DNA of 64,000 bases from a virus, in IMG/VR virus record IMGVR_UViG_3300036861_000572, positions 1 to 64,000 of that record, one strand, 5' to 3'. The translations under genes and the position numbers were made by a program. The notes beneath the pieces are model-generated. The model did no database searches and had not been told where the DNA came from. It saw only the letters and a list, made by a program, of their open reading frames with translations. Below are positions 1 through 64,000 of this stretch, piece after piece. Position 1 is the first letter of the stretch; each line of letters begins with the position of its first letter.

Positions 1-229
1 CTGTGGCGGTCGCCTGTTGAGGGCCTGCATGACACTGCCGCCCCCGGCTCCCCGAGGACCGACAACCGGCAACAGAGGGACGCGCCCCAGAGCGCCAGTC
101 AGTGACCGCCCGGCCGAGGTCCTCCCCGGCGTCGCTGAGCCAGCCCAACCCGGCGAGCGCCCAGCCGACGGTGAGCAGCCACGTCGGCGGCCGGGGCACG
201 GGCCGCGACGGCGACGCGGGCCGGGTCAT
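1..229 (-). CDS. Partial small membrane protein, cut by left edge
   Basis: At least 76 codons stay open from an ATG at 229 to the window edge. The ATG overlaps the TGA of the gene to its right (ATGA), so the two are probably translationally coupled. Residues about 17-31 (WLLTVGWALAGLGWL) form one hydrophobic segment, preceded by a Pro/Arg-rich N-terminus and followed by charged sequence, which fits a single-pass membrane protein. No family is recognised and the C-terminus lies outside the window. Confidence 0.5.
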   Translation of the reverse strand, partial: MTRPASPSRPVPRPPTWLLTVGWALAGLGWLSDAGEDLGRAVTDWRSGARPSVAGCRSSGSRGRQCHAGPQQATAT

Positions 230-639
230 GGCCGCTCGTCCCGGTCTTCGTCGAGGCGAACGACGATGATGCCCGAGCGGTCGCCGCCCTTGAGCATGGC
301 CAGCTCGTCGACCGGGTCGATGCGGGTGTGGTCGGCGGCTGCCAGCGGCTCGACCGGCAGCGTCTCGCCGTAGCGGGCGACTTGCTCGGCCAGCCACGCG
401 GTGACGGCGGCCTCGGGGTCGGGTCCGAAGTCGTCGGGGACCTCGACGGCGTTGAGCTGCGGGTGCTGGGCCAGCAGCGCGGGGGCGCACTCGTGGTTGG
501 CGCGGGGTAGCTGGTGGGTGAACAGGTTGTCCCCGGTCATGTAGTTGAGGATCCGGTAGACCCCGTCGATGTGGTCGGGTGAGACGAGCCGTTCGGTCGT
601 GACCGAGAGGATGTCGCCGAGGTGGAAGTCGCATCCCAT
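226..639 (-). CDS. Conserved actinophage protein of unknown function
   Basis: 137 aa. The N-terminal half reads GDILSVTTERLVSPDHIDG, then a YRILNYMTGDNLFTHQLPR block. From memory this pattern recurs in many mycobacteriophage and other actinophage early proteins, none with a known role. The acidic C-terminal half has a segment rich in Asp, Glu and Arg. No membrane segment or catalytic motif is visible. It sits at the downstream end of a run of tightly packed leftward genes and its stop overlaps the next start. Confidence 0.8.
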   Translation of the reverse strand: MGCDFHLGDILSVTTERLVSPDHIDGVYRILNYMTGDNLFTHQLPRANHECAPALLAQHPQLNAVEVPDDFGPDPEAAVTAWLAEQVARYGETLPVEPLAAADHTRIDPVDELAMLKGGDRSGIIVVRLDEDRDERP

Positions 640-645
640 GGCCCT

Positions 646-858
646 TTAGTCCTTCGCGCCGTTGGGTCGGGTGGCGGCGTGGACGGCCGCCCACGCGGTC
701 GCGGCCGTCCCGGCGACTGCGGCGCGCACGACGGGGTCTTCGCCCCGCAGTTCCATGACCTCGCGGGCGGCGGCGTCGCAGGCGTCGGCCCACTCGACCG
801 CCTTGGCGAGCGCGCCGCGGACGCGCGGGTCGTCGCGCAGCTCCGCGAGGGTGCTCAC
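646..858 (-). CDS. Small hypothetical protein
   Basis: 70 aa from a GTG at 858. This start is chosen because its GTGA overlaps the stop of the upstream gene; the longer open frame upstream is Arg/Gly-rich and unlike coding sequence. The product is Ala-rich and predicted helical (LAKAVEWADACDAAAREVMEL). No family recognised. It is probably co-translated with the genes on both sides. Confidence 0.6.
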   Translation of the reverse strand: MSTLAELRDDPRVRGALAKAVEWADACDAAAREVMELRGEDPVVRAAVAGTAATAWAAVHAATRPNGAKD

Positions 859-1133
859 CGCTCGGCCCTCCTGGCCTCCGCCGCCATCTGCGCCAGCGTC
901 ACGGCCAGGCCCCGCAGCACGCCGGACCAGTTGCCGTCGTTGTCGTCGATCAGGGCGTTGGCCCACAGCACGGCCGCGACTGCTGCGCGCGCCTGGGCGG
1001 GGTCGTCCAGGTCGATGCCGTCGCGGGCGAACAGTTCGCGCAGCGCGACGGTGGACTGGTCCTCGTTGGCCACGTACCAGGCGGGCCGGTCCATGGCGTG
1101 GACGCCGGCGAGGAAGGAGTCCAGCCGGTTCAC
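855..1133 (-). CDS. Small hypothetical acidic protein
   Basis: 92 aa from a GTG at 1133 that overlaps the preceding stop. The sequence (NRLDSFLAGVHAMDRPAWYV onward) is helical and acidic with several Trp residues, and ends in an Arg/Ala-rich helix. No domain is recognised. Position and size match accessory early genes of actinophages. Confidence 0.6.
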   Translation of the reverse strand: MNRLDSFLAGVHAMDRPAWYVANEDQSTVALRELFARDGIDLDDPAQARAAVAAVLWANALIDDNDGNWSGVLRGLAVTLAQMAAEARRAER

Positions 1134-1759
1134 CGTGGGCCGCCGTGGGTACGGTGGTCGCCCTCGAGCACGACCATCTCGGTGTCGTCGTCGGCGAGGC
1201 CGCCGGTGCGCCGTTCGGCGTCGAGCGCCGCAGCGGCGCGGTCCATCCACCCTGGTGCGCTGTCGCCGTGCTCGGCCGCCCAGCGGGTCATCGCGGCGAC
1301 GTCGTGGAACCGGTACCGGTCGGTGTTGTCCACCCGCTCGAGCGGCTGGGTCCGCACCGGCGCCAGCGCCCGCCCCGGCGGCGGCATCGTGGCCGCGTTC
1401 CACAGGCCGTCGCGGGCGCGGAGCAGCGCCTCGCAGTCGCCCCACAGGACGACGAGTGCGCCGGATACGAAGGCCTCGGCCTCAAGGTCCGCCGGTTCGA
1501 CGCCTTCGCCGTCGAACCGGTTGCCGTCGGCGCGCTTGGGCGGGGCGGGGAGCTTGCGGGCGTCGCGGACGAGCTGCTGGCACCACCTGCGCGCGGCGGC
1601 GTTGCCGAGGGCGTAGGCGAGGTCGCGGACCAGGTCGAGGGCGGCGGCGGTGCCGCCGTTGGGCAGCCGCGCGGCGAGGCGGTCGAGCGCGGCGGTCTCT
1701 TTGGGGCTGGTCCGGTCGTTGGCGGTCGCGCGGTGGACCGGCATGGTGGTATCGCTCAC
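1130..1759 (-). CDS. Hypothetical early protein
   Basis: 209 aa from a GTG at 1759, selected because it overlaps the upstream stop (GTGA). The body contains a helical region around PKETAALDRLAARLPNGG and a later segment with Trp and His residues (RYRFHDVAAMTRWAAEHG). No membrane segment and no known motif. Function unknown. Confidence 0.6.
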   Translation of the reverse strand: MSDTTMPVHRATANDRTSPKETAALDRLAARLPNGGTAAALDLVRDLAYALGNAAARRWCQQLVRDARKLPAPPKRADGNRFDGEGVEPADLEAEAFVSGALVVLWGDCEALLRARDGLWNAATMPPPGRALAPVRTQPLERVDNTDRYRFHDVAAMTRWAAEHGDSAPGWMDRAAAALDAERRTGGLADDDTEMVVLEGDHRTHGGPR

Positions 1760-2040
1760 GAGCGACCACCGTCCTTGGCCGGGACCGGATAGGACTGGCC
1801 CAAGCGGTCGACGCGGCGGTTGACCTCGACGACCGACTCGTTCAGGCCCCCGATCCACTCCGACAGGCCAGCGACCTCGGTGCGGATGTACTCGCTCAGC
1901 TCGCGGCGCATGTCGTTCATGCGCTCTTCCAGCTCGCGCAGGTCGCGCTGCGCGTCCCAGCGGGTCTCCTCGATCTTCTGCTCGAGGCGGTGTTCGAGGT
2001 CGCGGTGGTCGTGGTCGCTGCTTCCGTAGCCATAGCTCAT
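1756..2040 (-). CDS. Coiled-coil protein
   Basis: 94 aa. After a Gly/Ser/His-rich start, residues about 14-80 carry a near-continuous heptad pattern (LEHRLEQKIEETRWDAQRDL and following) expected to form a coiled coil. No enzymatic motif. Its start is separated from the upstream gene by a 90-base gap with a long hairpin, so it may be expressed at a different level from the genes above it. Confidence 0.65.
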   Translation of the reverse strand: MSYGYGSSDHDHRDLEHRLEQKIEETRWDAQRDLRELEERMNDMRRELSEYIRTEVAGLSEWIGGLNESVVEVNRRVDRLGQSYPVPAKDGGRS

Positions 2041-2076
2041 GCGTTACGCTCCTTGTGGAAGGCCCTTCCGGTTGAC

Positions 2077-2121
2077 GGCGTCCCGATCGGCGCGCACTTG
2101 GCAGCCCGCGCTCGGGACGCC
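2077..2121. terminator. Long GC hairpin in intergenic gap
   Basis: A perfect 10-base inverted repeat, GGCGTCCCGA at 2077-2086 and its complement at 2112-2121, encloses 25 bases that can form a further GCGCG/CGCGC inner stem. It fills the gap between the leftward genes at 2131-2511 and 1756-2040. There is no T-run, so it may be an attenuator or an RNA-processing or stability element rather than a classical terminator. Confidence 0.45.
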
Positions 2122-2130
2122 GCCTGGCGT

Positions 2131-2511
2131 TCAGGCGGGCGTCCTTCCGTGCGCCCAGTCCCAGCAGAACTTTCGGATGGCATCCGGGTCGGCCTCGCGC
2201 CAGCCGGTGGGATTCGGGTACCAGAGCATTTCGCTGACGTCCTGGCCGTGGCCGCGGAAGCACAGCACCGTGGTGTCCGACACCCGGCTGAGCGCCTTGA
2301 ACGCTCGCGTCTGCCCGTGGTACAGGCCGCCGTAGCGGCCCTTTTCCTCAAGGAACAGGAACCGGTCGGCGTCCCCGTCTTGCAGGTGGACCATGCCGTC
2401 GATGTCGGTCGGCTCGATGCCGCGCGGGAAGCAGCCCTTGAGGAACGCCCAATCCGGCAGCCGGCTGTCCTTGTAGCAACCTCTTACCTCGCAGTTCCAC
2501 CGCAGCGTCAT
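2131..2511 (-). CDS. PD-(D/E)XK-like nuclease domain protein
   Basis: 126 aa from an ATG at 2511 overlapping the stop of the Dam gene (ATGA). Residues about 34-57 read PTDIDGMVHL...FLFLEEKG, the Asp ... Glu-x-Lys arrangement of PD-(D/E)XK nucleases and VRR-NUC-like phage proteins; GQTRAFKAL follows as a helix. I infer a small phage nuclease or Holliday-junction-type enzyme acting with the methyltransferase upstream. Catalytic activity is not proven by this short motif. Confidence 0.6.
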   Translation of the reverse strand: MTLRWNCEVRGCYKDSRLPDWAFLKGCFPRGIEPTDIDGMVHLQDGDADRFLFLEEKGRYGGLYHGQTRAFKALSRVSDTTVLCFRGHGQDVSEMLWYPNPTGWREADPDAIRKFCWDWAHGRTPA

Positions 2512-3512
2512 GACCACCGCCTGACGATGGCGCCGAATTCGGCGAAGACGTCGCGGAACCGTTCCGGCGGTGCGAACTCGCCGCCGAGATGGACGAACAC
2601 CGACCCGTGGGTCGAGGTGGTTGCCTTCTCGCGGCCGGCCGAGTCGAAGTCGATGCGATGGTCGGTGAAGCACAACTGGTGGTCCCAGAGGGGCTGGAAC
2701 CATTCGGTGTCGGTGCAGTGGGCATTGACCAGCGCCACGGCATTGGTGACACGGCCGGCCTCGTGCTCGGCGACCAGCTTGGTGATGAATTCGCCGGCCA
2801 GGCGGCCGTAGGGTGGGTTGAGGAAGACGCGGCCCTTCCACGGCTGGGCGAGCCCGTCCTCGTGCTTCGAGTAGTACCGGTCGGCCCCGACGACCTGGTT
2901 GGCTGCCTCGCTCGAGGCCGGGTCGAGGTCGATGTGGCCGAGCACGATGCGGACCGCGTCGAGGTAGCGGGCCGGGGTGTACCACTCATTCTCGGTCGAG
3001 AGACGAAGGCCGCCGGTCTCCCAAGTCTGCACCGAGGCCATGAGGCCGGCGGTGGTAATCTCGTCCTCTTCGCCATCAGCGATGCGGGCGATATATGCCT
3101 CGAACGCATCAGCCGGGACACGAGCTACCTCACGCCATCGAACAGCGCGGTTCCTCGCTGCTGGGCCAGTCTCACCCAGCCCAAGTTCAACTAGCGTTGG
3201 CGGGAAACCCGTACCATCGTGGGATGGGTTTCCGTCACTGCTTGGGCGACCACCCTGGCTCGGTTCCCAGTCGTCATCGTCCAGCATCTCGCCGCCGCGG
3301 CGCTGGGCGCGCAGCTTGAACTCGGCCCAATCGTTCTGGATGCGCCGGCCAGCTTTCGCCTTGCGCGCCGCCACCCGGATGACCTCGGCGCGGTCGACGA
3401 TGGCCGCGAGGTCGGGAAGCGTCTCGATCTCGGCGAGGGCGCCGTAGGCTGCCTCGAGCAGCTTGCCGGACCGGATCTGCGCCGGGCGGATCTGCGCGAG
3501 GTCCGTGGTCAC
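2508..3512 (-). CDS. dam: Phage Dam-family N6-adenine DNA methyltransferase
   Basis: 334 aa. The C-terminal half carries the phage Dam signature: NEWYTP at about 177, IDLDPAS about 15 residues on (SAM-binding region), and the catalytic NPPYGR near residue 230. The N-terminal 150 residues are helical and include a low-complexity Asp/Gly/Ser stretch, perhaps a DNA-binding or regulatory extension. It methylates adenine, probably protecting phage DNA from host restriction. It is the second gene of the leftward operon that starts at the Xre regulator, and overlaps both neighbours by 4 bases. Confidence 0.85.
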   Translation of the reverse strand: MTTDLAQIRPAQIRSGKLLEAAYGALAEIETLPDLAAIVDRAEVIRVAARKAKAGRRIQNDWAEFKLRAQRRGGEMLDDDDWEPSQGGRPSSDGNPSHDGTGFPPTLVELGLGETGPAARNRAVRWREVARVPADAFEAYIARIADGEEDEITTAGLMASVQTWETGGLRLSTENEWYTPARYLDAVRIVLGHIDLDPASSEAANQVVGADRYYSKHEDGLAQPWKGRVFLNPPYGRLAGEFITKLVAEHEAGRVTNAVALVNAHCTDTEWFQPLWDHQLCFTDHRIDFDSAGREKATTSTHGSVFVHLGGEFAPPERFRDVFAEFGAIVRRWS

Positions 3513-3727
3513 TGGCCGACCGCCTTCCCGGCTGGCTTGCCGAGCAGTTGGTCGATGGTGATGCCGAGGGCGCCGGCGAGCTTGCTGGCGGTGTCGACCT
3601 TGATGTCGGTGACCGCGCCCCGCTCGATCGCCGAGAGGTGCATGAGGCTGACGTTGGCCTCGCGGGCCAGCTCGGCCTGTGTCTTGCCTGCGGCCTTCCG
3701 CAGCTCAGCGACCCTGCTTCCGTCCAC
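3509..3727 (-). CDS. Xre-family helix-turn-helix regulator (Cro/antirepressor type)
   Basis: 72 aa from a GTG at 3727 with the strong ribosome site AGGGAGG just upstream. Residues about 5-60 form a compact HTH_3 fold (LRKAAGKTQAELAREANVSL, then a recognition helix and IERGAV). It is the first gene of the leftward operon and is transcribed divergently from the repressor-like gene at 3910, the classic layout of a lysis-lysogeny switch. A palindromic operator lies between the -35 and -10 of its likely promoter. Confidence 0.8.
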   Translation of the reverse strand: MDGSRVAELRKAAGKTQAELAREANVSLMHLSAIERGAVTDIKVDTASKLAGALGITIDQLLGKPAGKAVGQ

Positions 3728-3756
3728 ACGGCCTCCCTACTGGTTGTGAAGTCCGA

Positions 3757-3785
3757 ACGGTACCGCTGTGGCGGTACCCTGTCAA
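3757..3785 (-). promoter_or_regulatory. Leftward promoter with palindromic operator
   Basis: On the minus strand TTGACA (3785-3780) is followed after 17 bases by TACCGT (3762-3757). The spacer and -10 edge hold a perfect inverted repeat, GGTACCGC at 3759-3766 and GCGGTACC at 3771-3778, separated by TGTG. A regulator bound there would block RNA polymerase. The sequence TTGACAGGGTACCGCC closely matches TTGACAGGTAACGG at the rightward promoter. Confidence 0.6.
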
Positions 3786-3825
3786 TCCCTACAGACCGAC
3801 AATCCAGAGCAGGACCCCGGATCTG

Positions 3826-3871
3826 TTGACAGGTAACGGTTTCCCTGTAGTCTTAACGGCAGAGCGTTACC
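3826..3871 (+). promoter_or_regulatory. Rightward promoter of repressor-like gene with operator half-sites
   Basis: TTGACA at 3826-3831 is followed by a 16-base spacer and TAGTCT at 3848-3853. GGTAACG at 3832-3838 directly abuts the -35, and its inverted copy CGTTACC lies at 3865-3871, just past the expected transcription start. These resemble the GGTACCGC half-sites of the leftward promoter, suggesting that one regulator controls both directions. Confidence 0.55.
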
Positions 3872-3909
3872 GGTCCGCCGTGACAGCTCGCCCGTCCGAC
3901 AGGGGAGTC

Positions 3910-4290
3910 ATGCGCATGGGAGCAGAAGAGTTCGGCCACCTCGTGCGGGTCGGCATCGCCACCAAAGGGCTCAGCCAGGGCGCCGTCGGCCGGCGCGTCA
4001 CCAAGCGGCTGCGCGACGACCGGGGCCTGGACGCCACACAGGTCCGGCTCGTCATGGAAGGCCGCAGACGCCTCGACCACGATCTGGTCGAGGCGTTCAT
4101 CGATGTGCTGGACCTCGATGCGGCCGACGCGTGGGAAGCAGCCGGGCTCTGGCCGCCGGACCTCTCCGCCGACGACTACCGAGTTTTCGCCGCCGTGGGG
4201 GGCGCGGCGGCTAGCGTCGCAGTCGTTCAGCTACCGGGCACGAAGAGGAACAGGTCTCCTTACGCACTTCGCCTCGTTCGCGCGGCGTAG
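3910..4290 (+). CDS. Helix-turn-helix protein, probable immunity repressor
   Basis: 126 aa from an ATG at 3910 preceded by AGGGGAG; longer in-frame extensions would cross the promoter. Residues about 8-50 form an Xre-like HTH (GIATKGLSQGAVGRRVTKRL), followed by a conserved-looking block (RRRLDHDLVEAF, then DAWEAAGLWPPDLSADDYR). I recall this arrangement in actinophage repressors near integrase genes. It is divergent from the small Xre gene and directly upstream of integrase. No peptidase domain is present, so induction would not be LexA-like. Confidence 0.65.
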   Translation: MRMGAEEFGHLVRVGIATKGLSQGAVGRRVTKRLRDDRGLDATQVRLVMEGRRRLDHDLVEAFIDVLDLDAADAWEAAGLWPPDLSADDYRVFAAVGGAAASVAVVQLPGTKRNRSPYALRLVRAA

Positions 4291-4315
4291 GCCCCAAGCA
4301 GTCCAATGAGCGGAT

Positions 4316-4343
4316 TTGCACCGCTCGGGGTGAGTGCTAGCCT
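4316..4343 (+). promoter_or_regulatory. Probable integrase promoter
   Basis: TTGCAC at 4316-4321 and TAGCCT at 4338-4343 are spaced by 16 bases, and TGC immediately precedes the -10 (extended -10). It lies inside the longer in-frame version of the integrase frame, which argues that translation starts downstream, at 4405. Confidence 0.45.
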
Positions 4344-4404
4344 CCCGCCGTCCGTCACGGGGGCCTCGGGCGATTGGACCGGAGAGGGGGGCTCTGGTGC
4401 CGTC

Positions 4405-5352
4405 GTGCCTACCGACCAGCGCAGCCGCCTGTGGGCGGCCTACTACCAGCACCTGCTCGACGCCGACCGGAGCCAGCGCACGGTCACCGAGTACCGCCGC
4501 GCGCTGACCAGCTTCTGGGACCACGCCGGCAAGCAGCCCGGCCGGGTCGGCCCCGCCGACCTGCGCCGCTTCCTCGCCCGCCCGACCGTCCCCGGCGGGA
4601 ACGCCCGGGGCCCGTACCTGGCCGACTCGACCAAGGCCCGCGAGGCCGCATCGGTGCGCGCGTTCTACCGCTGGGCCACCGCGACCCGCCGCGTCAAGCG
4701 CGACCCGTTCGCCGGGATGGTCCTGCCCCGCTCGCGGCCGGGCCCGCCCCGTGACCTGCCCCTGGAAGCGATCACCGCGATCATCGACTACACGATCGCC
4801 TTCCCCCGCGTGTGGCTGGAGGTGTGGCTCGGCTACGGCGCCGGCCTGCGGGTGGGGGAGATGGCCGGCTTGCGGATCGAGGACTGCGATCTATCCGACG
4901 CCGTCATCCGGGTGCACGGCAAGGGCCGCCGAGAACGGCTCGTCCCACTGCACTCCGAGGTGGCACGGGTGCTGCGGCTGTCGGTGGCCGGGCGGCCGGG
5001 CGTCGGCCCGGTGCTGGCCCAGCACGCCCACCCCGACCGGCCGTGCTCCCGCAAGACAATCGGGTACGAACTGAATGACGGCATCCGCGCTGGCCTGGCC
5101 GCTGGCCGGCAGTCCGACCCGACGCTGCCGGCCTCCGCGACCGCGCACCAGCTGCGCCACTCGTTCGCGACCGCGCTAGCGGCCCAGGGCGTCACCGAGC
5201 GCGCCATCGGGCTGCTGCTGGGCCACGCCGACCCGAAGACGACCCGCCGCTACACGATCGGGTTCAGCCGGGACGCACACGAGGCGGTCGAGCGGCTGCC
5301 GATCCCGGGCCGTGCTGGCCTCGCTTCCCCGGGGCCAGCCCGGACCCCCTAG
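4405..5352 (+). CDS. int: Tyrosine integrase / site-specific recombinase
   Basis: 315 aa from a GTG at 4405. This start has GGAGAGGGGGG upstream, and a promoter lies within the longer frame beginning at 4306. An N-terminal SAM-like core-binding domain (RSQRTVTEYRRALTSFW) is followed by the catalytic domain with Arg in GAGLRVGEM, Lys in HGKGRRER, His-x-x-Arg in HQLRHSFAT, His in LLGHADPKTT and Tyr in RRYTIGF. It integrates and helps excise the phage genome. All five catalytic positions are intact, so it should be active. Confidence 0.92.
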   Translation: MPTDQRSRLWAAYYQHLLDADRSQRTVTEYRRALTSFWDHAGKQPGRVGPADLRRFLARPTVPGGNARGPYLADSTKAREAASVRAFYRWATATRRVKRDPFAGMVLPRSRPGPPRDLPLEAITAIIDYTIAFPRVWLEVWLGYGAGLRVGEMAGLRIEDCDLSDAVIRVHGKGRRERLVPLHSEVARVLRLSVAGRPGVGPVLAQHAHPDRPCSRKTIGYELNDGIRAGLAAGRQSDPTLPASATAHQLRHSFATALAAQGVTERAIGLLLGHADPKTTRRYTIGFSRDAHEAVERLPIPGRAGLASPGPARTP

Positions 5353-5353
5353 T

Positions 5354-5390
5354 CTTGCGCTCGATATAGGGGGCATGCTAGAGTCGCAAG
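5354..5390 (+). promoter_or_regulatory. Promoter of PadR gene flanked by an inverted repeat
   Basis: TTGCGC at 5355-5360 and TAGAGT at 5379-5384 (18-base spacer) end only 7 bases before the ATG at 5392, so the transcript would be leaderless or nearly so. CTTGCG (5354-5359) and CGCAAG (5385-5390) form an inverted repeat that brackets the whole promoter. This could be the operator through which the PadR protein regulates itself. Confidence 0.45.
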
Positions 5391-5391
5391 C

Positions 5392-5676
5392 ATGAAGACG
5401 CCGCAGATGACCGGACCGATGCTGCTTGTGCTCAACGCCCTCGCCCGCGACCCGGGCAAGCAGCGCTACGGCCTTGACCTCTCCCAGGAGACCGGCCTGA
5501 AGCCGGGCACCATCTACCCAGTCCTGGCCCGATTGGAGCGCTACGAGTGGGTGGCCAGCGCGTGGGAGGAGATCGATCCGCACGCCGCCGGCCGGCGACC
5601 GCGCCGCTATTACCAGCTCACCCCTGCTGGCCAGTTCGCCGCCAGCCGCCACCTCGCCAGGTTCAGGAAGGCTTGA
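5392..5676 (+). CDS. PadR-family winged-helix transcriptional regulator
   Basis: 94 aa. The pattern MTGPMLLVLNALARDPGKQR then YGLDLSQETGLKPGTIYPVL and the wing ending in RYYQLTPAGQ is the PadR DNA-binding domain. The dimerising C-terminal helix is very short (ASRHLARFRKA). It likely regulates excision or lysogeny genes, as it lies between integrase and the GIY-YIG gene. The ligand or partner is unknown. Confidence 0.85.
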   Translation: MKTPQMTGPMLLVLNALARDPGKQRYGLDLSQETGLKPGTIYPVLARLERYEWVASAWEEIDPHAAGRRPRRYYQLTPAGQFAASRHLARFRKA

Positions 5677-5677
5677 C

Positions 5678-6214
5678 GTGATCGCCACCACGCCCGACGC
5701 CAAGCCGACCACGCTCTACCGTCTCTACGACGCGGCCGGCGTCCTGCTCTACGTCGGCGTCGCCACCAACCCGGGCGGCAGGCTGAAGGACCACGCCAAG
5801 GGCAAGCCCTGGTGGCCGGACGTGGCCGACGTGCGCGTCGAGCTATACGGCACCACTAAGGACACGGCGCAGGCAGAACGAACCGCCGTCCGGGCCGAGA
5901 ACCCGAAGCACAACGTCGTCCGTTTCAAGCCACCGAAGCCACCCCAGGCTGCCCAAGCCAAAACGGCCGCCGGAGCTGCCCAAGCCAAAACGTCGGTATC
6001 AACGTCGCGAGCAACCGGCCCAGACAACGCCTCGCCACCTCTACGGCATTGGCGACATCGCCGCCGCGCTCGGCCGCCGCGCCCAGACGGTCGCGCAATG
6101 GCGTCACCGCGGCAAGCTGCCTCCGCCCGACCAACACCTGTCCGGCGCACCGGTCTGGTACGCCGCCACGATCGAGCCATGGATCGACCAGCAGCGGAAG
6201 GACGACTGACATGA
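5678..6214 (+). CDS. GIY-YIG nuclease-domain protein (C-terminal frame uncertain)
   Basis: GTG start at 5678, two bases after the PadR stop, with AGGAAGG upstream. Residues about 11-75 show the GIY-YIG fold: TTLYRLYDAAGVLLYVGVAT, then an Arg/His segment (GRLKDHAKGKPWW) and a conserved Glu-Asn region (AERTAVRAENPKHN). Beyond residue about 110 this frame becomes Arg/Pro/His-rich and loses coding character, while the +1 frame encodes a helix-turn-helix domain. The true product may be a GIY-YIG protein ending near 6000 or a fusion with that domain. Confidence 0.7.
   Translation: MIATTPDAKPTTLYRLYDAAGVLLYVGVATNPGGRLKDHAKGKPWWPDVADVRVELYGTTKDTAQAERTAVRAENPKHNVVRFKPPKPPQAAQAKTAAGAAQAKTSVSTSRATGPDNASPPLRHWRHRRRARPPRPDGRAMASPRQAASARPTPVRRTGLVRRHDRAMDRPAAEGRLT
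5940..6210 (+). pseudogene. Helix-turn-helix segment in +1 frame of the GIY-YIG gene
   Basis: From about 6036 the frame offset by +1 reads HLYGIGDIAAALGRRAQTVA then QWRHRGKLPPPD and PVWYAATIEPWIDQQRK, ending in TGA at 6208-6210 one base before the ATG of the next gene. This is a convincing MerR/excisionase-like HTH. I found no ATG, GTG or TTG to start it in this frame. A repeated Lys/Pro-rich linker (LPKPKR twice) precedes it. Its expression needs a frameshift from the GIY-YIG frame, a non-canonical start, or correction of a one-base error. Confidence 0.6.
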
Positions 6215-6393
6215 CCATCCGCCACGATTCCGACCTGGCCAGCAAGGACCTCTACGTCCGCGACGAAGCATGCGCCCGCCTCGCCGACTTCTGGTTCTGC
6301 GAGGACCCCGACTGCGACGTCTACACCGACGACCGGAGCGAGCTCGATACGGACCTGTTCTGCGCGACCCACAGCAAGGTCGGTGCCGCGTGA
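6211..6393 (+). CDS. Small Cys-containing protein
   Basis: 60 aa from the ATG at 6211 that follows the upstream TGA. Four Cys and a late His (FWFCEDPDCDVYT, then LFCATHSK) suggest a small zinc-binding fold. Acidic overall. No family recognised. Its stop overlaps the next GTG (GTGA). Confidence 0.55.
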   Translation: MTIRHDSDLASKDLYVRDEACARLADFWFCEDPDCDVYTDDRSELDTDLFCATHSKVGAA

Positions 6394-6593
6394 CCGGCAC
6401 CCAGTTCAAGGCCCTACAGTCCGCCGCCGGGTTCAGTGACCCCAAGGCGTGTGCCACCGAACTCAAGGTGCCCCTTGTCGAGATATTCGCCTGGCGCGCT
6501 GATGACGAGCCGATCCCGGCGTGGGCGGTCGAGCGGCTGCGGGCACGGGTCGCCGAACTGGCCGGGGAGACCCCGGAACGGCGGATCCCGTGA
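6390..6593 (+). CDS. Small putative DNA-binding protein
   Basis: 67 aa from a GTG at 6390. The sequence FKALQSAAGFSDPKACATEL, then VEIFAWRADDEPIPAWAVER, looks like a Cro/Cox-type small HTH, with two short helices and a Trp-containing recognition segment. Unknown targets; it is part of the rightward integrase operon and could act in excision control. Confidence 0.5.
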   Translation: MTGTQFKALQSAAGFSDPKACATELKVPLVEIFAWRADDEPIPAWAVERLRARVAELAGETPERRIP

Positions 6594-7039
6594 AGACGAT
6601 CAAGCGCCGGTTCGATGATCGCCAGCATGCGGTGCTGGACACCGGGTGGCAGGCGCTCACGAAGTGTGGCCTGCGCGGAAACTGGCTCTACGTCAAACCG
6701 GGGGAGCCGCAGCCCGAAGAGGGCGAGGTTGATTGCCCTGATTGCCTGCTCGCCCTCGCCGAGGACGAGGCGGCGGCTAAGGATCAGAGCGAACCGATTC
6801 TCCACCTGCCTGATGGACGGCCACGTAGGTCTGGTGGGAGCAGCCCGGATCCGATGGCCCGGAAACGCAAAACACCCCGCCCTCGGCGTGAGGGCGGGGC
6901 TGGTCGTGCCGGGCAGAGCGGGTCTGGCCCCTGTCGCGTACGAAGCATACGCTCGGACCTTCTAGTGCCCGGCGACGGCGGCGCGAGCCATCACCGGGCG
7001 GCCCACCCTGGGACAGGAGGCGGATGGGCAGATGAGTAG
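6590..7039 (+). CDS. Small Cys-containing protein with doubtful C-terminal tail
   Basis: GTG at 6590 overlaps the previous stop. The first 75 codons look coding (KTIKRRFDDRQHAVLDTGWQ, then CGLRGNWLYV and DCPDCLLALAEDE, a possible zinc site). The last about 60 codons are Arg/Gly/Ser/Pro-rich, span a perfect hairpin at 6875-6899 and run into a repeated leader element at 6948. The functional protein may effectively end earlier. Role unknown. Confidence 0.5.
   Translation: MKTIKRRFDDRQHAVLDTGWQALTKCGLRGNWLYVKPGEPQPEEGEVDCPDCLLALAEDEAAAKDQSEPILHLPDGRPRRSGGSSPDPMARKRKTPRPRREGGAGRAGQSGSGPCRVRSIRSDLLVPGDGGASHHRAAHPGTGGGWADE
6875..6899. terminator. Perfect GC hairpin, terminator-like
   Basis: CCCCGCCCTC (6875-6884) and GAGGGCGGGG (6890-6899) form a 10-bp stem around GGCGT. 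A short A-rich run (GCAAAACA) precedes it, which would be a U-tract for leftward RNA. It lies just upstream of a new rightward promoter-leader, so it probably separates two transcripts although an open frame crosses it. Confidence 0.5.
6948..7010 (+). promoter_or_regulatory. Repeated promoter-hairpin leader, copy 1 (rightward)
   Basis: TACGCT at 6948-6953 is followed by exactly 13 bases and then the stem GCCCGG (6967-6972) ... CCGGGC (6994-6999), with C6973 opposite A6993 and an imperfect inner helix. GGCCCACCC and the ribosome site ACAGGAGG follow. The same order (-10, 11-13 nt, GC stem, conserved GGCC box, ribosome site) recurs at six other places in this window. Confidence 0.6.
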
Positions 7040-7661
7040 TTTATTTGATAACCAGCGGCAGCCCTACGAGCGGCCCACGGTCACGCCGGCGGGCACGGAC
7101 CCGTACCGGCTGACCGCCCCACTGGACGACCGGCCAGGGCGCGGCGAGCCACGCCAGCCCACGACCGGCGAGCGGCTGGATACCAGCGCGATCCGGGTGC
7201 GTCTTCGGCAGGCGGCAAAGGACACACAGCGGCCACCGGCCTACTACGCAGCCCAGTTGCTGCTGGACCTGTCGGCCGCGATCAACGAACTTGACCGGCT
7301 GCGCACCCACCTGGCCGGGATCGAGTGGGCCGCCGCCGACGCGGCCGGCGCGCCCGCCCAGGCGATCTGCCCGGCGTGCCGGGTCCTGAAGCCCGGCCCC
7401 CACGACCCGGCGTGCTGGCTCGGCCAGGTCCTGCTGGCCGAGGCCAAGGAGACCGTTAAGCGGCTGGCCGCCGAGGCCGACCGGATCTACAAGCCAGGCG
7501 GCGACCCGGAAGTGGAGCGGCTGCGGGGCCTGCTGCGCGAGCTGGAATGGGCCGGCGTCCACTCCTGGAACTACGAGGAGTCGGGTTGCCCCGTCTGCGG
7601 TTCAGAAGAACCCGGACCCCACAAGCCAGGCTGTGAGCTCGCCGCCGAGCTGGGCCGGTGA
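7032..7661 (+). CDS. Protein with two zinc-knuckle-like motifs
   Basis: 209 aa. Two similar Cys motifs (CPACRVLKPGPHDPAC near 115 and CPVCGSEEPGPHKPGC near 185) sit in a mostly helical protein with heptad-like sequence between them (LLAEAKETVKRLAAEADRIY). Such duplicated C-x2-C...H...C motifs recur in actinophage early proteins of unknown role. It has its own promoter-leader directly upstream, unlike its neighbours. Confidence 0.65.
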   Translation: MSSLFDNQRQPYERPTVTPAGTDPYRLTAPLDDRPGRGEPRQPTTGERLDTSAIRVRLRQAAKDTQRPPAYYAAQLLLDLSAAINELDRLRTHLAGIEWAAADAAGAPAQAICPACRVLKPGPHDPACWLGQVLLAEAKETVKRLAAEADRIYKPGGDPEVERLRGLLRELEWAGVHSWNYEESGCPVCGSEEPGPHKPGCELAAELGR

Positions 7662-7906
7662 CCGAGACCGAACGCCGCGAGCTGGCGCAGCGGCACGCCG
7701 GCGAGGTCGTCGAAGGCTCCGGCCAGCCCGTCGGACCGCGCCGCCTCGGCGAGATGGTCTCCGTCCGCCTCGAACCCGCCCTCGCCGCGGCGCTCCGGGA
7801 CGTCGCCAGCCGGAACGGCACGACGGTCTCGGACCTGCTGCGCGACGCGGCCGTCAAGGCCGTCGCCGCCGAGGGGTACTGCCGCTCGTGCTTGGGCCGT
7901 CGCTGA
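7658..7906 (+). CDS. Ribbon-helix-helix (CopG/Arc-type) protein
   Basis: 82 aa from a GTG at 7658 overlapping the previous stop. Residues about 33-70 (MVSVRLEPALAAALRDVASR then NGTTVSDLLRDAAVKAV) match a beta-strand followed by two helices of the ribbon-helix-helix fold. The C-terminus ends with a CRSC pair. It probably binds DNA as a dimer. It is the last gene of the rightward operon, facing the lysis genes. Confidence 0.7.
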   Translation: MTETERRELAQRHAGEVVEGSGQPVGPRRLGEMVSVRLEPALAAALRDVASRNGTTVSDLLRDAAVKAVAAEGYCRSCLGRR

Positions 7907-8027
7907 TTTGCGAGGGGCGGCAGGGGTCGTACCCGCGTGGACCTCAAGGCGCAGAACAGAGCGAGGCGACCCGCGCGTTCCCGGGTATTCACCATATTTC
8001 CCGGGCACCCTGCCGCGCGGACGAAGA
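7907..8027. other. Convergent intergenic region; possible attP or bidirectional terminator
   Basis: 121 bases between the end of the rightward integrase operon and the end of the leftward lysis operon. It contains CCCGGG-TATTCACCATATTT-CCCGGG, an inverted repeat with an unusually AT-rich loop for this genome. Bidirectional termination is one reading. An integrase attachment site is another, because phage attP often lies at the lysis-integrase border. No tRNA 3' end is recognisable. Confidence 0.3.
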
Positions 8028-8279
8028 CTACTCGAGCGGGTCGCCGGGCCGCCGGACAGGCCGGTACGTCGTCGGTCGCCGGACGTTCTCGATCATCCCC
8101 GTCGGCGGCGGCGCGTTCTTCACCTGGCGGACGCCGGCGACAGTTGCGACCGCGAGCAGTAGGCCGACCCAGGGCCGCCATTGTTCGGGGACTTGGTCGG
8201 CGGGGATGAGCAGGACCAGCGTCACGGCGAACCCGAGCGCTGCAGCGATCATCTTGCGATAGCGAGCGACCCAGCTCAT
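8028..8279 (-). CDS. Holin-like membrane protein
   Basis: 83 aa. Two hydrophobic segments (MIAAALGFAVTLVLLIPA and WVGLLLAVATVAGV) are joined by a short polar turn, with a positively charged C-terminal tail. This is the usual shape of class II holins. It overlaps the endolysin stop by 4 bases and is the last gene of the leftward late operon, consistent with a role in timing lysis. Confidence 0.65.
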   Translation of the reverse strand: MSWVARYRKMIAAALGFAVTLVLLIPADQVPEQWRPWVGLLLAVATVAGVRQVKNAPPPTGMIENVRRPTTYRPVRRPGDPLE

Positions 8280-9244
8280 GGCGTAGCCTCCTTCGGCCGG
8301 ATCGAGATGAGCGCCTCACCCTCGTAGGCAGGGTGGCCAGCGACCTCGAGCTTGGCGGCGACCAGCCCGGCGAGCAGCTCGACCTGGGCGTCAGACAGGG
8401 TGGCGCCAGCCCTGACGGCGGTGAGGACGTCGGCGGTATCCTCGCCCAGTTCCTTGCGGATCTGTTCGAGGTTGGCCGGGTGGGCATCCGGCTCGGTCGC
8501 GTCGCCGCGGTAGATCAGCCCGTAGATCCGGTCGGTGTGGGCCTTGACCTTCGCGTCGACGAGCTTGCCCAGGCGGTCCCATTCGTCTTCGGTCAAGGGG
8601 GGCACGTCCTCACCTCCGAACAGGGTTGTGAACGCGGCGTCGGTGGCCTTGTTCCAGTCGCACCGGCCCACGCTCGGAACGTCGTGGATGCAGCCGGCCT
8701 CGCCGTTGGTGCACTGCCACACGTCGGGCACGAGGGGCCAGCCGCCCGGCTGCCGCCACGGCGCCGCCCACGGCGTGTCCGAACGGTAGCGGGCGATCCA
8801 GCCAAGGCACCCGCCGGGGATCCGGCCCGGGTCGCCGAGGGTTTCCAGGACGAACGCGACGCCCGAGTAGAACAGCCCTCGGCCACCGAGGGCCGCGCGG
8901 ACCCGCGCGCACCAGCGGTCCGCCCAGGTGAGCAGCGTCGCGGGGCCGAGGCCGCCCGAGTCCTCGAGGTCCAACGCCCAGGCGTCGCCGGCTCGCCAGC
9001 CGGCGACGCGGACGACGGCGACGAAGTGGTCGGCTTGCGCATCGACCGGTCCGGAGCCGGGCCTGGCGAAGTGGTAGGCGGCGCGGGGGTGGCCGGCGGC
9101 GGCCCGCCAGCGGCCGGTGAAGGCCGGGTCGGTGAACGAGCCGCCCTCGGTCGCCTTGAGGATCACGAACGACTCACCAGAGGCGAAGTAGCGGCCCGCA
9201 TCGAAACTGGCCTGGTGATGCGATAGGTCGCAGCCAGTTTTCAT
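8276..9244 (-). CDS. Endolysin, GH25 lysozyme domain
   Basis: 322 aa. Residues 1-200 are a glycoside hydrolase family 25 domain: Asp in GCDLSHHQ, the catalytic pair region in AWALDLEDSGG, WQCTNGEAGC, and the terminal RCDWNKATD. It cleaves peptidoglycan glycan strands. The remaining about 120 residues are helical (WDRLGKLVDAKVKAHTDRIY) and may bind the cell wall or holin, but match no binding module I recognise. There is no signal peptide, so holin-dependent release is expected. Confidence 0.9.
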   Translation of the reverse strand: MKTGCDLSHHQASFDAGRYFASGESFVILKATEGGSFTDPAFTGRWRAAAGHPRAAYHFARPGSGPVDAQADHFVAVVRVAGWRAGDAWALDLEDSGGLGPATLLTWADRWCARVRAALGGRGLFYSGVAFVLETLGDPGRIPGGCLGWIARYRSDTPWAAPWRQPGGWPLVPDVWQCTNGEAGCIHDVPSVGRCDWNKATDAAFTTLFGGEDVPPLTEDEWDRLGKLVDAKVKAHTDRIYGLIYRGDATEPDAHPANLEQIRKELGEDTADVLTAVRAGATLSDAQVELLAGLVAAKLEVAGHPAYEGEALISIRPKEATP

Positions 9245-9843
9245 CCACTACCCTTCTTGGCCGCCCGGTATTTCCGATCAAGCATCCGACGGCACGCTCG
9301 GCATGCTCTGGCTCCATCGCGTTTGATATAAGTATTGGCCTGGTCGAACGGGTGGCCGCGTTTGCAGTGCGTCTGTGCGGCGGCTCGCTCTTTGCGCCGC
9401 TGGATCGTCAGGCCCCGCAAGCCATTCTCGCGGTGCGTCACGGCTTCCAGGTGCGCGGGCCCATATTCATCAGGGATGGCTTTGACGCATGCCGGTACCC
9501 GACACAGGTGATCTGGCTCATAGCCCTTGGGGATGGGACCGACTAGCAGCTCGTAGGCGTAGCGGTAGGCATAGACCACCTTGCCATCGACCCCAAATCT
9601 GCCGTAGCCATCAACTTTGGCTCTGGTCCACAGCCAGCACGGGCCAAGCTCGGGACGATAAGAAGGAATCGGGCCGTGCGTATTGACCTTGTCCCAGAAT
9701 CGTTCCTCAGCGGAGAGCTTCGGCGCTGGGGTCCGCGCTGGCAACTGGCCTCGGTAGTACGCCTTGCCGTAGTGACTCCGGCAGAGACCTCGTGCGATGA
9801 GCGGTTGCCCGCAAGCAGACATGGAGCAGGTACGCTTTGCCAC
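9241..9843 (-). CDS. Free-standing HNH endonuclease (HNH-C)
   Basis: 200 aa from a GTG at 9843 with GGGAGG upstream. It opens with a zinc-finger-like module (CSMSACGQPLIARGLCRSHY), then an HNH_3-type core with CWLWTRAKVDGYGRFGVDGK and YEPDHLCRVPACV, then a second zinc motif (CKRGHPFDQANTYIKRDG ending in CRAC). It probably nicks or cuts DNA as a homing endonuclease. Its TGA overlaps the ATG of the endolysin, and it has its own promoter-hairpin leader, so it looks like a cassette inserted in front of the lysin. Confidence 0.85.
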   Translation of the reverse strand: MAKRTCSMSACGQPLIARGLCRSHYGKAYYRGQLPARTPAPKLSAEERFWDKVNTHGPIPSYRPELGPCWLWTRAKVDGYGRFGVDGKVVYAYRYAYELLVGPIPKGYEPDHLCRVPACVKAIPDEYGPAHLEAVTHRENGLRGLTIQRRKERAAAQTHCKRGHPFDQANTYIKRDGARACRACRRMLDRKYRAAKKGSG

Positions 9844-9861
9844 GCCATTGCCTCCCTGAAG

Positions 9862-9925
9862 GTGGTGGCCAGGCCCCCGGTGTTCACAGCACGCGGGGGC
9901 CACTCATTGCAGCTATTTTAGCAGG
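9862..9925 (-). promoter_or_regulatory. Repeated promoter-hairpin leader, copy 2 (before HNH-C)
   Basis: On the minus strand TGC-TAAAAT (-10 at 9920-9915) is followed by 13 bases, then stem GGCCCCCG (9901-9894), a bulged C, inner stem and loop, and the closing arm 9879-9872. The box GGCCACCACC follows, then the ribosome site. Compared with other copies, the stem bases change in compensating pairs. Confidence 0.65.
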
Positions 9926-9935
9926 TCAGGGCCAC

Positions 9936-9962
9936 TTTCTAGATTCTAGGTTCTAGGATCTA
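9936..9962. repeat. Tandem TTCTAGA-type heptads (operator-like array)
   Basis: Heptamers TTCTAGA, TTCTAGG, TTCTAGG and ATCTAGT follow one another just upstream of the rightward ribbon-helix-helix gene, over its -35 region. An almost identical array lies at 13729-13748. Tandem short repeats in front of a ribbon-helix-helix gene suggest an autoregulatory operator. Confidence 0.5.
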
Positions 9963-9974
9963 GTACCTACTGGT

Positions 9975-9986
9975 TACACTCCTGGC
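9975..9986 (+). promoter_or_regulatory. Leaderless promoter
   Basis: TACACT at 9975-9980 ends 6 bases before the ATG at 9987 (TACACT-CCTGGC-ATG), placing the transcription start at or next to the start codon. There is no Shine-Dalgarno sequence. The rightward gene at 16465 has the matching string TACCCT-CCTCGC-ATG. Confidence 0.45.
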
Positions 9987-10292
9987 ATGGACGAACACGT
10001 CTGCGACGGCGACCAGCCGGACTGCGCCGCGTACCTGCACTACCTGGACCCGGCCAACCGCCAGCCCGCCGAGGGCGCGGCGGCCTACCGCGTGCCACGA
10101 CGGCGGCTGTCCCGCCACGTCCCGATCCGCTTCGAGGCCGACGTGATCGATCGTGCCAAGGTCGTCGCGGAGGCTGAGGGCCTGACGGTCAGCTCGTGGA
10201 TCCGGCGGCTGGTCGAACGCGAACTTGGCCCGCCACGGCCGGCCGGGACCTACAACGACGGCGCCGGGCGGTCGCGCTTCACCGTCACGTAG
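9987..10292 (+). CDS. Ribbon-helix-helix DNA-binding protein
   Basis: 101 aa. Residues about 40-75 (SRHVPIRFEADVIDRAKVVA then EGLTVSSWIRRLVEREL) are a strand-helix-helix unit as in Arc/CopG and BrnA-like antitoxins. The N-terminus carries two Cys and a His (HVCDGDQPDCAAYLH). It is a lone rightward gene within the leftward lysis region, transcribed from a leaderless promoter overlapped by tandem TTCTAGA heptads that may be its own operator. No toxin partner gene is seen next to it. Confidence 0.7.
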   Translation: MDEHVCDGDQPDCAAYLHYLDPANRQPAEGAAAYRVPRRRLSRHVPIRFEADVIDRAKVVAEAEGLTVSSWIRRLVERELGPPRPAGTYNDGAGRSRFTVT

Positions 10293-10416
10293 ACGCTTCG
10301 GCGGGTCGTGGCGAGGGTGGCCACCGGTCATCGATCGCCGAACCGTCGTCCTTGCCTTTCGAGTGGGGGAGCACGCACGGCGGACCCTCGGTGGAGCCCT
10401 GGGTGACCAGGGGCAC
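10285..10416 (-). CDS. Possible 43-aa protein
   Basis: A GTG at 10416 with GGGGCGGG upstream opens 43 codons (begins VPLVTQGSTEGPPCVLPHSK) ending 4 bases inside the end of the convergent gene at 9987-10292. It follows a hairpin at 10420-10447 and lies downstream of the tail-lysis genes. Composition is plausible but no relative is recognised. Confidence 0.3.
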   Translation of the reverse strand: MPLVTQGSTEGPPCVLPHSKGKDDGSAIDDRWPPSPRPAEAST

Positions 10417-10419
10417 GCG

Positions 10420-10447
10420 CCCGCCCCTGCGCCCGAGCGGGGGCGGG
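10420..10447. terminator. GC-rich hairpin downstream of leftward genes
   Basis: CCCGCCCC (10420-10427) and GGGGCGGG (10440-10447) make an 8-bp stem 5 bases past the stop of the gene at 10453. No U-tract is present. It may end or process the leftward late message. Confidence 0.4.
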
Positions 10448-10452
10448 AGCGT

Positions 10453-10869
10453 TCAGCGCTTCAGCTTCGCCAGCTCCTGCTCCAACCGCTTGATCCGCGC
10501 GTCCTGGTCGGCGTTGGCAGTCGCGTTGCGGGGGATCTGGGACAGTACCTCGCGGAACCGGGCCAGCCGCTCGTCGCCCTGCCGCATCGCGTCCGCATAC
10601 CCTGGGAACGCGACCCCGCACGTCGTCCGGCCCACAGACCCAGGAGCGGGGGGGCTGAGGAAGCACGCCGACAGCGCCGAGTTCTCCACCGTCATCGTCA
10701 GCAGCGCCGCGGCCAGGATGATCGCGACCGCGCGGCGCCGCCGGGTGGCGAGCTCGTCGCGCGGCACCAGGTCCTCGCGCAGCCCTTTGACCTCGGCACG
10801 CAACGTCTCGACGACCTTGACCAGCTCAGCGAACGATGCCGCTCGGCCCGGTCCACCGCTGCTCGTCAC
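10453..10869 (-). CDS. Membrane protein with coiled coils, possible lysis accessory
   Basis: 138 aa from a GTG at 10869 with GGGGGG upstream (an ATG 5 codons earlier is possible). An N-terminal amphipathic helix (FAELVKVVETLRAEVKGL) is followed by one hydrophobic segment (AVAIILAAALLTMTVENSAL), a short loop with two Cys, and a C-terminal coiled coil (DQDARIKRLEQELAKLKR). The topology suggests a spanin-like or holin-associated protein, but no family is recognised. It overlaps the preceding gene. Confidence 0.55.
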   Translation of the reverse strand: MTSSGGPGRAASFAELVKVVETLRAEVKGLREDLVPRDELATRRRRAVAIILAAALLTMTVENSALSACFLSPPAPGSVGRTTCGVAFPGYADAMRQGDERLARFREVLSQIPRNATANADQDARIKRLEQELAKLKR

Positions 10870-11014
10870 CGTTATCCCCCCCATCCTGTTCGATGGCCTG
10901 TTCGAGCCGGGCGACGGCCTGTTCGAGCCGGTCGGTCAGCCGTTCCGCGCGCGCGACGAGCACCCGTGACGCGGTGACCTTTTCTGTCTCGGCCTGCCAT
11001 GGCCAGCGCACCAC
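10826..11014 (-). CDS. Small helical protein of lysis region
   Basis: 62 aa. It starts MVRWPWQAE and continues as a long charged helix with heptads (AERLTDRLEQAVARLEQAIE). Short proteins starting with this Trp-rich motif are common near actinophage lysis genes; function unknown. It ends inside the following gene in another frame. Confidence 0.55.
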   Translation of the reverse strand: MVRWPWQAETEKVTASRVLVARAERLTDRLEQAVARLEQAIEQDGGDNGDEQRWTGPSGIVR

Positions 11015-11017
11015 GGG

Positions 11018-11287
11018 TCACCTCCGCTCTTCGGCGAGGCGGGACACCAGCTCGTTGGTCTTGATCAGGGCCGGCAGGACCCGGTCCTCGAACACCTGCC
11101 GCAGCCGGTCGTTCTCGGCGCGGAGCTGGTCGTAGTCGGCGCCGCGGCGGATCTTGCCGGTCAGGAAGCCGACGATTACGGCGCCCGCGACACCGAACTG
11201 GAGCCACTGGCCGACCTGGTCAGGGACGCCGGGGGTGGCCTGCGCCAGGACCGATGAGGCGGCGGCGGCGAGCAGGGCGAGGCGCAT
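11018..11287 (-). CDS. Small membrane protein with coiled-coil tail, holin-like
   Basis: 89 aa. An N-terminal hydrophobic or signal-like stretch (LALLAAAASSVLAQA) is followed by a transmembrane segment (FGVAGAVIVGFLTG), a basic turn (KIRRGADY) and a helix with heptads (LRAENDRLRQVFEDRVLPAL). This layout is frequent among second holins of actinophages and fits its place in the lysis region. Confidence 0.6.
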   Translation of the reverse strand: MRLALLAAAASSVLAQATPGVPDQVGQWLQFGVAGAVIVGFLTGKIRRGADYDQLRAENDRLRQVFEDRVLPALIKTNELVSRLAEERR

Positions 11288-11336
11288 GGTGCTCCGAGGG
11301 TAGGCGAGGCCCTCGGGGGAAGGGCGGCGGATCAGG

Positions 11337-11435
11337 TCAGGGCGGGGTGGCGCGCACGATGAAGATCCAGGTCTCGGCCACGATCCAGCTGCCGGCGGCC
11401 CAGAACAGCCAGCCGGCCTGCCACGCCGGGGTCAT
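11337..11435 (-). CDS. 32-aa single-pass membrane protein
   Basis: An ATG at 11435 overlaps the TGA of the upstream gene (ATGA). The 32 codons encode one hydrophobic, Trp-rich segment (WLFWAAGSWIVAETWIFIV) with few charges. The translational coupling and membrane-like composition make it likely to be a real micro-protein of the tail-lysis operon, perhaps holin-related. Too short for family assignment. Confidence 0.55.
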   Translation of the reverse strand: MTPAWQAGWLFWAAGSWIVAETWIFIVRATPP

Positions 11436-11740
11436 TGCTGGCGGAACTGGTCAGCAACGCCTAATCCGGATACCTGTCTCAAAAACACGCGGAAGTCGTG
11501 GGCGGGGGTCTGGGCCACCTCGCCGCGGAAGACCGCCATCAGCGTCCCGAGCTCGGAGACCACGCTCTTGTAGAGGTTGGCGTCGTCGACCGGGACATTC
11601 ATCGCGCCGAGGTCGGCCACGCTCTTGGTATCGAGGTAATCCTTAACCGCCCTGACGTGCTCCTCGAGGACCGCCGCGCGGATCGCGATGGCGGCGACCT
11701 GCCGGGCGATGTCGGCCGCGGTGACGTCCTTGCCGGCCAT
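11432..11740 (-). CDS. Small helical late protein
   Basis: 102 aa from an ATG at 11740 preceded by AGGAGG. Contains a helical N-terminal half (ADIARQVAAIAIRAAVLEEH then KDYLDTKSV) and an all-helical C-terminus. It lies between a minor tail protein and the lysis genes. No known domain; possibly a tail or virion accessory protein. Confidence 0.6.
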   Translation of the reverse strand: MAGKDVTAADIARQVAAIAIRAAVLEEHVRAVKDYLDTKSVADLGAMNVPVDDANLYKSVVSELGTLMAVFRGEVAQTPAHDFRVFLRQVSGLGVADQFRQQ

Positions 11741-11750
11741 GCGAATCCTC

Positions 11751-12425
11751 CTAGATCGATCCGAGGTCCTCGACGAGGAGCTGCGCGGGGTAGGTCGCCG
11801 CAGCCTGCACGACGGCGGTCCCGGCACCCCCGGTCGTGCGCTGGCCCTTGATCTTGTACGTCGCCGACAGGGGGCTGGCGCCGTTGACCGCGGCGTAGAA
11901 CATCGACCCGCCCTCCGAGCCGACGCTGGCGGCCGGCGGCTTCAGCGAGACGGCCTGGCGTTGCGCGACGCCGGCCTCGACGATCCGCAGCTCCAGGGCT
12001 TCGGTGGCGTCGATCGAGACCGACCGCCACGTGAACGAGACCCGGAAGTAGTGGTTGGCCGGGATCGTCACGCCGGCGCCGGGGACGAACAGGTCGGTCT
12101 CCGAGCCAGCGAACGTGGTCGAGTTCGCCGTCCACTCGGTCAGCTGCAGCACCTCGTACCCGCCCGCGGGCGCGGTGACCGGGCTGGCCGGCCCGGCGGC
12201 GACGAGGTATGGGCCCATCTTATGCAGCAGGATGAAGTCGCCCACCGTCGGGTAGTAGCCCGGCAGGACCGGCACGTTCGTGGACGGGTTGGCCGCGTCG
12301 CCGAGGTCCACCGAGATGGTATTGGTCCCGGTGTCGACTGCGGCGACGGTGCCGTGGGTGAGTTGGGCCGGCAGGGGCAGCTTCGGGCGGAGCTGGTTGC
12401 CCAGCCGCCGCATCGCCTCTTTCAC
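11751..12425 (-). CDS. Minor tail protein
   Basis: 224 aa from a GTG at 12425. The sequence begins with a helix, then turns into beta-rich domains (HGTVAAVDTGTNTISVDLGD, an OB-like beta barrel frequent in tail proteins, and a second sandwich with SFTWRSVSIDATEALELRIV). It follows the large minor tail genes and precedes lysis genes, the usual place for tail-tip or fibre-base proteins of siphoviruses. Confidence 0.65.
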   Translation of the reverse strand: MKEAMRRLGNQLRPKLPLPAQLTHGTVAAVDTGTNTISVDLGDAANPSTNVPVLPGYYPTVGDFILLHKMGPYLVAAGPASPVTAPAGGYEVLQLTEWTANSTTFAGSETDLFVPGAGVTIPANHYFRVSFTWRSVSIDATEALELRIVEAGVAQRQAVSLKPPAASVGSEGGSMFYAAVNGASPLSATYKIKGQRTTGGAGTAVVQAAATYPAQLLVEDLGSI

Positions 12426-12598
12426 TGGCGCGCCATCCTCCCGCGACGGGCTATGCTGGAATCCGTTCAGGGCGCGCAAGCGCGTCGGTGAGGCCGCGGC
12501 CAAAGATCCGGCGAGCCGAACGGCCTAGGCGCAGGCCCCTCCTCCGGGTCGCGCCCGGTTGTAGAACCTGCGTGGCCAACTAGGGGACCCTGGACGGC

Positions 12599-13711
12599 CT
12601 ACTGGTCCGGCAGCTCCTGCCTCGCCTTGAGCGTGAGTTCCATCGGCCCGCCCTTGGCGCCCAGCGGCAGCGTGAGCCGGTCGATGACGAAGTTCGCATC
12701 AATGCCGCTGCGGCTGTAGGAGAGGTGGACGCAGTCGCCGGCGTCGAGGAACGGCAGCGGCAGGCACCGCAGCACGACCTTCCGCGCGATCCCCTTGACG
12801 AGCTGCAGCCGTGCCTGCGCTGCCGCGACCGCCTGCGCGTTCGTCGCCACGTACGGGGAGGTCATGGGGTAGACGACGCGGCCGAACCGGCCCACGTACG
12901 TCGGGCTGGTCACGTCGGTGTCCTCCGCCACGCCGACCACGGCGGCGCCGTTGGTGAGGTTCTCGCCGCGGCACACCACCACCGAGTAGGAGTCGCCGTC
13001 GTCCCAGTTGTCGTCGACCGACTCGATCGTGGACGTGCCGTCGTCGGCGAACGACCACACCACCGGGGCGTCCTGCGGATCCGGCTCCGGGTGCATCCGG
13101 AACACCCCGAGCGTGTCGGCATAGACGGCCATCCCGATCGACGCGGCCATCTCGCGGACCTTCGCCGCCGGGTCGTCGGCCTCGGTGAACGTCAACCCGC
13201 CCGCCGGGACCAGGAAGTCCGAGGAGGCGAAGTTCACGTCGGGGCTTGGCAGCAGCGTGTTGATCAGCGTCTCGATCGCGGCGTCGTACCTGGTCCCCGG
13301 CGCGACGAACAGGGGCAGGGTGAGGCGGTTGCGTTGCAGCTCCCGCATCCGGTCGAACGCCTTCAGCGGCACCTCCGGCCAGGTCCCGCCGCTCGAGCCG
13401 AGGCGGCCGGTGAACACCGCCACCAGTTCCGAGGATCCGTCGGGGTAGGTGACGCCGGTGCGGACCCGGATGCCGTTGCCCAGCGGCGCGAGCAGGTGGG
13501 ACGGCGAGGTGGGGGTAATGGTGCCGTCACGGTCAACGAGCTGCAGGTCGATGGTCGAGCGGATGTCCACGTTCCGCTCGCGGGTCACGCTGCCCGAGAG
13601 GGTGGCGGTGACCTCTTGGACCTCGGCGTCGTTTTGGAGGATGTGGACGGTGGTGACCAGGGTGTGGTCGGTGGTGCAGCGGGCGGTGAAGTCGTCGGAG
13701 ACCGGGAGCAT
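12599..13711 (-). CDS. Minor tail protein (DUF5047-like)
   Basis: 370 aa. The early part has the Ser/Thr-rich beta pattern DIRSTIDLQLVDRDGTITPT and YPDGSSELVAVFTGRLGSS, followed by LKAFDRMRELQRNRLTLPL; I recall this layout from actinophage minor tail proteins carrying DUF5047. The C-terminal half continues with alpha-beta sequence (VVYPMTSPYVATNAQAVAAA). It is probably part of the baseplate or tail tip next to the tape measure and receptor-binding genes. Confidence 0.7.
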   Translation of the reverse strand: MLPVSDDFTARCTTDHTLVTTVHILQNDAEVQEVTATLSGSVTRERNVDIRSTIDLQLVDRDGTITPTSPSHLLAPLGNGIRVRTGVTYPDGSSELVAVFTGRLGSSGGTWPEVPLKAFDRMRELQRNRLTLPLFVAPGTRYDAAIETLINTLLPSPDVNFASSDFLVPAGGLTFTEADDPAAKVREMAASIGMAVYADTLGVFRMHPEPDPQDAPVVWSFADDGTSTIESVDDNWDDGDSYSVVVCRGENLTNGAAVVGVAEDTDVTSPTYVGRFGRVVYPMTSPYVATNAQAVAAAQARLQLVKGIARKVVLRCLPLPFLDAGDCVHLSYSRSGIDANFVIDRLTLPLGAKGGPMELTLKARQELPDQ

Positions 13712-13721
13712 CTGGCCGCCT

Positions 13722-13819
13722 ACTTTCTAGATTCTAGAATCTAGAATCTGGTCGGCGGGCAGGTCCCGGATGGATGTCCGGCTAAGCATGGGACCTCGTG
13801 ATTCTCTGGCCTGTCCGCC
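13722..13819. promoter_or_regulatory. Intergenic region with TTCTAGA array and nested hairpin
   Basis: The gap between two tail genes holds TTTCTAGATTCTAGAATC and further copies (13728-13749), the same array as at 9936. It also holds a nested palindrome: GGCGGGC (13754-13760) with 13813-13819, AGGTCCC (13761-13767) with GGGACCT (13790-13796), and a small inner GGA/TCC stem. It may be an operator plus an RNA structure controlling the downstream minor tail gene. Confidence 0.45.
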
Positions 13820-13822
13820 GCC

Positions 13823-16447
13823 TCATGCCGGCTGCTCGACCTCGTAGTAGCGGACCCGCCACTGCCTGACCGGCACCGACGCGTCGGTGCCGCCCTCGAA
13901 CTCCCGCGCCCGGTCAACAAAGCGGATCCACCACTGCTCATCGGCGAACGGGGAGCGCAGCAGCAGGGCGTGCTGCTCACGGCTCAAGGCCAGCAACCTG
14001 AGCCCCTCGTCCCGCGTCAGGCTGGTGAAGGTGACGGTGCCGTCGTCGCCGAACACCGAGTCGGCCAGCACGACCGCCCGGTCCCGCCCTTGCAGCTGGT
14101 AGACCTGCGCGTTCTCGGCGGTGTCCAGGGTCAGGTCGGGCGTGAGGATCCGCAGGGAGAGCCACGGGTGGTACGGGTCGACCAGGTACCAGCCGCCCGC
14201 GTTGGACACCTCGGCGGCGCCGTAGGCGTAGCTGGTCGAGGCGACCGCCGTCCCGGTGACCGAGTTGATGACCCGGACGCGGTACTGCCTGGGCCGGCCC
14301 CGGGGCAGGGTGTAGTCGTACACGGTCTCTTCCTGGGCCTCGTCGCCGCCGAGGGTCTTGTCGGCCCAGCCGGGGTAGGTCCGCCACTGCGCGGTGGCGA
14401 GCTGGCCCGGCACCCACGTGTCCGTGCTGGTGCCGCCTTCGCGGAGCATCGCCCGCGACGCCCACACCTGCACGCCGCTCACCGACGCGGTGTTTTCCAC
14501 CGACGCGCCGGCCCACATCGCCCCGGCCGGCGCGGTCGCGGTCACGGTGTAGCGGACGAACCCGGTCGTGATCGTCATCGACACGTTCGAGCTCGACAGC
14601 GCCGTCCCGGTCGGGCCGTGCCACATCAGGAACAGCTTTGAGGAGAACGACGCCGACGCCTTCAGCGACACCGTGAGCGTGTAGCTCTTCCCCGGTACCA
14701 CCGGGAAGGCGTAGCTGGGATCGAACAGGGTCAGGGCGTTCTGGTTGATGCCCATGTCGAGGTTCGAGAAGCTGATGCCCGACGTCCAGCGAATGCACCC
14801 CTCGCCGGTGTCCATCCCGGTCGCGTCGTCGAACACCACGCCGTCCGAGGCGGCGCGGCCGTAGAACCCCGCCGTCGAGCGCTCCACCGCCCCGCACGCC
14901 GCCACCTGGTTGGGTAGGAGGTTCAGCGACGACGCGGCACCGTCGAGGGTCTCCAGCAGCACCGTCGAGACCGACTGCTGCCCACCGGACGTCCAGGTCG
15001 TGCTCGAGCCGGGCCACATGCCGACGTGGTCGACGTAGTGAATCTCCGCCGCCGCCGGCACCAGCACCCGGACGCGGACCTTCACCGTCCGTGCCCCGGC
15101 CGGCGCCACCGCGGTCAAGGTGGAGGTGGCGTTGAAGTTCGCCGCCGAATCGGTGACACCGGAGCCGTTGACGGTCGCGCCGATGATCACCCCGGCGGCG
15201 TCGAGCCAGTCGACCTCGACCCGACACGTCCTGGTCGAGGCATTGGCGGCGAACTGGGCGTAGAACGTGTACGTCCGGCCGGCCACGACCGGCGAGACCG
15301 GCGAGGCGAGCGTGGCCGACATGTCCGCCCCGGCCGTCGCCGTGAGCCGCATGCTCGCCGCGCCGGGGCTCACCGATTTCGTGGTGGAGCGGACCGCGGC
15401 GCAGTTGACCAGCACCGTCCACGTCCCCGCGCCGCCGGCCGAGTCCTCGAAATCGGAGTCCTGCGCCGACAGCATGTTCTGGTTCGCCGCCACGGTCAGC
15501 ACCGCACGCTGGTTCGCGTCGTCGGCGGCCACCGCGAGGGTCGGGTCGGCCGGCGGGCCCAGCGACACGGTGAACGCGCCCGAGCTCGCCCACGCCGTCC
15601 ACCAGACCGCGCCGTTGATCAGCTGCGCCGCCCGGCAATAGGCCTTGTAGGTGACGCCGTTGGCGAGGTCCCGCCCCACCTTGAACGACGTCGACGCGGT
15701 CGGCAGCTCCCCGGAGTCCCAGTAGCTCGCCGAGGTGTCGGCCGAGAACCCGGCGGCGCCGTACTGCGCGGCGGTGAAGACCTTCACCTGCGCCCTGGCC
15801 TGCGCGTCGCCGTCGGGGTTGGCGGCGTAGACGAAATCAACTTGGGGCCGGGTCGTCGACGCGCCCGTGATCGTGGGCGTCCCGATGATCGTGGGCCGCT
15901 CACGGATGTCGACATCCAGGTACCACTCGAAGAAGCGAAGGTAGGAGGTCGCCGACGACTGGCCGACTTGGTTGACGTAGCCGTAGGCCTCCATCTGGCA
16001 GGCGTTCACGCTGGTCTGCGTCCACGGCTTGCCGAACGGGTCGGCCGGGCGCCACGCCCCCGTGAAGTTGATCGGCCCCACCGAGGCGGTCTGGCACACG
16101 TCCCTCGGGCTCGACGGCGAAATGCTCGGCGTCGTCGTCCGCACCGTCAGCGACGCCTTCTGCCAATGGCCCGAGTCGGCCGACTGCCGGCCCATCCGCG
16201 CGCGGCAGCGCAGCCGGTTGACCTTCTTCGCCGTGCCGTCGACCGCGACGCCGAGGTCGCCCATCACGGTCGCGAACCAGATATTGGGGTAGCCCTGCCC
16301 GCCGACGCCCATGGTCACGTACGTCGAGTCGCTGTTGTCGTTAATCTGGTTCGCCAGCGGCGTCGTCCCGGTGATGTTCCGCGCGGCGGACACGTCGGAG
16401 GTGGGGAGCAGGGTGACGTACCCGGGGTTGCCGGCACCGTCGCCCAA
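13823..16447 (-). CDS. Large minor tail protein with carbohydrate-binding-like sandwiches
   Basis: 874 aa from a TTG at 16447 with AGGAGG upstream; no better start is present. After an N-terminal beta domain, residues about 190-300 look like a fibronectin type III repeat. About 325-480 and 525-690 resemble CBM4/9 jelly rolls (for example YTFYAQFAANASTRTCRVEV and GKSYTLTVSLKASASFSS). The C-terminus reads as a tail-attached alpha-beta domain. It probably forms the tail tip or receptor-binding fibre and binds host cell-wall glycans. Confidence 0.75.
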   Translation of the reverse strand: MGDGAGNPGYVTLLPTSDVSAARNITGTTPLANQINDNSDSTYVTMGVGGQGYPNIWFATVMGDLGVAVDGTAKKVNRLRCRARMGRQSADSGHWQKASLTVRTTTPSISPSSPRDVCQTASVGPINFTGAWRPADPFGKPWTQTSVNACQMEAYGYVNQVGQSSATSYLRFFEWYLDVDIRERPTIIGTPTITGASTTRPQVDFVYAANPDGDAQARAQVKVFTAAQYGAAGFSADTSASYWDSGELPTASTSFKVGRDLANGVTYKAYCRAAQLINGAVWWTAWASSGAFTVSLGPPADPTLAVAADDANQRAVLTVAANQNMLSAQDSDFEDSAGGAGTWTVLVNCAAVRSTTKSVSPGAASMRLTATAGADMSATLASPVSPVVAGRTYTFYAQFAANASTRTCRVEVDWLDAAGVIIGATVNGSGVTDSAANFNATSTLTAVAPAGARTVKVRVRVLVPAAAEIHYVDHVGMWPGSSTTWTSGGQQSVSTVLLETLDGAASSLNLLPNQVAACGAVERSTAGFYGRAASDGVVFDDATGMDTGEGCIRWTSGISFSNLDMGINQNALTLFDPSYAFPVVPGKSYTLTVSLKASASFSSKLFLMWHGPTGTALSSSNVSMTITTGFVRYTVTATAPAGAMWAGASVENTASVSGVQVWASRAMLREGGTSTDTWVPGQLATAQWRTYPGWADKTLGGDEAQEETVYDYTLPRGRPRQYRVRVINSVTGTAVASTSYAYGAAEVSNAGGWYLVDPYHPWLSLRILTPDLTLDTAENAQVYQLQGRDRAVVLADSVFGDDGTVTFTSLTRDEGLRLLALSREQHALLLRSPFADEQWWIRFVDRAREFEGGTDASVPVRQWRVRYYEVEQPA

Positions 16448-16464
16448 CGCGCTACCCTCCTCGC

Positions 16465-16602
16465 ATGCGGATCACCAACGTCAACACGGCCGATGAATGG
16501 TTCTGTGCCAAGGAACGAGCCGAGTCCTTGCGCCGCTACCGCATGGCGCTGGCTCCCGAGCTGGCCGCCGAGCTGGCCGAACTCGAACGGGCCGGCTACT
16601 AG
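16465..16602 (+). CDS. 45-aa rightward protein with leaderless promoter
   Basis: An ORF of 45 codons (MRITNVNTADEWFCAKERAE, then SLRRYRMALAPELAAELAEL) fills the 151-base gap between two leftward tail genes and ends 4 bases inside the tape measure stop. TACCCT ends 6 bases before its ATG, mirroring the promoter of the gene at 9987. The charged helical sequence looks coding. It is transcribed against the tail operon; function unknown. Confidence 0.5.
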   Translation: MRITNVNTADEWFCAKERAESLRRYRMALAPELAAELAELERAGY

Positions 16603-19256
16603 ACGCCTGATCCGCGGCGGGCGAGCGCGTCGGACAGCTCCGCCGCGACCCGCTCGCCCATGTCCTCAGCGATCGCGTGCATCTGCGCCCGCTGGGAGGC
16701 GGTGATCTCCCCGTAGATCGTCAGCGGCACCGTCACGTTGATCGTCCGGGCGGTCGGCCCGACCGGCTCGGGCCGGCCGGTGCCGTTATAGGCCAGCGAC
16801 AGGCCCGGCGGCAGCCAGCCGCCCGAGTCGTAGCCGCGGAAGCGGCCGCCGACCAGGCGCAGGCTGCCGGGATCACCGGCGACGTCAATACCGGGGATCC
16901 GCCGGAACCCCTCGACCATCCGCGGGTCCACCAGCCCGCCAGCGGCCATGTGGAAGTGCCGCGCGAACCCGGCCGGTGACCGCGCCGCCGACCCGACGAA
17001 GATCCCCGTCCGCGTCGAGCGGGCCTCGAACTTCAACCCCCCGTACGACCCGACCATGTGACCCATGCCCGGCGTCACGCCGATATTCAGCGTCCCGCCG
17101 AACCCGGACTTCAAGCCCGGCACGCCGGTCGAGATCGAGCTGGTGGTGAAGTAGCGGGCGCCGTGGCCGGCGCGGCGGTCCCCCCGCATCTTGCCGTAGA
17201 CCGCGCCGACCAGGCCGGAGCAGTCATACGCACCGGGGCCAGCCGCAGCCCAGCGGTACGGCAGCCGATCCGTACTGACGATGAACGCCTTGATCCCGGC
17301 GGAACCGCCCACACCGAGGCCCATGCCGCTGACGGCCGTCGAGATCGCCTTGGCCAACGCCGGGCCGAGGCGGGCGGCGAGGTAGTCGACACCGCGCTGG
17401 CCGAACTTTCGGGTGGCGTCGGCGTCGGCGTTGATGACCGGCTGCATGCTGACCATGCCGCCCGAGGCCATCCGCGGCGCATTGATCGCCTCGAGCAGCT
17501 GCCGGTGCCGCCGCGTCGCCGCGGCGTTGACGACGAACTCGCCGGGGGACAGCCACCGCAGCTGGTTGTCACTTCGGGGACCGCCGGAGCCCGTGACGCG
17601 GCCGCCGCCGGCGAGCTGGGGGATCTTGACGTGGGCGGCACGCAGCCACGCGACGGTCTGGGCGGCGACGGACACGGTCGCGCGGGCGGAGACCGGAATG
17701 TTGGTCTTGCCGTGCAGCGAGTCGATCTTGCGCTGGGTGTCGGTGACGTGCTGGCGCAGCACCCGCATCTCGCGGCCGGCGGCGGCCTGGGTGTCCTTCC
17801 ACGACGACGACTGACGCTGCTTGGCCTCGCGGACCTTGGCGGTCAGGTCGTCGATCTTGCGCTGCGTCGTGGCGATGTGGGCGCGGATCCCGGCGAGCTT
17901 GGTCTGGGTGTCGTCCCGCACCTCCGTGAAGGTGCGGATAATTGCGTCGCCGGCGTGGCCCGACCCGCCGCTCAACCGGTCGATCGCGTTCAGGAGGTGC
18001 CCGGCGGCGACGCCGGCCTTGGCGAACCACAGCGGGATCTGCCCGATCGCCAGGACCACGTTCGCGCCGGCCAGGTGGATCTTCGCGGCGCCGAGCTCGA
18101 CGACGCCAGCGAGCACGTCCATCGTCGCGCCGGCCCGGTCAAGGCCCTCGGCGGCCTTCCCGGCACCCTTGGTCAACGTCGTCAGCGAGCCAGCGATTGA
18201 CGTGGCAGTGTCGGCGGCGGTCTTGCCCTTCACGTTGACCGCATCGAACGGGTTCAACAGGCCGAGGATCGCGTCCTTGTTGGCGGTCCACGCGTCCCGA
18301 AGCTGGCCGAGGCGGGGCGAGAGCTTGGTTCGCACGAACACCTCGGCCTCGTCCATCTTCGTTCCGATCGCGTCGAACACGCCCGTCACGATCGGTTCGA
18401 GGCCGACGAAGACCTTGTTCTTGATCCGCTGCCACTTCTCGGCGAAGTCCTCGGTGTCGCGCGCCGCGCCCAGGATCGTGTCCTTGCCGCCCGAAATCGT
18501 CGTGTACAGCTTGCCGATCTCGAAGCGGCCTTCCCGCACGGCGGCGGCCATGTCCGGGCCGGCACGCTGCCCGAACGCCTCGATCGCGATCTTGTTCGCC
18601 GCACCCGCGCTGCCGGCGTCCTTGATCCTTTGGGTCAGCTTCTCGAACTCGACCTGGGGGTCCTTGCCGGCCTTGGCGAGCTTCCCCAGCCCGATCTTCA
18701 TGCCGGACAGGACCAGGCCGACGTTGACGCCTTCCTTCTCCCACTTGCTCAACAGCGCGATCGAGGTGTCGAACGAGAAGCCGAGCTGCCGCAGCGGCGC
18801 GCCGAACTGCACGACCGTCTCGGCCAGCTTGTCGACGCCGATCCCGGTCGCCTGGGAGGCGCGGAACAGCTTATCCATCGCGGCGACCTGGCCCTTGGTC
18901 TTGATCGACCAGTCACCGAACAGCCGGGTCGTCAGCGCGATGTTGGAGCCGAGGTCCGTCTCGGTGATCCGGGCCAGCTCCAGTTCCTGCTTGGCGAGCT
19001 GCTGCAGGCCCTTGCCGGTCTGCCCCGTCCGCTTGGACAGCTCCGTGATCGCGGTCGAGGCGTGGGCGAAGTCGGTCGGGACGTCCTTGACGACCCCGCG
19101 GAAATCCTTCTTCAAGCCGTCCAATGCCTTGCCGGTCGCGCCGGTCCCGACGCGGATCTTGTCGTAGGCGTCGTCGAAGTCGGCGCCGAGCTTCAGCGCC
19201 CCGACGGCCAGGGCGCCGACCCCGGCGACGGCGGCACCGCCGGCGACGGCGGCCAT
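16599..19256 (-). CDS. Tape measure protein with NlpC/P60-like domain
   Basis: 885 aa from the first in-frame ATG. Hydrophobic N-terminal sequence (AVAGGAAVAGVGALAVGAL) leads into a PhageMin_Tail-type region (residues about 30-300, with TGIGVDKLAETVVQFGAPLR) and long helical, coiled parts that set tail length. Residues about 670-780 hold a probable NlpC/P60 hydrolase (AYDCSGLVGAVYG for the Cys, GMGHMVGSYGG for the His), useful for local peptidoglycan cutting. The frame stays open 38 codons upstream with tape-measure-like sequence (IRWELIADPRKYISGFDKAE) but no start codon; the true start may be the GTG at 19374 with a one-base frame break. Confidence 0.88.
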   Translation of the reverse strand: MAAVAGGAAVAGVGALAVGALKLGADFDDAYDKIRVGTGATGKALDGLKKDFRGVVKDVPTDFAHASTAITELSKRTGQTGKGLQQLAKQELELARITETDLGSNIALTTRLFGDWSIKTKGQVAAMDKLFRASQATGIGVDKLAETVVQFGAPLRQLGFSFDTSIALLSKWEKEGVNVGLVLSGMKIGLGKLAKAGKDPQVEFEKLTQRIKDAGSAGAANKIAIEAFGQRAGPDMAAAVREGRFEIGKLYTTISGGKDTILGAARDTEDFAEKWQRIKNKVFVGLEPIVTGVFDAIGTKMDEAEVFVRTKLSPRLGQLRDAWTANKDAILGLLNPFDAVNVKGKTAADTATSIAGSLTTLTKGAGKAAEGLDRAGATMDVLAGVVELGAAKIHLAGANVVLAIGQIPLWFAKAGVAAGHLLNAIDRLSGGSGHAGDAIIRTFTEVRDDTQTKLAGIRAHIATTQRKIDDLTAKVREAKQRQSSSWKDTQAAAGREMRVLRQHVTDTQRKIDSLHGKTNIPVSARATVSVAAQTVAWLRAAHVKIPQLAGGGRVTGSGGPRSDNQLRWLSPGEFVVNAAATRRHRQLLEAINAPRMASGGMVSMQPVINADADATRKFGQRGVDYLAARLGPALAKAISTAVSGMGLGVGGSAGIKAFIVSTDRLPYRWAAAGPGAYDCSGLVGAVYGKMRGDRRAGHGARYFTTSSISTGVPGLKSGFGGTLNIGVTPGMGHMVGSYGGLKFEARSTRTGIFVGSAARSPAGFARHFHMAAGGLVDPRMVEGFRRIPGIDVAGDPGSLRLVGGRFRGYDSGGWLPPGLSLAYNGTGRPEPVGPTARTINVTVPLTIYGEITASQRAQMHAIAEDMGERVAAELSDALARRGSGV

Positions 19257-19336
19257 GCGGGTGATGCCGGCGTGGAACCGCTTGGTCTTCGACTCGGCCT
19301 TGTCGAACCCGCTGATGTACTTGCGGGGGTCGGCGA

Positions 19337-19851
19337 TCAGCTCCCAGCGGATGGCCTTGGCCGTGGTCGCTCACCGCCCTCGGTCATGACGTCGTCGTAG
19401 ACGCGGAGCTCGGCGAAGGTCAGCGCGTCGTGCTCGTCGCGGGTCAGGTCGAAGTAGGCGCGGCGGGCCGCGCGCGCGTGGTGCTGCTGCGCCTGCCGGG
19501 CGGTGCGCTCGCGCCGCTCCGTCCAGACCCTGAGCCAGGCTTGGTGGGCGGCGCGGTCGGAGGAGGGGGCTCGTCCTCGCCGATGACGTCGCGGTAGGGG
19601 GTATCCAGGGCCATATCGTAGGTGAACGACGGATCGTCGCGGGAGCGGAGGCACCAGATGATGGTCGCGCCCCGTTCGATCCGGTCGTCCATCACCTCAT
19701 CGAGGTCCCGGCCGTCGCGCTCGGCGTGCATCTTGCGGGCGCGGAGCATGTCCCGCGGCGTCGTGTCGTCCGGGTCGAGGCTTACCCGGGGCGCCGGCGT
19801 GGCGGCGAGTTCGGCGAGGGCCTCGGCGGGCGGGGTGCCGTTGTCGGTCAT
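19337..19851 (-). CDS. Tail assembly chaperone, long form made by -1 frameshift (GT-like)
   Basis: Translation starting at 19851 appears to slip by -1 near the GAG-CCC-CCT site (GGGGG at 19565-19569 on the plus strand), then continues in the frame HQAWLRVWTERRERTARQAQ, YFDLTRDEHDALTFAELRVY, ending at 19337. Two overlapping frames directly upstream of a tape measure gene are the hallmark of siphovirus G/GT chaperones. The exact slip point is inferred; the C-rich run is the best candidate. Confidence 0.65.
19444..19851 (-). CDS. Tail assembly chaperone, short form (G-like)
   Basis: 135 aa from an ATG at 19851 that overlaps the upstream TGA. The first about 95 residues are alpha-helical and acidic (TTPRDMLRARKMHAERDGRD, then SFTYDMALDTPYRDVIGEDE), as in short tail assembly chaperones. 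After the Pro run the zero frame becomes Gly/Ser/Pro/Arg-rich, consistent with sequence mainly shaped by the overlapping -1 frame. It helps fold and polymerise the tape measure during tail assembly. Confidence 0.7.
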   Translation of the reverse strand: MTDNGTPPAEALAELAATPAPRVSLDPDDTTPRDMLRARKMHAERDGRDLDEVMDDRIERGATIIWCLRSRDDPSFTYDMALDTPYRDVIGEDEPPPPTAPPTKPGSGSGRSGASAPPGRRSSTTRARPAAPTST

Positions 19852-20369
19852 CTGCTGCGCTCCAGCTTGTCGCGGACGCCTTCGAGGATCCCGTCGACCG
19901 CCCGACCAGCGAAGTCCTCGTACGGCTCGATGGTACGGTAGAACGTCGGCCGGGACGGCTGCTGCACCCATGCCTCAGACTCATGGGGGCCGTAGACGGG
20001 GTGACGCCAGCGGCCAGCGCTGCCGCCACCCTCGTACATGCGGGGGATCGACCCGAGCCGGGGCGGCATCTTACGGCCGTCGACCCGCAGCCGGGCACCT
20101 GCCAGCTTCCCGGCGGTGCGGACTTCCACCCGGGTCGCCTTCGCCAGCGACGCCCGAATCCCCGGTGCATTCCGGGAGCGGAAGCTACGGCTGCTATGGC
20201 CCTGAGAGGGCCCGGCGAGGTAGGCGGCCTTGACCTGCTTGGCGACCGGGCGCAGCACGGTCCGCAGCGCACCAGTCAATTCCTTGCGGAGCTCCTTGCC
20301 GTCGGCGACCCCGCGCAGGTCCTTGGCGAGTCGCCGCAGGTCGCCCGCGTCACGAACCCGGATATCCAC
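19848..20369 (-). CDS. HK97 gp10-like head-tail/tail component
   Basis: 173 aa from a GTG at 20369 with AGGGGG upstream. A helical N-terminal half (RLAKDLRGVADGKELRKELT, RPVAKQVKAAYL) is followed by KATRVEVRTAGKLAGARLRV and a C-terminal TFYRTIEPYEDFAGRAVDGI helix, the pattern of HK97 gp10-type tail completion proteins. Its position after the tail tube gene rather than before it is unusual; a leftward HNH gene and a rightward membrane gene separate the two. Confidence 0.65.
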   Translation of the reverse strand: MDIRVRDAGDLRRLAKDLRGVADGKELRKELTGALRTVLRPVAKQVKAAYLAGPSQGHSSRSFRSRNAPGIRASLAKATRVEVRTAGKLAGARLRVDGRKMPPRLGSIPRMYEGGGSAGRWRHPVYGPHESEAWVQQPSRPTFYRTIEPYEDFAGRAVDGILEGVRDKLERSR

Positions 20370-20386
20370 GTTGCCCCCTGTGCGCG

Positions 20387-20440
20387 TACGCTCGGGCCAC
20401 GAGAAGGCCCGGCGCGGCTCGCGACCGCCCGGGCACGGCC
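20387..20440 (+). promoter_or_regulatory. Repeated promoter-hairpin leader, copy 3 (rightward)
   Basis: TACGCT (20387-20392), 13 bases, stem GCCCGG (20407-20412), bulged C20413, inner stem GCGG/CCGC, loop CTCGCGA, closing CCGGGC (20429-20434), then ACGGCCGACTACC and the ribosome site AAGGAG. It precedes a small membrane protein, not an endonuclease, showing that the element is not tied to HNH genes. Confidence 0.65.
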
Positions 20441-20458
20441 GACTACCAAGGAGTCGAC

Positions 20459-20728
20459 ATGTTCGAGCGTACCGCCCAGGCATGGGGCGAGCGTCAGCCC
20501 AAGCCACCCAAGCCACGCCGCAGGCCCCGCGTGCTGATGTGGGTGATCCTGGCCGTCCAGGTCCTGTTCGCGTGGTGGCTGCTCGCCTCGTTCAGCCCCT
20601 ACACCGGCCCGGCACCGTCCGACGGTGAGGCGGTCGGCAGCGCCGTCGCCGCCGTGCTCATCCTGTTCGTCTGGGCGCTGGTCAACGTGATCCTCGGCGT
20701 GGTGTGGCTGGTCACGCGCCGCCGTTAG
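20459..20728 (+). CDS. Small two-pass membrane protein, independently expressed
   Basis: 89 aa. A basic N-terminus (KPPKPRRRPR) precedes two hydrophobic segments (VLMWVILAVQVLFAWWLLA and AVAAVLILFVWALVNVILGV) ending in RRR. It is a lone rightward gene within the tail operon with its own leader and a good ribosome site, typical of a moron expressed in lysogens, for example for superinfection exclusion. The function itself cannot be read from the sequence. Confidence 0.65.
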   Translation: MFERTAQAWGERQPKPPKPRRRPRVLMWVILAVQVLFAWWLLASFSPYTGPAPSDGEAVGSAVAAVLILFVWALVNVILGVVWLVTRRR

Positions 20729-20817
20729 AGCTTGTCTTCGACCGGTTCGTAGCGGGCCACGACCTCCCGCGCCCACACCAGCAGGTCAGCTATGCGGCAT
20801 CGAACCTCCGGTGGCAC
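20725..20817 (-). CDS. Possible 30-aa protein or gene remnant
   Basis: A GTG at 20817 inside the end of HNH-D opens 30 codons, the last of which (ADLLVWAREVVARYEPVEDK) look clearly protein-like, stopping 4 bases into the convergent rightward gene. It may be a coupled micro-protein or the C-terminal remnant of a tail gene displaced by the HNH insertion. Confidence 0.35.
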   Translation of the reverse strand: MPPEVRCRIADLLVWAREVVARYEPVEDKL

Positions 20818-21398
20818 GGCCGGCACAGTGGCAGGTAGCGGGCCAGGTCGAGGCTATACACCCGACCGTCTTCGTCACGCCGCTCGTCCGGGTCGCCGTG
20901 GTCGTAGCACCATTCGTAGGCGGGCTTGCCGCAATGCCGGCAAAGCTGCCCGCTGGCACTTCCATACCGCCGACGCAGCTTCTCGTGCACGGCGAAGTAG
21001 CTGATGCTGTCCGGGTCGGGCATGGCCCCGAGCGCGGGATCGCCGTGCTTCCACTCGCGCTTGTAGTGCATGAAGCAGAGCCCATGCGCATGAGGCTTGC
21101 GGTCGCAGCCGTCGAAGGTGCACACGGGCGGGTTCGGCTTATGGATGTACTCCGCCGTACCGGGGTCGCCGTGCTGCTTCTGGCGCCAGTTGTGCATGGC
21201 ACAGAGGCCGCGAGCCCTCGGCGGGCCGTGGCAGTCGGGGACGGTGCACTCAGGCGGCGGTGCTGGGCGGTTGACCGGCTCCGCCGGGCCGACCTCGCCG
21301 GTTCGCCACCAGCGCAGATGGTGCAGCCCGCAGAGCTGATGCACCTTGACCTTGATCGGGCGTTCGCAGCGAGGAACTGAGCACGTACCATCCGCCAT
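20790..21398 (-). CDS. Free-standing HNH endonuclease with zinc-finger modules (HNH-D)
   Basis: 202 aa from an ATG at 21398 with GAGGGG upstream. Three successive zinc-finger-like modules (CSVPRCERPIKVK...LCGLHH, CTVPDCHGPPRARGLCAMHN, CTFDGCDRKPHAHGLCFMHY) precede a C-terminal HNH core (LCRHCGKPAYEWCYDHGDPD ... LPLCRPCHRRF). The modules resemble the finger in HNH-C and the one inserted in the terminase intein. It sits between the tail tube gene and the gp10-like gene and has its own leader. Confidence 0.85.
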   Translation of the reverse strand: MADGTCSVPRCERPIKVKVHQLCGLHHLRWWRTGEVGPAEPVNRPAPPPECTVPDCHGPPRARGLCAMHNWRQKQHGDPGTAEYIHKPNPPVCTFDGCDRKPHAHGLCFMHYKREWKHGDPALGAMPDPDSISYFAVHEKLRRRYGSASGQLCRHCGKPAYEWCYDHGDPDERRDEDGRVYSLDLARYLPLCRPCHRRFDAA

Positions 21399-21414
21399 GC
21401 AGGCACCCCTCACG

Positions 21415-21475
21415 GTGTCGGCCAGGCCCCGGGGTCTTACCACCGCCGGGGCCACTTCTGCGCGGATCCTACCGC
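21415..21475 (-). promoter_or_regulatory. Repeated promoter-hairpin leader, copy 4 (before HNH-D)
   Basis: Minus strand: TAGGAT (21471-21466), 12 bases, stem GGCCCCGG (21453-21446), bulged C, short inner stem GGT/ACC, closing arm 21432-21425, then T and the box GGCCGACACC, then the ribosome site. The -10 lacks the upstream TG seen in most other copies. Confidence 0.6.
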
Positions 21476-21498
21476 GCACCTGCCACTGTCCGGTTTGG

Positions 21499-21981
21499 CT
21501 ATGCTGGGACGGTGAAGTTCTCTGTCGGGGTTCGGGTGACCGCGAAGTTCACGGTGATCTTCGCGGGGTCTTCGATGCCTCTTTCCTTGCTAACCGCGCC
21601 AACTGTGACGGCGAAGCAGTCGGCCTTCCTTGTGGCCACATCGCCCTCATCGAACCAAATGATAAAACCGGTCGTACCCCTCGGAAGGAGCGCGCGGACG
21701 TCGATGGAGTTGGAGCTGGCGTAGAACGTGAGGCTGCTGGACGGGGCGGTGACGCGGCCACCAAGCTGCGCGGTGAAGACCGTGCCAAGATCCGGCAGGT
21801 CGATGAAGTTCTGCTCCGCACCCCAGCCGGATGAGTCAGCTATCTCGCCCGAGAGCTCGCTACCCGCGTTAATCTCCGCGCGGGTCGGGGACAGGATGTT
21901 CGCCACAGCGGGCGCGAACGTTACTTTCGTGAACCCCGGCCTGAAGTACCTGGTCGAGGCGGTCATCGGGGTCGCTGGCAC
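21499..21981 (-). CDS. Major tail tube protein
   Basis: 160 aa. Begins PATPMTASTRYFRPGFTKVT and continues as a beta-rich sequence (TAEINAG-type loop, LTFYASSNSIDVRALLPRG, TGFIIWFDEGDVATRKADCF) ending in a beta strand rich in Thr and Val. Length and pattern match lambda gpV / N4-like tail tube proteins of actinophages. It lies downstream of the tail terminator, and an HNH gene follows it. Confidence 0.75.
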   Translation of the reverse strand: MPATPMTASTRYFRPGFTKVTFAPAVANILSPTRAEINAGSELSGEIADSSGWGAEQNFIDLPDLGTVFTAQLGGRVTAPSSSLTFYASSNSIDVRALLPRGTTGFIIWFDEGDVATRKADCFAVTVGAVSKERGIEDPAKITVNFAVTRTPTENFTVPA

Positions 21982-21984
21982 GGC

Positions 21985-22434
21985 CTATTCCTCGCTTTCC
22001 TGGTCGGCCTGCTCAGCAGGCTCTTCCTGCACGTGGCCGCGCAGCCGTTCGAGCAGCTCGGCCTTCGCCCCTGAGACGGCCAGGCTGCGGGCGCGCAAGA
22101 GGTCTTGCAGATCGGCGACGGTCAGCGAGTCCAGGTCGTCAGGCACTTCGCCCTCGCCCTGATCCTCATCCGCCTGGTCTTCGACGCGGTACCAGCCGTT
22201 GGACTGGTGGATCGGCACCGACGACTCCGGCACCTCCGCCTCGCCGGCGAGGGCGTGGCGCATCAGAACGGCCGGTTGCCCCTCGAACCGTCGCAGCTCG
22301 GCCGGCAACACGTCGCCGGTCTCTGACTGGCCGGGCTCGACCTCCCAGCCGGACTCCTGGAGGTGTGGGACCTGGGAGGGTTGCGCGTCGTAGGTGCCGC
22401 CACTACCGGGGTGCCGCATCCGCACGCCCATCAC
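21985..22434 (-). CDS. Head-tail region protein with SAP-like domain
   Basis: 149 aa. The N-terminal part (VRMRHPGSGGTYDAQPSQV, HQSNGWYRVEDQ) matches small proteins near actinophage head-tail connectors. Residues about 100-135 (LDSLTVADLQDLLRARSLAV, AKAELLERLRGHV) are a SAP/HeH-type helix-extension-helix. A very acidic tail follows. Probable role in head completion or DNA end handling; inferred from context. Confidence 0.6.
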   Translation of the reverse strand: MMGVRMRHPGSGGTYDAQPSQVPHLQESGWEVEPGQSETGDVLPAELRRFEGQPAVLMRHALAGEAEVPESSVPIHQSNGWYRVEDQADEDQGEGEVPDDLDSLTVADLQDLLRARSLAVSGAKAELLERLRGHVQEEPAEQADQESEE

Positions 22435-22778
22435 GGCACCCGGACGACGATGACCTTCAGCGACGCGGTCGCCGAGTAGGACAGCGAGCTCAGCCCCGTC
22501 GCCGGGTCGCGGTGGACATCCGTGAGCGGGATGATCGACAGCCCGGTCGTGGCGGGGACCGACAGGGTCCGGGCCGGCAGCGGCGTCAGGTCGCCCTCGT
22601 AGGTTCCCGGGGACGCGATCGTGATCGTGATCGGCGCGCCGGAGGTGTTCTCGGCGACCAGGAACGTGCCGGTGCCGGTGGTGGTGGTGTCGCCGTTGGC
22701 GGGGGTGCCGGCGGCGGTGATCAGGGCCCGCAGCGCCAAGCCGGCGAGCGGGCAGACGTTGGTCACGAGCGCGGCCAC
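22431..22778 (-). CDS. Virion structural protein
   Basis: 115 aa, beta-rich, Thr/Ala-rich (TGTGTFLVAENTSGAPITIT, ASPGTYEGDLTPLPARTLSV), resembling small head or tail decoration proteins. Overlaps the next gene by 4 bases. Located between the tail terminator and the SAP-domain gene. Confidence 0.55.
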   Translation of the reverse strand: MAALVTNVCPLAGLALRALITAAGTPANGDTTTTGTGTFLVAENTSGAPITITIASPGTYEGDLTPLPARTLSVPATTGLSIIPLTDVHRDPATGLSSLSYSATASLKVIVVRVP

Positions 22779-22790
22779 TGCGGCCTCCTT

Positions 22791-23252
22791 CTAGATGTGT
22801 GACGTCCAGGAAAGCTGGAATCCGATCGTCGCCCGCCTGGCCGCCGAGCCGTCGGGGCCGGTCGGGGTCTCCTCGAGCCCCGACGTGGCGACGACGATCT
22901 GGCCGGGCGGCAGGATCGTGCCGGCGGCTGAGCGGTCGGCGTCAAGGGCCGCTTCGATCAGGGCCAGGAGCTGCTCGGCGCGGTCGCCGGCGGCGTCGAT
23001 GGCGTCCTCGTCGGCGCCGGGGCGGGTCACGATCACCCAGCAGGTGACGGTCGGGGTCTTCGCGCGGGTGGCGAGGCCGGCCTGGGCCTGCGGGACGGTG
23101 ACGTCGCCGAGGATGACCATGTCGCCGGTGAACTCTTCGGGGTCGACCATGGCGGAGCGGATGGTGACGCCGTCGGCGGCGCCGAGGCCTCCGGTGGTCG
23201 CCAGGTAGGTGCGGATGCCGCGTTTCGCGGCACGGTTGGACGCTGAGGCCAT
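22791..23252 (-). CDS. Tail terminator-like protein
   Basis: 153 aa. N-terminal basic helix (SNRAAKRGIRTYLATTGG), then beta strands (TPTVTCWVIVTRPG), a helix (ADEDAIDAAGDRAEQLLALI) and C-terminal strands (ATIGFQLSWTSHI), the order seen in gpU-type tail terminators. It caps the tail tube and joins it to the head. Its stop overlaps the neighbouring start. Confidence 0.6.
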   Translation of the reverse strand: MASASNRAAKRGIRTYLATTGGLGAADGVTIRSAMVDPEEFTGDMVILGDVTVPQAQAGLATRAKTPTVTCWVIVTRPGADEDAIDAAGDRAEQLLALIEAALDADRSAAGTILPPGQIVVATSGLEETPTGPDGSAARRATIGFQLSWTSHI

Positions 23253-24160
23253 CAGGCGATCGCCGAGGAGCCGGCCATGCCGTAGAAGTTCAGCGGCCCG
23301 TCGATCACGCCGATGCCGTAGTGGTAGGTCATCCCGCCGCGGGACTGCCCGACGCGGTCGTAGGCGTAGGACGTGCCGTCGGGGCTGGTCCAGGACGTCA
23401 CCGCCGACGACGCCGCCGAGGAGGGGTTGAGCAGCATCGCCAGGCGGTGCAGCGCCGCCCGGCGGACCGCCGGCGGGGTCGGGGCGTAGCCGTGGGCGTA
23501 CTCGACGTCAACGTTCATGGTGCCGGACGGGAAGGTGCCGCCGGTCGTGCGGACCAGGATCCCGCCGGGGGCGAAGGCGATGTCGGCGAGCTCGGTGGGG
23601 GTGAACGCGACCCCGTTCACGGTCACGCTGATGACGCGGTGGGGCAGCATCTCGGCGGGGATCAGCCGGCTGGTGCCGTCGCCGTTGAGGGTTTCGCGGG
23701 CTCCTCGGGGCGCGAACGCGACCCCGCCGCGTGCGGTGAAGTCGTCGGTGATCTCGTCCCGGGCGGCGATCACGTCGCCTGCGGGGTACTTCACCACATC
23801 GGCGAGGACGGCGGTGCCGGCGACCTTGAACGCGCGGGCGTCGGCGACGGTGAACAGGTGGCCGCCGACGACCTCGACCCAGGTGGTGAGGGTCTCGGCG
23901 ACGCCGCCGATGGTCCCGGTCCAGTCCAGCCGGGTGCGGGTCAGCTCCGTCTGCGGCGGGTAGGTGACCTCGTACTTGCCGCTGCCGACGGCGCCTGCGT
24001 GGCTGGCGACCAGCGCCGGCGAGAAGGTGGTGCCGTCGGGGCGGGTCGCGACCACCACCGGGACGGCGCTGGCGTCGAGGTCGGCGGTGCCGGTCTCGGT
24101 GCCGAAGACGACGGAGGGCTTCGCGCCCGACCGGACGAGGATCCGCAGCAGGTCGGCCAT
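23252..24160 (-). CDS. Head-tail adaptor-like structural protein
   Basis: 302 aa from an ATG at 24160. The N-terminal half is an all-beta domain (GKYEVTYPPQTELTRTRLDW), the C-terminal half holds the adaptor-like pattern with helices (PPAVRRAALHRLAMLLNPSS) and SPDGTSYAYDRVGQSRGGMT, which I recall from actinophage head-to-tail adaptor proteins. It probably binds the portal ring during head completion. Confidence 0.6.
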   Translation of the reverse strand: MADLLRILVRSGAKPSVVFGTETGTADLDASAVPVVVATRPDGTTFSPALVASHAGAVGSGKYEVTYPPQTELTRTRLDWTGTIGGVAETLTTWVEVVGGHLFTVADARAFKVAGTAVLADVVKYPAGDVIAARDEITDDFTARGGVAFAPRGARETLNGDGTSRLIPAEMLPHRVISVTVNGVAFTPTELADIAFAPGGILVRTTGGTFPSGTMNVDVEYAHGYAPTPPAVRRAALHRLAMLLNPSSAASSAVTSWTSPDGTSYAYDRVGQSRGGMTYHYGIGVIDGPLNFYGMAGSSAIA

Positions 24161-24164
24161 CCGG

Positions 24165-24785
24165 CTACCCGGGGAGGCTGACGTCGAACGAGGTGGCCTG
24201 GTAGGTCCCCTGGGCGGCGAACACCTCCGGGGTGAACTTCTGCACGTCGCCGTCGCCGATCGCGGTGAGGTCGATCGCGGCGCCGCCGAACGTCGCGGAG
24301 AGCTGGAAGGTGTCAGTCGCGGCACCGACGACGAAGTACTCGGTGTCCTCCGCGAGCGGGGTGGGCAGGACCGCGCCGATCGTGGGCCACACCACCACCG
24401 AGTTGCCGTTGACCAGGCCGTGGCCGGCTGAGGTGATCGTGTTGGCGGTGACGTCGGCGGCGTCAACCGAGAATGCCCTGCGGGCGGTTGACCCGGCCGG
24501 CAGCCATGCCCGCTGCGTGCCGACCGTCTGGGCGCTCCACAGCCCGACCGCACGGACCGTCGTGGCTGGCACGTCGAAGGTGACCGCCGCGACGATCGTC
24601 TTGGGGTTCACCCCGCTGTTCCAGGTGATCGCCTTGCGGATATAGGCCGGGGAACCGCCGGACACTTCCGCGCTCGACGCGCCGAGGGCGGTGTGCAGGC
24701 CGAGCCAGAGCGCGGTGCCGGGCGCACCCGCCACCGCGCTGTCCAACATGGCTATCTTCGTGGCGTCCGAGATGATGTTGCTCAC
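24165..24785 (-). CDS. Virion surface protein
   Basis: 206 aa, beta-rich. Starts MSNIISDATKIAMLDSAVAG followed by GLHTALGASSAEVSGGSPAY, a pattern found in phage proteins carried near fibre genes, then ITSAGHGLVNGNSVVVWPTI typical of phage structural domains. Likely part of a head or tail fibre with the adjacent decapeptide-repeat protein. Confidence 0.55.
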   Translation of the reverse strand: MSNIISDATKIAMLDSAVAGAPGTALWLGLHTALGASSAEVSGGSPAYIRKAITWNSGVNPKTIVAAVTFDVPATTVRAVGLWSAQTVGTQRAWLPAGSTARRAFSVDAADVTANTITSAGHGLVNGNSVVVWPTIGAVLPTPLAEDTEYFVVGAATDTFQLSATFGGAAIDLTAIGDGDVQKFTPEVFAAQGTYQATSFDVSLPG

Positions 24786-26531
24786 TTAGACTCCTCCGGT
24801 TCCCTCGGCGATGCCGGTCCCGGCACCGACCAGCTCAGCCACGCCCGTGCCACCGCCGACGTCGTCGGCGAGGCCGGTCCCGCCGCCTGTGCCTTCGAGC
24901 CAGTGGGGCGCCGGGACGGTCGTGAACACCGCAACGCCGGCGGTGCGCTGCTGGGCGACGGCGGCGCCCTTGCCGCCCTTGACGACCGCGCCGGCGGTCT
25001 GGGTGCGCTGCTGGCCGCCGGCGGCCCCGGCGGCGCGGTGGACGCCGGCGGCGGCCCCGGCGGCGCGGGCCTGGCCGCCCGTGGTGCCGCTCGAGGTCTT
25101 CTTCCCGGCAGCCTGGCCGGTGGTGCGCTGCGCCCCGACGGCGGGGCCGTTCGGGCCGACGAAAACTCCGCCGACGGACGCCCCGGCGGTGCGCTGCTGC
25201 CCTGCCGTCGCCGCTACTGCCTGCTTGCGGACCGCTGCGGCGCCGACCGCGCGCTGCTGCCCGGCTGCGGCACCGGCGGTGGCCTTGGCCCCGGTCGCCT
25301 GGCCGGCGGACCGGCCCGGCCCGGCAGCCGCGGCGGTGGCCTGCTTGCGGACCGCGCCGGCGGTCTGGGTGCGCTGGGCACCGGCCGCGGCACCGGCGGC
25401 CAACTTCGCCCCGGCGCTCTGGCCGGCCACCCGTTGCGCGCCGGCTGCGGCGCCGGACGGGCCGGCCGGGGTGAACACCGCGCCGCCGGCCGAGCGCTGC
25501 TGGCCAGCCGCCGCGCCGGTTGCCTGCTTGGCCGCGGCCGCGGCACCGCTCGAGCGCTGCCCGGCGGCGGCAGCGGCCAGGGCCTGCTTCCGGACGGCTG
25601 CTGCGCCGATGGTGCGCTGGACGGCCTGCGCCGCGCCGCCGGTGACCTTGAACCCGGCCGCGGCCCCGACCACCCGGCCGGCACCCGCGGCGGCACCCGT
25701 CGTGGCCTTCGCACCCAGGCCGGCGGCGGCGGTGCGCTGCTGGCCGACTGCGGCACCGCTGGAGGACTGCGCGCCGCCGACCGCGGCGACGTCGGCGGCG
25801 ATGGCCGCCCACCAGTCGGAGGTGACGGTGCGGGTCATCGTCACCGACGCGGCGCCGTCGGCGGTCGCCTGCGCGGCGTTGCCGGCGGCCGACGCGGCCG
25901 AGCGGTTCAGCAGCCACCGCGACGTCTGGTTCGAGCCGGCGATCGCGGAGCCGCAGCAGACCAGGTCGACGGTCATGTTCCCGGCCGCGCTGGTGACCGC
26001 GACGCTGGCCGGGGTGGCCGTCCCGATCGCGGTGGCGGAGTGGGCGATCGGGGTCGTCTGGTCGGCGCCGGCCAGCGAGATCGACCCGCCTTCGAAGCCC
26101 TCCCAGCCACCGCCGGCGACCGCGACGGAGACGGTGTTGGCGCCGGTCGCGGGGGCGATCAGGTAGAACAGCTCGGCGTAGCCGGCGGTGCCGTCGTTGG
26201 AGTGCCGCTTGGCGATCGAGGTGCAGCTGACGCCGTTGTAGGTGCAGGTGGTCGTGACGCCGGTGTCGGTCCCGGCGATGACCACGCCGACCAGCAGGAC
26301 CAGGTTCGACCCTGAGCAGGTGTGGGACCAGGTGATCGGCGTCGTCGTGCCGGTCTGGCCTTGCCCCGCCGAGCTTGGGCCGACGGCGTCGAAGGTAACC
26401 TGCGCGCCGGGGGCGAGCGCGGGCGGCTGGACCAGCAGCCGCGTCCGGGCCAGGAGGCGGACGGTCTTCTTGTGGTGGGTGTCACGGAACGGGTACAGCG
26501 CCCGCATCGACTGGGATGAGATAGCCGGCAC
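24786..26531 (-). CDS. Ala/Gly-rich decapeptide-repeat virion protein
   Basis: 581 aa from a GTG at 26531. Residues about 40-250 form a beta-sandwich-like head (PATGANTVSVAVAGGG, SISLAGADQTTPIAHSATAI). About 255-535 consist of roughly 28 tandem ten-residue repeats of the form GAAAGxQRTA alternating with GAAxxxKQAT, giving regularly spaced Arg and Lys in an Ala/Gly background. The C-terminus is Gly-rich. It may be a long flexible or fibrous surface stalk. Amber for function: the repeat has no family I recognise. Confidence 0.6.
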   Translation of the reverse strand: MPAISSQSMRALYPFRDTHHKKTVRLLARTRLLVQPPALAPGAQVTFDAVGPSSAGQGQTGTTTPITWSHTCSGSNLVLLVGVVIAGTDTGVTTTCTYNGVSCTSIAKRHSNDGTAGYAELFYLIAPATGANTVSVAVAGGGWEGFEGGSISLAGADQTTPIAHSATAIGTATPASVAVTSAAGNMTVDLVCCGSAIAGSNQTSRWLLNRSAASAAGNAAQATADGAASVTMTRTVTSDWWAAIAADVAAVGGAQSSSGAAVGQQRTAAAGLGAKATTGAAAGAGRVVGAAAGFKVTGGAAQAVQRTIGAAAVRKQALAAAAAGQRSSGAAAAAKQATGAAAGQQRSAGGAVFTPAGPSGAAAGAQRVAGQSAGAKLAAGAAAGAQRTQTAGAVRKQATAAAAGPGRSAGQATGAKATAGAAAGQQRAVGAAAVRKQAVAATAGQQRTAGASVGGVFVGPNGPAVGAQRTTGQAAGKKTSSGTTGGQARAAGAAAGVHRAAGAAGGQQRTQTAGAVVKGGKGAAVAQQRTAGVAVFTTVPAPHWLEGTGGGTGLADDVGGGTGVAELVGAGTGIAEGTGGV

Positions 26532-26572
26532 GGCCGGTCCTCCCGCCTAGCCGAGGGGGACAGAGGAGCCGC

Positions 26573-27028
26573 TCATTCGTCGATCACCGCGTAAATGTCC
26601 AGGTTCCCGAGAGTGGCCCCAGTCGCGTTGCCGTTGATGATCTGGATGGCGAAGGTTGCACCTAGGTCGATCTCCAGCGGCTTGTCATACCAGGTCCACA
26701 CCACACCGGAGCCGATCGCGTTCGGCACCGCGTAGCGGCGCATCGGGATCGTCGCCGTAGTCGGCGCCACTGACCATGCGGTGTCCAGCAACAGCGTCGC
26801 CGCCTTACCCAGCGACCCCTCGATCTGCGGCACGACCGGCGTGCCTGAGGCCGTGCCCAGCGTCAGCGACCGCGACAGGATGAACTCCGGGCCGGTCGTC
26901 GGCGCGACCGCCACCGACAAGCCCAACTCCAGCAGGTAGGACCGGTTCGTGACCGGGCGGAGCTGCCACATGATCGTGTTGGCGGTGTTCACCCCGGCCT
27001 TGTTCGACGTCACCGAGTAGCGCGCCAT
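26573..27028 (-). CDS. Virion structural protein
   Basis: 151 aa from an ATG at 27028. Beta-rich with a Val/Thr-dominated pattern (NTIMWQLRPVTNRSYLLELG, ATFAIQIINGNATGATLG). Probably a small trimeric or pentameric decoration protein; it lies among fibre genes downstream of the capsid. Confidence 0.55.
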   Translation of the reverse strand: MARYSVTSNKAGVNTANTIMWQLRPVTNRSYLLELGLSVAVAPTTGPEFILSRSLTLGTASGTPVVPQIEGSLGKAATLLLDTAWSVAPTTATIPMRRYAVPNAIGSGVVWTWYDKPLEIDLGATFAIQIINGNATGATLGNLDIYAVIDE

Positions 27029-27035
27029 TGGGCTC

Positions 27036-27764
27036 CTATCCGACGGGCCGGGCGATGGTGGGGACGGGCACGGCGAGCATCTGCGCGCCCCGGACGGCGA
27101 TGGACAGGCACGCCTTGAAGTTCGCCACCCCGACCGTGACGGTCGTGGCCGCGTAGGCGCCGGCGGCGGCGAGCTCCCCGGTCGCCACGGCGATGCCGCC
27201 GCCGCCGCCGGAGGTGACCCAGTTGTCGGCCTGTTCGGCCAGGTTCGCCAGCGACGCGTTGGTCCACCCACTGGCGTGGGCGGTGGAGGCCACGTCGGTC
27301 CCGGTCGAGCACGCCGCGACGACCAGGCAGTCCGGCACGGTCGTGGTCGCGCCGGGGATCGTCGCGGTCACAGAGGACACCAGGTCCGCGGCGGCGGCAG
27401 TCACGTTCCACGGGTTGCCCTGCATCGCCGCGCCACGGATCCCCAGGATCCGGCCGACGAGGTGGTCACCGGCGTCGGGCACCGTGGGGGCGGCCTCGCC
27501 GGCGACGGCGCGGCGCCAGCGGACCGTGAGGCGGGTCGCGGCGCCGGTGGAGACGTACACCGGCGAGCCGGCCACATCGGCGTAGCCGGCCACGGCGGGG
27601 ACCGCGGTGGCGTCCTGGCTTTCACAGAACAGCAACAGCAGGTCGGAGTCCCACACCGACGCCGGCAGGCCGGGGCTGATCGCGCCGACGCCGGACGCGA
27701 CGGCGCCGACGCCGGTCACCAACGGCATCGCCATCGATTCAGCCTGGCTGGTCAGGGTCGGCAT
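27036..27764 (-). CDS. Virion structural protein
   Basis: 242 aa. Beta-sandwich-like (RLTVRWRRAVAGEAAPTVPD, DCLVVAACSTGTD), related in style to the head domain of the decapeptide-repeat protein at 24786 (both hold GIRG/GGG loops and a hidden ANFKACLSIAV strand). It starts inside the end of the large upstream fibre gene. Likely part of the same surface appendage. Confidence 0.5.
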   Translation of the reverse strand: MPTLTSQAESMAMPLVTGVGAVASGVGAISPGLPASVWDSDLLLLFCESQDATAVPAVAGYADVAGSPVYVSTGAATRLTVRWRRAVAGEAAPTVPDAGDHLVGRILGIRGAAMQGNPWNVTAAAADLVSSVTATIPGATTTVPDCLVVAACSTGTDVASTAHASGWTNASLANLAEQADNWVTSGGGGGIAVATGELAAAGAYAATTVTVGVANFKACLSIAVRGAQMLAVPVPTIARPVG

Positions 27765-30090
27765 CAGGACGCAGCTCGACCCGGTTGACGGTCACGGCGT
27801 CGGGCGCGTCGGTGACCTGCACATCCGAGCTCGCAGCCGGGACGGTCACGTCGGTCGGGTTTGCGTTGACCTCATAGTGCAGGGTGGCGCCTCCCCCCGC
27901 CGGCGTGACCGTGAACAGGCTCCGGATCCCGAGCGAGTTGGGGTCGAGGCGGGCGTCGACGGTCACGTCGCCGGCGACCCCGAACATCGGCATCGTCCGG
28001 GTCTTCCCCTTGGCGACCTCGAGGTAGACGGCGTGGACGCCCATGTCCGGCGTCGCGTCGGAGGAGAACCCGACCCGGACGACCGCGGCGTTGGCCTTGG
28101 TCGTGGTCCACCCGCCGGCAGGGGTCCACAGCTTCGCCAGCCACAGCGGATCGGTCGCCGAGACCGCCGTCGGCGACGCGGCATCATAGGAGGTCGTCGC
28201 CGGGATCAGCGCCGCCTCGGTGGTCCCGTCGTGGCCGCGCAGGCCGAGCGTCCCGGTGCCCGAGCCGGTGCCGCCCCACATCGCCGCCAGCAGCCGGACG
28301 CCGGAGACGAACTCGTCGGCGGCGACGGTCGGGTCGGCCATCGGGAACTCCATGTAGTCCGACGCCGCCGTGGCGGTCTGGCAGACCCCGTCCGCCGACG
28401 CGGAGATGGTCGGGGGGACCTCGTCGAGGGCGTTGCGGGCGTTGGCGGCGTTCCACGCGGCCAACGTCCCGTTCGAGGTGAACACGCTGAAGTTCGCGGC
28501 CGTGCCGCTCACTGACGGGGTGCCGGCCGGATCGACGGTGACCAGGGCGACCTTGTGGGGGCCCAGCGGGTAGGCCGAGGAGAACCGGGAGCCGACCACG
28601 TCGTCGTAGTCGCAGGTCATCGTCTGGGCGACGTTGCCGCCCAGGCGCAGGAACGCCAGCTCGGTCGCGCCGACGCTGGTCGTGGTCGCCGCCGGCTGGT
28701 CGGTGTAGACCCCGGCGGCGGTCTCCAGCCGCCAGTCGAACACGAAGTCCCCGGCGGTGTTCTTGACCAACAACGGCCGCAGGTCGATCCACACCCACGT
28801 GCCCGGCGCGGTGGTGCCTGACTGCCACGCAGGCGTGCCGGCGGTGTCCCAGCGGACCCCGAACTTGCTGGCCGCGGCGTCGTACAGGATCTGGAACAGC
28901 GTCGCCAACCCGCTGGTCCACATGCCTTCGGCGACCACGACGGTGCCGGTGGCCGATACCATCCGCAGGTTCAGCCCGTACACCGGGGCCGAGGTCCCGG
29001 TCGGGTGGATACGCAACGGCACGTAGCAGGTCGCCCCCGACACAGCGATCCGCAGCCCGTACCCGTCATTGCGACCCGACGCGGCCTGGATGAAGTAGTG
29101 GGTGCCCCACGTCCCGGTCGGGGCGGCGCCGAGCAGCTTGTCGGCCTCGCCGACCGAGGTCGTGTTGGCAATGCCGCCTCCGGTGCCCCAGTCGAACCCG
29201 GCCAGCTCGAACAGCGGCGCCCGGATCGGGGAGTCGGCCGCCCGGTAGACCAGCAGCATCGCCCAGGCGCCATCGCCGGGACCGGCGAACGTCGCCGTGG
29301 ACTCAAACGCCCCGGTCGTCGTCTGTTCGAACCGGCGTGCAATCCCGTGGCCGTAGTGCTCGCCCGAGCCGGCCGCGTCAGCATGGTCGACGACCTCGGA
29401 GAACCCATTGGTGTACCCCGACCATGAGCCGGCGCCGGCGGTGGTCGCGTTGCGCCAACCGAAGACGGCCAGTTGCAACGTGGACAGACCCGAGTTCTCC
29501 GGCGTGGTGGTGGTCGACCGGGTCCCGCCGTCCGAGATCGCCGCCGACGCGCCCGAGGTCGCGGTCGCGTCCAGCGGCAGGACCAGCTCCAGCCCGGACA
29601 GCTCGACCACGTACCAGGTGACGTTGCGCGAGAGGCCCGAGGTGTTGGTGAACGTCCAGGACGACTCGCCAGCTCCCACCCCGGGCTTGCGGTTGGCCGT
29701 CGACCCGGAGGAGCCCAGCACCGAGGAGAAATCGACGATGAAGCCGCCGGGAGGGAGGATCTGGTTGGACACGTTGCTGGTGATAACGACCAGCACCGTG
29801 TTCCCGACCGCGGTCCCCGCCGGCAGGGTCACAGCAAACGTGGCCGACGCCGCGACGGTGGCCCAGCCGGTTGACTCCTGGACGAAGTTGTCAGCCGACA
29901 GCGGCACCGGGCATACCTCGCAGGCGTCGTGGGAACAGTTGGAGGGGTGGAAGTAACCAGCCGGACCGTCCGGCTTTCTCGCCGCCCAGAACGCCCTGGG
30001 CGGCTCGGCGACGGCGACGGCGGCCGAGGTGGCCGTCTGGATCGCCGAGGACTGACCGCCCCTGCGGGCGCGGCCGGGCGCGGCGAGCAT
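27739..30090 (-). CDS. Large surface/fibre protein
   Basis: 783 aa from an ATG at 30090; no ribosome site is obvious because a 15-bp hairpin lies immediately upstream, so a later start is possible. The sequence is a series of beta domains: about 60-250 (FAVTLPAGTAVGNTVLVVIT), a LamG/concanavalin-like part (TWVWIDLRPLLVKNTAGDF, DYDDVVGSRFSSAYP) and a C-terminal sandwich. Two Cys pairs near residue 50 (NCSHDACEVC) may bind metal. Its position near the capsid and beside a glycosyltransferase suggests a glycosylated head or tail fibre. Confidence 0.6.
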   Translation of the reverse strand: MLAAPGRARRGGQSSAIQTATSAAVAVAEPPRAFWAARKPDGPAGYFHPSNCSHDACEVCPVPLSADNFVQESTGWATVAASATFAVTLPAGTAVGNTVLVVITSNVSNQILPPGGFIVDFSSVLGSSGSTANRKPGVGAGESSWTFTNTSGLSRNVTWYVVELSGLELVLPLDATATSGASAAISDGGTRSTTTTPENSGLSTLQLAVFGWRNATTAGAGSWSGYTNGFSEVVDHADAAGSGEHYGHGIARRFEQTTTGAFESTATFAGPGDGAWAMLLVYRAADSPIRAPLFELAGFDWGTGGGIANTTSVGEADKLLGAAPTGTWGTHYFIQAASGRNDGYGLRIAVSGATCYVPLRIHPTGTSAPVYGLNLRMVSATGTVVVAEGMWTSGLATLFQILYDAAASKFGVRWDTAGTPAWQSGTTAPGTWVWIDLRPLLVKNTAGDFVFDWRLETAAGVYTDQPAATTTSVGATELAFLRLGGNVAQTMTCDYDDVVGSRFSSAYPLGPHKVALVTVDPAGTPSVSGTAANFSVFTSNGTLAAWNAANARNALDEVPPTISASADGVCQTATAASDYMEFPMADPTVAADEFVSGVRLLAAMWGGTGSGTGTLGLRGHDGTTEAALIPATTSYDAASPTAVSATDPLWLAKLWTPAGGWTTTKANAAVVRVGFSSDATPDMGVHAVYLEVAKGKTRTMPMFGVAGDVTVDARLDPNSLGIRSLFTVTPAGGGATLHYEVNANPTDVTVPAASSDVQVTDAPDAVTVNRVELRPDADPDQPG

Positions 30091-30094
30091 GCCG

Positions 30095-30141
30095 CGCCGG
30101 ACGGGTGGCGCGGGGCCCCGGCTCGAGCCACCCGTCCGGCG
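30095..30141. terminator. 15-bp perfect hairpin between glycosyltransferase and fibre genes
   Basis: Arms 30095-30109 and 30127-30141 are perfectly complementary (core GGACGGGTGGC), enclosing a 17-base loop with GGGGCCCC. It lies between the stop at 30143 and the next ATG at 30090 and has no T-run. It would reduce readthrough or protect the upstream message, and it also hides the start region of the fibre gene. Confidence 0.5.
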
Positions 30142-30142
30142 A

Positions 30143-32089
30143 CTAGTCCTTCGAGGCCGGGACCGGCGCGGGGGTGCAAAGCAGGTAGTCGGCCTGCTGG
30201 ACCACGTCGCTGGTCCCGTCCGGCATCCACGTCGTCGGTACGGTGTGAGCGACCTCCCATTCGTACCCGACGCGTTCCAGGCACGCTTCGAGGTCGGCGC
30301 GGGTGTAGTACCCGTAGATGTCGTGCAGCTCGACGAACAGGGCCGGCCGGTACCGTTCGAGGAGGCCGGCCATCCCGTCGATGGCGTGGATGTCGGCGCC
30401 TTCGACGTCGAGCTTGATGAGGTCGAGGCGGTCCACACCGCTGGCGAGCACCTCATCGAGCCGGGCAGCCATGACGACCCCATCGCCGTTCAGGGGGCCG
30501 TCACGAAGCGGCAGAACCCGGGTGGAACCGCCCGCGACCTGGTTGTAGGGATCCTCCAGCCGGAGCATCGCCGAGGAGTCCCATGCGGCGATCTCGTTCA
30601 CGCTGATCTTGCCGCCGAGGTCGTTCATGGCGATGTTGCGCCGCAGCGTCGACGCGGTGACCGGGTTGGCCTCGACCGCGATCACCCGGGATGCCTTGGC
30701 GGCCAGCCGCAACGACCAGTGGCCGACGTGGGCGCCGACGTCCAGGAACACCCCGCCCTCCGGCAGCAGCCCCTCAAGGATCGGCCACAGATCCTGCTCG
30801 TGGGGGTCGGGGCCGAGCTGGTCGCCGGCCTTCCCGCCACGGTCGACCCACAGCAGCCCGTCCGCCTCCCGGATCTTCACCGGCATCCGCGCCGGGTCCG
30901 GCGGCCGGGTCAGGTCCTCGCGGCGGCGCTCCAACGCGTCGGCGAACCGGTCCAGCGCCGGCCGCCAGTAGCGGTCGACGACCCGGTCGGCGTCGTAGGC
31001 TTGCGCGAACGCCCACGCCTCGGCCCGGACGTCCTCACTGCGGGCCTGGTCGTAGGCTTCCTCGTACGCCTGGGCGATCTCTGAGATGCGGGGCACGGCC
31101 GCCCAGCCGCCCTGGGAGTCGTGCCACATCCGCTCGTAGCCGACCTTCCACCCCGCGCCGACCAGCTCCGGCATCGCCGTCGCATCCGTCACCACGACGG
31201 GGACGCCGCACGCCTGTGCCTCCACGATCGGGATGCCGAACCCCTCCCCGTACGAGCAGTTACTCAGCACGTCGCAGGCCCGGTACACCTCCGCCACCGC
31301 CGCCGGGTTCAAGCCCTTCCGGTAGGCGTAGACGTCGGTGTACGTGTAGGAGCCCTTCGGCAGCATCCGTTCCAGGAACGGCCGCAGCCGCATCCCGGCG
31401 GGCTGGTCGACGTCGCAGTGCAGGACCAGCATCGCGTCGGAGTGCTTGCGGCGGAGCTCGGCGAACGCGGCGACCTGCTCGGCGAACGCCTTGCGGTTGC
31501 CGTCCCGGCCGACGTTGTTGGCGACCATCCCCACCACGAACGCATCCTCCGGCAAGCCCACGCCCTGCCGGGCGGCGGCCTGGTCACCCGGCGCGAATGT
31601 CGCGGTGTCGATGCCGTGGGGAACGTAGACCGGGCTGAACCCCGCGTCCTGCAAGGCCCGCTCGCCGAAGCGGCTCATGGCGATCGGGATGGCGCCCATC
31701 ACGTTGAACCAGGAGCGGACGACGTCGGGGACGGCGAGGTGGTCGATCGGCACCCATGATGCGACGGCGAGCTGGTCGAGCAGGGGGCTCTCGAACGTCC
31801 ACACGTCGCCGAGGGTGACGATGATCCCGCGGCAGGACGCCTCGTGCAGGCTCTTGGAGGAGTGGGCGTCGAAGTGGTGCAGGGCGTGGGGGACGATCAC
31901 GTCCGACCCATATGAGGCGCTGTAGGACGGGTAGATCTTGATCCCGTTCCACTCCATCTCCGAGCCCTGGTGGCCGTAGTACGCCGAGATGGCGAGGTCG
32001 TGGCCGAGGGCTTTGATGCGGGGCGCCATGATGCCGGTCTGCGTCCCGTAGCCGGTCAGGTGGGTGCCCATGGCGCCACCGAGTGCCAC
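30143..32089 (-). CDS. Glycosyltransferase fused to FkbM-type methyltransferase
   Basis: 648 aa in the intact frame. Residues about 1-350 are a GT4-like glycosyltransferase (SNCSYGEGFGIPIVEAQACG contains the Glu-x7-Glu sugar-nucleotide motif). About 440-640 are an FkbM methyltransferase (GGVFLDVGAHVGHWSLRLAA, DLIKLDVEGADIHAIDG). The enzyme could add and O-methylate a sugar on virion proteins. A GTG at 32100 overlaps the HNH-F stop and begins with the family-like start VKILWHSVAPWAPT, but that frame hits TGA at once; the natural N-terminus appears broken by a small indel. Confidence 0.8.
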   Translation of the reverse strand: MALGGAMGTHLTGYGTQTGIMAPRIKALGHDLAISAYYGHQGSEMEWNGIKIYPSYSASYGSDVIVPHALHHFDAHSSKSLHEASCRGIIVTLGDVWTFESPLLDQLAVASWVPIDHLAVPDVVRSWFNVMGAIPIAMSRFGERALQDAGFSPVYVPHGIDTATFAPGDQAAARQGVGLPEDAFVVGMVANNVGRDGNRKAFAEQVAAFAELRRKHSDAMLVLHCDVDQPAGMRLRPFLERMLPKGSYTYTDVYAYRKGLNPAAVAEVYRACDVLSNCSYGEGFGIPIVEAQACGVPVVVTDATAMPELVGAGWKVGYERMWHDSQGGWAAVPRISEIAQAYEEAYDQARSEDVRAEAWAFAQAYDADRVVDRYWRPALDRFADALERRREDLTRPPDPARMPVKIREADGLLWVDRGGKAGDQLGPDPHEQDLWPILEGLLPEGGVFLDVGAHVGHWSLRLAAKASRVIAVEANPVTASTLRRNIAMNDLGGKISVNEIAAWDSSAMLRLEDPYNQVAGGSTRVLPLRDGPLNGDGVVMAARLDEVLASGVDRLDLIKLDVEGADIHAIDGMAGLLERYRPALFVELHDIYGYYTRADLEACLERVGYEWEVAHTVPTTWMPDGTSDVVQQADYLLCTPAPVPASKD

Positions 32090-32096
32090 AAGATTT

Positions 32097-32645
32097 TCAC
32101 CCCAGCATCACCTCCTTCTTCGCGCCGTGCCGAGTCATGTGGCACAGGGCGCATAGCGAGATGAGATTGGCTGGGGCGTCATTCAGCTTGTTCTCATCGA
32201 TGTGGTGGACATGAAGCGCGGACCCCCAACGCTGCCGGCATTCACCGCAGTCCTGGCAGGTCCACCGGTCACGGTCGCGGATCGTGTTGGCCAGCTCTGT
32301 CCAGTTCTTGGAGTACGGCCATTGGGCGACGCCGCCCTTCCAGGCGGTGTTCGCCTGGCCCAGGTGGCGGTTCATCCGCGATTCCGACCGGCTGCGCCGC
32401 GCGATGCCGTACTTGCGCATGAACTTCAGGATGGTGGAGTGGTTCACGCCGCACGCGGCGGCGATCTCCCACGTCGTCTGCCCATTCGCGTAGGTGCGGC
32501 GCAGCCACGCCGCATCCTTGTAGGTGGCAGGCTGCCGGTAGTGACCAGGCCGGTAGCGATACCAGCGACGGTGGCTTGAGTCCCATGTGACCAGGTTGCT
32601 GCAGCCACACGCGCACACCGGAGCGGGGGCAGTACGATCGTTCAC
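32097..32645 (-). CDS. Free-standing HNH endonuclease (HNH-F)
   Basis: 182 aa from a GTG at 32645. An N-terminal Cys motif (VCACGCSNLV) and a HTH-like segment (TTWEIAAACGVNHSTILKFM) precede the HNH core with CQDCGECRQRWGSALHVHHI and ISLCALCHMTRHG. Its TGA overlaps the GTG that begins the conserved glycosyltransferase N-terminus (GTGA). It has its own leader. Probably a homing endonuclease inserted in front of that gene. Confidence 0.85.
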   Translation of the reverse strand: MNDRTAPAPVCACGCSNLVTWDSSHRRWYRYRPGHYRQPATYKDAAWLRRTYANGQTTWEIAAACGVNHSTILKFMRKYGIARRSRSESRMNRHLGQANTAWKGGVAQWPYSKNWTELANTIRDRDRWTCQDCGECRQRWGSALHVHHIDENKLNDAPANLISLCALCHMTRHGAKKEVMLG

Positions 32646-32671
32646 GCGGTCCCTCCTAACCAGGGATCGAA

Positions 32672-32723
32672 GTGGCCCGGGGGGACGCTCGCTACGTCCC
32701 CCGGGCTGCGCTTTTCCACTCTA
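32672..32723 (-). promoter_or_regulatory. Repeated promoter-hairpin leader, copy 5 (before HNH-F)
   Basis: Minus strand: TGA-TAGAGT (-10 at 32723-32718), 11 bases, stem GCCCGG (32706-32701) continuing into GGGACG / CGTCCC with one bulged base on the 3' side, 7-base loop, closing arm 32680-32675. The bulge is on the opposite side from other copies, so it is the most divergent member. The -10 abuts the stop codon of the upstream gene. Confidence 0.5.
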
Positions 32724-32870
32724 TCAGGCCGTGTGGACAGCCTTGACGTGGTCGTCCAGCCGGCGGGTCCGCACGATCGCGTAGCAGGTCGGGCACTCGA
32801 CGGCGATCGGCTGGGCGTCGGTCTCGGCGGCGTCGATGTCGATCCAGACCGCCGTGGCGACCGGAGTCAC
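32724..32870 (-). CDS. Small zinc-finger-like protein
   Basis: 48 aa from a GTG at 32870 overlapping the previous stop. CPTCYAIVRTRRLDDHVKAV with a final His forms a C2H2-like site. Such short proteins are widespread in actinophages downstream of the capsid gene. Role unknown. Confidence 0.6.
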   Translation of the reverse strand: MTPVATAVWIDIDAAETDAQPIAVECPTCYAIVRTRRLDDHVKAVHTA

Positions 32871-33154
32871 TTGCTCGACTTCCCGGCCGGGTGGGTCTGC
32901 TTGGCGGGCTCCTTGGCCGGCTCCTTCGCCGCCGCCTTGGGCTCCGCCTTGGCCGGCTCCTTGGCGGGCTCCTTCTCCGCCTTGGCCTTCACGTCCTCGA
33001 CCAGGGTCGCGTGCGGCGTCGCCGCCCAGCCCTTCGCCCACGCGACCGCCTTCTCATCACGGTCGTCGACCTCGATGAGGGTGTCGGGCGCCCAGCCGAC
33101 CATCTGGCCGTTCCAGTCGCGACCGGACAGCGGGCCGTGGATGGTGATCTTCAC
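32867..33154 (-). CDS. Small protein with Lys/Pro/Ala-Glu repeats
   Basis: 95 aa from a GTG at 33154. The first about 55 residues (VKITIHGPLSGRDWNGQMVG) look like a compact beta domain; the rest is a tandem EPAKEPAK-type tail, highly charged and likely disordered. It lies downstream of the capsid gene. Possibly a head protein or scaffold-like factor. Confidence 0.55.
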   Translation of the reverse strand: MKITIHGPLSGRDWNGQMVGWAPDTLIEVDDRDEKAVAWAKGWAATPHATLVEDVKAKAEKEPAKEPAKAEPKAAAKEPAKEPAKQTHPAGKSSK

Positions 33155-33366
33155 TTCCCGCCGCCACCCCCTCCCTGGCCGTGGCCCTGGGCGACGGCGG
33201 CGCTGCCGCGCGACCGCGCGACTGCGGGGCTGACCGGCTTGCCGTCGGCCTGCGGCGCGGGACGCTCTGGCGCGCGGGACGGGTTGCCGTCCGGGGTGCC
33301 CTGCGCGTTGCGGGGCGAGTCCGGCAGCGGCGGGACCGGCGGTCCGGCAGTCTGCTTGGCCATCAT
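33151..33366 (-). CDS. Small Pro/Gly-rich protein
   Basis: 71 aa, low complexity, rich in Pro, Ala, Gly and Gln, with a poly-Gly end. Stop overlaps the next GTG. No structure is predicted. It may be a disordered linker protein of the head, but this is only position-based. Confidence 0.4.
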   Translation of the reverse strand: MMAKQTAGPPVPPLPDSPRNAQGTPDGNPSRAPERPAPQADGKPVSPAVARSRGSAAVAQGHGQGGGGGGK

Positions 33367-33378
33367 GACCTCCTGTCG

Positions 33379-33765
33379 TCAGAAGACCCAGGCGTCGATC
33401 GTGTTGGTGACGTTGGTATTGGCCGACATGGTCACCCGCAGGTACCGCCATGGCGCGTCGCGTTGCAGGTACTTGCGCACCGTGGTCGCGGTGGTGATGA
33501 CGAACGTGGCCACGCTGACCGTGCCCGGGGTCGCCGAATCGGCATACGGGATCGCGAACCAGGTGGTGCCGTCGACGGAGCCCTCGATGGCGTACGTGCA
33601 GGTCGGGGTCGCCCCGATGGCGGTCGTGATCTGGAGCAGGACGACACCGGTGCGGCCGCCCCGGTCGATGGTGTTGGTGGTGGCGCCGTTGCCGGTCTGC
33701 GCGGTGGCGAGGTTGACAGCCGCCGGCGTGTACGGCGCGCCGACGTCGGTGGTCAGGGTCGCCAT
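33379..33765 (-). CDS. Capsid decoration-like protein
   Basis: 128 aa, all-beta (TCTYAIEGSVDGTTWFAIPY, RYLRVTMSANTNVTNTIDAW). The pattern 'YAIEGSVDGTTW' is common in phage proteins with Ig-like or discoidin-like sandwiches. It is the first gene after the major capsid gene, separated from it by a strong hairpin, so it is likely made at lower level and may decorate the capsid. Confidence 0.55.
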   Translation of the reverse strand: MATLTTDVGAPYTPAAVNLATAQTGNGATTNTIDRGGRTGVVLLQITTAIGATPTCTYAIEGSVDGTTWFAIPYADSATPGTVSVATFVITTATTVRKYLQRDAPWRYLRVTMSANTNVTNTIDAWVF

Positions 33766-33787
33766 CGCTTCCCTTCCTGGTGTGAGG

Positions 33788-33819
33788 CCGCGGGCGGGGC
33801 TCCTCCGCCCCGCCCGCGG
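33788..33819. terminator. Strong hairpin after major capsid gene
   Basis: CCGCGGGCGGGG (33788-33799) pairs with CCCCGCCCGCGG (33808-33819); one more C-G pair closes a 6-base loop, giving a 13-bp perfect stem 8 bases past the capsid stop. There is no T-run. A partial terminator here would give higher capsid than downstream protein levels. Confidence 0.6.
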
Positions 33820-33826
33820 ACGTGGG

Positions 33827-35083
33827 CTACAGCAGGTACTTCGCGAAGGCAGCCGGGCGGATTACGTCTCCCCCGACGCGCTGGCGGAACAGGAACCCGA
33901 CCAGGCCCTGGTCGGCGTAGCGCTCGTCGAGACGCTGCACCGTGATCCGCTGCCGGTCGGCGACCATGTAGCCGCTTCGCACGTCGCCGAACAGGATCGC
34001 CGGGTCCACGAACGTGGTCGTCGCCGCCATCGACGGCAACCCCGACAGGCGGTAGAACGGCCGGCCGAACAGCACGTCCGGCTGCCCCGCCTGGTTCGAC
34101 GGCTGCCACAGGTAGTTCGACGTTGAGTCCTTCAGCAGCGCGATCGCCTGGGTCGCGTCGTCCGAGGCGAGGTAGACGCCCTGGTTGGCGAACCTCGCGG
34201 TGATCACGTACTGCATCTGCTTGAGCTGGTCGGGGCTGACCGCCGACGCCGCCGCGGTGACGCCCTGCGCCGCGGGGATCGCCCCGCCGACGGTCGCCCT
34301 GGTCGCCAGCCCGAACGGCTTGGACGTGCCGTTCCCTGCCGCGAAGGCGTCGTCCTCCATCTCGGCGAACTTCGCCCCAACGATCTCCTGGACCAGCGAG
34401 ACGAGGTTGGCGTCGGTGTCCATCAGCTGGTCGGTGCCGATCTGGACCAGCGCGACGAGGTCCTGGACGGTGACCTGGTTGGGGCCGGTCGCCGCGACGG
34501 CGGCGTCGGTCGGCGGGGTCGCGCCCAGCTCGAGCTGGCCCCACCCGGCGGTCGCGTTGGTCAGCGCGCGGACGTCGACGAGGTTGGACGTGGTCGGCCG
34601 GACCAGCGCCAGATCGCGCAGCACCCCCAGCCGCGGCAGGGTCAGGAAGATCGGCCCGGCAAGGTCGTGGGGAACGATGATCTGGCCGGTCGCGTTCTCT
34701 ACGATCGCGGCCTTCTCCTCCATGTTGAGCGCGCCGACGCCGCCGCGGAGCGCCTTGGCGAACCGCTCGACGTTGATCCGGTGGGACGCCTCCCCGACCG
34801 GGCCGCCGCCGTTGGCCTTGGCCTGCGCGACGTCGGCGACGGCCTTGGTCGCAAGGGCCGGGCTGGTGCCGTCCGGCTCCGAGCCCCACGACTCCAGGTC
34901 GGCGTGCTCCCGTTCGGCGGTCGCCAGCTCCCGCAGGCGGAACGCCTCCTTGTTGAGCGCCTTCATGTTCGCCAGCTCTTCGGCGGGCATCAGCGTCGGG
35001 TCCGCGTAACGGTCCTTGATCGCCCGAGCCAGCGCGATGCAGTTCAGCGCCTTGTCCGTCAGGTCCTGCACCCGCGTGGTCAT
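33827..35083 (-). CDS. Major capsid protein, HK97 fold
   Basis: 418 aa. Helical N-terminal delta domain (residues about 1-100: LARAIKDRYADPTLMPAEEL, EAFRLRELATAEREHADLES) that the protease upstream would remove. The HK97 core follows with GQIIVPHDLAGPIFLTLPRL, TTPPTDAAVAATGPNQVT-like loop and the C-terminal DPAILFGDVRSGYMVADRQR, RLDERYADQGLVGFLFRQRV, typical of HK97 major capsid proteins. Forms the icosahedral shell. Confidence 0.92.
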   Translation of the reverse strand: MTTRVQDLTDKALNCIALARAIKDRYADPTLMPAEELANMKALNKEAFRLRELATAEREHADLESWGSEPDGTSPALATKAVADVAQAKANGGGPVGEASHRINVERFAKALRGGVGALNMEEKAAIVENATGQIIVPHDLAGPIFLTLPRLGVLRDLALVRPTTSNLVDVRALTNATAGWGQLELGATPPTDAAVAATGPNQVTVQDLVALVQIGTDQLMDTDANLVSLVQEIVGAKFAEMEDDAFAAGNGTSKPFGLATRATVGGAIPAAQGVTAAASAVSPDQLKQMQYVITARFANQGVYLASDDATQAIALLKDSTSNYLWQPSNQAGQPDVLFGRPFYRLSGLPSMAATTTFVDPAILFGDVRSGYMVADRQRITVQRLDERYADQGLVGFLFRQRVGGDVIRPAAFAKYLL

Positions 35084-35089
35084 ACCGCT

Positions 35090-36058
35090 TCAGTTTCCTT
35101 TCCGCGCGTTCTGCGCTTGCAGCTCGGCTTCGAGCCGGTCGAGGTCGCCCATCGCCTGGGCGACCTCCAGCGGGGCAAGGGCTCCGGCACGTGCCAGAGG
35201 CGGCGTGCCGACGAGTGCGCCGTCGCGCGGCTCGAGGTGGATCACGCGCAACGCGTACGCGGTGGCGTCGTCGATGCGGTGGCGGAGTGCCTGGTGCTCG
35301 GCTTCCGCCTGGGTGGCCGCAGTGTCCCCGGCCGGGGAGGCGTCAGGCTGGCCGGTGGGGGCGGCTGCGTCGGAAGTGGGTTCCGGCTCGTCGGCCGGCC
35401 CGGCTTCCTGGGGTGCTGCATCCCCGGCGTCGGGGTGATAGGCGCCGAGCAGGGCGTCCACGGCGGCCTTGCTCGCGACTGCGGGCAGGCCGAGCGCCTT
35501 GCCCATCGCGTCGGCGAACGCCTCGTAGTCCAGGGTCGTGGTCTCCGGCGGCGGGCTGGTGCCGGCCGACTTCACCGAGGTGAGCTGCGCCTCGGGGTTG
35601 GCGGGGATCGGCGTCAGCGAGATCTCGAACAGCCGCACCTCGCTGAGCACCCGGACGATCTCGCCGTCGCCGCCGCGCTTGAACGTCACGCCGTCGGGCA
35701 TCGGCAGCCAGCCGATCGAGACGCCGGTCAGGTGGCCTTCCAGCGCCTTGGTCCGCACCGCCTGCGAAGCCTCGTCGCTGGCGAAGCCGGCGCGGAACCA
35801 CAGCCCGGTCGCGTCCTCCTTCGCGGAGGAGACGCTGCCGAGCAGGGTCTTGGCGCTGTCGGCCAGGTGGCCGTCGACCAGTGGGATGTTGCCCTTGGCG
35901 CGGCTCCAGTCGGACAGGGTCTTCTTGAACGCGCCCTTCAGGATGAGGTCGCCCTGCAGGTCGACGTTGCCGAAGACCGCGGCGTGGCCCTCGATCTCGC
36001 CGCTGCCGTCGCTGGCCGCCTTCCACTGGATCGGAAGCTGCCACCGCTCACGTTCCAT
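35090..36058 (-). CDS. HK97-type prohead protease (peptidase U35/S78)
   Basis: 322 aa. The protease domain spans about 1-170: GEIEGHAAVFGNVDLQGDLI, catalytic His in PLVDGHLADSA, and Ser in LTGVSIGWLP, then VRLFEISLTPIPANPEA. The C-terminal 150 residues are acidic and helical and may act as scaffold. It cleaves the capsid delta domain during maturation. Sits between portal and capsid genes and overlaps the portal end. Confidence 0.9.
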   Translation of the reverse strand: MERERWQLPIQWKAASDGSGEIEGHAAVFGNVDLQGDLILKGAFKKTLSDWSRAKGNIPLVDGHLADSAKTLLGSVSSAKEDATGLWFRAGFASDEASQAVRTKALEGHLTGVSIGWLPMPDGVTFKRGGDGEIVRVLSEVRLFEISLTPIPANPEAQLTSVKSAGTSPPPETTTLDYEAFADAMGKALGLPAVASKAAVDALLGAYHPDAGDAAPQEAGPADEPEPTSDAAAPTGQPDASPAGDTAATQAEAEHQALRHRIDDATAYALRVIHLEPRDGALVGTPPLARAGALAPLEVAQAMGDLDRLEAELQAQNARKGN

Positions 36059-37487
36059 CAGTCACTCCTGCAAGTTGGCGATGGCCGTTGCGGGCGGCCA
36101 GCTGCTTGTGTTCGGCGAGGAACGCCTCGGCGTAGGACGCCGCGGCCAGCCGCGGCGGCTGCCTGCCGGTCGCGGCGGGGGCGGCGGGGGCGGCGGGGGC
36201 GGCGGGGGCGGCGGGGGCGGGGGCTTGGAGCTCGCCGTCGGCGGGCATCGGCACGACCCCGGCCGGCATCAGGAACACATCCCCGTTTCCGACCGGGTCC
36301 AGGCCGACGGTGCGGCGGAAGTCGTTCAGGGTCACCCCGCCACGGGCCAGCGCGTTCGTCGCGCGGTCCCAGCGGGCCTGCTCCGACTCCTGCAACGCCA
36401 GGACCTGGCTGTTGTCCCACCGCAGCTCCACCCGCGCCCGGCCGACGCCGGAGAACTCCGGAAGGAGCCGGGTGCGGACCGGTTCGAGGAAGCGGCGCTG
36501 CAGCGGCATCACCGTCTCCTCCCAGAAGGAGACCCTGGCCTCGCCGTAGTTCGTGAACGTAGAACGGTCAAGTCCGACTTTCGCGCCAACGAGGATAGGC
36601 GGGACGCCCAGCGCCATGCAGATCCGCGACTCACTGATCGTGCGGAGGTCGGGGAACTCCAGGTCCCGCAGGTTCAGGCCCAGGACCTTGACGTCCATGC
36701 CCATCTGCAGGAACGACGGCTCGCCGCGGCGGGTGTTGCGCCGCCACATCGCCCTGAGCTTGTCGGCGACGGTCTGGTCGATCTCCTGCTGCGTTGTCAC
36801 GACCACCCGCGGCACCGCGTCGTTGCGCAGCAGGCCGTCGACGAAGTCGGTCGCGGCGTTGTCCAACGTCGACGCCCGCGACGCCGGGCGTAGCGGCGCC
36901 TGCCCGAAGTACTGGTCCAGGGGGTTGGGGTACTTGATGTGGATCAGGTCCCCCACCGGGATCGGCACGACCTCGGGATCCTGCCCGCGGGCGGCCGCGG
37001 ACGGGTCCAGGACGTAGCCGTAGCGCCACACCCGCGGGTCCATGCTCGGCAGGACCCGGACCAGGTCCGGGCGCAGCGGCCACAGCTCCGCCGGCAGCCC
37101 GTCACGGGCCCGCTGGACGAGCCAGTAGCAGTTCCCGGCAAGGTCGAGGTAGGTCACCGACAGCTCGAAGAACTCGAACTCGTTGGTGATCGGGTTCGGC
37201 TGCGCGATCAGCTGCCGCAGCCGGTGGCCCTCCAACGGCTCCCCGCCCGCCGACGTCGGGTACACCCGCAGCACCGACTGCGGCAGCGACTGCGCCTTCT
37301 CACTGATGCACGCGAACACGAGCTCGTTGCGGCCGTAGCCGTTGCGGGCGAACGTCTCGTAGGACGAGTCGGGATACAGCATCCCGTCGAGGTTCGGCTT
37401 GCCGCCGCCGAACGGCGGCATCGGGATGACGGCCTGGTCCCCGGACGGAACCTGCAGGCCGATGTCCTTGCGGCTGAGCCAGCCCAT
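36048..37487 (-). CDS. HK97-type portal protein
   Basis: 479 aa. Contains RNGYGRNELVFACISEKAQS, the helix NEFEFFELSVTYLDLAGNCY, IHIKYPNPLDQYFGQAPLRP and GVPPILVGAKVGLDRSTFTN, signature segments of HK97 portals. A GGC-rich run encodes an Ala/Pro repeat (APAAPAAPAA) near residue 430. The portal ring is the DNA channel and terminase docking site. Confidence 0.92.
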   Translation of the reverse strand: MGWLSRKDIGLQVPSGDQAVIPMPPFGGGKPNLDGMLYPDSSYETFARNGYGRNELVFACISEKAQSLPQSVLRVYPTSAGGEPLEGHRLRQLIAQPNPITNEFEFFELSVTYLDLAGNCYWLVQRARDGLPAELWPLRPDLVRVLPSMDPRVWRYGYVLDPSAAARGQDPEVVPIPVGDLIHIKYPNPLDQYFGQAPLRPASRASTLDNAATDFVDGLLRNDAVPRVVVTTQQEIDQTVADKLRAMWRRNTRRGEPSFLQMGMDVKVLGLNLRDLEFPDLRTISESRICMALGVPPILVGAKVGLDRSTFTNYGEARVSFWEETVMPLQRRFLEPVRTRLLPEFSGVGRARVELRWDNSQVLALQESEQARWDRATNALARGGVTLNDFRRTVGLDPVGNGDVFLMPAGVVPMPADGELQAPAPAAPAAPAAPAAPAATGRQPPRLAAASYAEAFLAEHKQLAARNGHRQLAGVTDGT

Positions 37488-37488
37488 C

Positions 37489-37824
37489 TCAGGCGTTCCA
37501 CCCGACGAGGAGGGAGACCCCGCCGGCGAGGGCGCCGGCGACGACCAGGCTCACGCCGAAACCGGCGGCGAGCAGCACCCCGACCGGGACCGCGACCATC
37601 CCGGCAGCCATGAGCACCGCAGCGACCGCCCGCCGTGGCGCGGCCCACGCCGCAGCGACGGCTGCGCGGGCGCGCCGCTCGACGGCTGGCAGCCACACGG
37701 GCTGCTCACGGGGCCAGGCCACCTCGGCCAGGACCCCGGCGGCGAGCAGCGCCCACCCCACGCCGGCCAGCACGCCGATCCCGGCGACGAGGCAGGCGAT
37801 CATCACGATCCGGCGAGCCATCAT
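37489..37824 (-). CDS. Membrane protein between terminase and portal genes
   Basis: 111 aa from the first of two consecutive ATGs. Three hydrophobic segments (IACLVAGIGVLAGVGWALLA, VLMAAGMVAVPVGVLLAAGF, SLVVAGALAGGVSLLVG) with a basic linker. It ends 1 base before the portal start. Not a usual head gene; perhaps a moron or membrane-linked assembly factor. Confidence 0.55.
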   Translation of the reverse strand: MMARRIVMIACLVAGIGVLAGVGWALLAAGVLAEVAWPREQPVWLPAVERRARAAVAAAWAAPRRAVAAVLMAAGMVAVPVGVLLAAGFGVSLVVAGALAGGVSLLVGWNA

Positions 37825-37840
37825 GGCCGTTGGGGGCCTT

Positions 37841-40570
37841 TCAGAAGATTTCCGGGGCCGGCAGGGCCTCGACGCCGAGGTGCGCGCGCACGGCATGACC
37901 CCACAACGCCAGCGTCACCGCCGGCAGCGGCGACAGGTCCACACCGACGTTCTTGCGGACCCACAGCCACCGGTCGCCCAGATCCCGCTTGAGCGCCCCC
38001 GCGACGGCGACGTCCAAGTCGCCCTGGCCGAGGTGACGCACCGTCGACGGTTCATCCACCAACGGGTTCGCCCCGGTCGCGTCGTAGAACGCCCCGGACG
38101 CGCCGGCGATCTCGCCGACCGACGGCTTCAGGATCTCCAGGCTGGCCGCTTCGGCCTCGGCGATCAGGGAGTTCGCCGGCCCTGAGGGGGCGATGACGAT
38201 CGCGCACGGCGACCAGCGGTCAGCCCGGTCGACCCGTTCGCGCAGCCACGGCACGACCCACGACCCGCCGCGGCGGTGCTCCACCAGTTCGACGTGGCGC
38301 AGGCCGTCGGCACGGCAGCCCACCACGCCGATACTCGCCCAGGTCCGGTCGGGGGTCATGTCGACCGCGAACGCCGGCCGGTCCACGATCTGGCTGGCAG
38401 GGTCACGGATCGCCTGCCACGCGGCCTGGCCGATCACCAGCCATTCCGCCGGGGTCTCGTCCAGCCACTGGTTCAGGTAGGCACGGCGGAACTCGCCCAG
38501 GTCCATGGAGGCGAACTCGGCCGCTACGGCCGCCTCGGTCACGGTATGGCCCAGCGCCGGCATGCACGCCCACCACGTCGCCGGGTCGTCCGCCGGCGCG
38601 TCGTTCGGCGCCGACCACTCGAAGTACGCCACCCCCGAGGTCAGCCCCGCCTCGGCGGCGAGGCGGCCAGCCTCCACCTTCCCCCACAGGTACGGCGAGA
38701 GGCTCTTGGACTTCCCCGCGGTGGAAACCACATCGAGCTGGGGCTGCGGCCGGGTGATCATCGCCGGCGCCATCGCCTGCTCGACCCGGGCGTCCTCCCG
38801 GGCGAACGCCTCGTCGATCACGCCCTGGTCCAGCGTCGGGCCATGCCCAGAGTCGTCGGTCGGCGCATCGATGGCGTGGATCGACCCGTTCCGCCAGCGG
38901 ATCGCCTCCTGGCCGATCTGCTTGCGCACCGTGAACAGCGGCCGGAACGCAGACGCCTCAAGGATCGGGAGGTGGTCGTCTTCCCATTTCTCCCTGGCCT
39001 TCAACCGGGTCTGCGCGGTGTAGGCGATCCGCTGCGCACGGCCGAACGCCTGCGCCCGGTGAACCATCTTGGCCAGCAGCAGCGTCGTGTTGTGCGTAGG
39101 AACCAGATCACGGCCAGCGAGGAACAGGCCGTCAGGCGAGTCGACCTTGATGCACCGCACAGGCCGCGACGGCACCGGCTCGATGCTGGCGAGGCTGACG
39201 GCGTGTAGCTCGCCAGCCCGGGCCCGCGATGCCTGGATGCGAGCGAGCTTCCGGGGAAGGCGGAACGGGATCGGATCGCTGGCTTCGGGTGTGAAGCATA
39301 CCCGCCACCGACGGCCTACCTCCCGGCCGTTCAGGACCGCGGCGTTCTCCCGGATCGTGGCCCGCCAGCCCAGCGAGCGGGCTAGGTAGAGCGCCGCGTC
39401 GGCAAGCACCTGGCGAGTCGAGCAGAACTCAACCCGAGCCGTTCCGCTGCTACCCATGGAGATGGAGCCGTCGGTGTCGAGCAAGCCCTGTAGGAGCGCC
39501 AACCGCTGATCCGTGCCGGCCGTCAGGTAGATGTCCGGGACGTGCTTATCGCCGAGGACGCCAAGCGCACACAGCCGCTGCTGCATCCCATCCCCGGAAC
39601 GGACCTCCGGAAGGTTGCCACGGCGAGCAGCCCTGCTGTAGCAGCTAGGACAGAGCCCGCGCGCGATATCCCGACGCGGGCAGCCGCCTACTGAGCATTC
39701 CCGGCCCAGCTTGGTGATGCCGAGGCGGACACGCCAGGCAGTACGGTCACGTCGCGGCTGCCCGTGGATGTAGCCGGCCGCGACGATCTGCTCAAGCAAT
39801 GCGGCGAGATCCTCATCGCCGACCGTGAGCACAGCGGCAGCGCTGTGCCCGTCGCCTAGCCAGTACCCGAGAAGGTACGGGTCGATCGGCAGCTCGACCG
39901 GCTCGGACTTCAACACGCCCTGGGACGGTAGGCGGAACCGGAACTCGCGGCTTGCATACTGCTTGCCGCCCGTGGTGACCGTGCGGTTCTCCTGCCGCAT
40001 CAGCCCACCAACCAGCCCGTAGGTCGGCAGGGTGCGCCACTGGAAGCTACGGGATCGATCCGAGCGCGAGCCCGTGCTCCGCGCCGCGAGGTGGTCCTCC
40101 ACCGTCCACAGATGGTCCCGATCGGCAACCACGCTGCGGCCGTCCGTGGTCGTGACCCGGTAGCAGTCGTGGCCGTGCATGATGTCCGAGACGAACGTCA
40201 CCCGCGTTGGATGCCCATCGGGGTGGAAGACCTCGTCGCCCTCGCGGATATCCCGCAACGTGACAAACCCGCGGGTGGTCAGAACCTCGGTGTCCGCATC
40301 CAAAGCTTTCCCGCTCTGCCGCGGCACCGTCAGGACAACCCGGCGGTAGACCAGCAGGCCCGTGTCGGGATCGGTCTCTAGCGCGACGTCGGCGACGTGG
40401 CGCTGCCACGGCATCAGCGGCGTCCCCAACGCCGCCGCGAACCGGGCCAGCTCGCCGCCGCGTGTCGGCCGGTCGGTCCTCGGGGTCGTCCACCTAGGTG
40501 CGCAGGCGAGCCCGCTTGGCCCGCGCTCGCTCTCGGTCGCAAGTCCGGCACTTGCGCTGTGGGTTGCCAC
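37841..40570 (-). CDS. Terminase large subunit interrupted by an intein
   Basis: 909 aa precursor if it starts at the GTG at 40570, which lies inside HNH-E; no canonical start exists between the HNH-E stop and the conserved APRWTTPRTDRPTRGGELAR. The ATPase Walker A VPRQSGK is followed by a 406-residue intein, then TTLLLAKMVHRAQAFGRAQR. Downstream are Walker B-like sequence (GPTLDQGVIDEAFARED) and the nuclease part with AVDMTPDRTWASIGVV. After splicing it would be about 503 aa, normal for phage terminases that package DNA. Confidence 0.85.
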   Translation of the reverse strand: MATHSASAGLATESERGPSGLACAPRWTTPRTDRPTRGGELARFAAALGTPLMPWQRHVADVALETDPDTGLLVYRRVVLTVPRQSGKALDADTEVLTTRGFVTLRDIREGDEVFHPDGHPTRVTFVSDIMHGHDCYRVTTTDGRSVVADRDHLWTVEDHLAARSTGSRSDRSRSFQWRTLPTYGLVGGLMRQENRTVTTGGKQYASREFRFRLPSQGVLKSEPVELPIDPYLLGYWLGDGHSAAAVLTVGDEDLAALLEQIVAAGYIHGQPRRDRTAWRVRLGITKLGRECSVGGCPRRDIARGLCPSCYSRAARRGNLPEVRSGDGMQQRLCALGVLGDKHVPDIYLTAGTDQRLALLQGLLDTDGSISMGSSGTARVEFCSTRQVLADAALYLARSLGWRATIRENAAVLNGREVGRRWRVCFTPEASDPIPFRLPRKLARIQASRARAGELHAVSLASIEPVPSRPVRCIKVDSPDGLFLAGRDLVPTHNTTLLLAKMVHRAQAFGRAQRIAYTAQTRLKAREKWEDDHLPILEASAFRPLFTVRKQIGQEAIRWRNGSIHAIDAPTDDSGHGPTLDQGVIDEAFAREDARVEQAMAPAMITRPQPQLDVVSTAGKSKSLSPYLWGKVEAGRLAAEAGLTSGVAYFEWSAPNDAPADDPATWWACMPALGHTVTEAAVAAEFASMDLGEFRRAYLNQWLDETPAEWLVIGQAAWQAIRDPASQIVDRPAFAVDMTPDRTWASIGVVGCRADGLRHVELVEHRRGGSWVVPWLRERVDRADRWSPCAIVIAPSGPANSLIAEAEAASLEILKPSVGEIAGASGAFYDATGANPLVDEPSTVRHLGQGDLDVAVAGALKRDLGDRWLWVRKNVGVDLSPLPAVTLALWGHAVRAHLGVEALPAPEIF
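39089..40306 (-). other. Class 3-like intein with LAGLIDADG endonuclease in terminase P-loop
   Basis: 406 residues between Lys and Thr of the Walker A GK-TT. It begins with Ala (ALDADTEVLTTRG), has Trp in block B (ADRDHLWTVE), Cys in block F (RCIKVDSPDGLFLAG) and ends PTHN followed by Thr: the A1 and Trp-Cys-Thr features of class 3 inteins. LAGLIDADG motifs are LLGYWLGDGHSAA and LLQGLLDTDGSIS. A zinc-finger-like insertion (CSVGGCPRRDIARGLCPSCY) sits between them. Confidence 0.85.
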
Positions 40571-41015
40571 GACCGTCAAGGAACCGCCCCGTATTCGCCT
40601 CAGTCCAAGGATGCCCGGAAGGGCACGCCTCGGCGGTGGATACGGCGCGGCGAAGGCCGCCGCGCCGGGCCCGCGTCCGCTCCCGAGAGCACGTCCGGCA
40701 GTGCCGGTGGCCCTCAGCATCTACTGAGGTGTTCGCGTCGTCGTAGGGGTGGCCCTGCGGGCAGTGCGAGATCTGCTCGGTGCGATGACGGCAATTCTCG
40801 CGGTGCGTGACCGCTTCGAGGTGGGTTACCTCGACGCATGCCCTGTTCTCGCAGCGGTGGTGGATTTCCAGTCCGGCTGGGACGGCACCATGCATTCGCT
40901 CATAGGCGACAACGTGCGCCCGCCGAGTTCGGCCGCCGACGCGGACCTGCCCGTAGCCCTTCTTCGTTCGGCTACCAGACCACTCCTGGCATGGCTTCAC
41001 GAGTTCGCTGGTCAT
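40494..41015 (-). CDS. Free-standing HNH endonuclease (HNH-E) between terminase genes
   Basis: 173 aa from an ATG at 41015. HNH_3-type core at about 1-80 (GYGQVRVGGRTRRAHVVAYE, AGLEIHHRCENRACVEVTHL) is followed by two zinc modules (CPQGHPYDDANTS...CRTC and CPSGHPWTEANTG...CRTC). It lies between the small and large terminase genes; HNH proteins near terminase can assist packaging, but this one resembles the homing-type HNH-C. A TATAAT 6 bases before the ATG gives it a separate, leaderless promoter. Confidence 0.85.
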   Translation of the reverse strand: MTSELVKPCQEWSGSRTKKGYGQVRVGGRTRRAHVVAYERMHGAVPAGLEIHHRCENRACVEVTHLEAVTHRENCRHRTEQISHCPQGHPYDDANTSVDAEGHRHCRTCSRERTRARRGGLRRAVSTAEACPSGHPWTEANTGRFLDGRGNPQRKCRTCDRERARAKRARLRT

Positions 41016-41030
41016 GCGGCTATTATACCA
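41016..41030 (-). promoter_or_regulatory. Extended -10 promoter, leaderless, for HNH-E
   Basis: Minus strand TGG-TATAAT (-10 at 41027-41022) followed by AGCCGC and the ATG. The consensus hexamer and extended TG are striking in this GC-rich genome. The start of transcription should fall at the ATG, so no hairpin leader is present, unlike the other HNH genes. Confidence 0.55.
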
Positions 41031-41071
41031 GCCGATGCGAACAGTGAAGCGACTAGCCTCTCCCCTCCCAC

Positions 41072-41434
41072 TCAGCCACGGGCTCGCCGTACGCGGCGTC
41101 TCCGCGCGTCTTGCGGTTCAGGTCCCTCGGCATCGGGAACCGGGGCGAGCAGCGAAGCGACGAAGCCCTGTCCAGAGTCGCGGTCACCGCGCCGCCCCAA
41201 GCTCTCCATCGTCACCGTGAGCTGCCTGGCGACCGCCGCCATGTCCCTGGCGCTCGCATCGACCCGCAAGCTCATCTCCTCGTCGCACTGGCGGCACACC
41301 CCACGGCACTCGCCGTCCAGCAGCTGCGCCAACGCCAACGCCGTCGCGGCCAGCCCCGACGGCGCCCGCACGCTCAGGCCGAGCTTGCGGAGGTCCCGCC
41401 GGATCGCCGTCTCAACCGGCCCGAAGTCAGGCAT
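41072..41434 (-). CDS. Terminase small subunit-like protein
   Basis: 120 aa from an ATG at 41434. Helical, with DFGPVETAIRRDLRKLGLSV and ATALALAQLLDGECRG then a Cys-x2-Cys and an Arg-rich acidic end. Position just before the large terminase (apart from HNH-E) and the ALALAQLLD helix fit P27-type small terminases, which recognise the packaging site. Confidence 0.6.
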   Translation of the reverse strand: MPDFGPVETAIRRDLRKLGLSVRAPSGLAATALALAQLLDGECRGVCRQCDEEMSLRVDASARDMAAVARQLTVTMESLGRRGDRDSGQGFVASLLAPVPDAEGPEPQDARRRRVRRARG

Positions 41435-41532
41435 GTCCGATTCCCGGCTCACGGGGGCACACAAAATGTGCACGGCTGGCAAGCGGGTCGGGGGCCGTGT
41501 CCGGTTCGAGTCGTCCGATCTCCCCCCCCTGC

Positions 41533-41805
41533 CTACCAGGCCCGGCTCGTCGTGATCCGGGGCAGGGTGAGGCTGGCGCCGCGTTCCTGGTTGCACTTCC
41601 GGTTGCAGACGGGGCAGCCGCGGTGGCCGTGGCTGGGCCGCCAGTTCGACGGCTCGAAGCGGAGGTCGGGGGCGACGGATGCGGCGATGACGTGGTCGAT
41701 CTCGTCGGCGCCGGGGTGGCTGCACTGCCAGCAGACGGGGCAGGCGGCGAGGAACTCGCGGCGTGCGGTGCGGTACCACCAGCTGTCGGCTGACCACCTG
41801 CTCAC
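41533..41805 (-). CDS. HNH endonuclease, packaging-associated type
   Basis: 90 aa. ACPVCWQCSHPGADEIDHVI and GCPVCNRKCNQERG form the HNH/zinc core. A short HNH gene upstream of terminase is common in cos-type phages, where it assists terminase in cutting. It lacks the zinc modules and leader of the mobile HNH genes. It ends 98 bases before the small terminase gene. Confidence 0.8.
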   Translation of the reverse strand: MSRWSADSWWYRTARREFLAACPVCWQCSHPGADEIDHVIAASVAPDLRFEPSNWRPSHGHRGCPVCNRKCNQERGASLTLPRITTSRAW

Positions 41806-41812
41806 GGCATGG

Positions 41813-42220
41813 CTACAGCGTGACGCTGAGGTTGTTGGTGGTGTCGGTCAGCGTGGCGCTCACGACCTTGACCGTCATCGGGGGTTCGCACTTGGGCTGC
41901 AGCACCGCGGTCACCGAGAGGCTGCCGGAGACCTGGCCGTTCTGGACCGGCAGCGTCGCCGCGGTGGAGAAGGACTGCTTGTTGCCGGCCGCCGGGTCGT
42001 TGCCGCCGGGGTTGACGCACTGGAACGTGGCGTCGAGGAGGTAGTCGACCTGGGGTTCGTCGCCGAGGCCGGCTTCCTTGAACGTGACGGTGAGGGTGCT
42101 GCCGGTCTGGGCGAAGGTGGTCTGGTCGTCGACGAAGTGGGGCGACCCGGCAAGGGCGGGGATAGCGGTGGTGGCGGTGATAGCGGCGGCGAGCAGGGCA
42201 GCACGGAATAGGCGGCGCAC
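41813..42220 (-). CDS. Exported protein with signal peptide
   Basis: 135 aa from a GTG at 42220 with AGAGAGGA upstream. Residues 1-25 are a signal peptide (RRLFRAALLAAAITATTA, cleavage after PALA). The mature part is beta-rich (TGSTLTVTFKEAGLGDEPQV, MTVKVVSATLTDTTNNLSVT) with two Cys. It is probably secreted, a possible lysogenic-conversion or accessory factor. No family recognised. Confidence 0.6.
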   Translation of the reverse strand: MRRLFRAALLAAAITATTAIPALAGSPHFVDDQTTFAQTGSTLTVTFKEAGLGDEPQVDYLLDATFQCVNPGGNDPAAGNKQSFSTAATLPVQNGQVSGSLSVTAVLQPKCEPPMTVKVVSATLTDTTNNLSVTL

Positions 42221-42246
42221 GGGGTTCCTCTCTTGCGATGGGGGAT

Positions 42247-42387
42247 TCAGTATTTCTCCTCGGTCTCCACGATGACCGTGCCGTCCTCTTGCGGATACAG
42301 CCAGAGATGGATCTCGCCAAGATCGAGGCGGGCGAACTGGTTGCACTCGCCTGACTCGACCGTTGCGGTGTAGGTCTCTCTGGCCAT
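42247..42387 (-). CDS. 46-aa hypothetical protein
   Basis: ATG at 42387 with AGGAG-like sequence upstream opens 46 codons (MARETYTATVESGECNQFAR, IHLWLYPQEDGTVIVETEEK). The alternating beta-strand pattern is like a small beta domain. It lies between two exported proteins. No family recognised. Confidence 0.55.
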   Translation of the reverse strand: MARETYTATVESGECNQFARLDLGEIHLWLYPQEDGTVIVETEEKY

Positions 42388-42429
42388 AGGAGATGTTCAG
42401 GGGCCGCAGCTCGCGGGCCGGCCGTCGGG

Positions 42430-42588
42430 CTACTTGCTGTTGGGGCAGGGCGGCGGGCTGGTCGGGCCAGCGTGCTGGCCGGGGGCGCACTGGTTCGAGT
42501 CACCGGGGCCGGGATTGCCGAACGCGGCCAGGCCAGAGCCGAGAATCAGGGCGCAGGACAGCAGCGCAGCGCAGAGCAGGCGTCGCAT
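42430..42588 (-). CDS. Small secreted protein
   Basis: 52 aa from an ATG at 42588 with AAAGGAA upstream. Signal peptide (RRLLCAALLSCALILGSGLA) then a short mature segment with two Cys and Pro-rich end (NQCAPGQHAGPTSPPPCPNS). Possibly a secreted micro-protein; function unknown. Confidence 0.55.
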   Translation of the reverse strand: MRRLLCAALLSCALILGSGLAAFGNPGPGDSNQCAPGQHAGPTSPPPCPNSK

Positions 42589-42675
42589 GGTGGGTTCCTT
42601 TCCCTTGCGGGGCGGGGGATGCGGGGAGCGGCATGGGCGCACTCCACCCGACTAGCAGGGATTTTGCCATGTGCG

Positions 42676-43158
42676 TCAACCGGACGCCGCATCATCGAGC
42701 TTCTGCCACGGCGGGCGGGCACCGTAGCGGGCGTCGTCGTGGACGCCGGCCAGGACGCCGAGGCGCTTCCACTCCGACGACTGCCACCGTCGCGGCCCGT
42801 CCACCTCGAGGTGGTCCAGTCCCGTGCAGACGATCTCGCTTGCGTCAGGGTCGGCGCTGCGCAGCCACGCGACCAGGTCGGCGCCGCAGTAGGGGCAGAC
42901 CACGCCCTCGCGCTTGGTGAGCTCGACCTTCGTGACGGGCTGCAGGAGGTAGCGGGCGGTGGCGATCCACCAGCTTGTGTAGCGTTCGAGGTCGGCCATG
43001 TGGGAGACCATGTCGACCTGTAGCGGCGGCCGGCTGGCGGGTGGGGTGCGGCGGCCGGCGCCGGGGTGCGACTCGGGTGGGACGCGGGCGGCCAATTGGG
43101 TGTAGAGGCTGAAGGTGAGGTCGAGGTCGGCCTGCAACGGGTCGCGCGCGTCTGCCAT
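42676..43158 (-). CDS. Zinc-ribbon actinophage protein
   Basis: 160 aa. Helical N-terminal half (LDLTFSLYTQLAARVPPESH, DLERYTSWWIATARYLL) then VVCPYCGADLVAWLRSADPD and IVCTGLDHLEVDG, a zinc-ribbon-like core. This combination is widespread in actinophage genomes upstream of terminase and has no known function. Confidence 0.65.
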   Translation of the reverse strand: MADARDPLQADLDLTFSLYTQLAARVPPESHPGAGRRTPPASRPPLQVDMVSHMADLERYTSWWIATARYLLQPVTKVELTKREGVVCPYCGADLVAWLRSADPDASEIVCTGLDHLEVDGPRRWQSSEWKRLGVLAGVHDDARYGARPPWQKLDDAASG

Positions 43159-43225
43159 GCGGCCGCCTTCCGTTCGGTAGGATCGCTGGCGACCGCCCCG
43201 TCGGACCGCGGGTGCCTGGTCCGCC

Positions 43226-43255
43226 GCGGCGCCCTTTTCGGGTTGGGGGCGCCGC
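43226..43255. terminator. Hairpin after the 23-aa reading frame
   Basis: GCGGCGCCC (43226-43234) pairs with GGGCGCCGC (43247-43255) around a 12-base loop containing TTTT. It follows the stop at 43261 on the leftward strand and precedes the gene at 43158. It could end or attenuate the message of the genes above. Confidence 0.45.
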
Positions 43256-43260
43256 CGGCG

Positions 43261-43332
43261 TCAGTGGCCGTCCAGGCCGGAGTGCCGCTGGCCGGCGAGG
43301 TTCAGCCAGGCGAGCAGCTTCGAGGTCCTCAT
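43261..43332 (-). CDS. 23-aa reading frame with strong ribosome site
   Basis: AAGGGAGGTGA lies just before the ATG at 43332, one of the best Shine-Dalgarno sequences in the window, and opens only 23 codons (MRTSKLLAWLNLAGQRHSGL). A hairpin follows the stop. This looks like a translated leader or micro-protein controlling the downstream gene. Confidence 0.4.
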   Translation of the reverse strand: MRTSKLLAWLNLAGQRHSGLDGH

Positions 43333-43346
43333 CGCGTCACCTCCCT

Positions 43347-43556
43347 TTAGTAGACCCATCCGGCGGGGTCGACCGTGGTGGCTTCGACGGCGTCGGGGTA
43401 GCGGGCGCGGCCGGCGGCGAGCGCGTCGGCGCGGGTGGCGGCGGGGCCGCCGACGGCCAGCGGCGTGCGGCCGGCGAGCAGGGAGTAGGCCTGCCACCAA
43501 AACCGGCCGGTCAGGGGCCCCTGCCACACGACGAGGCGGACGGTGGGCGCGGTCAC
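43347..43556 (-). CDS. Small hypothetical protein
   Basis: 69 aa from a GTG at 43556. VRLVVWQGPLTGRFWWQAYS then GGPAATRADALAAGRARYP, a small alpha-beta fold with a central Trp pair. No family recognised; tightly packed with its neighbours. Confidence 0.5.
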   Translation of the reverse strand: MTAPTVRLVVWQGPLTGRFWWQAYSLLAGRTPLAVGGPAATRADALAAGRARYPDAVEATTVDPAGWVY

Positions 43557-43557
43557 G

Positions 43558-43743
43558 CTAGTCGCCCCATTCGACGGCGCCGGCCAGCGCGACCGCGACG
43601 GTGAGCAGGCCGGCGGCGAACAGGCTCAGCGGCCACGCGAGGTGGACACGGCGGGCCCGGTCTTCCAGGCAGCGGATGTACCAGAAGATGCCGGCGAGGG
43701 CGGTGAGGCAGCCGGCGGCGGCGAGGGCGGCCCAGCGGGTCAT
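43558..43743 (-). CDS. Small two-pass membrane protein
   Basis: 61 aa from an ATG at 43743. Two hydrophobic segments (AALAAAGCLTALAGIFWYI and LFAAGLLTVAVALAGAV) with basic residues between them. Start overlaps the stop of the upstream gene. Unknown role. Confidence 0.5.
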   Translation of the reverse strand: MTRWAALAAAGCLTALAGIFWYIRCLEDRARRVHLAWPLSLFAAGLLTVAVALAGAVEWGD

Positions 43744-43922
43744 GGCCGGCGCACCACCGTCCATGAACGCCCTCGGCGGCGCCGCCCGGCTGCCCGCTTG
43801 GTCGCCGCGACGTCCTTGACGACCGAGCCAGACAGGACGAGCCAGCGGAAGACCCAGACGCTTCCCGGGACGTGGGCGAACCACCAGCGCACGCGTCTGG
43901 CGGGAGCAGACCAGCGGGTCAT
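43740..43922 (-). CDS. Small basic protein
   Basis: 60 aa from an ATG at 43922. Trp-rich middle (RWWFAHVPGSVWVFRWLVL) and strongly basic C-terminus (KRAAGRRRRGRSW). It overlaps both neighbours (ATGA) and is otherwise featureless. Confidence 0.5.
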   Translation of the reverse strand: MTRWSAPARRVRWWFAHVPGSVWVFRWLVLSGSVVKDVAATKRAAGRRRRGRSWTVVRRP

Positions 43923-44122
43923 TCTCGGAGCAGCTCCTCGAGGGTCGTGCCCGTGGCGTAGCGACGGGACGGCTTCTGCTTGCGCCGCCACGGCGTCACC
44001 TCCGGTGCGGGCAGGCAGGCGGCACACCGCCACGCCTCACCATAGGGCCAGACGGTCTCGCCGGCCGGGACCCGCTGGCCGCAGGGGCACAACCAGGCGA
44101 CGTCGAGGACGTGGCCGGTCAC
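43919..44122 (-). CDS. Zinc-ribbon protein
   Basis: 67 aa from a GTG at 44122. CPCG ... CAAC gives a four-Cys zinc ribbon (LCPCGQRVPAGETVWPYG, WRCAACLPAPE), followed by a basic helix. Small DNA-binding or accessory role is possible. Confidence 0.55.
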   Translation of the reverse strand: MTGHVLDVAWLCPCGQRVPAGETVWPYGEAWRCAACLPAPEVTPWRRKQKPSRRYATGTTLEELLRE

Positions 44123-44412
44123 GGGCTGGCCTTCGGGTCTCCCAGGCGCCGACGGTGCTCGGAGGCACCGGTCGTCGGGTCGGCCAGGAGCGCACGGGCG
44201 AGGTCGAGGTTGAACTTGACGTGCCTGGCCGCACCGACCTGGGCTCGGGTCCAGCCGGGCTCGTTATAGCCGGGCTTGTTGCCGGGGCCGTGGAACCGCA
44301 TGCCGGGGATCCAGCCTTTCGAGACCCAGTACTGGAGCTGCCGGTACGTGCAACCGATCTCGCGGCAGACCTCGATACTGGTCTCCTCGGCCACGCCAAG
44401 CGTGGCGGTCAC
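44119..44412 (-). CDS. MerR-like helix-turn-helix protein
   Basis: 97 aa from a GTG at 44412. TSIEVCREIGCTYRQLQYWV, then SKGWIPGMRFHGPGNKPGY, is a MerR/BldC-type winged HTH with its recognition helix and wing. The C-terminal half is helical (VGAARHVKFNLDLARALLAD). Likely a regulator of phage gene expression. Confidence 0.7.
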   Translation of the reverse strand: MTATLGVAEETSIEVCREIGCTYRQLQYWVSKGWIPGMRFHGPGNKPGYNEPGWTRAQVGAARHVKFNLDLARALLADPTTGASEHRRRLGDPKASP

Positions 44413-44597
44413 GGGTCGGCGTCCAGGTGCGGGTCGCAGTCGCACGGCGGCACCCCGGGCCGCGCCCACACGGTACCGTGCAGCGGGCACTTGTAGATCC
44501 GTGCGGTGGCGGGCCGGTAGCCGACCACGTCCACCGTCGGGGTGGCGGGCTCGGCGAGGTAGCGGGCCAGCCACCCGGGATCGACGGGGCGGATCAC
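44409..44597 (-). CDS. Small Cys-containing protein
   Basis: 62 aa from a GTG at 44597. Contains YKCPLHGTVW and PPCDCDPHLD, spacing suggestive of zinc binding. Overlaps both neighbours. Function unknown. Confidence 0.5.
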   Translation of the reverse strand: MIRPVDPGWLARYLAEPATPTVDVVGYRPATARIYKCPLHGTVWARPGVPPCDCDPHLDADP

Positions 44598-44914
44598 CGC
44601 GCACCGACCTTCGGCATCGCGGTGAGGAATTCGATCTCGGCGACGGCCCAGGCGATCGAGTCCTGATCGAACCGCGACGCAAGGCCAGCCAGCTCGGCCT
44701 TCAACGTCTCGGCGGCTGGCTCGTCATGGGGTTCGTAGGTGAAGCACCAGCAGGCGTTCTGGTAGCGCGAGGTCGGCAGCGAGTACCAGATGCCGTGGGT
44801 GCCGCCACCGAAGACTTCCCAGATGGCACGGTCGGTCATGGCCAGGAACTCGGCCCAGCGGCGCGGCGGAAGCTTGCCGTCGGAGTTGCCGATCGACACG
44901 TAGACGGTCCTCAC
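44594..44914 (-). CDS. Conserved actinophage protein
   Basis: 106 aa from a GTG at 44914. VRTVYVSIGNSDGKLPPRRW and HGIWYSLPTSRYQNACWCFT form an alpha-beta fold; similar proteins occur in many actinophages. A role in modifying nucleotides or binding host factors has been suggested for some relatives, but I cannot assign one. Confidence 0.6.
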   Translation of the reverse strand: MRTVYVSIGNSDGKLPPRRWAEFLAMTDRAIWEVFGGGTHGIWYSLPTSRYQNACWCFTYEPHDEPAAETLKAELAGLASRFDQDSIAWAVAEIEFLTAMPKVGAR

Positions 44915-45156
44915 CGTGCCACCGCCACGGCACAAAGGACCGGGCCGGCGACGACGACGGCCCAGCAGGCCCGCGCCGTCCAGACGCGGCGGCGGGCGAC
45001 GTGCCACGGGACGACCAGCGGCGGCAGGTCCCGGTTGGGCACCCCGATGATCGGCTGGGCACAGCGGGCCACGCCGGGCGGCGCGGGCGGCAGGGTGGCC
45101 GGGTCGGGTCGTGGCGTGACGATCAAGGCTTCCATTCTCGCCCCCCAGGTGGACAC
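44911..45156 (-). CDS. Small protein with C-terminal hydrophobic segment
   Basis: 81 aa from a GTG at 45156 with AAGGAAGGAG upstream, better than the alternative ATG at 45135. After a Pro-rich part, residues about 57-80 (RACWAVVVAGPVLCAVAVAR) form a membrane segment. A 7-bp hairpin (GGCCGTG/CACGGCC) lies just upstream. Function unknown. Confidence 0.5.
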   Translation of the reverse strand: MSTWGARMEALIVTPRPDPATLPPAPPGVARCAQPIIGVPNRDLPPLVVPWHVARRRVWTARACWAVVVAGPVLCAVAVAR

Positions 45157-45219
45157 GGTGGCGGCTCCTTCCTTGGATCGGGTGGGGCCGTGGGCGGACA
45201 CGGCCGGCATGCGGGTGGG

Positions 45220-45723
45220 TCAGCGCCGCCATGTTCTGCCACTACGAATGGCATAGACGGTGGATTCCGAGACGCCAAAGCGAGCCGCCGTCATCTCTAC
45301 TGGCTCAAGGCCGGCGAGACGCCTGATCTCCACGACTTGTGGCCAGGTGAGCCTGGGAGTGTGCGTACCCGTCCGCAGGCCAAGCCTGATTGCGTGCTGA
45401 GCATTGGCCTTCGGGGTCGCCCATTCCAGGTTGCCGAGACAGTTGTTGGCCTTATCCCCATCCTGGTGGTTGCACTCATGGCCTCGGGGGCACGGGCCGA
45501 TGAACGACTCCAGGACGAGCTGATGGACCTTTCGGTCACGCCGCTGGCCATACCGGAACAGGGCGACCTGCCGGTATCCCTGTCTCGTCGGCCTGGGGGC
45601 CAGGACAAACCCGGGCCTGGTGCGTGAACCACGGGCGACCCGCCGCACTCGTCCGTGGTCGCTGACCTCGTACCAGCCCTCATATCCGACGACGGGAAGC
45701 CAGCGTTCGGTAGCATCAGCCAT
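45220..45723 (-). CDS. NUMOD4/HNH endonuclease (HNH-B)
   Basis: 167 aa from an ATG at 45723 with GGAGGT upstream. Domain order NUMOD4 (RWLPVVGYEGWYEVSDHGRV), HNH_3 (YRQVALFRYGQRRDRKVHQL, GHECNHQDGDKANNCLGNLE, WATPKANAQHAIR) and a C-terminal HTH (EMTAARFGVSESTVYAIRSG) is that of homing endonucleases. It has its own promoter-hairpin leader and sits in a gap among small genes. Confidence 0.85.
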   Translation of the reverse strand: MADATERWLPVVGYEGWYEVSDHGRVRRVARGSRTRPGFVLAPRPTRQGYRQVALFRYGQRRDRKVHQLVLESFIGPCPRGHECNHQDGDKANNCLGNLEWATPKANAQHAIRLGLRTGTHTPRLTWPQVVEIRRLAGLEPVEMTAARFGVSESTVYAIRSGRTWRR

Positions 45724-45740
45724 GCTCGGCACCTCCATGG

Positions 45741-45805
45741 GGTGTCGGCCACGGCCCGGGCGGTCGCCACCGCGCCGGGCCACTCTATGGCGGTATTCTA
45801 GCAGG
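45741..45805 (-). promoter_or_regulatory. Repeated promoter-hairpin leader, copy 6 (before HNH-B)
   Basis: Minus strand: TGC-TAGAAT (-10 at 45800-45795), 13 bases, stem GGCCCGG (45781-45775), bulged C, inner stem GCGG/CCGC around a 6-base loop, closing arm 45759-45753, then GT and the box GGCCGACACC, ribosome site and ATG. GATTCGGAATATG upstream is shared with copy 7. Confidence 0.7.
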
Positions 45806-45838
45806 TCAGAGGCCATATTCCGAATCTTCCGGTGCAGG

Positions 45839-45864
45839 GGGCGGACCCTGTCGGGGGTCCGCCC
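45839..45864. terminator. Strong hairpin downstream of small exported gene
   Basis: GGGCGGACCC (45839-45848) and GGGTCCGCCC (45855-45864) form a 10-bp stem with 6-base loop, 13 bases past the stop of the 39-aa gene and just ahead of the HNH-B promoter. Probable transcript boundary for the leftward genes. Confidence 0.55.
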
Positions 45865-45877
45865 AACGATGGTCGGA

Positions 45878-45997
45878 CTAGGCCCAAATCCACTTGTCGG
45901 CGGCCAGCGCGGCCGGGGCGAGCGCGAGCAGCGCGCCGGCGGCCAGGGTCACGGCCACGGCCACGCGCGTCCGCCAATGCTTCGAGCGGTCCTTCAT
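45878..45997 (-). CDS. 39-aa secreted peptide
   Basis: GAGGGGAGGTGA before the ATG at 45997 is a strong ribosome site. The 39 codons encode a classical signal peptide (basic start, then AVAVTLAAGALLALAPAALA) and a tiny mature end (ADKWIWA). The gene is followed by a terminator. Secreted 6-8 residue peptides can act as signals, but no function is established. Confidence 0.5.
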   Translation of the reverse strand: MKDRSKHWRTRVAVAVTLAAGALLALAPAALAADKWIWA

Positions 45998-46002
45998 GCG
46001 GT

Positions 46003-46311
46003 TCACCTCCCCTCGGGGTCATCGGGGGCCGGACCGTGCCCGGGCGGACGAGCAACGGAAGGGTCCAGGTAGGCCTCGAATTCGCGGGCGAGCGAGATGA
46101 TCCAGCCCTTGATGACGGCGTCCTCGAGCGCCGCGCGGGTGAAGATGGCCCCGGCCACCTCGATGGCGTTGCCGAGCGCGCATGCCCGGACGGAATCCAC
46201 ATACGGCCGGGGCGTGAAGGCCTCGGCAGGACGCGACGGCGGGGCCGGTACGCGGTCGCTGACCGGCGGCGGGACGGTGCGCGCTGGGCTGACCTGTCCT
46301 CGGCCGCTCAC
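46003..46311 (-). CDS. Hypothetical early protein
   Basis: 102 aa. N-terminal Pro/Ser-rich stretch then a helical region (VRACALGNAIEVAGAIFTRA, DAVIKGWIISLAREFEAYL). Start overlaps the stop of the endonuclease VII gene. No family recognised. Confidence 0.5.
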   Translation of the reverse strand: MSGRGQVSPARTVPPPVSDRVPAPPSRPAEAFTPRPYVDSVRACALGNAIEVAGAIFTRAALEDAVIKGWIISLAREFEAYLDPSVARPPGHGPAPDDPEGR

Positions 46312-46883
46312 TTGGCCACCCCGCCGGGGCAGGAAGCATCGTCCAAGACGACCGGGGCCGCGTCACGGGTGGTGACGTAGACCCGGTGGCCATCGAGGTA
46401 CTCAGCCGCGACCCGGAGCGTCTCGGCGTCCTCCCGGAATCGACCGAGGCCCATGTTGCAGGAGTCGCAGAGCAACCCTCTGACCTCTCCGGTGTCATGG
46501 TTGTGGTCAACGACAAGCGGTCCCAGTGGAGCCACCCGACAGATCGCGCAGCGCCCGGACTGCTCGGTAAGCAGGTCGGCGTACTGCTCTGGCGTCATGC
46601 TGTAGTTACGACGCAGCCACCGCGCACGGTGCTCAGCGGGATCGTGGACACGTTTCGCATTGGCACGGCGACGGTTCTCGGCCAGCCGTTCCGGGTGTTC
46701 CGCTTGCCATTGACGCGCCCGATCCCGAGCACGTTGTGCATACTCAGGATCTGACCGGTACTTCGCGCGGCGCGTGGTCGCCATGCACGCACGGCATTTC
46801 GACCGGTGGCCATCGCGCATCCTCTTGGACCGGTAGAAGTCCATAAGCGGTTTGGCCTGCTGGCACTCCTTGCACGTCTTCAT
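46308..46883 (-). CDS. Endonuclease VII-family protein with fused lipoprotein-like tail
   Basis: 191 aa. Residues about 1-35 hold a zinc motif (CKECQQAKPLMDFYRSKRMR, SKCRACMAT), 90-160 the endonuclease VII core (ITPEQY-like YSMTPEQYADLL, GRCAICRVAPLGPLVVDHNH, VRGLLCDSCNMGLGRFR). It resolves branched DNA. The last 25 residues (HRVYVTTRDAAPVVLDDASC) closely copy the end of the adjacent lipoprotein (HRIFVSTRDAPPVVIADTFC). No promoter leader of its own; its start overlaps that lipoprotein's stop. Confidence 0.85.
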   Translation of the reverse strand: MKTCKECQQAKPLMDFYRSKRMRDGHRSKCRACMATTRRAKYRSDPEYAQRARDRARQWQAEHPERLAENRRRANAKRVHDPAEHRARWLRRNYSMTPEQYADLLTEQSGRCAICRVAPLGPLVVDHNHDTGEVRGLLCDSCNMGLGRFREDAETLRVAAEYLDGHRVYVTTRDAAPVVLDDASCPGGVAK

Positions 46884-47149
46884 CGTGCACCTCCCGGGCA
46901 GAAGGTGTCCGCAATCACAACAGGCGGTGCGTCACGGGTCGAAACGAAGATCCTATGGCCATGCCCGTCGCAGTGGTGCGCGACGTTGGCGAACCAGTCG
47001 GGGAACTCGATGATCTCGACCGGGGTGGAGGTGACCTGGCCGACGTCGGCGTCGCCGCGGCCACGCACGTTGTTGTAGGAGCTGCAGCCGGCCAGTAGGG
47101 CGGCCGCGACGATGGCGAGGGCGAGGAGGATTCGTCGGGTCATGGCCAT
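46880..47149 (-). CDS. Small lipoprotein
   Basis: 89 aa. Signal peptide with lipobox (RILLALAIVAAALLAGC, Cys about 22). The mature part ends with HCDGHGHRIFVSTRDAPPVV and two Cys; related short lipoproteins occur in actinophages. It would be anchored at the outer face of the cytoplasmic membrane. Function unknown, perhaps superinfection exclusion. Confidence 0.65.
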   Translation of the reverse strand: MAMTRRILLALAIVAAALLAGCSSYNNVRGRGDADVGQVTSTPVEIIEFPDWFANVAHHCDGHGHRIFVSTRDAPPVVIADTFCPGGAR

Positions 47150-47502
47150 CAGAGTGGCTCCTCGTCATCGGTGTCGTCGTCGTCATCGGGTGCGGTGATG
47201 GCGGGCTGGCTTGCGGAGTCGCGAATCATTCGGCGGGCGCTCCACGTGCTGACCGGCTCGGCCGGGGCGTCCATCGCGGCGACCAGCCGGGCGGTCTCCT
47301 CGTCGACCGCTTCCCAGGAGTAGACCGCCGAGGGGTTGAGGTGGATCGTGCGGGCCTGGTGGCCGCCCGAGGCCGGGATGTCCAGGCGGAGGAAGTCCTG
47401 CCCGGCGACCTTGACCTCGGTCAGGAACCCGGCGGCGCGCTGCCGGCCGAAAAGGTCACATACACACCATTGGCCCAGCGGCTTCGCGTCCTGCTCGATC
47501 AT
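47149..47502 (-). CDS. Conserved actinophage protein
   Basis: 117 aa from an ATG at 47502. Begins MIEQDAKPLGQWCVCDLFGR and has SGGHQARTIHLNPSAVYSWE, an early protein pattern I recall from several actinophages; the end is a run of Asp. No enzymatic role is known. Confidence 0.6.
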   Translation of the reverse strand: MIEQDAKPLGQWCVCDLFGRQRAAGFLTEVKVAGQDFLRLDIPASGGHQARTIHLNPSAVYSWEAVDEETARLVAAMDAPAEPVSTWSARRMIRDSASQPAITAPDDDDDTDDEEPL

Positions 47503-47506
47503 GGCA

Positions 47507-47995
47507 TCAACCTCCGATGATCGGGCCGGCGTCCTGATCCTCATCAGCCAAAACGGCCCGGAGGCGCCCGGCCAGCTCACGCAGGGCCGGATCGCCATCG
47601 GCCTTCGGGCCGATGACCTGCTCGCACTCGCGCAGCATGCCCTCGTAGAACTCCCGGTCTTGCCGTTCGCTCGCCCAGTCCTCGGTGATGAACGGGATAC
47701 GCTCGTGGCTCTCGCGGATGGCCTGGACGACCTCGGCGAGCACCTCGACGGGCTGGTCGTGGTGGAGGTAGCCGGCGAGCGGTTCGAGGACGGCGAGCAG
47801 GTCGGCGACGTCTCCGGGCGCGTGGGCGATGAAGGAGGCGTCGCCGGGCTCGAAGACGGTGACGATCCAGCGGTCGGAGTCCACCTCGCGCTCAACGACG
47901 ATCTCGGTGTTGCCGCCGAACGGGCGGGGCGGCTCTGCCCTCCACCGTCCCGGCGTCACGGCTGCTCGGCGCCGGGAGATCTCGGTGAGGTTCAT
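47507..47995 (-). CDS. Ead/Ea22-like early protein
   Basis: 162 aa from an ATG at 47995. EISRRRAAVTPGRWRAEPPR, DSDRWIVTVFEPGDASFIAH and DVADLLAVLEPLAGYL match the ead/Ea22-like pattern (tpgpW ... v.. FIA.ar.dvp.Ll) common in phage early regions. Role unknown. Overlaps the nuclease gene upstream. Confidence 0.65.
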   Translation of the reverse strand: MNLTEISRRRAAVTPGRWRAEPPRPFGGNTEIVVEREVDSDRWIVTVFEPGDASFIAHAPGDVADLLAVLEPLAGYLHHDQPVEVLAEVVQAIRESHERIPFITEDWASERQDREFYEGMLRECEQVIGPKADGDPALRELAGRLRAVLADEDQDAGPIIGG

Positions 47996-48828
47996 GGTGT
48001 CCCTTTCGTGGTTGTCGTGGGTGCGGGGCAGGCACCCCACAGGCCCCACTTGTGGGCCTTCGCGTCGGCTTCCAGCTCGGCAAAGCCCTTGGCATGCAAT
48101 GTGTTGGGCCGGATCGGCAGCACCCTCGCGAATCCGCCATGCAGCAGTTCAGCATTCAGCATCCGGCCGCCGGGCAGCACCTCGGGCGCGTACACGTACG
48201 CCAAGAGCCGGCCGTAGCGGTCGCGGGGCTGGTGGCCGAGGACTAGGACCAGCCGGGTGCCGGGCGGTACCAGGTGGGCGGTCGCGGCGGCAGCCTCGGG
48301 GCCGTAGCACTGCACGGGCTTGGTGGGATGGTGGGTCTCGGGGGTGTCGACGCCGACCAGACGGACGGTCTCGGTCTTGCCGTCGACCAGGCGGGCGGCC
48401 AGGGTGTCGCCATCGACGACGCGGACGACCCAGGCGGCGCAGGTGTCGTCGGGCGCGCGGGCGCACGCCGCTGAGCTGGTGGCCGGTATCGTGGCGGTTG
48501 TGGGCGGGGAGGCGGGGAACGCGGTGGTCGGGTCGCTCCGTGTGCAGCCGGCCAGGACGAGGGTTCCCAGCAGCGCGGCCAGGGGCAGCGCCCGGCCGAA
48601 CGCCCGGTAGAACGAGCGCAGGACGAACCCGCCCTGGGAGACCAGTGCTGCCTTGGCGAACTCCTGGCCGGCCCGTTCGCCCAGTTCGGTGCAGTCCATC
48701 TCGTCGGGGTGCAGCTCGACCGTGACCGGGACGGTGTGCTGGCGGACCAGGTCGTGCCGCTGTCCGCGGGGCTGGCCGGTCACGGGGCCGCTCCCAGGCG
48801 CCTGGTCGTCGCCGGGGCCGAGGGACAT
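47992..48828 (-). CDS. Thermonuclease (SNase)-family lipoprotein
   Basis: 278 aa in the longest frame. SNase motifs are intact: VVRVVDGDTLAARLVDGK, VRLVGVDTPETHHPT and GHQPRDRYGRLLAYVY. A lipobox (LPLAALLGTLVLAGC near residue 80) lies 70 residues inside, so the real start may be the GTG of VLRSFYRAFGR at about 48627 and the first part may belong to another small protein (residues 34-66, VTVELHPDEMDCTELG). The ATG at 48828 lies within a 21-bp inverted repeat. A surface nuclease could degrade incoming DNA or act during lysis. Confidence 0.7.
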   Translation of the reverse strand: MSLGPGDDQAPGSGPVTGQPRGQRHDLVRQHTVPVTVELHPDEMDCTELGERAGQEFAKAALVSQGGFVLRSFYRAFGRALPLAALLGTLVLAGCTRSDPTTAFPASPPTTATIPATSSAACARAPDDTCAAWVVRVVDGDTLAARLVDGKTETVRLVGVDTPETHHPTKPVQCYGPEAAAATAHLVPPGTRLVLVLGHQPRDRYGRLLAYVYAPEVLPGGRMLNAELLHGGFARVLPIRPNTLHAKGFAELEADAKAHKWGLWGACPAPTTTTKGTP

Positions 48829-48901
48829 GGGGGCCGGCTGGCTGGACGTTCGGAACGAGGAACGAAGGAACGAACGGTAGGCCAGCCGGCCCCCATGTCC
48901 C
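48822..48901. repeat. 21-bp perfect inverted repeat with GGAACGA-rich loop
   Basis: Arms 48822-48842 and 48881-48901 are perfectly complementary (core CCGGCTGGC), separated by 38 bases that contain three GGAACGA-like repeats (CGGAACGAGGAACGAAGG...). It lies between the C5 methyltransferase stop and the thermonuclease gene. It could be a strong bidirectional terminator, a slipped-strand site or the footprint of a mobile element. Confidence 0.7.
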
Positions 48902-48913
48902 GTTGGTTGATGG

Positions 48914-49558
48914 TCATGCGGTGGCCTCTTCGCGGGTCAGGTGGTTGAGCAATTCAGCTCCGATGAAGGCGGTGTAGACGGGCGGGATGGCCTGAGAGAG
49001 CTCATCGCCGGTCATCCAGTCGATGCCCATGGCCTGGCTGCCGACGTACACGCCGACGTCGCCGGTGACCGAGACGTGCAGCCCGGCATCCCAGCAGGCC
49101 CGCCGCTTCTTCGTCGAGGTGCGGACCAGATGCGGCGGGTGGCCCGGTTGCATGACGAACCAGGACAGCTCAAACCAGCGGTGCCGGTAGGTCCGTAGCC
49201 CGAACATGGCGCCGCAGAGGTTCAGGTCCCGGCGCATCCGCGCGCCGGGGACGTTCTCGATCACGTAGGGCAGTCCGGATGCGGCCAGGCGGTCACGGGT
49301 CGCGGCGAGCATCCACCCGGTGTCGTCCTTGCCGACCAGGGCCGATAGGGGCGTGTGGTCGTGGCACGGCGGTGAGGCGTGGACGGCGTCGAACCCGTCC
49401 AGCGGGAACTCAAGGGCGTCGGCCTGGTAGAAGGCGTCGCTGCGGTACCTCGGCTGGGGCCTTATGTCGACGCCGGTGACGTGGAAGCCGGCCTGCTGGT
49501 AACCGGCCGCACTGCCTCCAGCACCACAGAAGAGATCCACGATGCGTGGCCGGGTCAT
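48914..49558 (-). CDS. C5-cytosine DNA methyltransferase
   Basis: 214 aa. Motif I PRIVDLFCGAGGSAAGYQQA, motif IV HASPPCHDHTPLSAL with the catalytic Pro-Cys, and motif VI VIENVPGARM are all present; the target recognition region is short compared with bacterial enzymes, as in many phage methylases. It probably protects DNA against host restriction. It overlaps the next gene by 4 bases. Confidence 0.85.
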   Translation of the reverse strand: MTRPRIVDLFCGAGGSAAGYQQAGFHVTGVDIRPQPRYRSDAFYQADALEFPLDGFDAVHASPPCHDHTPLSALVGKDDTGWMLAATRDRLAASGLPYVIENVPGARMRRDLNLCGAMFGLRTYRHRWFELSWFVMQPGHPPHLVRTSTKKRRACWDAGLHVSVTGDVGVYVGSQAMGIDWMTGDELSQAIPPVYTAFIGAELLNHLTREEATA

Positions 49559-49725
49559 GGCCGGTACCTGTCGGGGTAGGCGCGGACCGCCGCGCGGGCC
49601 ATGACGGCGTGCTGGAGGTCATGGACGTGGGCGGCGAAGTCGGCCGGGTCGATGTCGGGCAGGACGGCGCGGCAGTCGCCCAGGTACAGCTCAACCGAGT
49701 CGTCGGCGTAGTACGGGCTGGCCAT
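49555..49725 (-). CDS. Truncated N4/N6 DNA-methyltransferase fragment
   Basis: 56 aa from an ATG at 49725. The first 24 residues (PYYADDSVELYLGDCRAVLP) are the start of N4/N6-methylase proteins, but the Walker-like NPP/SPP catalytic region never appears; the frame continues with an unrelated helix (FAAHVHDLQHAVMARAAVRA) and ends. Most likely a decayed or recombined methylase beside an intact C5 enzyme. Confidence 0.5.
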   Translation of the reverse strand: MASPYYADDSVELYLGDCRAVLPDIDPADFAAHVHDLQHAVMARAAVRAYPDRYRP

Positions 49726-49789
49726 CAGGCCACCGCCCAGATAGAATCGCGGCACGGTACCGGCCCGCCGTAGAAGTGTCGGACCACGC

Positions 49790-49831
49790 AACGGCCCCCG
49801 CATGCCGTCCGGCCGGCGGCAGGGGGCCGTT
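49790..49831. terminator. Long hairpin, terminator-like
   Basis: AACGGCCCCC (49790-49799) pairs with GGGGGCCGTT (49822-49831), with an inner TGCCG/CGGCA stem. It lies between the genes at 49868 and 49555 and is one of the strongest structures in the early region. TTTGG follows on the plus strand, so termination of rightward RNA is as possible as leftward. Confidence 0.5.
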
Positions 49832-49867
49832 TGGTTGCTACGCGGCGCGGCGGGCGGTGGTGCCGTG

Positions 49868-50413
49868 CTAGCTGATGTCCTGCCAGTCCTTGCCGGTGCG
49901 TTGCATGATCCGGCCGTCGGGCAGCAGCATGACGTCGCCGTGGGCGAACGATCCCGGGATCTTCACCGTGGGCGAGGGGGTTCGCTGCGGGCGGGTGCGG
50001 CGGCCGAGGCGGCGAAGCTTTCCGTGGCCGACGACGAGCGCAGTCGCGACCGGTAGCCATCGTTCGTGGTTGATCGGCCAGTCCGCCCACCAATGGGCTG
50101 AAAAGCGCCACGAGCTGTGATGATGACGCTCGCACAAGAAGCAGAGCATCCACGGGCTTTCGTGGCCGTAACTCACCGTGGTGATGTGGTGGAGGTGCAA
50201 GGGGCCGGCGCAGCGCCAGCCGGCGGCGCAGCGGTAGCCCCTGCTGGCCGCGACCCGTTCGCGGAGGGCGTACCACTCGGGCGAGTGCCGGTAGGCGGGG
50301 CGCTTGTCGTTGGGGATGCGGCCTTTCGCCCAGGGCCAGATGATAGTGAAGAAGACCACGGCCCAGAGGCAGTAGATCCCGAACCAGACGGCAGTCGCGC
50401 GCATATGCCGCAA
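49868..50413 (-). CDS. Membrane-anchored HNH-like protein
   Basis: 181 aa. One N-terminal hydrophobic segment (VWFGIYCLWAVVFFTIIWPW) precedes a Cys/His core (GYRCAAGWRCAGPLHLHHIT, MLCFLCERHHHSSW) resembling HNH endonucleases, then a long tail. The His-His of the active site is present. An HNH fold tethered to the membrane is unusual; it could act on DNA entering the cell. Confidence 0.6.
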   Translation of the reverse strand: MRHMRATAVWFGIYCLWAVVFFTIIWPWAKGRIPNDKRPAYRHSPEWYALRERVAASRGYRCAAGWRCAGPLHLHHITTVSYGHESPWMLCFLCERHHHSSWRFSAHWWADWPINHERWLPVATALVVGHGKLRRLGRRTRPQRTPSPTVKIPGSFAHGDVMLLPDGRIMQRTGKDWQDIS

Positions 50414-50437
50414 TCTTGACAGACGTGCGGGGCGGCG

Positions 50438-50779
50438 TCACGGGGTCGCCTCCGACCACGGCAGCCGAAGGCCGTCGCCCGCAGTCCTCGGGACGATGTG
50501 CAGGTGCAGGTGGAACACACTTTGCGTGGCTACCGCGCCGACCGAGGTGATGAGGTTGCAGGCTTCGATGCGGGAACGGTTGGCGGCGTAGTCGGCGGCG
50601 GCTTCAGCCACTTGCCCTGTCACGCTCGGGGCCTGGAGGGCGTCGGTGACGTGGTCGGTCGCTACCGCCAGTAGGTGGCCGGGTACGACGGGATGCAGCG
50701 GCTCGATGATGAGCACGTCGCCGTAGTCGGCCAGCACCGGGCCGGACCAGTCGCAGAACGGACAGGTCACGACCGCCAC
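50438..50779 (-). CDS. HIT-family protein
   Basis: 113 aa. N-terminal CPFCDW and C-terminal HLHLHIVPR (the His-x-His-x-His triad) define a HIT nucleotide hydrolase/transferase. HIT proteins act on nucleoside phosphoramidates, dinucleoside polyphosphates or AMP-adducts. In a phage it could degrade alarmone-like signals, but no partner is evident. It overlaps the following membrane gene. Confidence 0.85.
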   Translation of the reverse strand: MAVVTCPFCDWSGPVLADYGDVLIIEPLHPVVPGHLLAVATDHVTDALQAPSVTGQVAEAAADYAANRSRIEACNLITSVGAVATQSVFHLHLHIVPRTAGDGLRLPWSEATP

Positions 50780-51594
50780 CTCCAGGTCAGCTCGTGCTCG
50801 AACAGCGGTTCGGGGATGCCGTAACGGCCGGTGTCGGGCGGCGGCGTCGTCCGGGGCCGGACGGTGGCCGGCTCCGGCTCGCGTGCTGCGTCGCTGGCGG
50901 TGGGTGGGGCGGGCTGGGTCGGCGCGGCCCGGTGGGCGCGGACCGCCTCACGGAGCTCGCTGGTGGTGTGCTCTGAGGGTTTGAGGCCGGCGCGGCGGGC
51001 GTGGATCGCCAGGTCCCGGACCAGCATGCGGTCAATGTCGTCGGGGGGGCGGGGCAGGGCGGGCGGTGGGCGGCCGGTGACGGCACGCTGGCCGTGGCGG
51101 GTGATCCAGCCCAGGCCGCGGCGGCCCAGGCCCATCGCGCGGCGGTGTTCTGCGGTCTGCTGGACCCGGCGGGTCTCGGCCGACCACGCCAGCGGGTTGG
51201 CGAGGTAGCCCAGCCGGCCGGTGACGACCCGCCAGGCGACGAACGCGGCGGCGGTGAAGGCGACGAACCGCACCGTGCGGCCGACGGCGTTGCCCACCGC
51301 GGCGGGCAGCAGCATGCCCGAGGCGAGGTTGACCCAGGTGACGGCCGCGAACACGAACGCCAGGGCGCCGTAGAGGAGCAGGTGGCGCAGGCCGTAGCGG
51401 TGAACAACCCACATGGCCAGGATGAGCAGGACGGTGATGGCGGCGTAGGGGTTGCGGCCCAGCAGGTAGAAGCCCCACCCGGCACCGGCCCAGGTGAGCA
51501 GGGCGGCGGGTGCGCGGCGTAGCAGCACCCCGGCGACGAGGGCCAGGGCGGTCCAGGTCAGGACGCCGGCGAGGGCGGGGTCGAGGTTGGTCAC
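50767..51594 (-). CDS. Multi-pass membrane protein with cytoplasmic tail
   Basis: 275 aa. Four to five hydrophobic segments in the first 130 residues (VLTWTALALVAGVLLRRAP, LLYGALAFVFAAVTWVNLA), then a basic, Pro-rich tail of 140 residues. It is encoded directly after the FtsK-like ATPase and a 54-aa membrane protein, so the three may form a membrane complex. No family recognised. Confidence 0.6.
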   Translation of the reverse strand: MTNLDPALAGVLTWTALALVAGVLLRRAPAALLTWAGAGWGFYLLGRNPYAAITVLLILAMWVVHRYGLRHLLLYGALAFVFAAVTWVNLASGMLLPAAVGNAVGRTVRFVAFTAAAFVAWRVVTGRLGYLANPLAWSAETRRVQQTAEHRRAMGLGRRGLGWITRHGQRAVTGRPPPALPRPPDDIDRMLVRDLAIHARRAGLKPSEHTTSELREAVRAHRAAPTQPAPPTASDAAREPEPATVRPRTTPPPDTGRYGIPEPLFEHELTWRWRS

Positions 51595-51755
51595 TTCGAC
51601 GCGCCGGTGAACATGTCGGCGATGGCTTGGAAGATCTGGTGGGCGACTCCCACGCCGACGTACTTGTCGACCAGCCTCGTGACGACCACGGCCAGCACAA
51701 GGAAGGCGAAGACGTAGACGATCATCTGCCCGATGGTCATGTTCCGCACTGGCAT
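51591..51755 (-). CDS. 54-aa membrane protein
   Basis: ATG at 51755 with GGAGGT upstream. One transmembrane segment (IGQMIVYVFAFLVLAVVVTR) followed by a helix (AHQIFQAIADMFTG). The size resembles pilin-like or TraC-like subunits of transfer systems, but no homology can be claimed. It overlaps the next gene by 4 bases. Confidence 0.55.
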   Translation of the reverse strand: MPVRNMTIGQMIVYVFAFLVLAVVVTRLVDKYVGVGVAHQIFQAIADMFTGASK

Positions 51756-51817
51756 TACCTCCGCTTGGGCGCGCCGATGGCGCCGTAGATTCGGGTCACG
51801 CGGGTCGTCGGCGCCCC

Positions 51818-58650: not shown

Positions 58651-60737
58651 CTCCCCGGGTCGTCCGGAGGCGGCTCAGAGTGCTCGAACAGGGGGCCGGC
58701 CGCAGGTGGGCCCTGAGCCTCAAAGTGTGTATTGCCCTTCGAACTGGCCTCGCGCGCGTCTTCTTCTTTCTTCAATTCTTCATGTAGTACTACTTTTTGT
58801 TCCCAGGGCTGACCAGCCAAAATGGACGAGAAGAGCGGCCCGACGGCTGTGGACAACCGCCAGGTTCGCGGCACCCACCGGTTCTCTTCGTCCGAATCAC
58901 CGCTTGTTTCCGTGGTGTAGGACTCGGGCCAGTCGAGCACCCCGGCGGCGGCGAGTTCCTCGAGGGCGAACCGGGCGACGCGGCGGTCGCAGCCGAGCTC
59001 GCGGGCGACCTCGGAGACGGTCAGCTCGCCGGTGCCCATGAACAGCTCCAGGACGCGGCGGCGGGTCTGCGGCAGGGAGTCCAGGGCGCAGCGTCGGGCG
59101 ATGGCCATGGCCCGCTCGAGGCCGGCGTCCAGGGCGAGCAGGGCGTGGACGAGCTGGCGCAGCTGCCGGGTGAGGCGGGCGGGTTCCTCGCGGGTCGCCT
59201 CGCCGGTGATCTCCCGCTTGCCGAACGAGGAGCGGGGCACGGCGGCGCGGCCGTAGCAAGCGACCACGGCCATGTCGATGATCGCCGAGTCGACCTCGCC
59301 CGGGAGCCGAAGCGTGCCCGCGCGGACGCAGGCCCGTTCGACCAGTGCCGAGGCGACCTCGATGGCGCGGTCGCGGCCCTGAGAGGCGGGCAAGCGGGCG
59401 GCGTGGGCCATGGCCCGCATACCGGCCAGGGAGCGTGGCTTGAGGCGGTAGTACAGCCAGCGGGGGCCGAGGGAGTCGGCGTGGGAGGTGTAGTCGTCGA
59501 TGATCGGGGTGCAGCACGCCAGAATGGTGAGCCGGCCGCGCCAGCGGAGCTGCTTTTTCGCATTGCCGACATCGCGGTAGACGGCGCCGTCGTAGGCGCG
59601 GCGGAGCAAGCTGAACAGCTGGTCCTTGGCGCCGCGGTTGGACTGGGCCAGGACGGTGGAGAAGTCGCCGACGGTCACGGTGCCCCGCCTTCCGACCCGC
59701 TCGAGGACGCCGGTCTGCTTGGGGTCCTTGCCCTTCGTCCAGGACAGCAGCGCGGGGGCGGTGAGATCGTCGACGTAGCCGCCGATGCCACCCAGCGCCT
59801 TGGCGGTCTCGGTCTTCCCGCTGCTTGATGGGCCGACGAGCATGCCCCAGAGCGGGTCGTCCAGGAACGGCTCGGTCTCGGCCTCGCCGGAGACGGCGAC
59901 GGCGAGGGTGAACCAGACGTGGCCGGCGTCGTCGAGGTGCTGGTAGGACCGCAGGACGTCGATGAGGTCGTCGACGGCCGGTTCGGAGTTTGCGTCCTCA
60001 GGTGAGGTGGCGGAACCGGAAGCGATGAAGTCGTCCAAGGCCAGGCCGGCGGCGAGGTGGTCCGCGGCGTCCTTGCCCTTGGCCGGCTCGACGACCACGA
60101 CGGTGCAGCCGGCCCGTTCGAGCTCGGCCGCGACCGCGGCGGCATGGGTGCGGCCGGGGACGTCGGCGTCGGCGACCACGGTGACGCGGGCGCCGGCCAG
60201 GGCGGCGGTGTAGTCGTCGCGCCACTTCCCCGCGCCACCGGGGTTGCAGGTGGCGACCACCCCGGCGCGTTCGAGGGCGGCGACGTCCTTCTCGCCTTCG
60301 GCCAGCCAGATGGTGCGCTTGGCGGCCTTGGCCTTGAGCACGTTGGGCAGCCGGTACAGGACCCGCCGGGTGCCGGCGAGCTTCCAGATCCAGCTGCCCT
60401 GGCCGTCGGGGCGGCGCTGCCGGAACTGCTTGGGCTCGAAGCGGACGACCTCGAACAGCAGGGCACCGGCCTCATCGACGTAGGGGTAGGTCGCGGTGAT
60501 CTCGGCCTTGGCGGGTCGTTCGGTGAACAGGTCACCGATGACCAGGCCGAGGGCGCCCAGGACGGCGTCGAGGTCGCAGCCGGCGTGGCAGTTGAGCAGG
60601 ACACGACCATCATGCCCCTCCTTGACCGACAGGGACGCGCGGGTGTCGTCGTGGGCGGGGCAGGTCCAGCCGGCAGGCCCCTGCTTGCGGGAGCCTGCTT
60701 GCTCGAGCGCCGACCGGACGCGCTCGAGTGGCGTCAC
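58638..60737 (-). CDS. DNA primase-helicase (CHC2 zinc, TOPRIM, AAA ATPase)
   Basis: 699 aa. Zinc-binding CHC2 domain at about 20-75 (GWTCPAHDDTRASLSVKEGH, LNCHAGC), TOPRIM at about 145-240 (IWLAEGEKDVAALERAG, VVADADVPGR), Walker A GMLVGPSSSGKTETAK near 305, Walker B-like sequence after it and a C-terminal winged helix (GTGELTVSEVARELGCDRRV). It makes primers and unwinds DNA for phage replication. The gene order after RecT and small HTH genes is typical of phage replication modules. Confidence 0.85.
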   Translation of the reverse strand: MTPLERVRSALEQAGSRKQGPAGWTCPAHDDTRASLSVKEGHDGRVLLNCHAGCDLDAVLGALGLVIGDLFTERPAKAEITATYPYVDEAGALLFEVVRFEPKQFRQRRPDGQGSWIWKLAGTRRVLYRLPNVLKAKAAKRTIWLAEGEKDVAALERAGVVATCNPGGAGKWRDDYTAALAGARVTVVADADVPGRTHAAAVAAELERAGCTVVVVEPAKGKDAADHLAAGLALDDFIASGSATSPEDANSEPAVDDLIDVLRSYQHLDDAGHVWFTLAVAVSGEAETEPFLDDPLWGMLVGPSSSGKTETAKALGGIGGYVDDLTAPALLSWTKGKDPKQTGVLERVGRRGTVTVGDFSTVLAQSNRGAKDQLFSLLRRAYDGAVYRDVGNAKKQLRWRGRLTILACCTPIIDDYTSHADSLGPRWLYYRLKPRSLAGMRAMAHAARLPASQGRDRAIEVASALVERACVRAGTLRLPGEVDSAIIDMAVVACYGRAAVPRSSFGKREITGEATREEPARLTRQLRQLVHALLALDAGLERAMAIARRCALDSLPQTRRRVLELFMGTGELTVSEVARELGCDRRVARFALEELAAAGVLDWPESYTTETSGDSDEENRWVPRTWRLSTAVGPLFSSILAGQPWEQKVVLHEELKKEEDAREASSKGNTHFEAQGPPAAGPLFEHSEPPPDDPGRWRR

Positions 60738-61558
60738 GGCGACCTGACAGCACCATGAGGCTCCTCGGGAAGCTGGCCTCCGTACCAGTTGATGAAGTAG
60801 TCGCGGGCGACGAACCGGCCGAAGCCTGCCGCAGGCGGGTCGAGGTGGAGCTTGATGACGTGGAACAGCCAGCCGTCGCCGAAGTCCCAGAACAGCGGCT
60901 GCGTGACCGCGCCGTGAGAGGGGCGGCGGTGGCGCCAGATGAAGCTGGCGAACCGGGTCGCGGTGACCGGCAGCGTCGGCGGGTCGACGTCCTTGGGTTC
61001 AAGCGTGGTGCGGCACTTCCAGCACGGGGGCCATCCGGTCGGTGGGTAGCCGTTGCGGAGACGCCACGCCCCGCAGTCGCACCGGGTCTGGAAGACCGGC
61101 GGCTCAAGCGCGGTGGTTGCCTGCACCGACACCATCGCGGGAAGGGCGTCCCAGCCTTCCCCCGTGCGCAGGCTGAGGTTGCGGGCGAAGTCGCGGGCGT
61201 CGAAGATCCATGCCATGCGGCCGGCTTGTGCGGTGTAGAAGTCCTCCCGCTCGCGGATCTCGGCGGTGGAGATCGGCGAGTGCTGCAGTTCGATGACGGT
61301 GGAGCGGGCCACGACATCGGCGCGGTGGGGCCCCATGGTGACCTCGACGCCGTCGGCGGGGAACCGGGCTTTCCACCAGCGGTGCCAGTCGGACTCCTCC
61401 CACCACGGGTCGCAGTCGGGGCGGGCGTAGTGCGCCCAGTGCCAGCTGACGATCTCGCCGCACTTGGGGATGATCTTGTCGTCGCAGCCCGGGCAGGTTC
61501 CGACCGCCTCGGGCTCGGCGAGGATCTTGGTTCCCTCTGGGCTGCGCGCGTAGAGCAT
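60734..61558 (-). CDS. CoiA-like nuclease-domain protein
   Basis: 274 aa from an ATG at 61558 (a GTG 26 codons upstream is possible). Zinc motif CPGCDDKIIPKCGEIVSWHW, then GPHRADVVARSTVIELQHSP with the Asp ... Glu-x-Gln(His) nuclease pattern of CoiA/PD-(D/E)XK proteins, followed by two more Cys motifs (RCDCGAWRLRNG, PCWKCRTT). It may process recombination or replication intermediates. It lies between the HTH genes and the primase. Confidence 0.7.
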   Translation of the reverse strand: MLYARSPEGTKILAEPEAVGTCPGCDDKIIPKCGEIVSWHWAHYARPDCDPWWEESDWHRWWKARFPADGVEVTMGPHRADVVARSTVIELQHSPISTAEIREREDFYTAQAGRMAWIFDARDFARNLSLRTGEGWDALPAMVSVQATTALEPPVFQTRCDCGAWRLRNGYPPTGWPPCWKCRTTLEPKDVDPPTLPVTATRFASFIWRHRRPSHGAVTQPLFWDFGDGWLFHVIKLHLDPPAAGFGRFVARDYFINWYGGQLPEEPHGAVRSP

Positions 61559-61745
61559 CGGCGCCTCATTGGTGGGAAGGTCGGTTAGCAGGTGCTCCGT
61601 CTGCCCGCCCGCGGGCCGGACAGTCGGTCTCGACAATAAGGTCCTCGGAATGGTGCTCCGGCCCCTGCGCAGTAGGCCGGCGCGGTACTGGTGCGAATTC
61701 GCGGTTCGGGTGTGTCAGTTCATGGCCACGATTTCGGCGGTGGAT
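61559..61745. other. Intergenic region of about 190 bases
   Basis: Between the CoiA-like gene start and the MerR-type gene. It contains an AT-richer patch (ACCTTATTGTCG) and no clear -35/-10 pair, hairpin or second gene. It could hold a promoter for the replication genes that I cannot define from sequence alone. Confidence 0.35.
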
Positions 61746-61958
61746 TCAGTCGTCCTCCTCCGGGTGGGCGTCCAGGACCATCGCGTCGACGATCAGGTCG
61801 ATCTCGCTTTCGGGGAACTTCCGATGACCGCCGAGGGTTTTCACGTGGGGCAGCCGTCCCTCCCTCGCCCAGCGGGCCACGGTCTTGGGGGTCACCAGCA
61901 GCCGCCTGGCGGTCTCGGCGACGCCCAGGTAGGTCTCGCCGTCCGAGTAGCGGGTCAT
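61746..61958 (-). CDS. MerR/excisionase-type helix-turn-helix protein
   Basis: 70 aa. YLGVAETARRLLVTPKTVAR then WAREGRLPHVKTLGGHRKF is a BldC/excisionase-type winged HTH. It probably acts in excision or early gene control. A second, related protein lies immediately upstream. Confidence 0.8.
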   Translation of the reverse strand: MTRYSDGETYLGVAETARRLLVTPKTVARWAREGRLPHVKTLGGHRKFPESEIDLIVDAMVLDAHPEEDD

Positions 61959-61976
61959 GGCGTTGCCTCTTTCGGT

Positions 61977-62192
61977 CTACGGGCCGTAGCGGGCTTGGGC
62001 GGCGGCGAGGACGGCTTCGACGTCGGCGGCTTGGAAGCGCCACTGGCCGCCGGGGGTCCGGATGGCGGGCAGCTTCCCCGTCTCCGCCCAGGCAAGGACG
62101 GTCCGGTCCTTGAGTCGCCAGCGGCGGCACACGTCGAAGGTGGTGAGCAGTTCGAGGCGGGCGAGGTCGTCGGGGACCCGGCTGGTGGTCAC
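61977..62192 (-). CDS. MerR/excisionase-type helix-turn-helix protein
   Basis: 71 aa. LLTTFDVCRRWRLKDRTVLA then WAETGKLPAIRTPGGQWRF has the same fold as the neighbour at 61746, with about half the positions conserved. The two may bind as heterodimers or form a small control loop. Confidence 0.75.
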   Translation of the reverse strand: MTTSRVPDDLARLELLTTFDVCRRWRLKDRTVLAWAETGKLPAIRTPGGQWRFQAADVEAVLAAAQARYGP

Positions 62193-62887
62193 GGCGCACC
62201 GTCGCTTTCGGAGGTGGCCGGCCGCCGCGGCGAGGCGCCACCGGCGGCGGCCGGCCGGCCAGCCCGGAGGCCGCCCGTGGTGGGTCGGGCTGGGCTGGCA
62301 CCCGACGCTCCGGGGGCGTCGGGGATTGGGGCCGGACGGGTGCCGGGGGGGTGCGGCAGCCCGTCCGGCTCACCCTGCGGCAGCCCGCTCCCGCCCCCGG
62401 CCGGACGGAGAGATCCCCCGGCGGGGGCGGTCGCCACGGCGGGAGTCCCGCCGTGGGCCGCAGGAGTGGGGTCCGCGCCGGGCGCACCGACCGGGGGGGC
62501 CTGATCGGGACCCGGCGCGGACTCCGGTGGGGAAGACGCCGCCCGCGCCGCCTCCGCAGCGACAGGCGCGGGCGGCGGGACGAGCTCGGCTTGTACCTTC
62601 GCGAGGAAGTCGGCCAGCTCCTTCGGGGTGCATTCCTGGTACGTGCTCGGGGCGGCATGCTCGAACTCGGGCCAGGTGAACTCGTTCAGGGCCTGCAAGT
62701 CCGCGGTGCCCTTGTCCTCGAACGGGGTTGGGCACGAGCAGCCCGAGTCCTCGGCCCAGAGGAGCGCGCCGTCGGCGTCGCGCTTCCAGACAACGATCAG
62801 GTCGAACTCGTAGAAGCCTGAGGATCGGTCGAGCTCCGCGACCATGGTGAGGCCGAACGTTCCCGGGTTGGAGTAGAGCTCGCTCAC
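62189..62887 (-). CDS. DUF7574-like early protein with Pro/Gly-rich tail
   Basis: 232 aa from a GTG at 62887 overlapping the RecT stop. The N-terminal 110 residues (ELYSNPGTFGLTMVAELDRS, FYEFDLIVVWKRDADGALLW, DSGCSCPTPFED) match an actinophage early domain. The remaining sequence is Pro/Ala/Gly-rich and likely disordered. Position suggests an accessory to recombination or replication. Confidence 0.65.
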   Translation of the reverse strand: MSELYSNPGTFGLTMVAELDRSSGFYEFDLIVVWKRDADGALLWAEDSGCSCPTPFEDKGTADLQALNEFTWPEFEHAAPSTYQECTPKELADFLAKVQAELVPPPAPVAAEAARAASSPPESAPGPDQAPPVGAPGADPTPAAHGGTPAVATAPAGGSLRPAGGGSGLPQGEPDGLPHPPGTRPAPIPDAPGASGASPARPTTGGLRAGRPAAAGGASPRRPATSESDGAP

Positions 62888-63726
62888 GACCCGCCGCCTT
62901 CGGTGATGTGAGCGGCGGCGAACGCGGCGGACCACTTCTCGGCGGTGCCGTGCATCCACAGCTCACGCCAGCCGCCCTTGACGTTGCGCCACTGGCCGTC
63001 GACCTGCTCGTTGGCCCAGTTGACCAGGCGTTCCTTGTCGGCGTTCTCGAGATGGGTGGCGCGCTTGCGCCAGGCGTCGACGTCGGCGCCCTGCCGCATC
63101 GGCTCGGCCTGGCCGTTGCCCTCGGCCGCGGCCGGGGCCGGCTCGGCGTCGACCAGTTCGCCGGTCTCGGCGTCGACCACGGCGCCGCCGGCGGTCACGA
63201 CCGTCGTGGCCGGCAGGCCGTCGAGCTCCTCGGGGGTGTAGATGACGCCGCCGAGGGCCTCGGGCGCGTCACGTCGGCACGCCGCCGCCGCGGCACGCGA
63301 CCAGACCATCCTGGCCGGGTACTGCTTCCACACGTCCTTGCCGGCCAGGCCGGCCCGCTTGGCGTCCTCGAGGGTGAACTCGACCGGCGGCTCCGGCTCG
63401 GCCTCGCCCTTGCGGTGGACCTGGACGGTAGCCTTCTCGTCGGTGTTGCGGATCGTGCGGAAGCGGTGGCCGGCGGCGCGGACCCGGGCGACCATCAGCG
63501 TCGCGGCCAGCGACGGGCGGCCGTTGACGAGGTAGACGTCGCGCAAGGCTTGCATGGGGCCGATGCCGAGCTCGTGGCCGGTGAGCATGCACGCAAGGAC
63601 GGCTTCGGCCTTGCCGCGCATGGTCTTTGGCACGAAATCGGTGTCTGCCAGGCGTTCGGCGAGCTTCCAGGTGAGCTCGAGCTCGCCCGGGGATGGTGGG
63701 GTGTAGCGGTCCAGTTCGGTGGTCAT
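62884..63726 (-). CDS. RecT-like single-strand annealing recombinase
   Basis: 280 aa from an ATG at 63726. The segment FVPKTMRGKAEAVLACMLTG, HELGIGPMQALRDVYLVNGR, PSLAATLMVARVRAAGHRF is the RecT/actinophage recombinase core; VWKQYPARMVWSRAAAAACR follows. The C-terminus (residues 210-280) is acidic and helical. It pairs homologous single strands during phage recombination. Confidence 0.8.
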   Translation of the reverse strand: MTTELDRYTPPSPGELELTWKLAERLADTDFVPKTMRGKAEAVLACMLTGHELGIGPMQALRDVYLVNGRPSLAATLMVARVRAAGHRFRTIRNTDEKATVQVHRKGEAEPEPPVEFTLEDAKRAGLAGKDVWKQYPARMVWSRAAAAACRRDAPEALGGVIYTPEELDGLPATTVVTAGGAVVDAETGELVDAEPAPAAAEGNGQAEPMRQGADVDAWRKRATHLENADKERLVNWANEQVDGQWRNVKGGWRELWMHGTAEKWSAAFAAAHITEGGGS

Positions 63727-64000
63727 GCGGGCGCCTCCGTGGGGAAGGTGAATTGCTGCTGCTGGCGGATCGGACGGTTCGACCAGACAACCTCGACCGC
63801 CCGGTCCATCGGCCGGCCGTGGCCGTTGGAGGTGGGCCGGTCGACCCGGACCTCGGCGCGCCACCAGCCGATGTACAGCTCGTCGTAGAGCGGCGAGGGG
63901 TAGCCGGACAGCAGCACCGCCGCCGGCGTCGCGGCGAGGGCCTCGGCGAGCCCGCGGTGGTCGGCCTCGGTGGCCATGTCGTGGCCGTAGTCGCGGGGCC
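63723..64000 (-). CDS. Partial D12-class adenine DNA methyltransferase, runs off right edge
   Basis: The frame stays open to the window edge. DMATEADHRGLAEALAATPA, VLLSGYPSPLYDELYIGWWR and the C-terminal EVVWSNRPIR are those of D12-class N6-adenine methyltransferases (the SGY motif near the C-terminus). The N-terminal catalytic part lies outside. Its stop overlaps the RecT start, so it heads this operon as seen here. Confidence 0.65.
   Translation of the reverse strand, partial: PRDYGHDMATEADHRGLAEALAATPAAVLLSGYPSPLYDELYIGWWRAEVRVDRPTSNGHGRPMDRAVEVVWSNRPIRQQQQFTFPTEAPA

Follow-up and report, generated by a model that had tools for sequence, protein, structure and literature searches.

Homodimeric LAGLIDADG endonucleases require palindromic targets, and the targets studied span at least 20 bp and are cut to leave 4-base 3' overhangs, as set out in sections of PMC3943268. 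The free-standing endonucleases of phage T4 that have been studied cleave DNA at a distance of hundreds of bases from the gene that encodes them, according to an extract of PMC2988022. Other systems are built on 7-bp units. The ribbon-helix-helix (RHH) protein omega of pSM19035 recognizes adjoining 7-bp heptads across promoters, in direct or inverted orientation (PMC9499535, in extract), and heptameric intergenic repeats of the STRR or SSR kind have been described in cyanobacteria, Xanthomonas and Beggiatoaceae (extracts of PMC4692102 and PMC4679880). Among the titles and abstract openings searched, none described an endonuclease gene that interrupts an array of CTAG heptads.

We analyzed the first 64,000 nucleotides of the virus record IMGVR_UViG_3300036861_000572 (the window), where heptads centred on CTAG stand in tandem at two places; in a related phage contig, G001, one of the two arrays is split by a small LAGLIDADG-type gene. 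Like I-CreI and I-MsoI, which represent the homodimeric type, the product of this gene is a short chain with one motif, and the gene lies inside what would be its own split target, a palindrome of more than 20 bp with a 4-base centre. Unlike that type, it stands outside an intron or intein, and the putative target consists of tandem heptads between phage tail genes. With the seg and mob genes of T4-like phages it shares an intergenic position, presence or absence among related phages and a possible recombination signature in the flanks, but those genes encode GIY-YIG or HNH enzymes that cut away from the insertion site, whereas the insertion in G001 lies inside the supposed target. The arrays also recall the parS/operators of omega (an RHH ParB), being contiguous 7-bp repeats, direct or inverted, by the promoter region of an RHH gene; they differ from these in sequence (TTCTAGA against WATCACW), in length (three or four heptads against 7-10) and in that G001 lacks the RHH gene and keeps an array. 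In their intergenic tandem layout they are like the STRR/SSR heptamers, but there are two copies only, one of them inverted and palindromic, and one of them split by a gene in the relative.

Two CTAG heptad arrays in the window

Array 1 (9937-9964) lies between divergent HNH endonuclease and RHH-like genes and consists of four heptads, TTCTAGA, TTCTAGG, TTCTAGG and ATCTAGT, whose CTAGs begin at 9939, 9946, 9953 and 9960, an exact 7-bp period. Array 2 (13725-13746, TTCTAGATTCTAGAATCTAGAA) has three units with the same exact period (CTAGs at 13727, 13734 and 13741); upstream of it is a tail gene of 874 aa (13823-16447, minus strand; 85% identical in G001), and downstream a tail protein gene (DUF5047, phrog_1887; 12599-13711, minus strand). 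The tandem TTCTAGA heptads that a sequence-only reading had noticed at two sites were thereby confirmed. The same reading called the two strings near-identical; they do have 16 bases in common, ACTTTCTAGATTCTAG (9934-9949 and 13722-13737), but the make-up of the arrays differs, array 1 being direct, decaying heptads and array 2 inverted and perfectly palindromic.

All eight matches to TTCTAGATTCTAG with at most two mismatches fell inside the two arrays, against a chance expectation of 0.05 (sd 0.26; largest count 2 in 100 shuffles). CTAG itself is depleted, with 37 observed and 76.4 expected, and 7 of the 37 lie within the arrays. Further copies, thought worth seeking genome-wide, did not turn up: the whole 66,041-base record contains no third array (13-mer, at most two mismatches). 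The window contains no tRNA and no Rfam family.

The intact array 2 of the window reads as a perfect palindrome of 22 bp with CTAG at its centre and T, T, A and A at its W positions. Palindromes of 22 bp are not rare per se: 3 of 40 shuffled sequences had arms of 11, and the window has a further one at 13871-13892. Among 136 three-heptad occurrences at the 80 genome loci among the matches listed, which overlap so that long arrays are counted more than once, the palindromic arrangement was not found (0 of 136), and 116 were plain direct repeats.

A LAGLIDADG-type gene splits the palindromic array in a related phage

The closest relative found was G001, whose tail protein is 88% identical. Its tail array is split at the central CTAG (13734-13737 of the window), where it carries a 344-bp insertion bounded on either side by CTAG. 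The HSP boundary between the two genomes is at 13734, inside this CTAG, and G001 minus the 344 bp agrees with the window in 118 of 119 compared bases. A split/intact pair with a clean junction was thus observed for the LAGLIDADG gene and its putative target in one pair of genomes, and three protein scans of viral_contigs for further empty or filled alleles gave G001 alone. The choice of the central CTAG among three could be 1-in-3 luck. The right half-array of G001 has two extra heptads, which simple insertion does not explain.

The insertion holds a reverse-oriented gene for a 103-aa LAGLIDADG-type protein (L125:5631-5942, minus strand) with half-arrays on both sides, and the stop codon of the gene is supplied by the TAG within the CTAG of the putative target. 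A single LAGLIDADG-like motif is present in the protein and aligns with I-MsoI at E 0.38. The protein matched phrog_5046 (E 3.9e-12) and, under the cut-off, Pfam LAGLIDADG_3 (E 0.0032); a further LAGLIDADG match, of 17.8 bits, was under the cut-off too. Weak as they are, these matches agree with one another; annotated phages gave no match at E 0.1, and its single-sequence model was poor (pLDDT 53.9).

The flanks of the insertion, around array 2, belong to a 312-bp tract identical in both phages (13676-13987). This is the longest run of identity in 5.9 kb (next 91), a length reached in none of 20,000 local permutations, and also the longest in 19.8 kb of alignments (next 167). When an empty allele and a filled one share identical flanks, this shows that an exchange or another event took place recently; it does not show homing as such.

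Array 2 as a predicted homing site

From these comparisons, we speculated that array 2 is most likely an empty LAGLIDADG homing target and array 1 a related, decayed array, a reading that we give about an even chance. Array 2 would be the predicted target of a LAGLIDADG homing endonuclease whose gene is small and whose product is probably a homodimer, and a CTAG-centred palindrome is what would be expected as the target of a homodimeric enzyme cutting with a 4-base stagger. The gene would insert exactly at the central CTAG of the 22-bp palindrome and leave two half-sites; because the insertion splits the palindrome, the filled G001 genome would no longer be cut by the LAGLIDADG protein. We infer that this protein cuts array 2 and acts as a dimer, and that the gene was gained in G001 rather than lost in the window. 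The distant cutting of the T4 endonucleases counts against this model, as the insertion here is at the supposed target itself. Should the tail array be a homing site, the two phages would provide an empty/filled pair for an intergenic phage LAGLIDADG gene with a predicted 22-bp target.

Heptads as operators of an RHH protein

A less probable explanation, and a tentative one, is that the 101-aa RHH-like protein (or an 82-aa one) binds the heptads in the manner of omega, one dimer per 7 bp, and represses the promoter of its own gene and perhaps also the divergent HNH gene, or others that adjoin an array. The omega precedent would favour it. The 101-aa protein (9987-10292, plus strand) had been taken as RHH, and similarity was indeed found, but it is weak: the Pfam matches (RHH_10, E 0.0054; DUF6364, E 0.0016) are under the cut-off, the PDB matches were Mnt (E 0.089) and Arc (E 0.26), and the model was poor (pLDDT 50.6). 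Nor is its gene the lone rightward RHH gene, as a second RHH-like gene, of 82 aa, lies at 7658-7906 (plus strand). The G001 copy of the latter is 92% identical over 79 aa; its presence in both phages speaks for an operator, and its product is an alternative candidate binder of the heptads.

Array 1 had been placed over the promoter of the 101-aa gene. It does lie just upstream, ending 22 bp before the start, but no sigma-70-like promoter was found by consensus in 9800-10500, and the heptads were rejected as a promoter of that kind. The array is just as much upstream of the HNH endonuclease gene (9241-9843, minus strand), which is read in the divergent direction, a point that the sequence-only reading missed. 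The GTG start of this gene at 9843 was picked from a GGAGG and the G001 homologue; its leader (9844-9935, minus strand) has TGCTAAAATA and then a G+C hairpin, and resembles sequence at 45803 and at 54653 (minus strand) as well as sequence in G001.

At the HNH locus, the RHH gene and the array are both present in the window and both absent in G001, and in G001 a similar array precedes the LAGLIDADG gene (agreement at 27 of 30 positions, judged by eye), two further points for an operator. Since the HNH locus of G001 has neither, array 1 may have an operator role. It may serve both the RHH and the HNH gene in this way, or as promoter sequence upstream of them. Against the operator explanation, both TTCTAGA and ATCTAGT depart from the omega consensus, and CTAG heptads are present in G001, G002 and G003 with no match to the 101-aa protein in any of the three, records that may be incomplete; in G001 (52,448 bases) this holds at E<=1. 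Neither viral_contigs nor annotated phages yielded relatives of the protein from which co-occurrence could be judged. The proposals that it controls a tail gene, or loops the DNA between the two sites, are not supported by G001, and the 101-aa gene is dispensable for the tail array because G001 has that array without the gene. Because the related phage carries a small selfish gene exactly in mid-repeat, array 2 appears better read as a selfish-gene landing site than as a proven switch of the RHH gene. Conspicuous tandem repeats next to a small gene for a DNA-binding protein are thus not necessarily its operators; comparison with one relative shifted the likely function of one array elsewhere.

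Array 1 itself borders a region in which the window and G001 differ, and it could be either a relic or a further landing site. In this region the RHH gene lies antisense beside the HNH endonuclease gene.

Simple repeats, deletion and other explanations

It is unlikely that the arrays are functionless heptameric simple repeats, similar to STRR, which arose by slippage, with the LAGLIDADG insertion coincidental or using a permissive, recombinogenic spot. Tandem heptads of this type are generic repeats in many bacteria too: three TCTAGA heptads occur in 86 stretches of genome_contigs (19 are Shewanella by title among 80 listed), and four CTAG heptads, of many kinds, in at least 119 viral stretches. 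However, the described repeats are many per genome, against two arrays in this record, and the tail array, instead of running head to tail, is inverted and forms a perfect palindrome, with the insertion exactly at its centre. No actinobacterium appears in the titles of the 80 of 86 matches listed (three intact heptads), which argues against generic repeats, and host mimicry was rejected on the same count. ACTTTCTAGATTCTAG matches 15 viral stretches, among which that of G001 (L314) is the only G+C-rich one; we set the other 14 aside because they have 30-48% G+C and no third CTAG at the 7-bp step.

Equally improbable, in our view, is that a deletion between flanking half-arrays with a shared CTAG removed the LAGLIDADG gene from the window and left the array as a scar rather than an untouched target. 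The 4-bp CTAG microhomology would explain the junction, and the 312-bp identical tract fits as well; the deletion must, however, happen to leave a perfect palindrome, so that insertion is simpler, and with two genomes the two events look alike. Least probable is that CTAG-heptad arrays are a reusable socket, where antisense single-gene cassettes (the LAGLIDADG endonuclease in G001, the RHH regulator in the window) would insert and bring their own promoter array, one protein acting on the other's target, so that one 7-bp code would be contested between a selfish nuclease and a repressor.

In two G+C-rich contigs, L080 (by a terminase gene) and L116 (between convergent genes), the arrays are intergenic and hold no inserted gene; the relatives of the L080 terminase in annotated phages are all less than 60% identical. 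By eye, a TASACT hexamer, which may be linked to leaderless actinobacterial promoters, was seen 6 nt ahead of the start codon (ATG) in each of two genes, the RHH gene and the LAGLIDADG gene.

Two CTAG heptad arrays in the window

The virus record containing the window has 66,041 bases and a G+C content of about 70%, and the nearest annotated relatives of one of its tail genes belong to Streptomyces, Rhodococcus, Actinoplanes and Arthrobacter phages, all less than 60% identical. The sequence-only reading had reported tandem heptads at two sites, and both arrays proved real. CTAG recurs with an exact 7-bp period, with four copies at 9939-9963 and three at 13727-13744, and all eight matches to TTCTAGATTCTAG with up to two mismatches fall within the two arrays (0.05 expected). 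In general CTAG is scarcer than expected (37 vs 76.4). Array 1 (9937-9964) is flanked by a leftward HNH endonuclease gene and a rightward gene for a 101-aa ribbon-helix-helix (RHH)-like protein. Array 2 (13725-13746) is located inside a 111-bp gap separating two leftward tail genes. By eye, this gap (13712-13822) also holds two tiny overlapping frames, MRRRTGQRITRSHA and MLSRTSIRDLPADQILDSRI, the second of which ends in array 2; they may be remnants.

Tandem CTAG heptads also occur well beyond this phage. We found 86 stretches with three consecutive TCTAGA heptads in genome_contigs (19 of the 80 listed are Shewanella by title) and at least 119 viral stretches with four CTAG heptads of any kind. 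Tandem CTAGNNN heptads with varied spacer triplets occur in very many bacteria and viruses (loci L126-L205 of genome_contigs and L221-L339 of viral_contigs). Heptameric repeats are described as over-represented, with role unknown, in passages of PMC4692102 and PMC4679880 and of a report on Geobacter elements (PMC2700814). As the heptads are widespread and such repeats already described, we do not claim the repeat itself as new; specific to this case are the palindromic form, the location, and the fact that a LAGLIDADG-type gene splits it exactly in a near relative.

Array 2 is split by a LAGLIDADG-type gene in the closest relative found

With the DUF5047 tail protein as query, one relative was found, 88% identical, at locus L125 of G001, a viral contig record of 52,448 bases whose similarity to the window is block-wise (70-100% identity). 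The G001 tail-site array is in two parts, GATTCTAGATTCTAG, a 312-nt reverse-oriented ORF, and then GATCTAGAATCTAGTACCTAGAATCTAGAAAG. A 344-bp segment (L125 5635-5978) is preceded by CTAG and has CTAG at its end; without it, G001 differs from the window by 1 mismatch in 119 bases, at the far edge. The junction is the central CTAG of a perfect 22-bp palindrome, 13725-13746 in the window.

The product of the ORF is 103 aa long and contains the LAGLIDADG-like motif AAGFFEGEG; the TAG stop codon of the ORF lies within the CTAG of the left half-array. The protein matches phrog_5046 (E 3.9e-12; family label, HNH endonuclease) and Pfam LAGLIDADG_3 (E 0.0032, under the cut-off), and its motif aligns with I-MsoI (E 0.38). 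Given its length and single motif, it would be expected to act as a dimer. Palindromic targets are reported as obligatory for homodimeric LAGLIDADG enzymes, the studied targets being at least 20 bp and the cuts leaving 4-base 3' overhangs (PMC3943268). LAGLIDADG_3 matches are also present in the window at 39338-39511 and 52613-52771 (minus), inside large open frames (959 and 781 aa), and these matches are probably inteins.

From these sequence comparisons, we give even chances to array 2 being an empty homing site, a better reading than regulation by an RHH protein. The window palindrome would be the empty allele, and the halves flanking the gene in G001 the filled one, a comparison of one pair of genomes, which is a thin basis. 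Unlike ordinary tandem heptads, array 2 is inverted; its arrangement was found in none of 136 three-heptad occurrences, 116 of which were plain direct repeats (overlapping matches from the 80 listed genome loci, with long arrays counted repeatedly). Several points count against a homing site: palindrome arms of 11 bp arose in 3 of 40 shuffled sequences; a second perfect 22-bp palindrome lies at 13871-13892, in the 3'-terminal part of the upstream tail gene, and is present in G001 too; the right half-array of G001 has two heptads beyond what simple insertion would leave; and T4 free-standing endonucleases are described as cutting far from their own genes (PMC2988022).

The flanks around array 2 are identical to G001 over 312 bp (13676-13987). 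The median 312-bp segment of that alignment had 49 mismatches, and the lowest non-overlapping one had 13. After this tract, the longest identical run measured 91 bp there; across all 19,809 aligned columns it was 167 bp, and in that wider count the tract scored as 254 because the alignment was interrupted at the array. In T4, co-converted flanks are a recognised sign of homing (PMC2988022). Since the identity joins an empty and a filled allele, it indicates gain or loss on a nearly identical background, or recent exchange of the stretch, and does not by itself prove homing; the window may instead have lost the gene through deletion across CTAG.

Array 1 as a candidate operator

The 101-aa protein had no match at E≤1 in any of three viral contig records with CTAG heptads, G001, G002 (L080) and G003 (L116), which may be incomplete. 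As G001 keeps its tail array without such a match, the tail array appears independent of the RHH gene, and the proposal that this protein acts at both sites was not borne out for array 2. At the HNH locus, about 80 bp in G001 take the place of about 600 in the window, and in G001 neither the RHH gene nor an array is present there; array and gene thus occur together at this locus. By eye, ACTTTCTAGATTCTAGGT followed by CTAG heptads is common to the upstream regions of the window RHH gene and the G001 LAGLIDADG gene, a likeness partly due to the heptads themselves. In the omega type (omega of pSM19035), RHH dimers are described as binding 7-bp repeats that overlie promoters, one dimer per repeat, whether the repeats are direct or inverted (PMC9499535). 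The pairing and the shared upstream sequence partly support array 1 as a candidate omega-type operator, whose binder could be the 101-aa protein or a conserved second RHH-like protein of 82 aa (7658-7906; its G001 counterpart is 92% identical across 79 aa, and it has a CopG-like match).

A similar leader, CTGACCTGSTARAATA and then a G+C-rich hairpin, was seen at four places: 9923, 45803 and 54653 in the window (minus strand) and L365:10980 (+) in G001. The copies at 9923 and L365:10980 precede HNH genes, and the leader is possibly a promoter-leader travelling with endonuclease genes.
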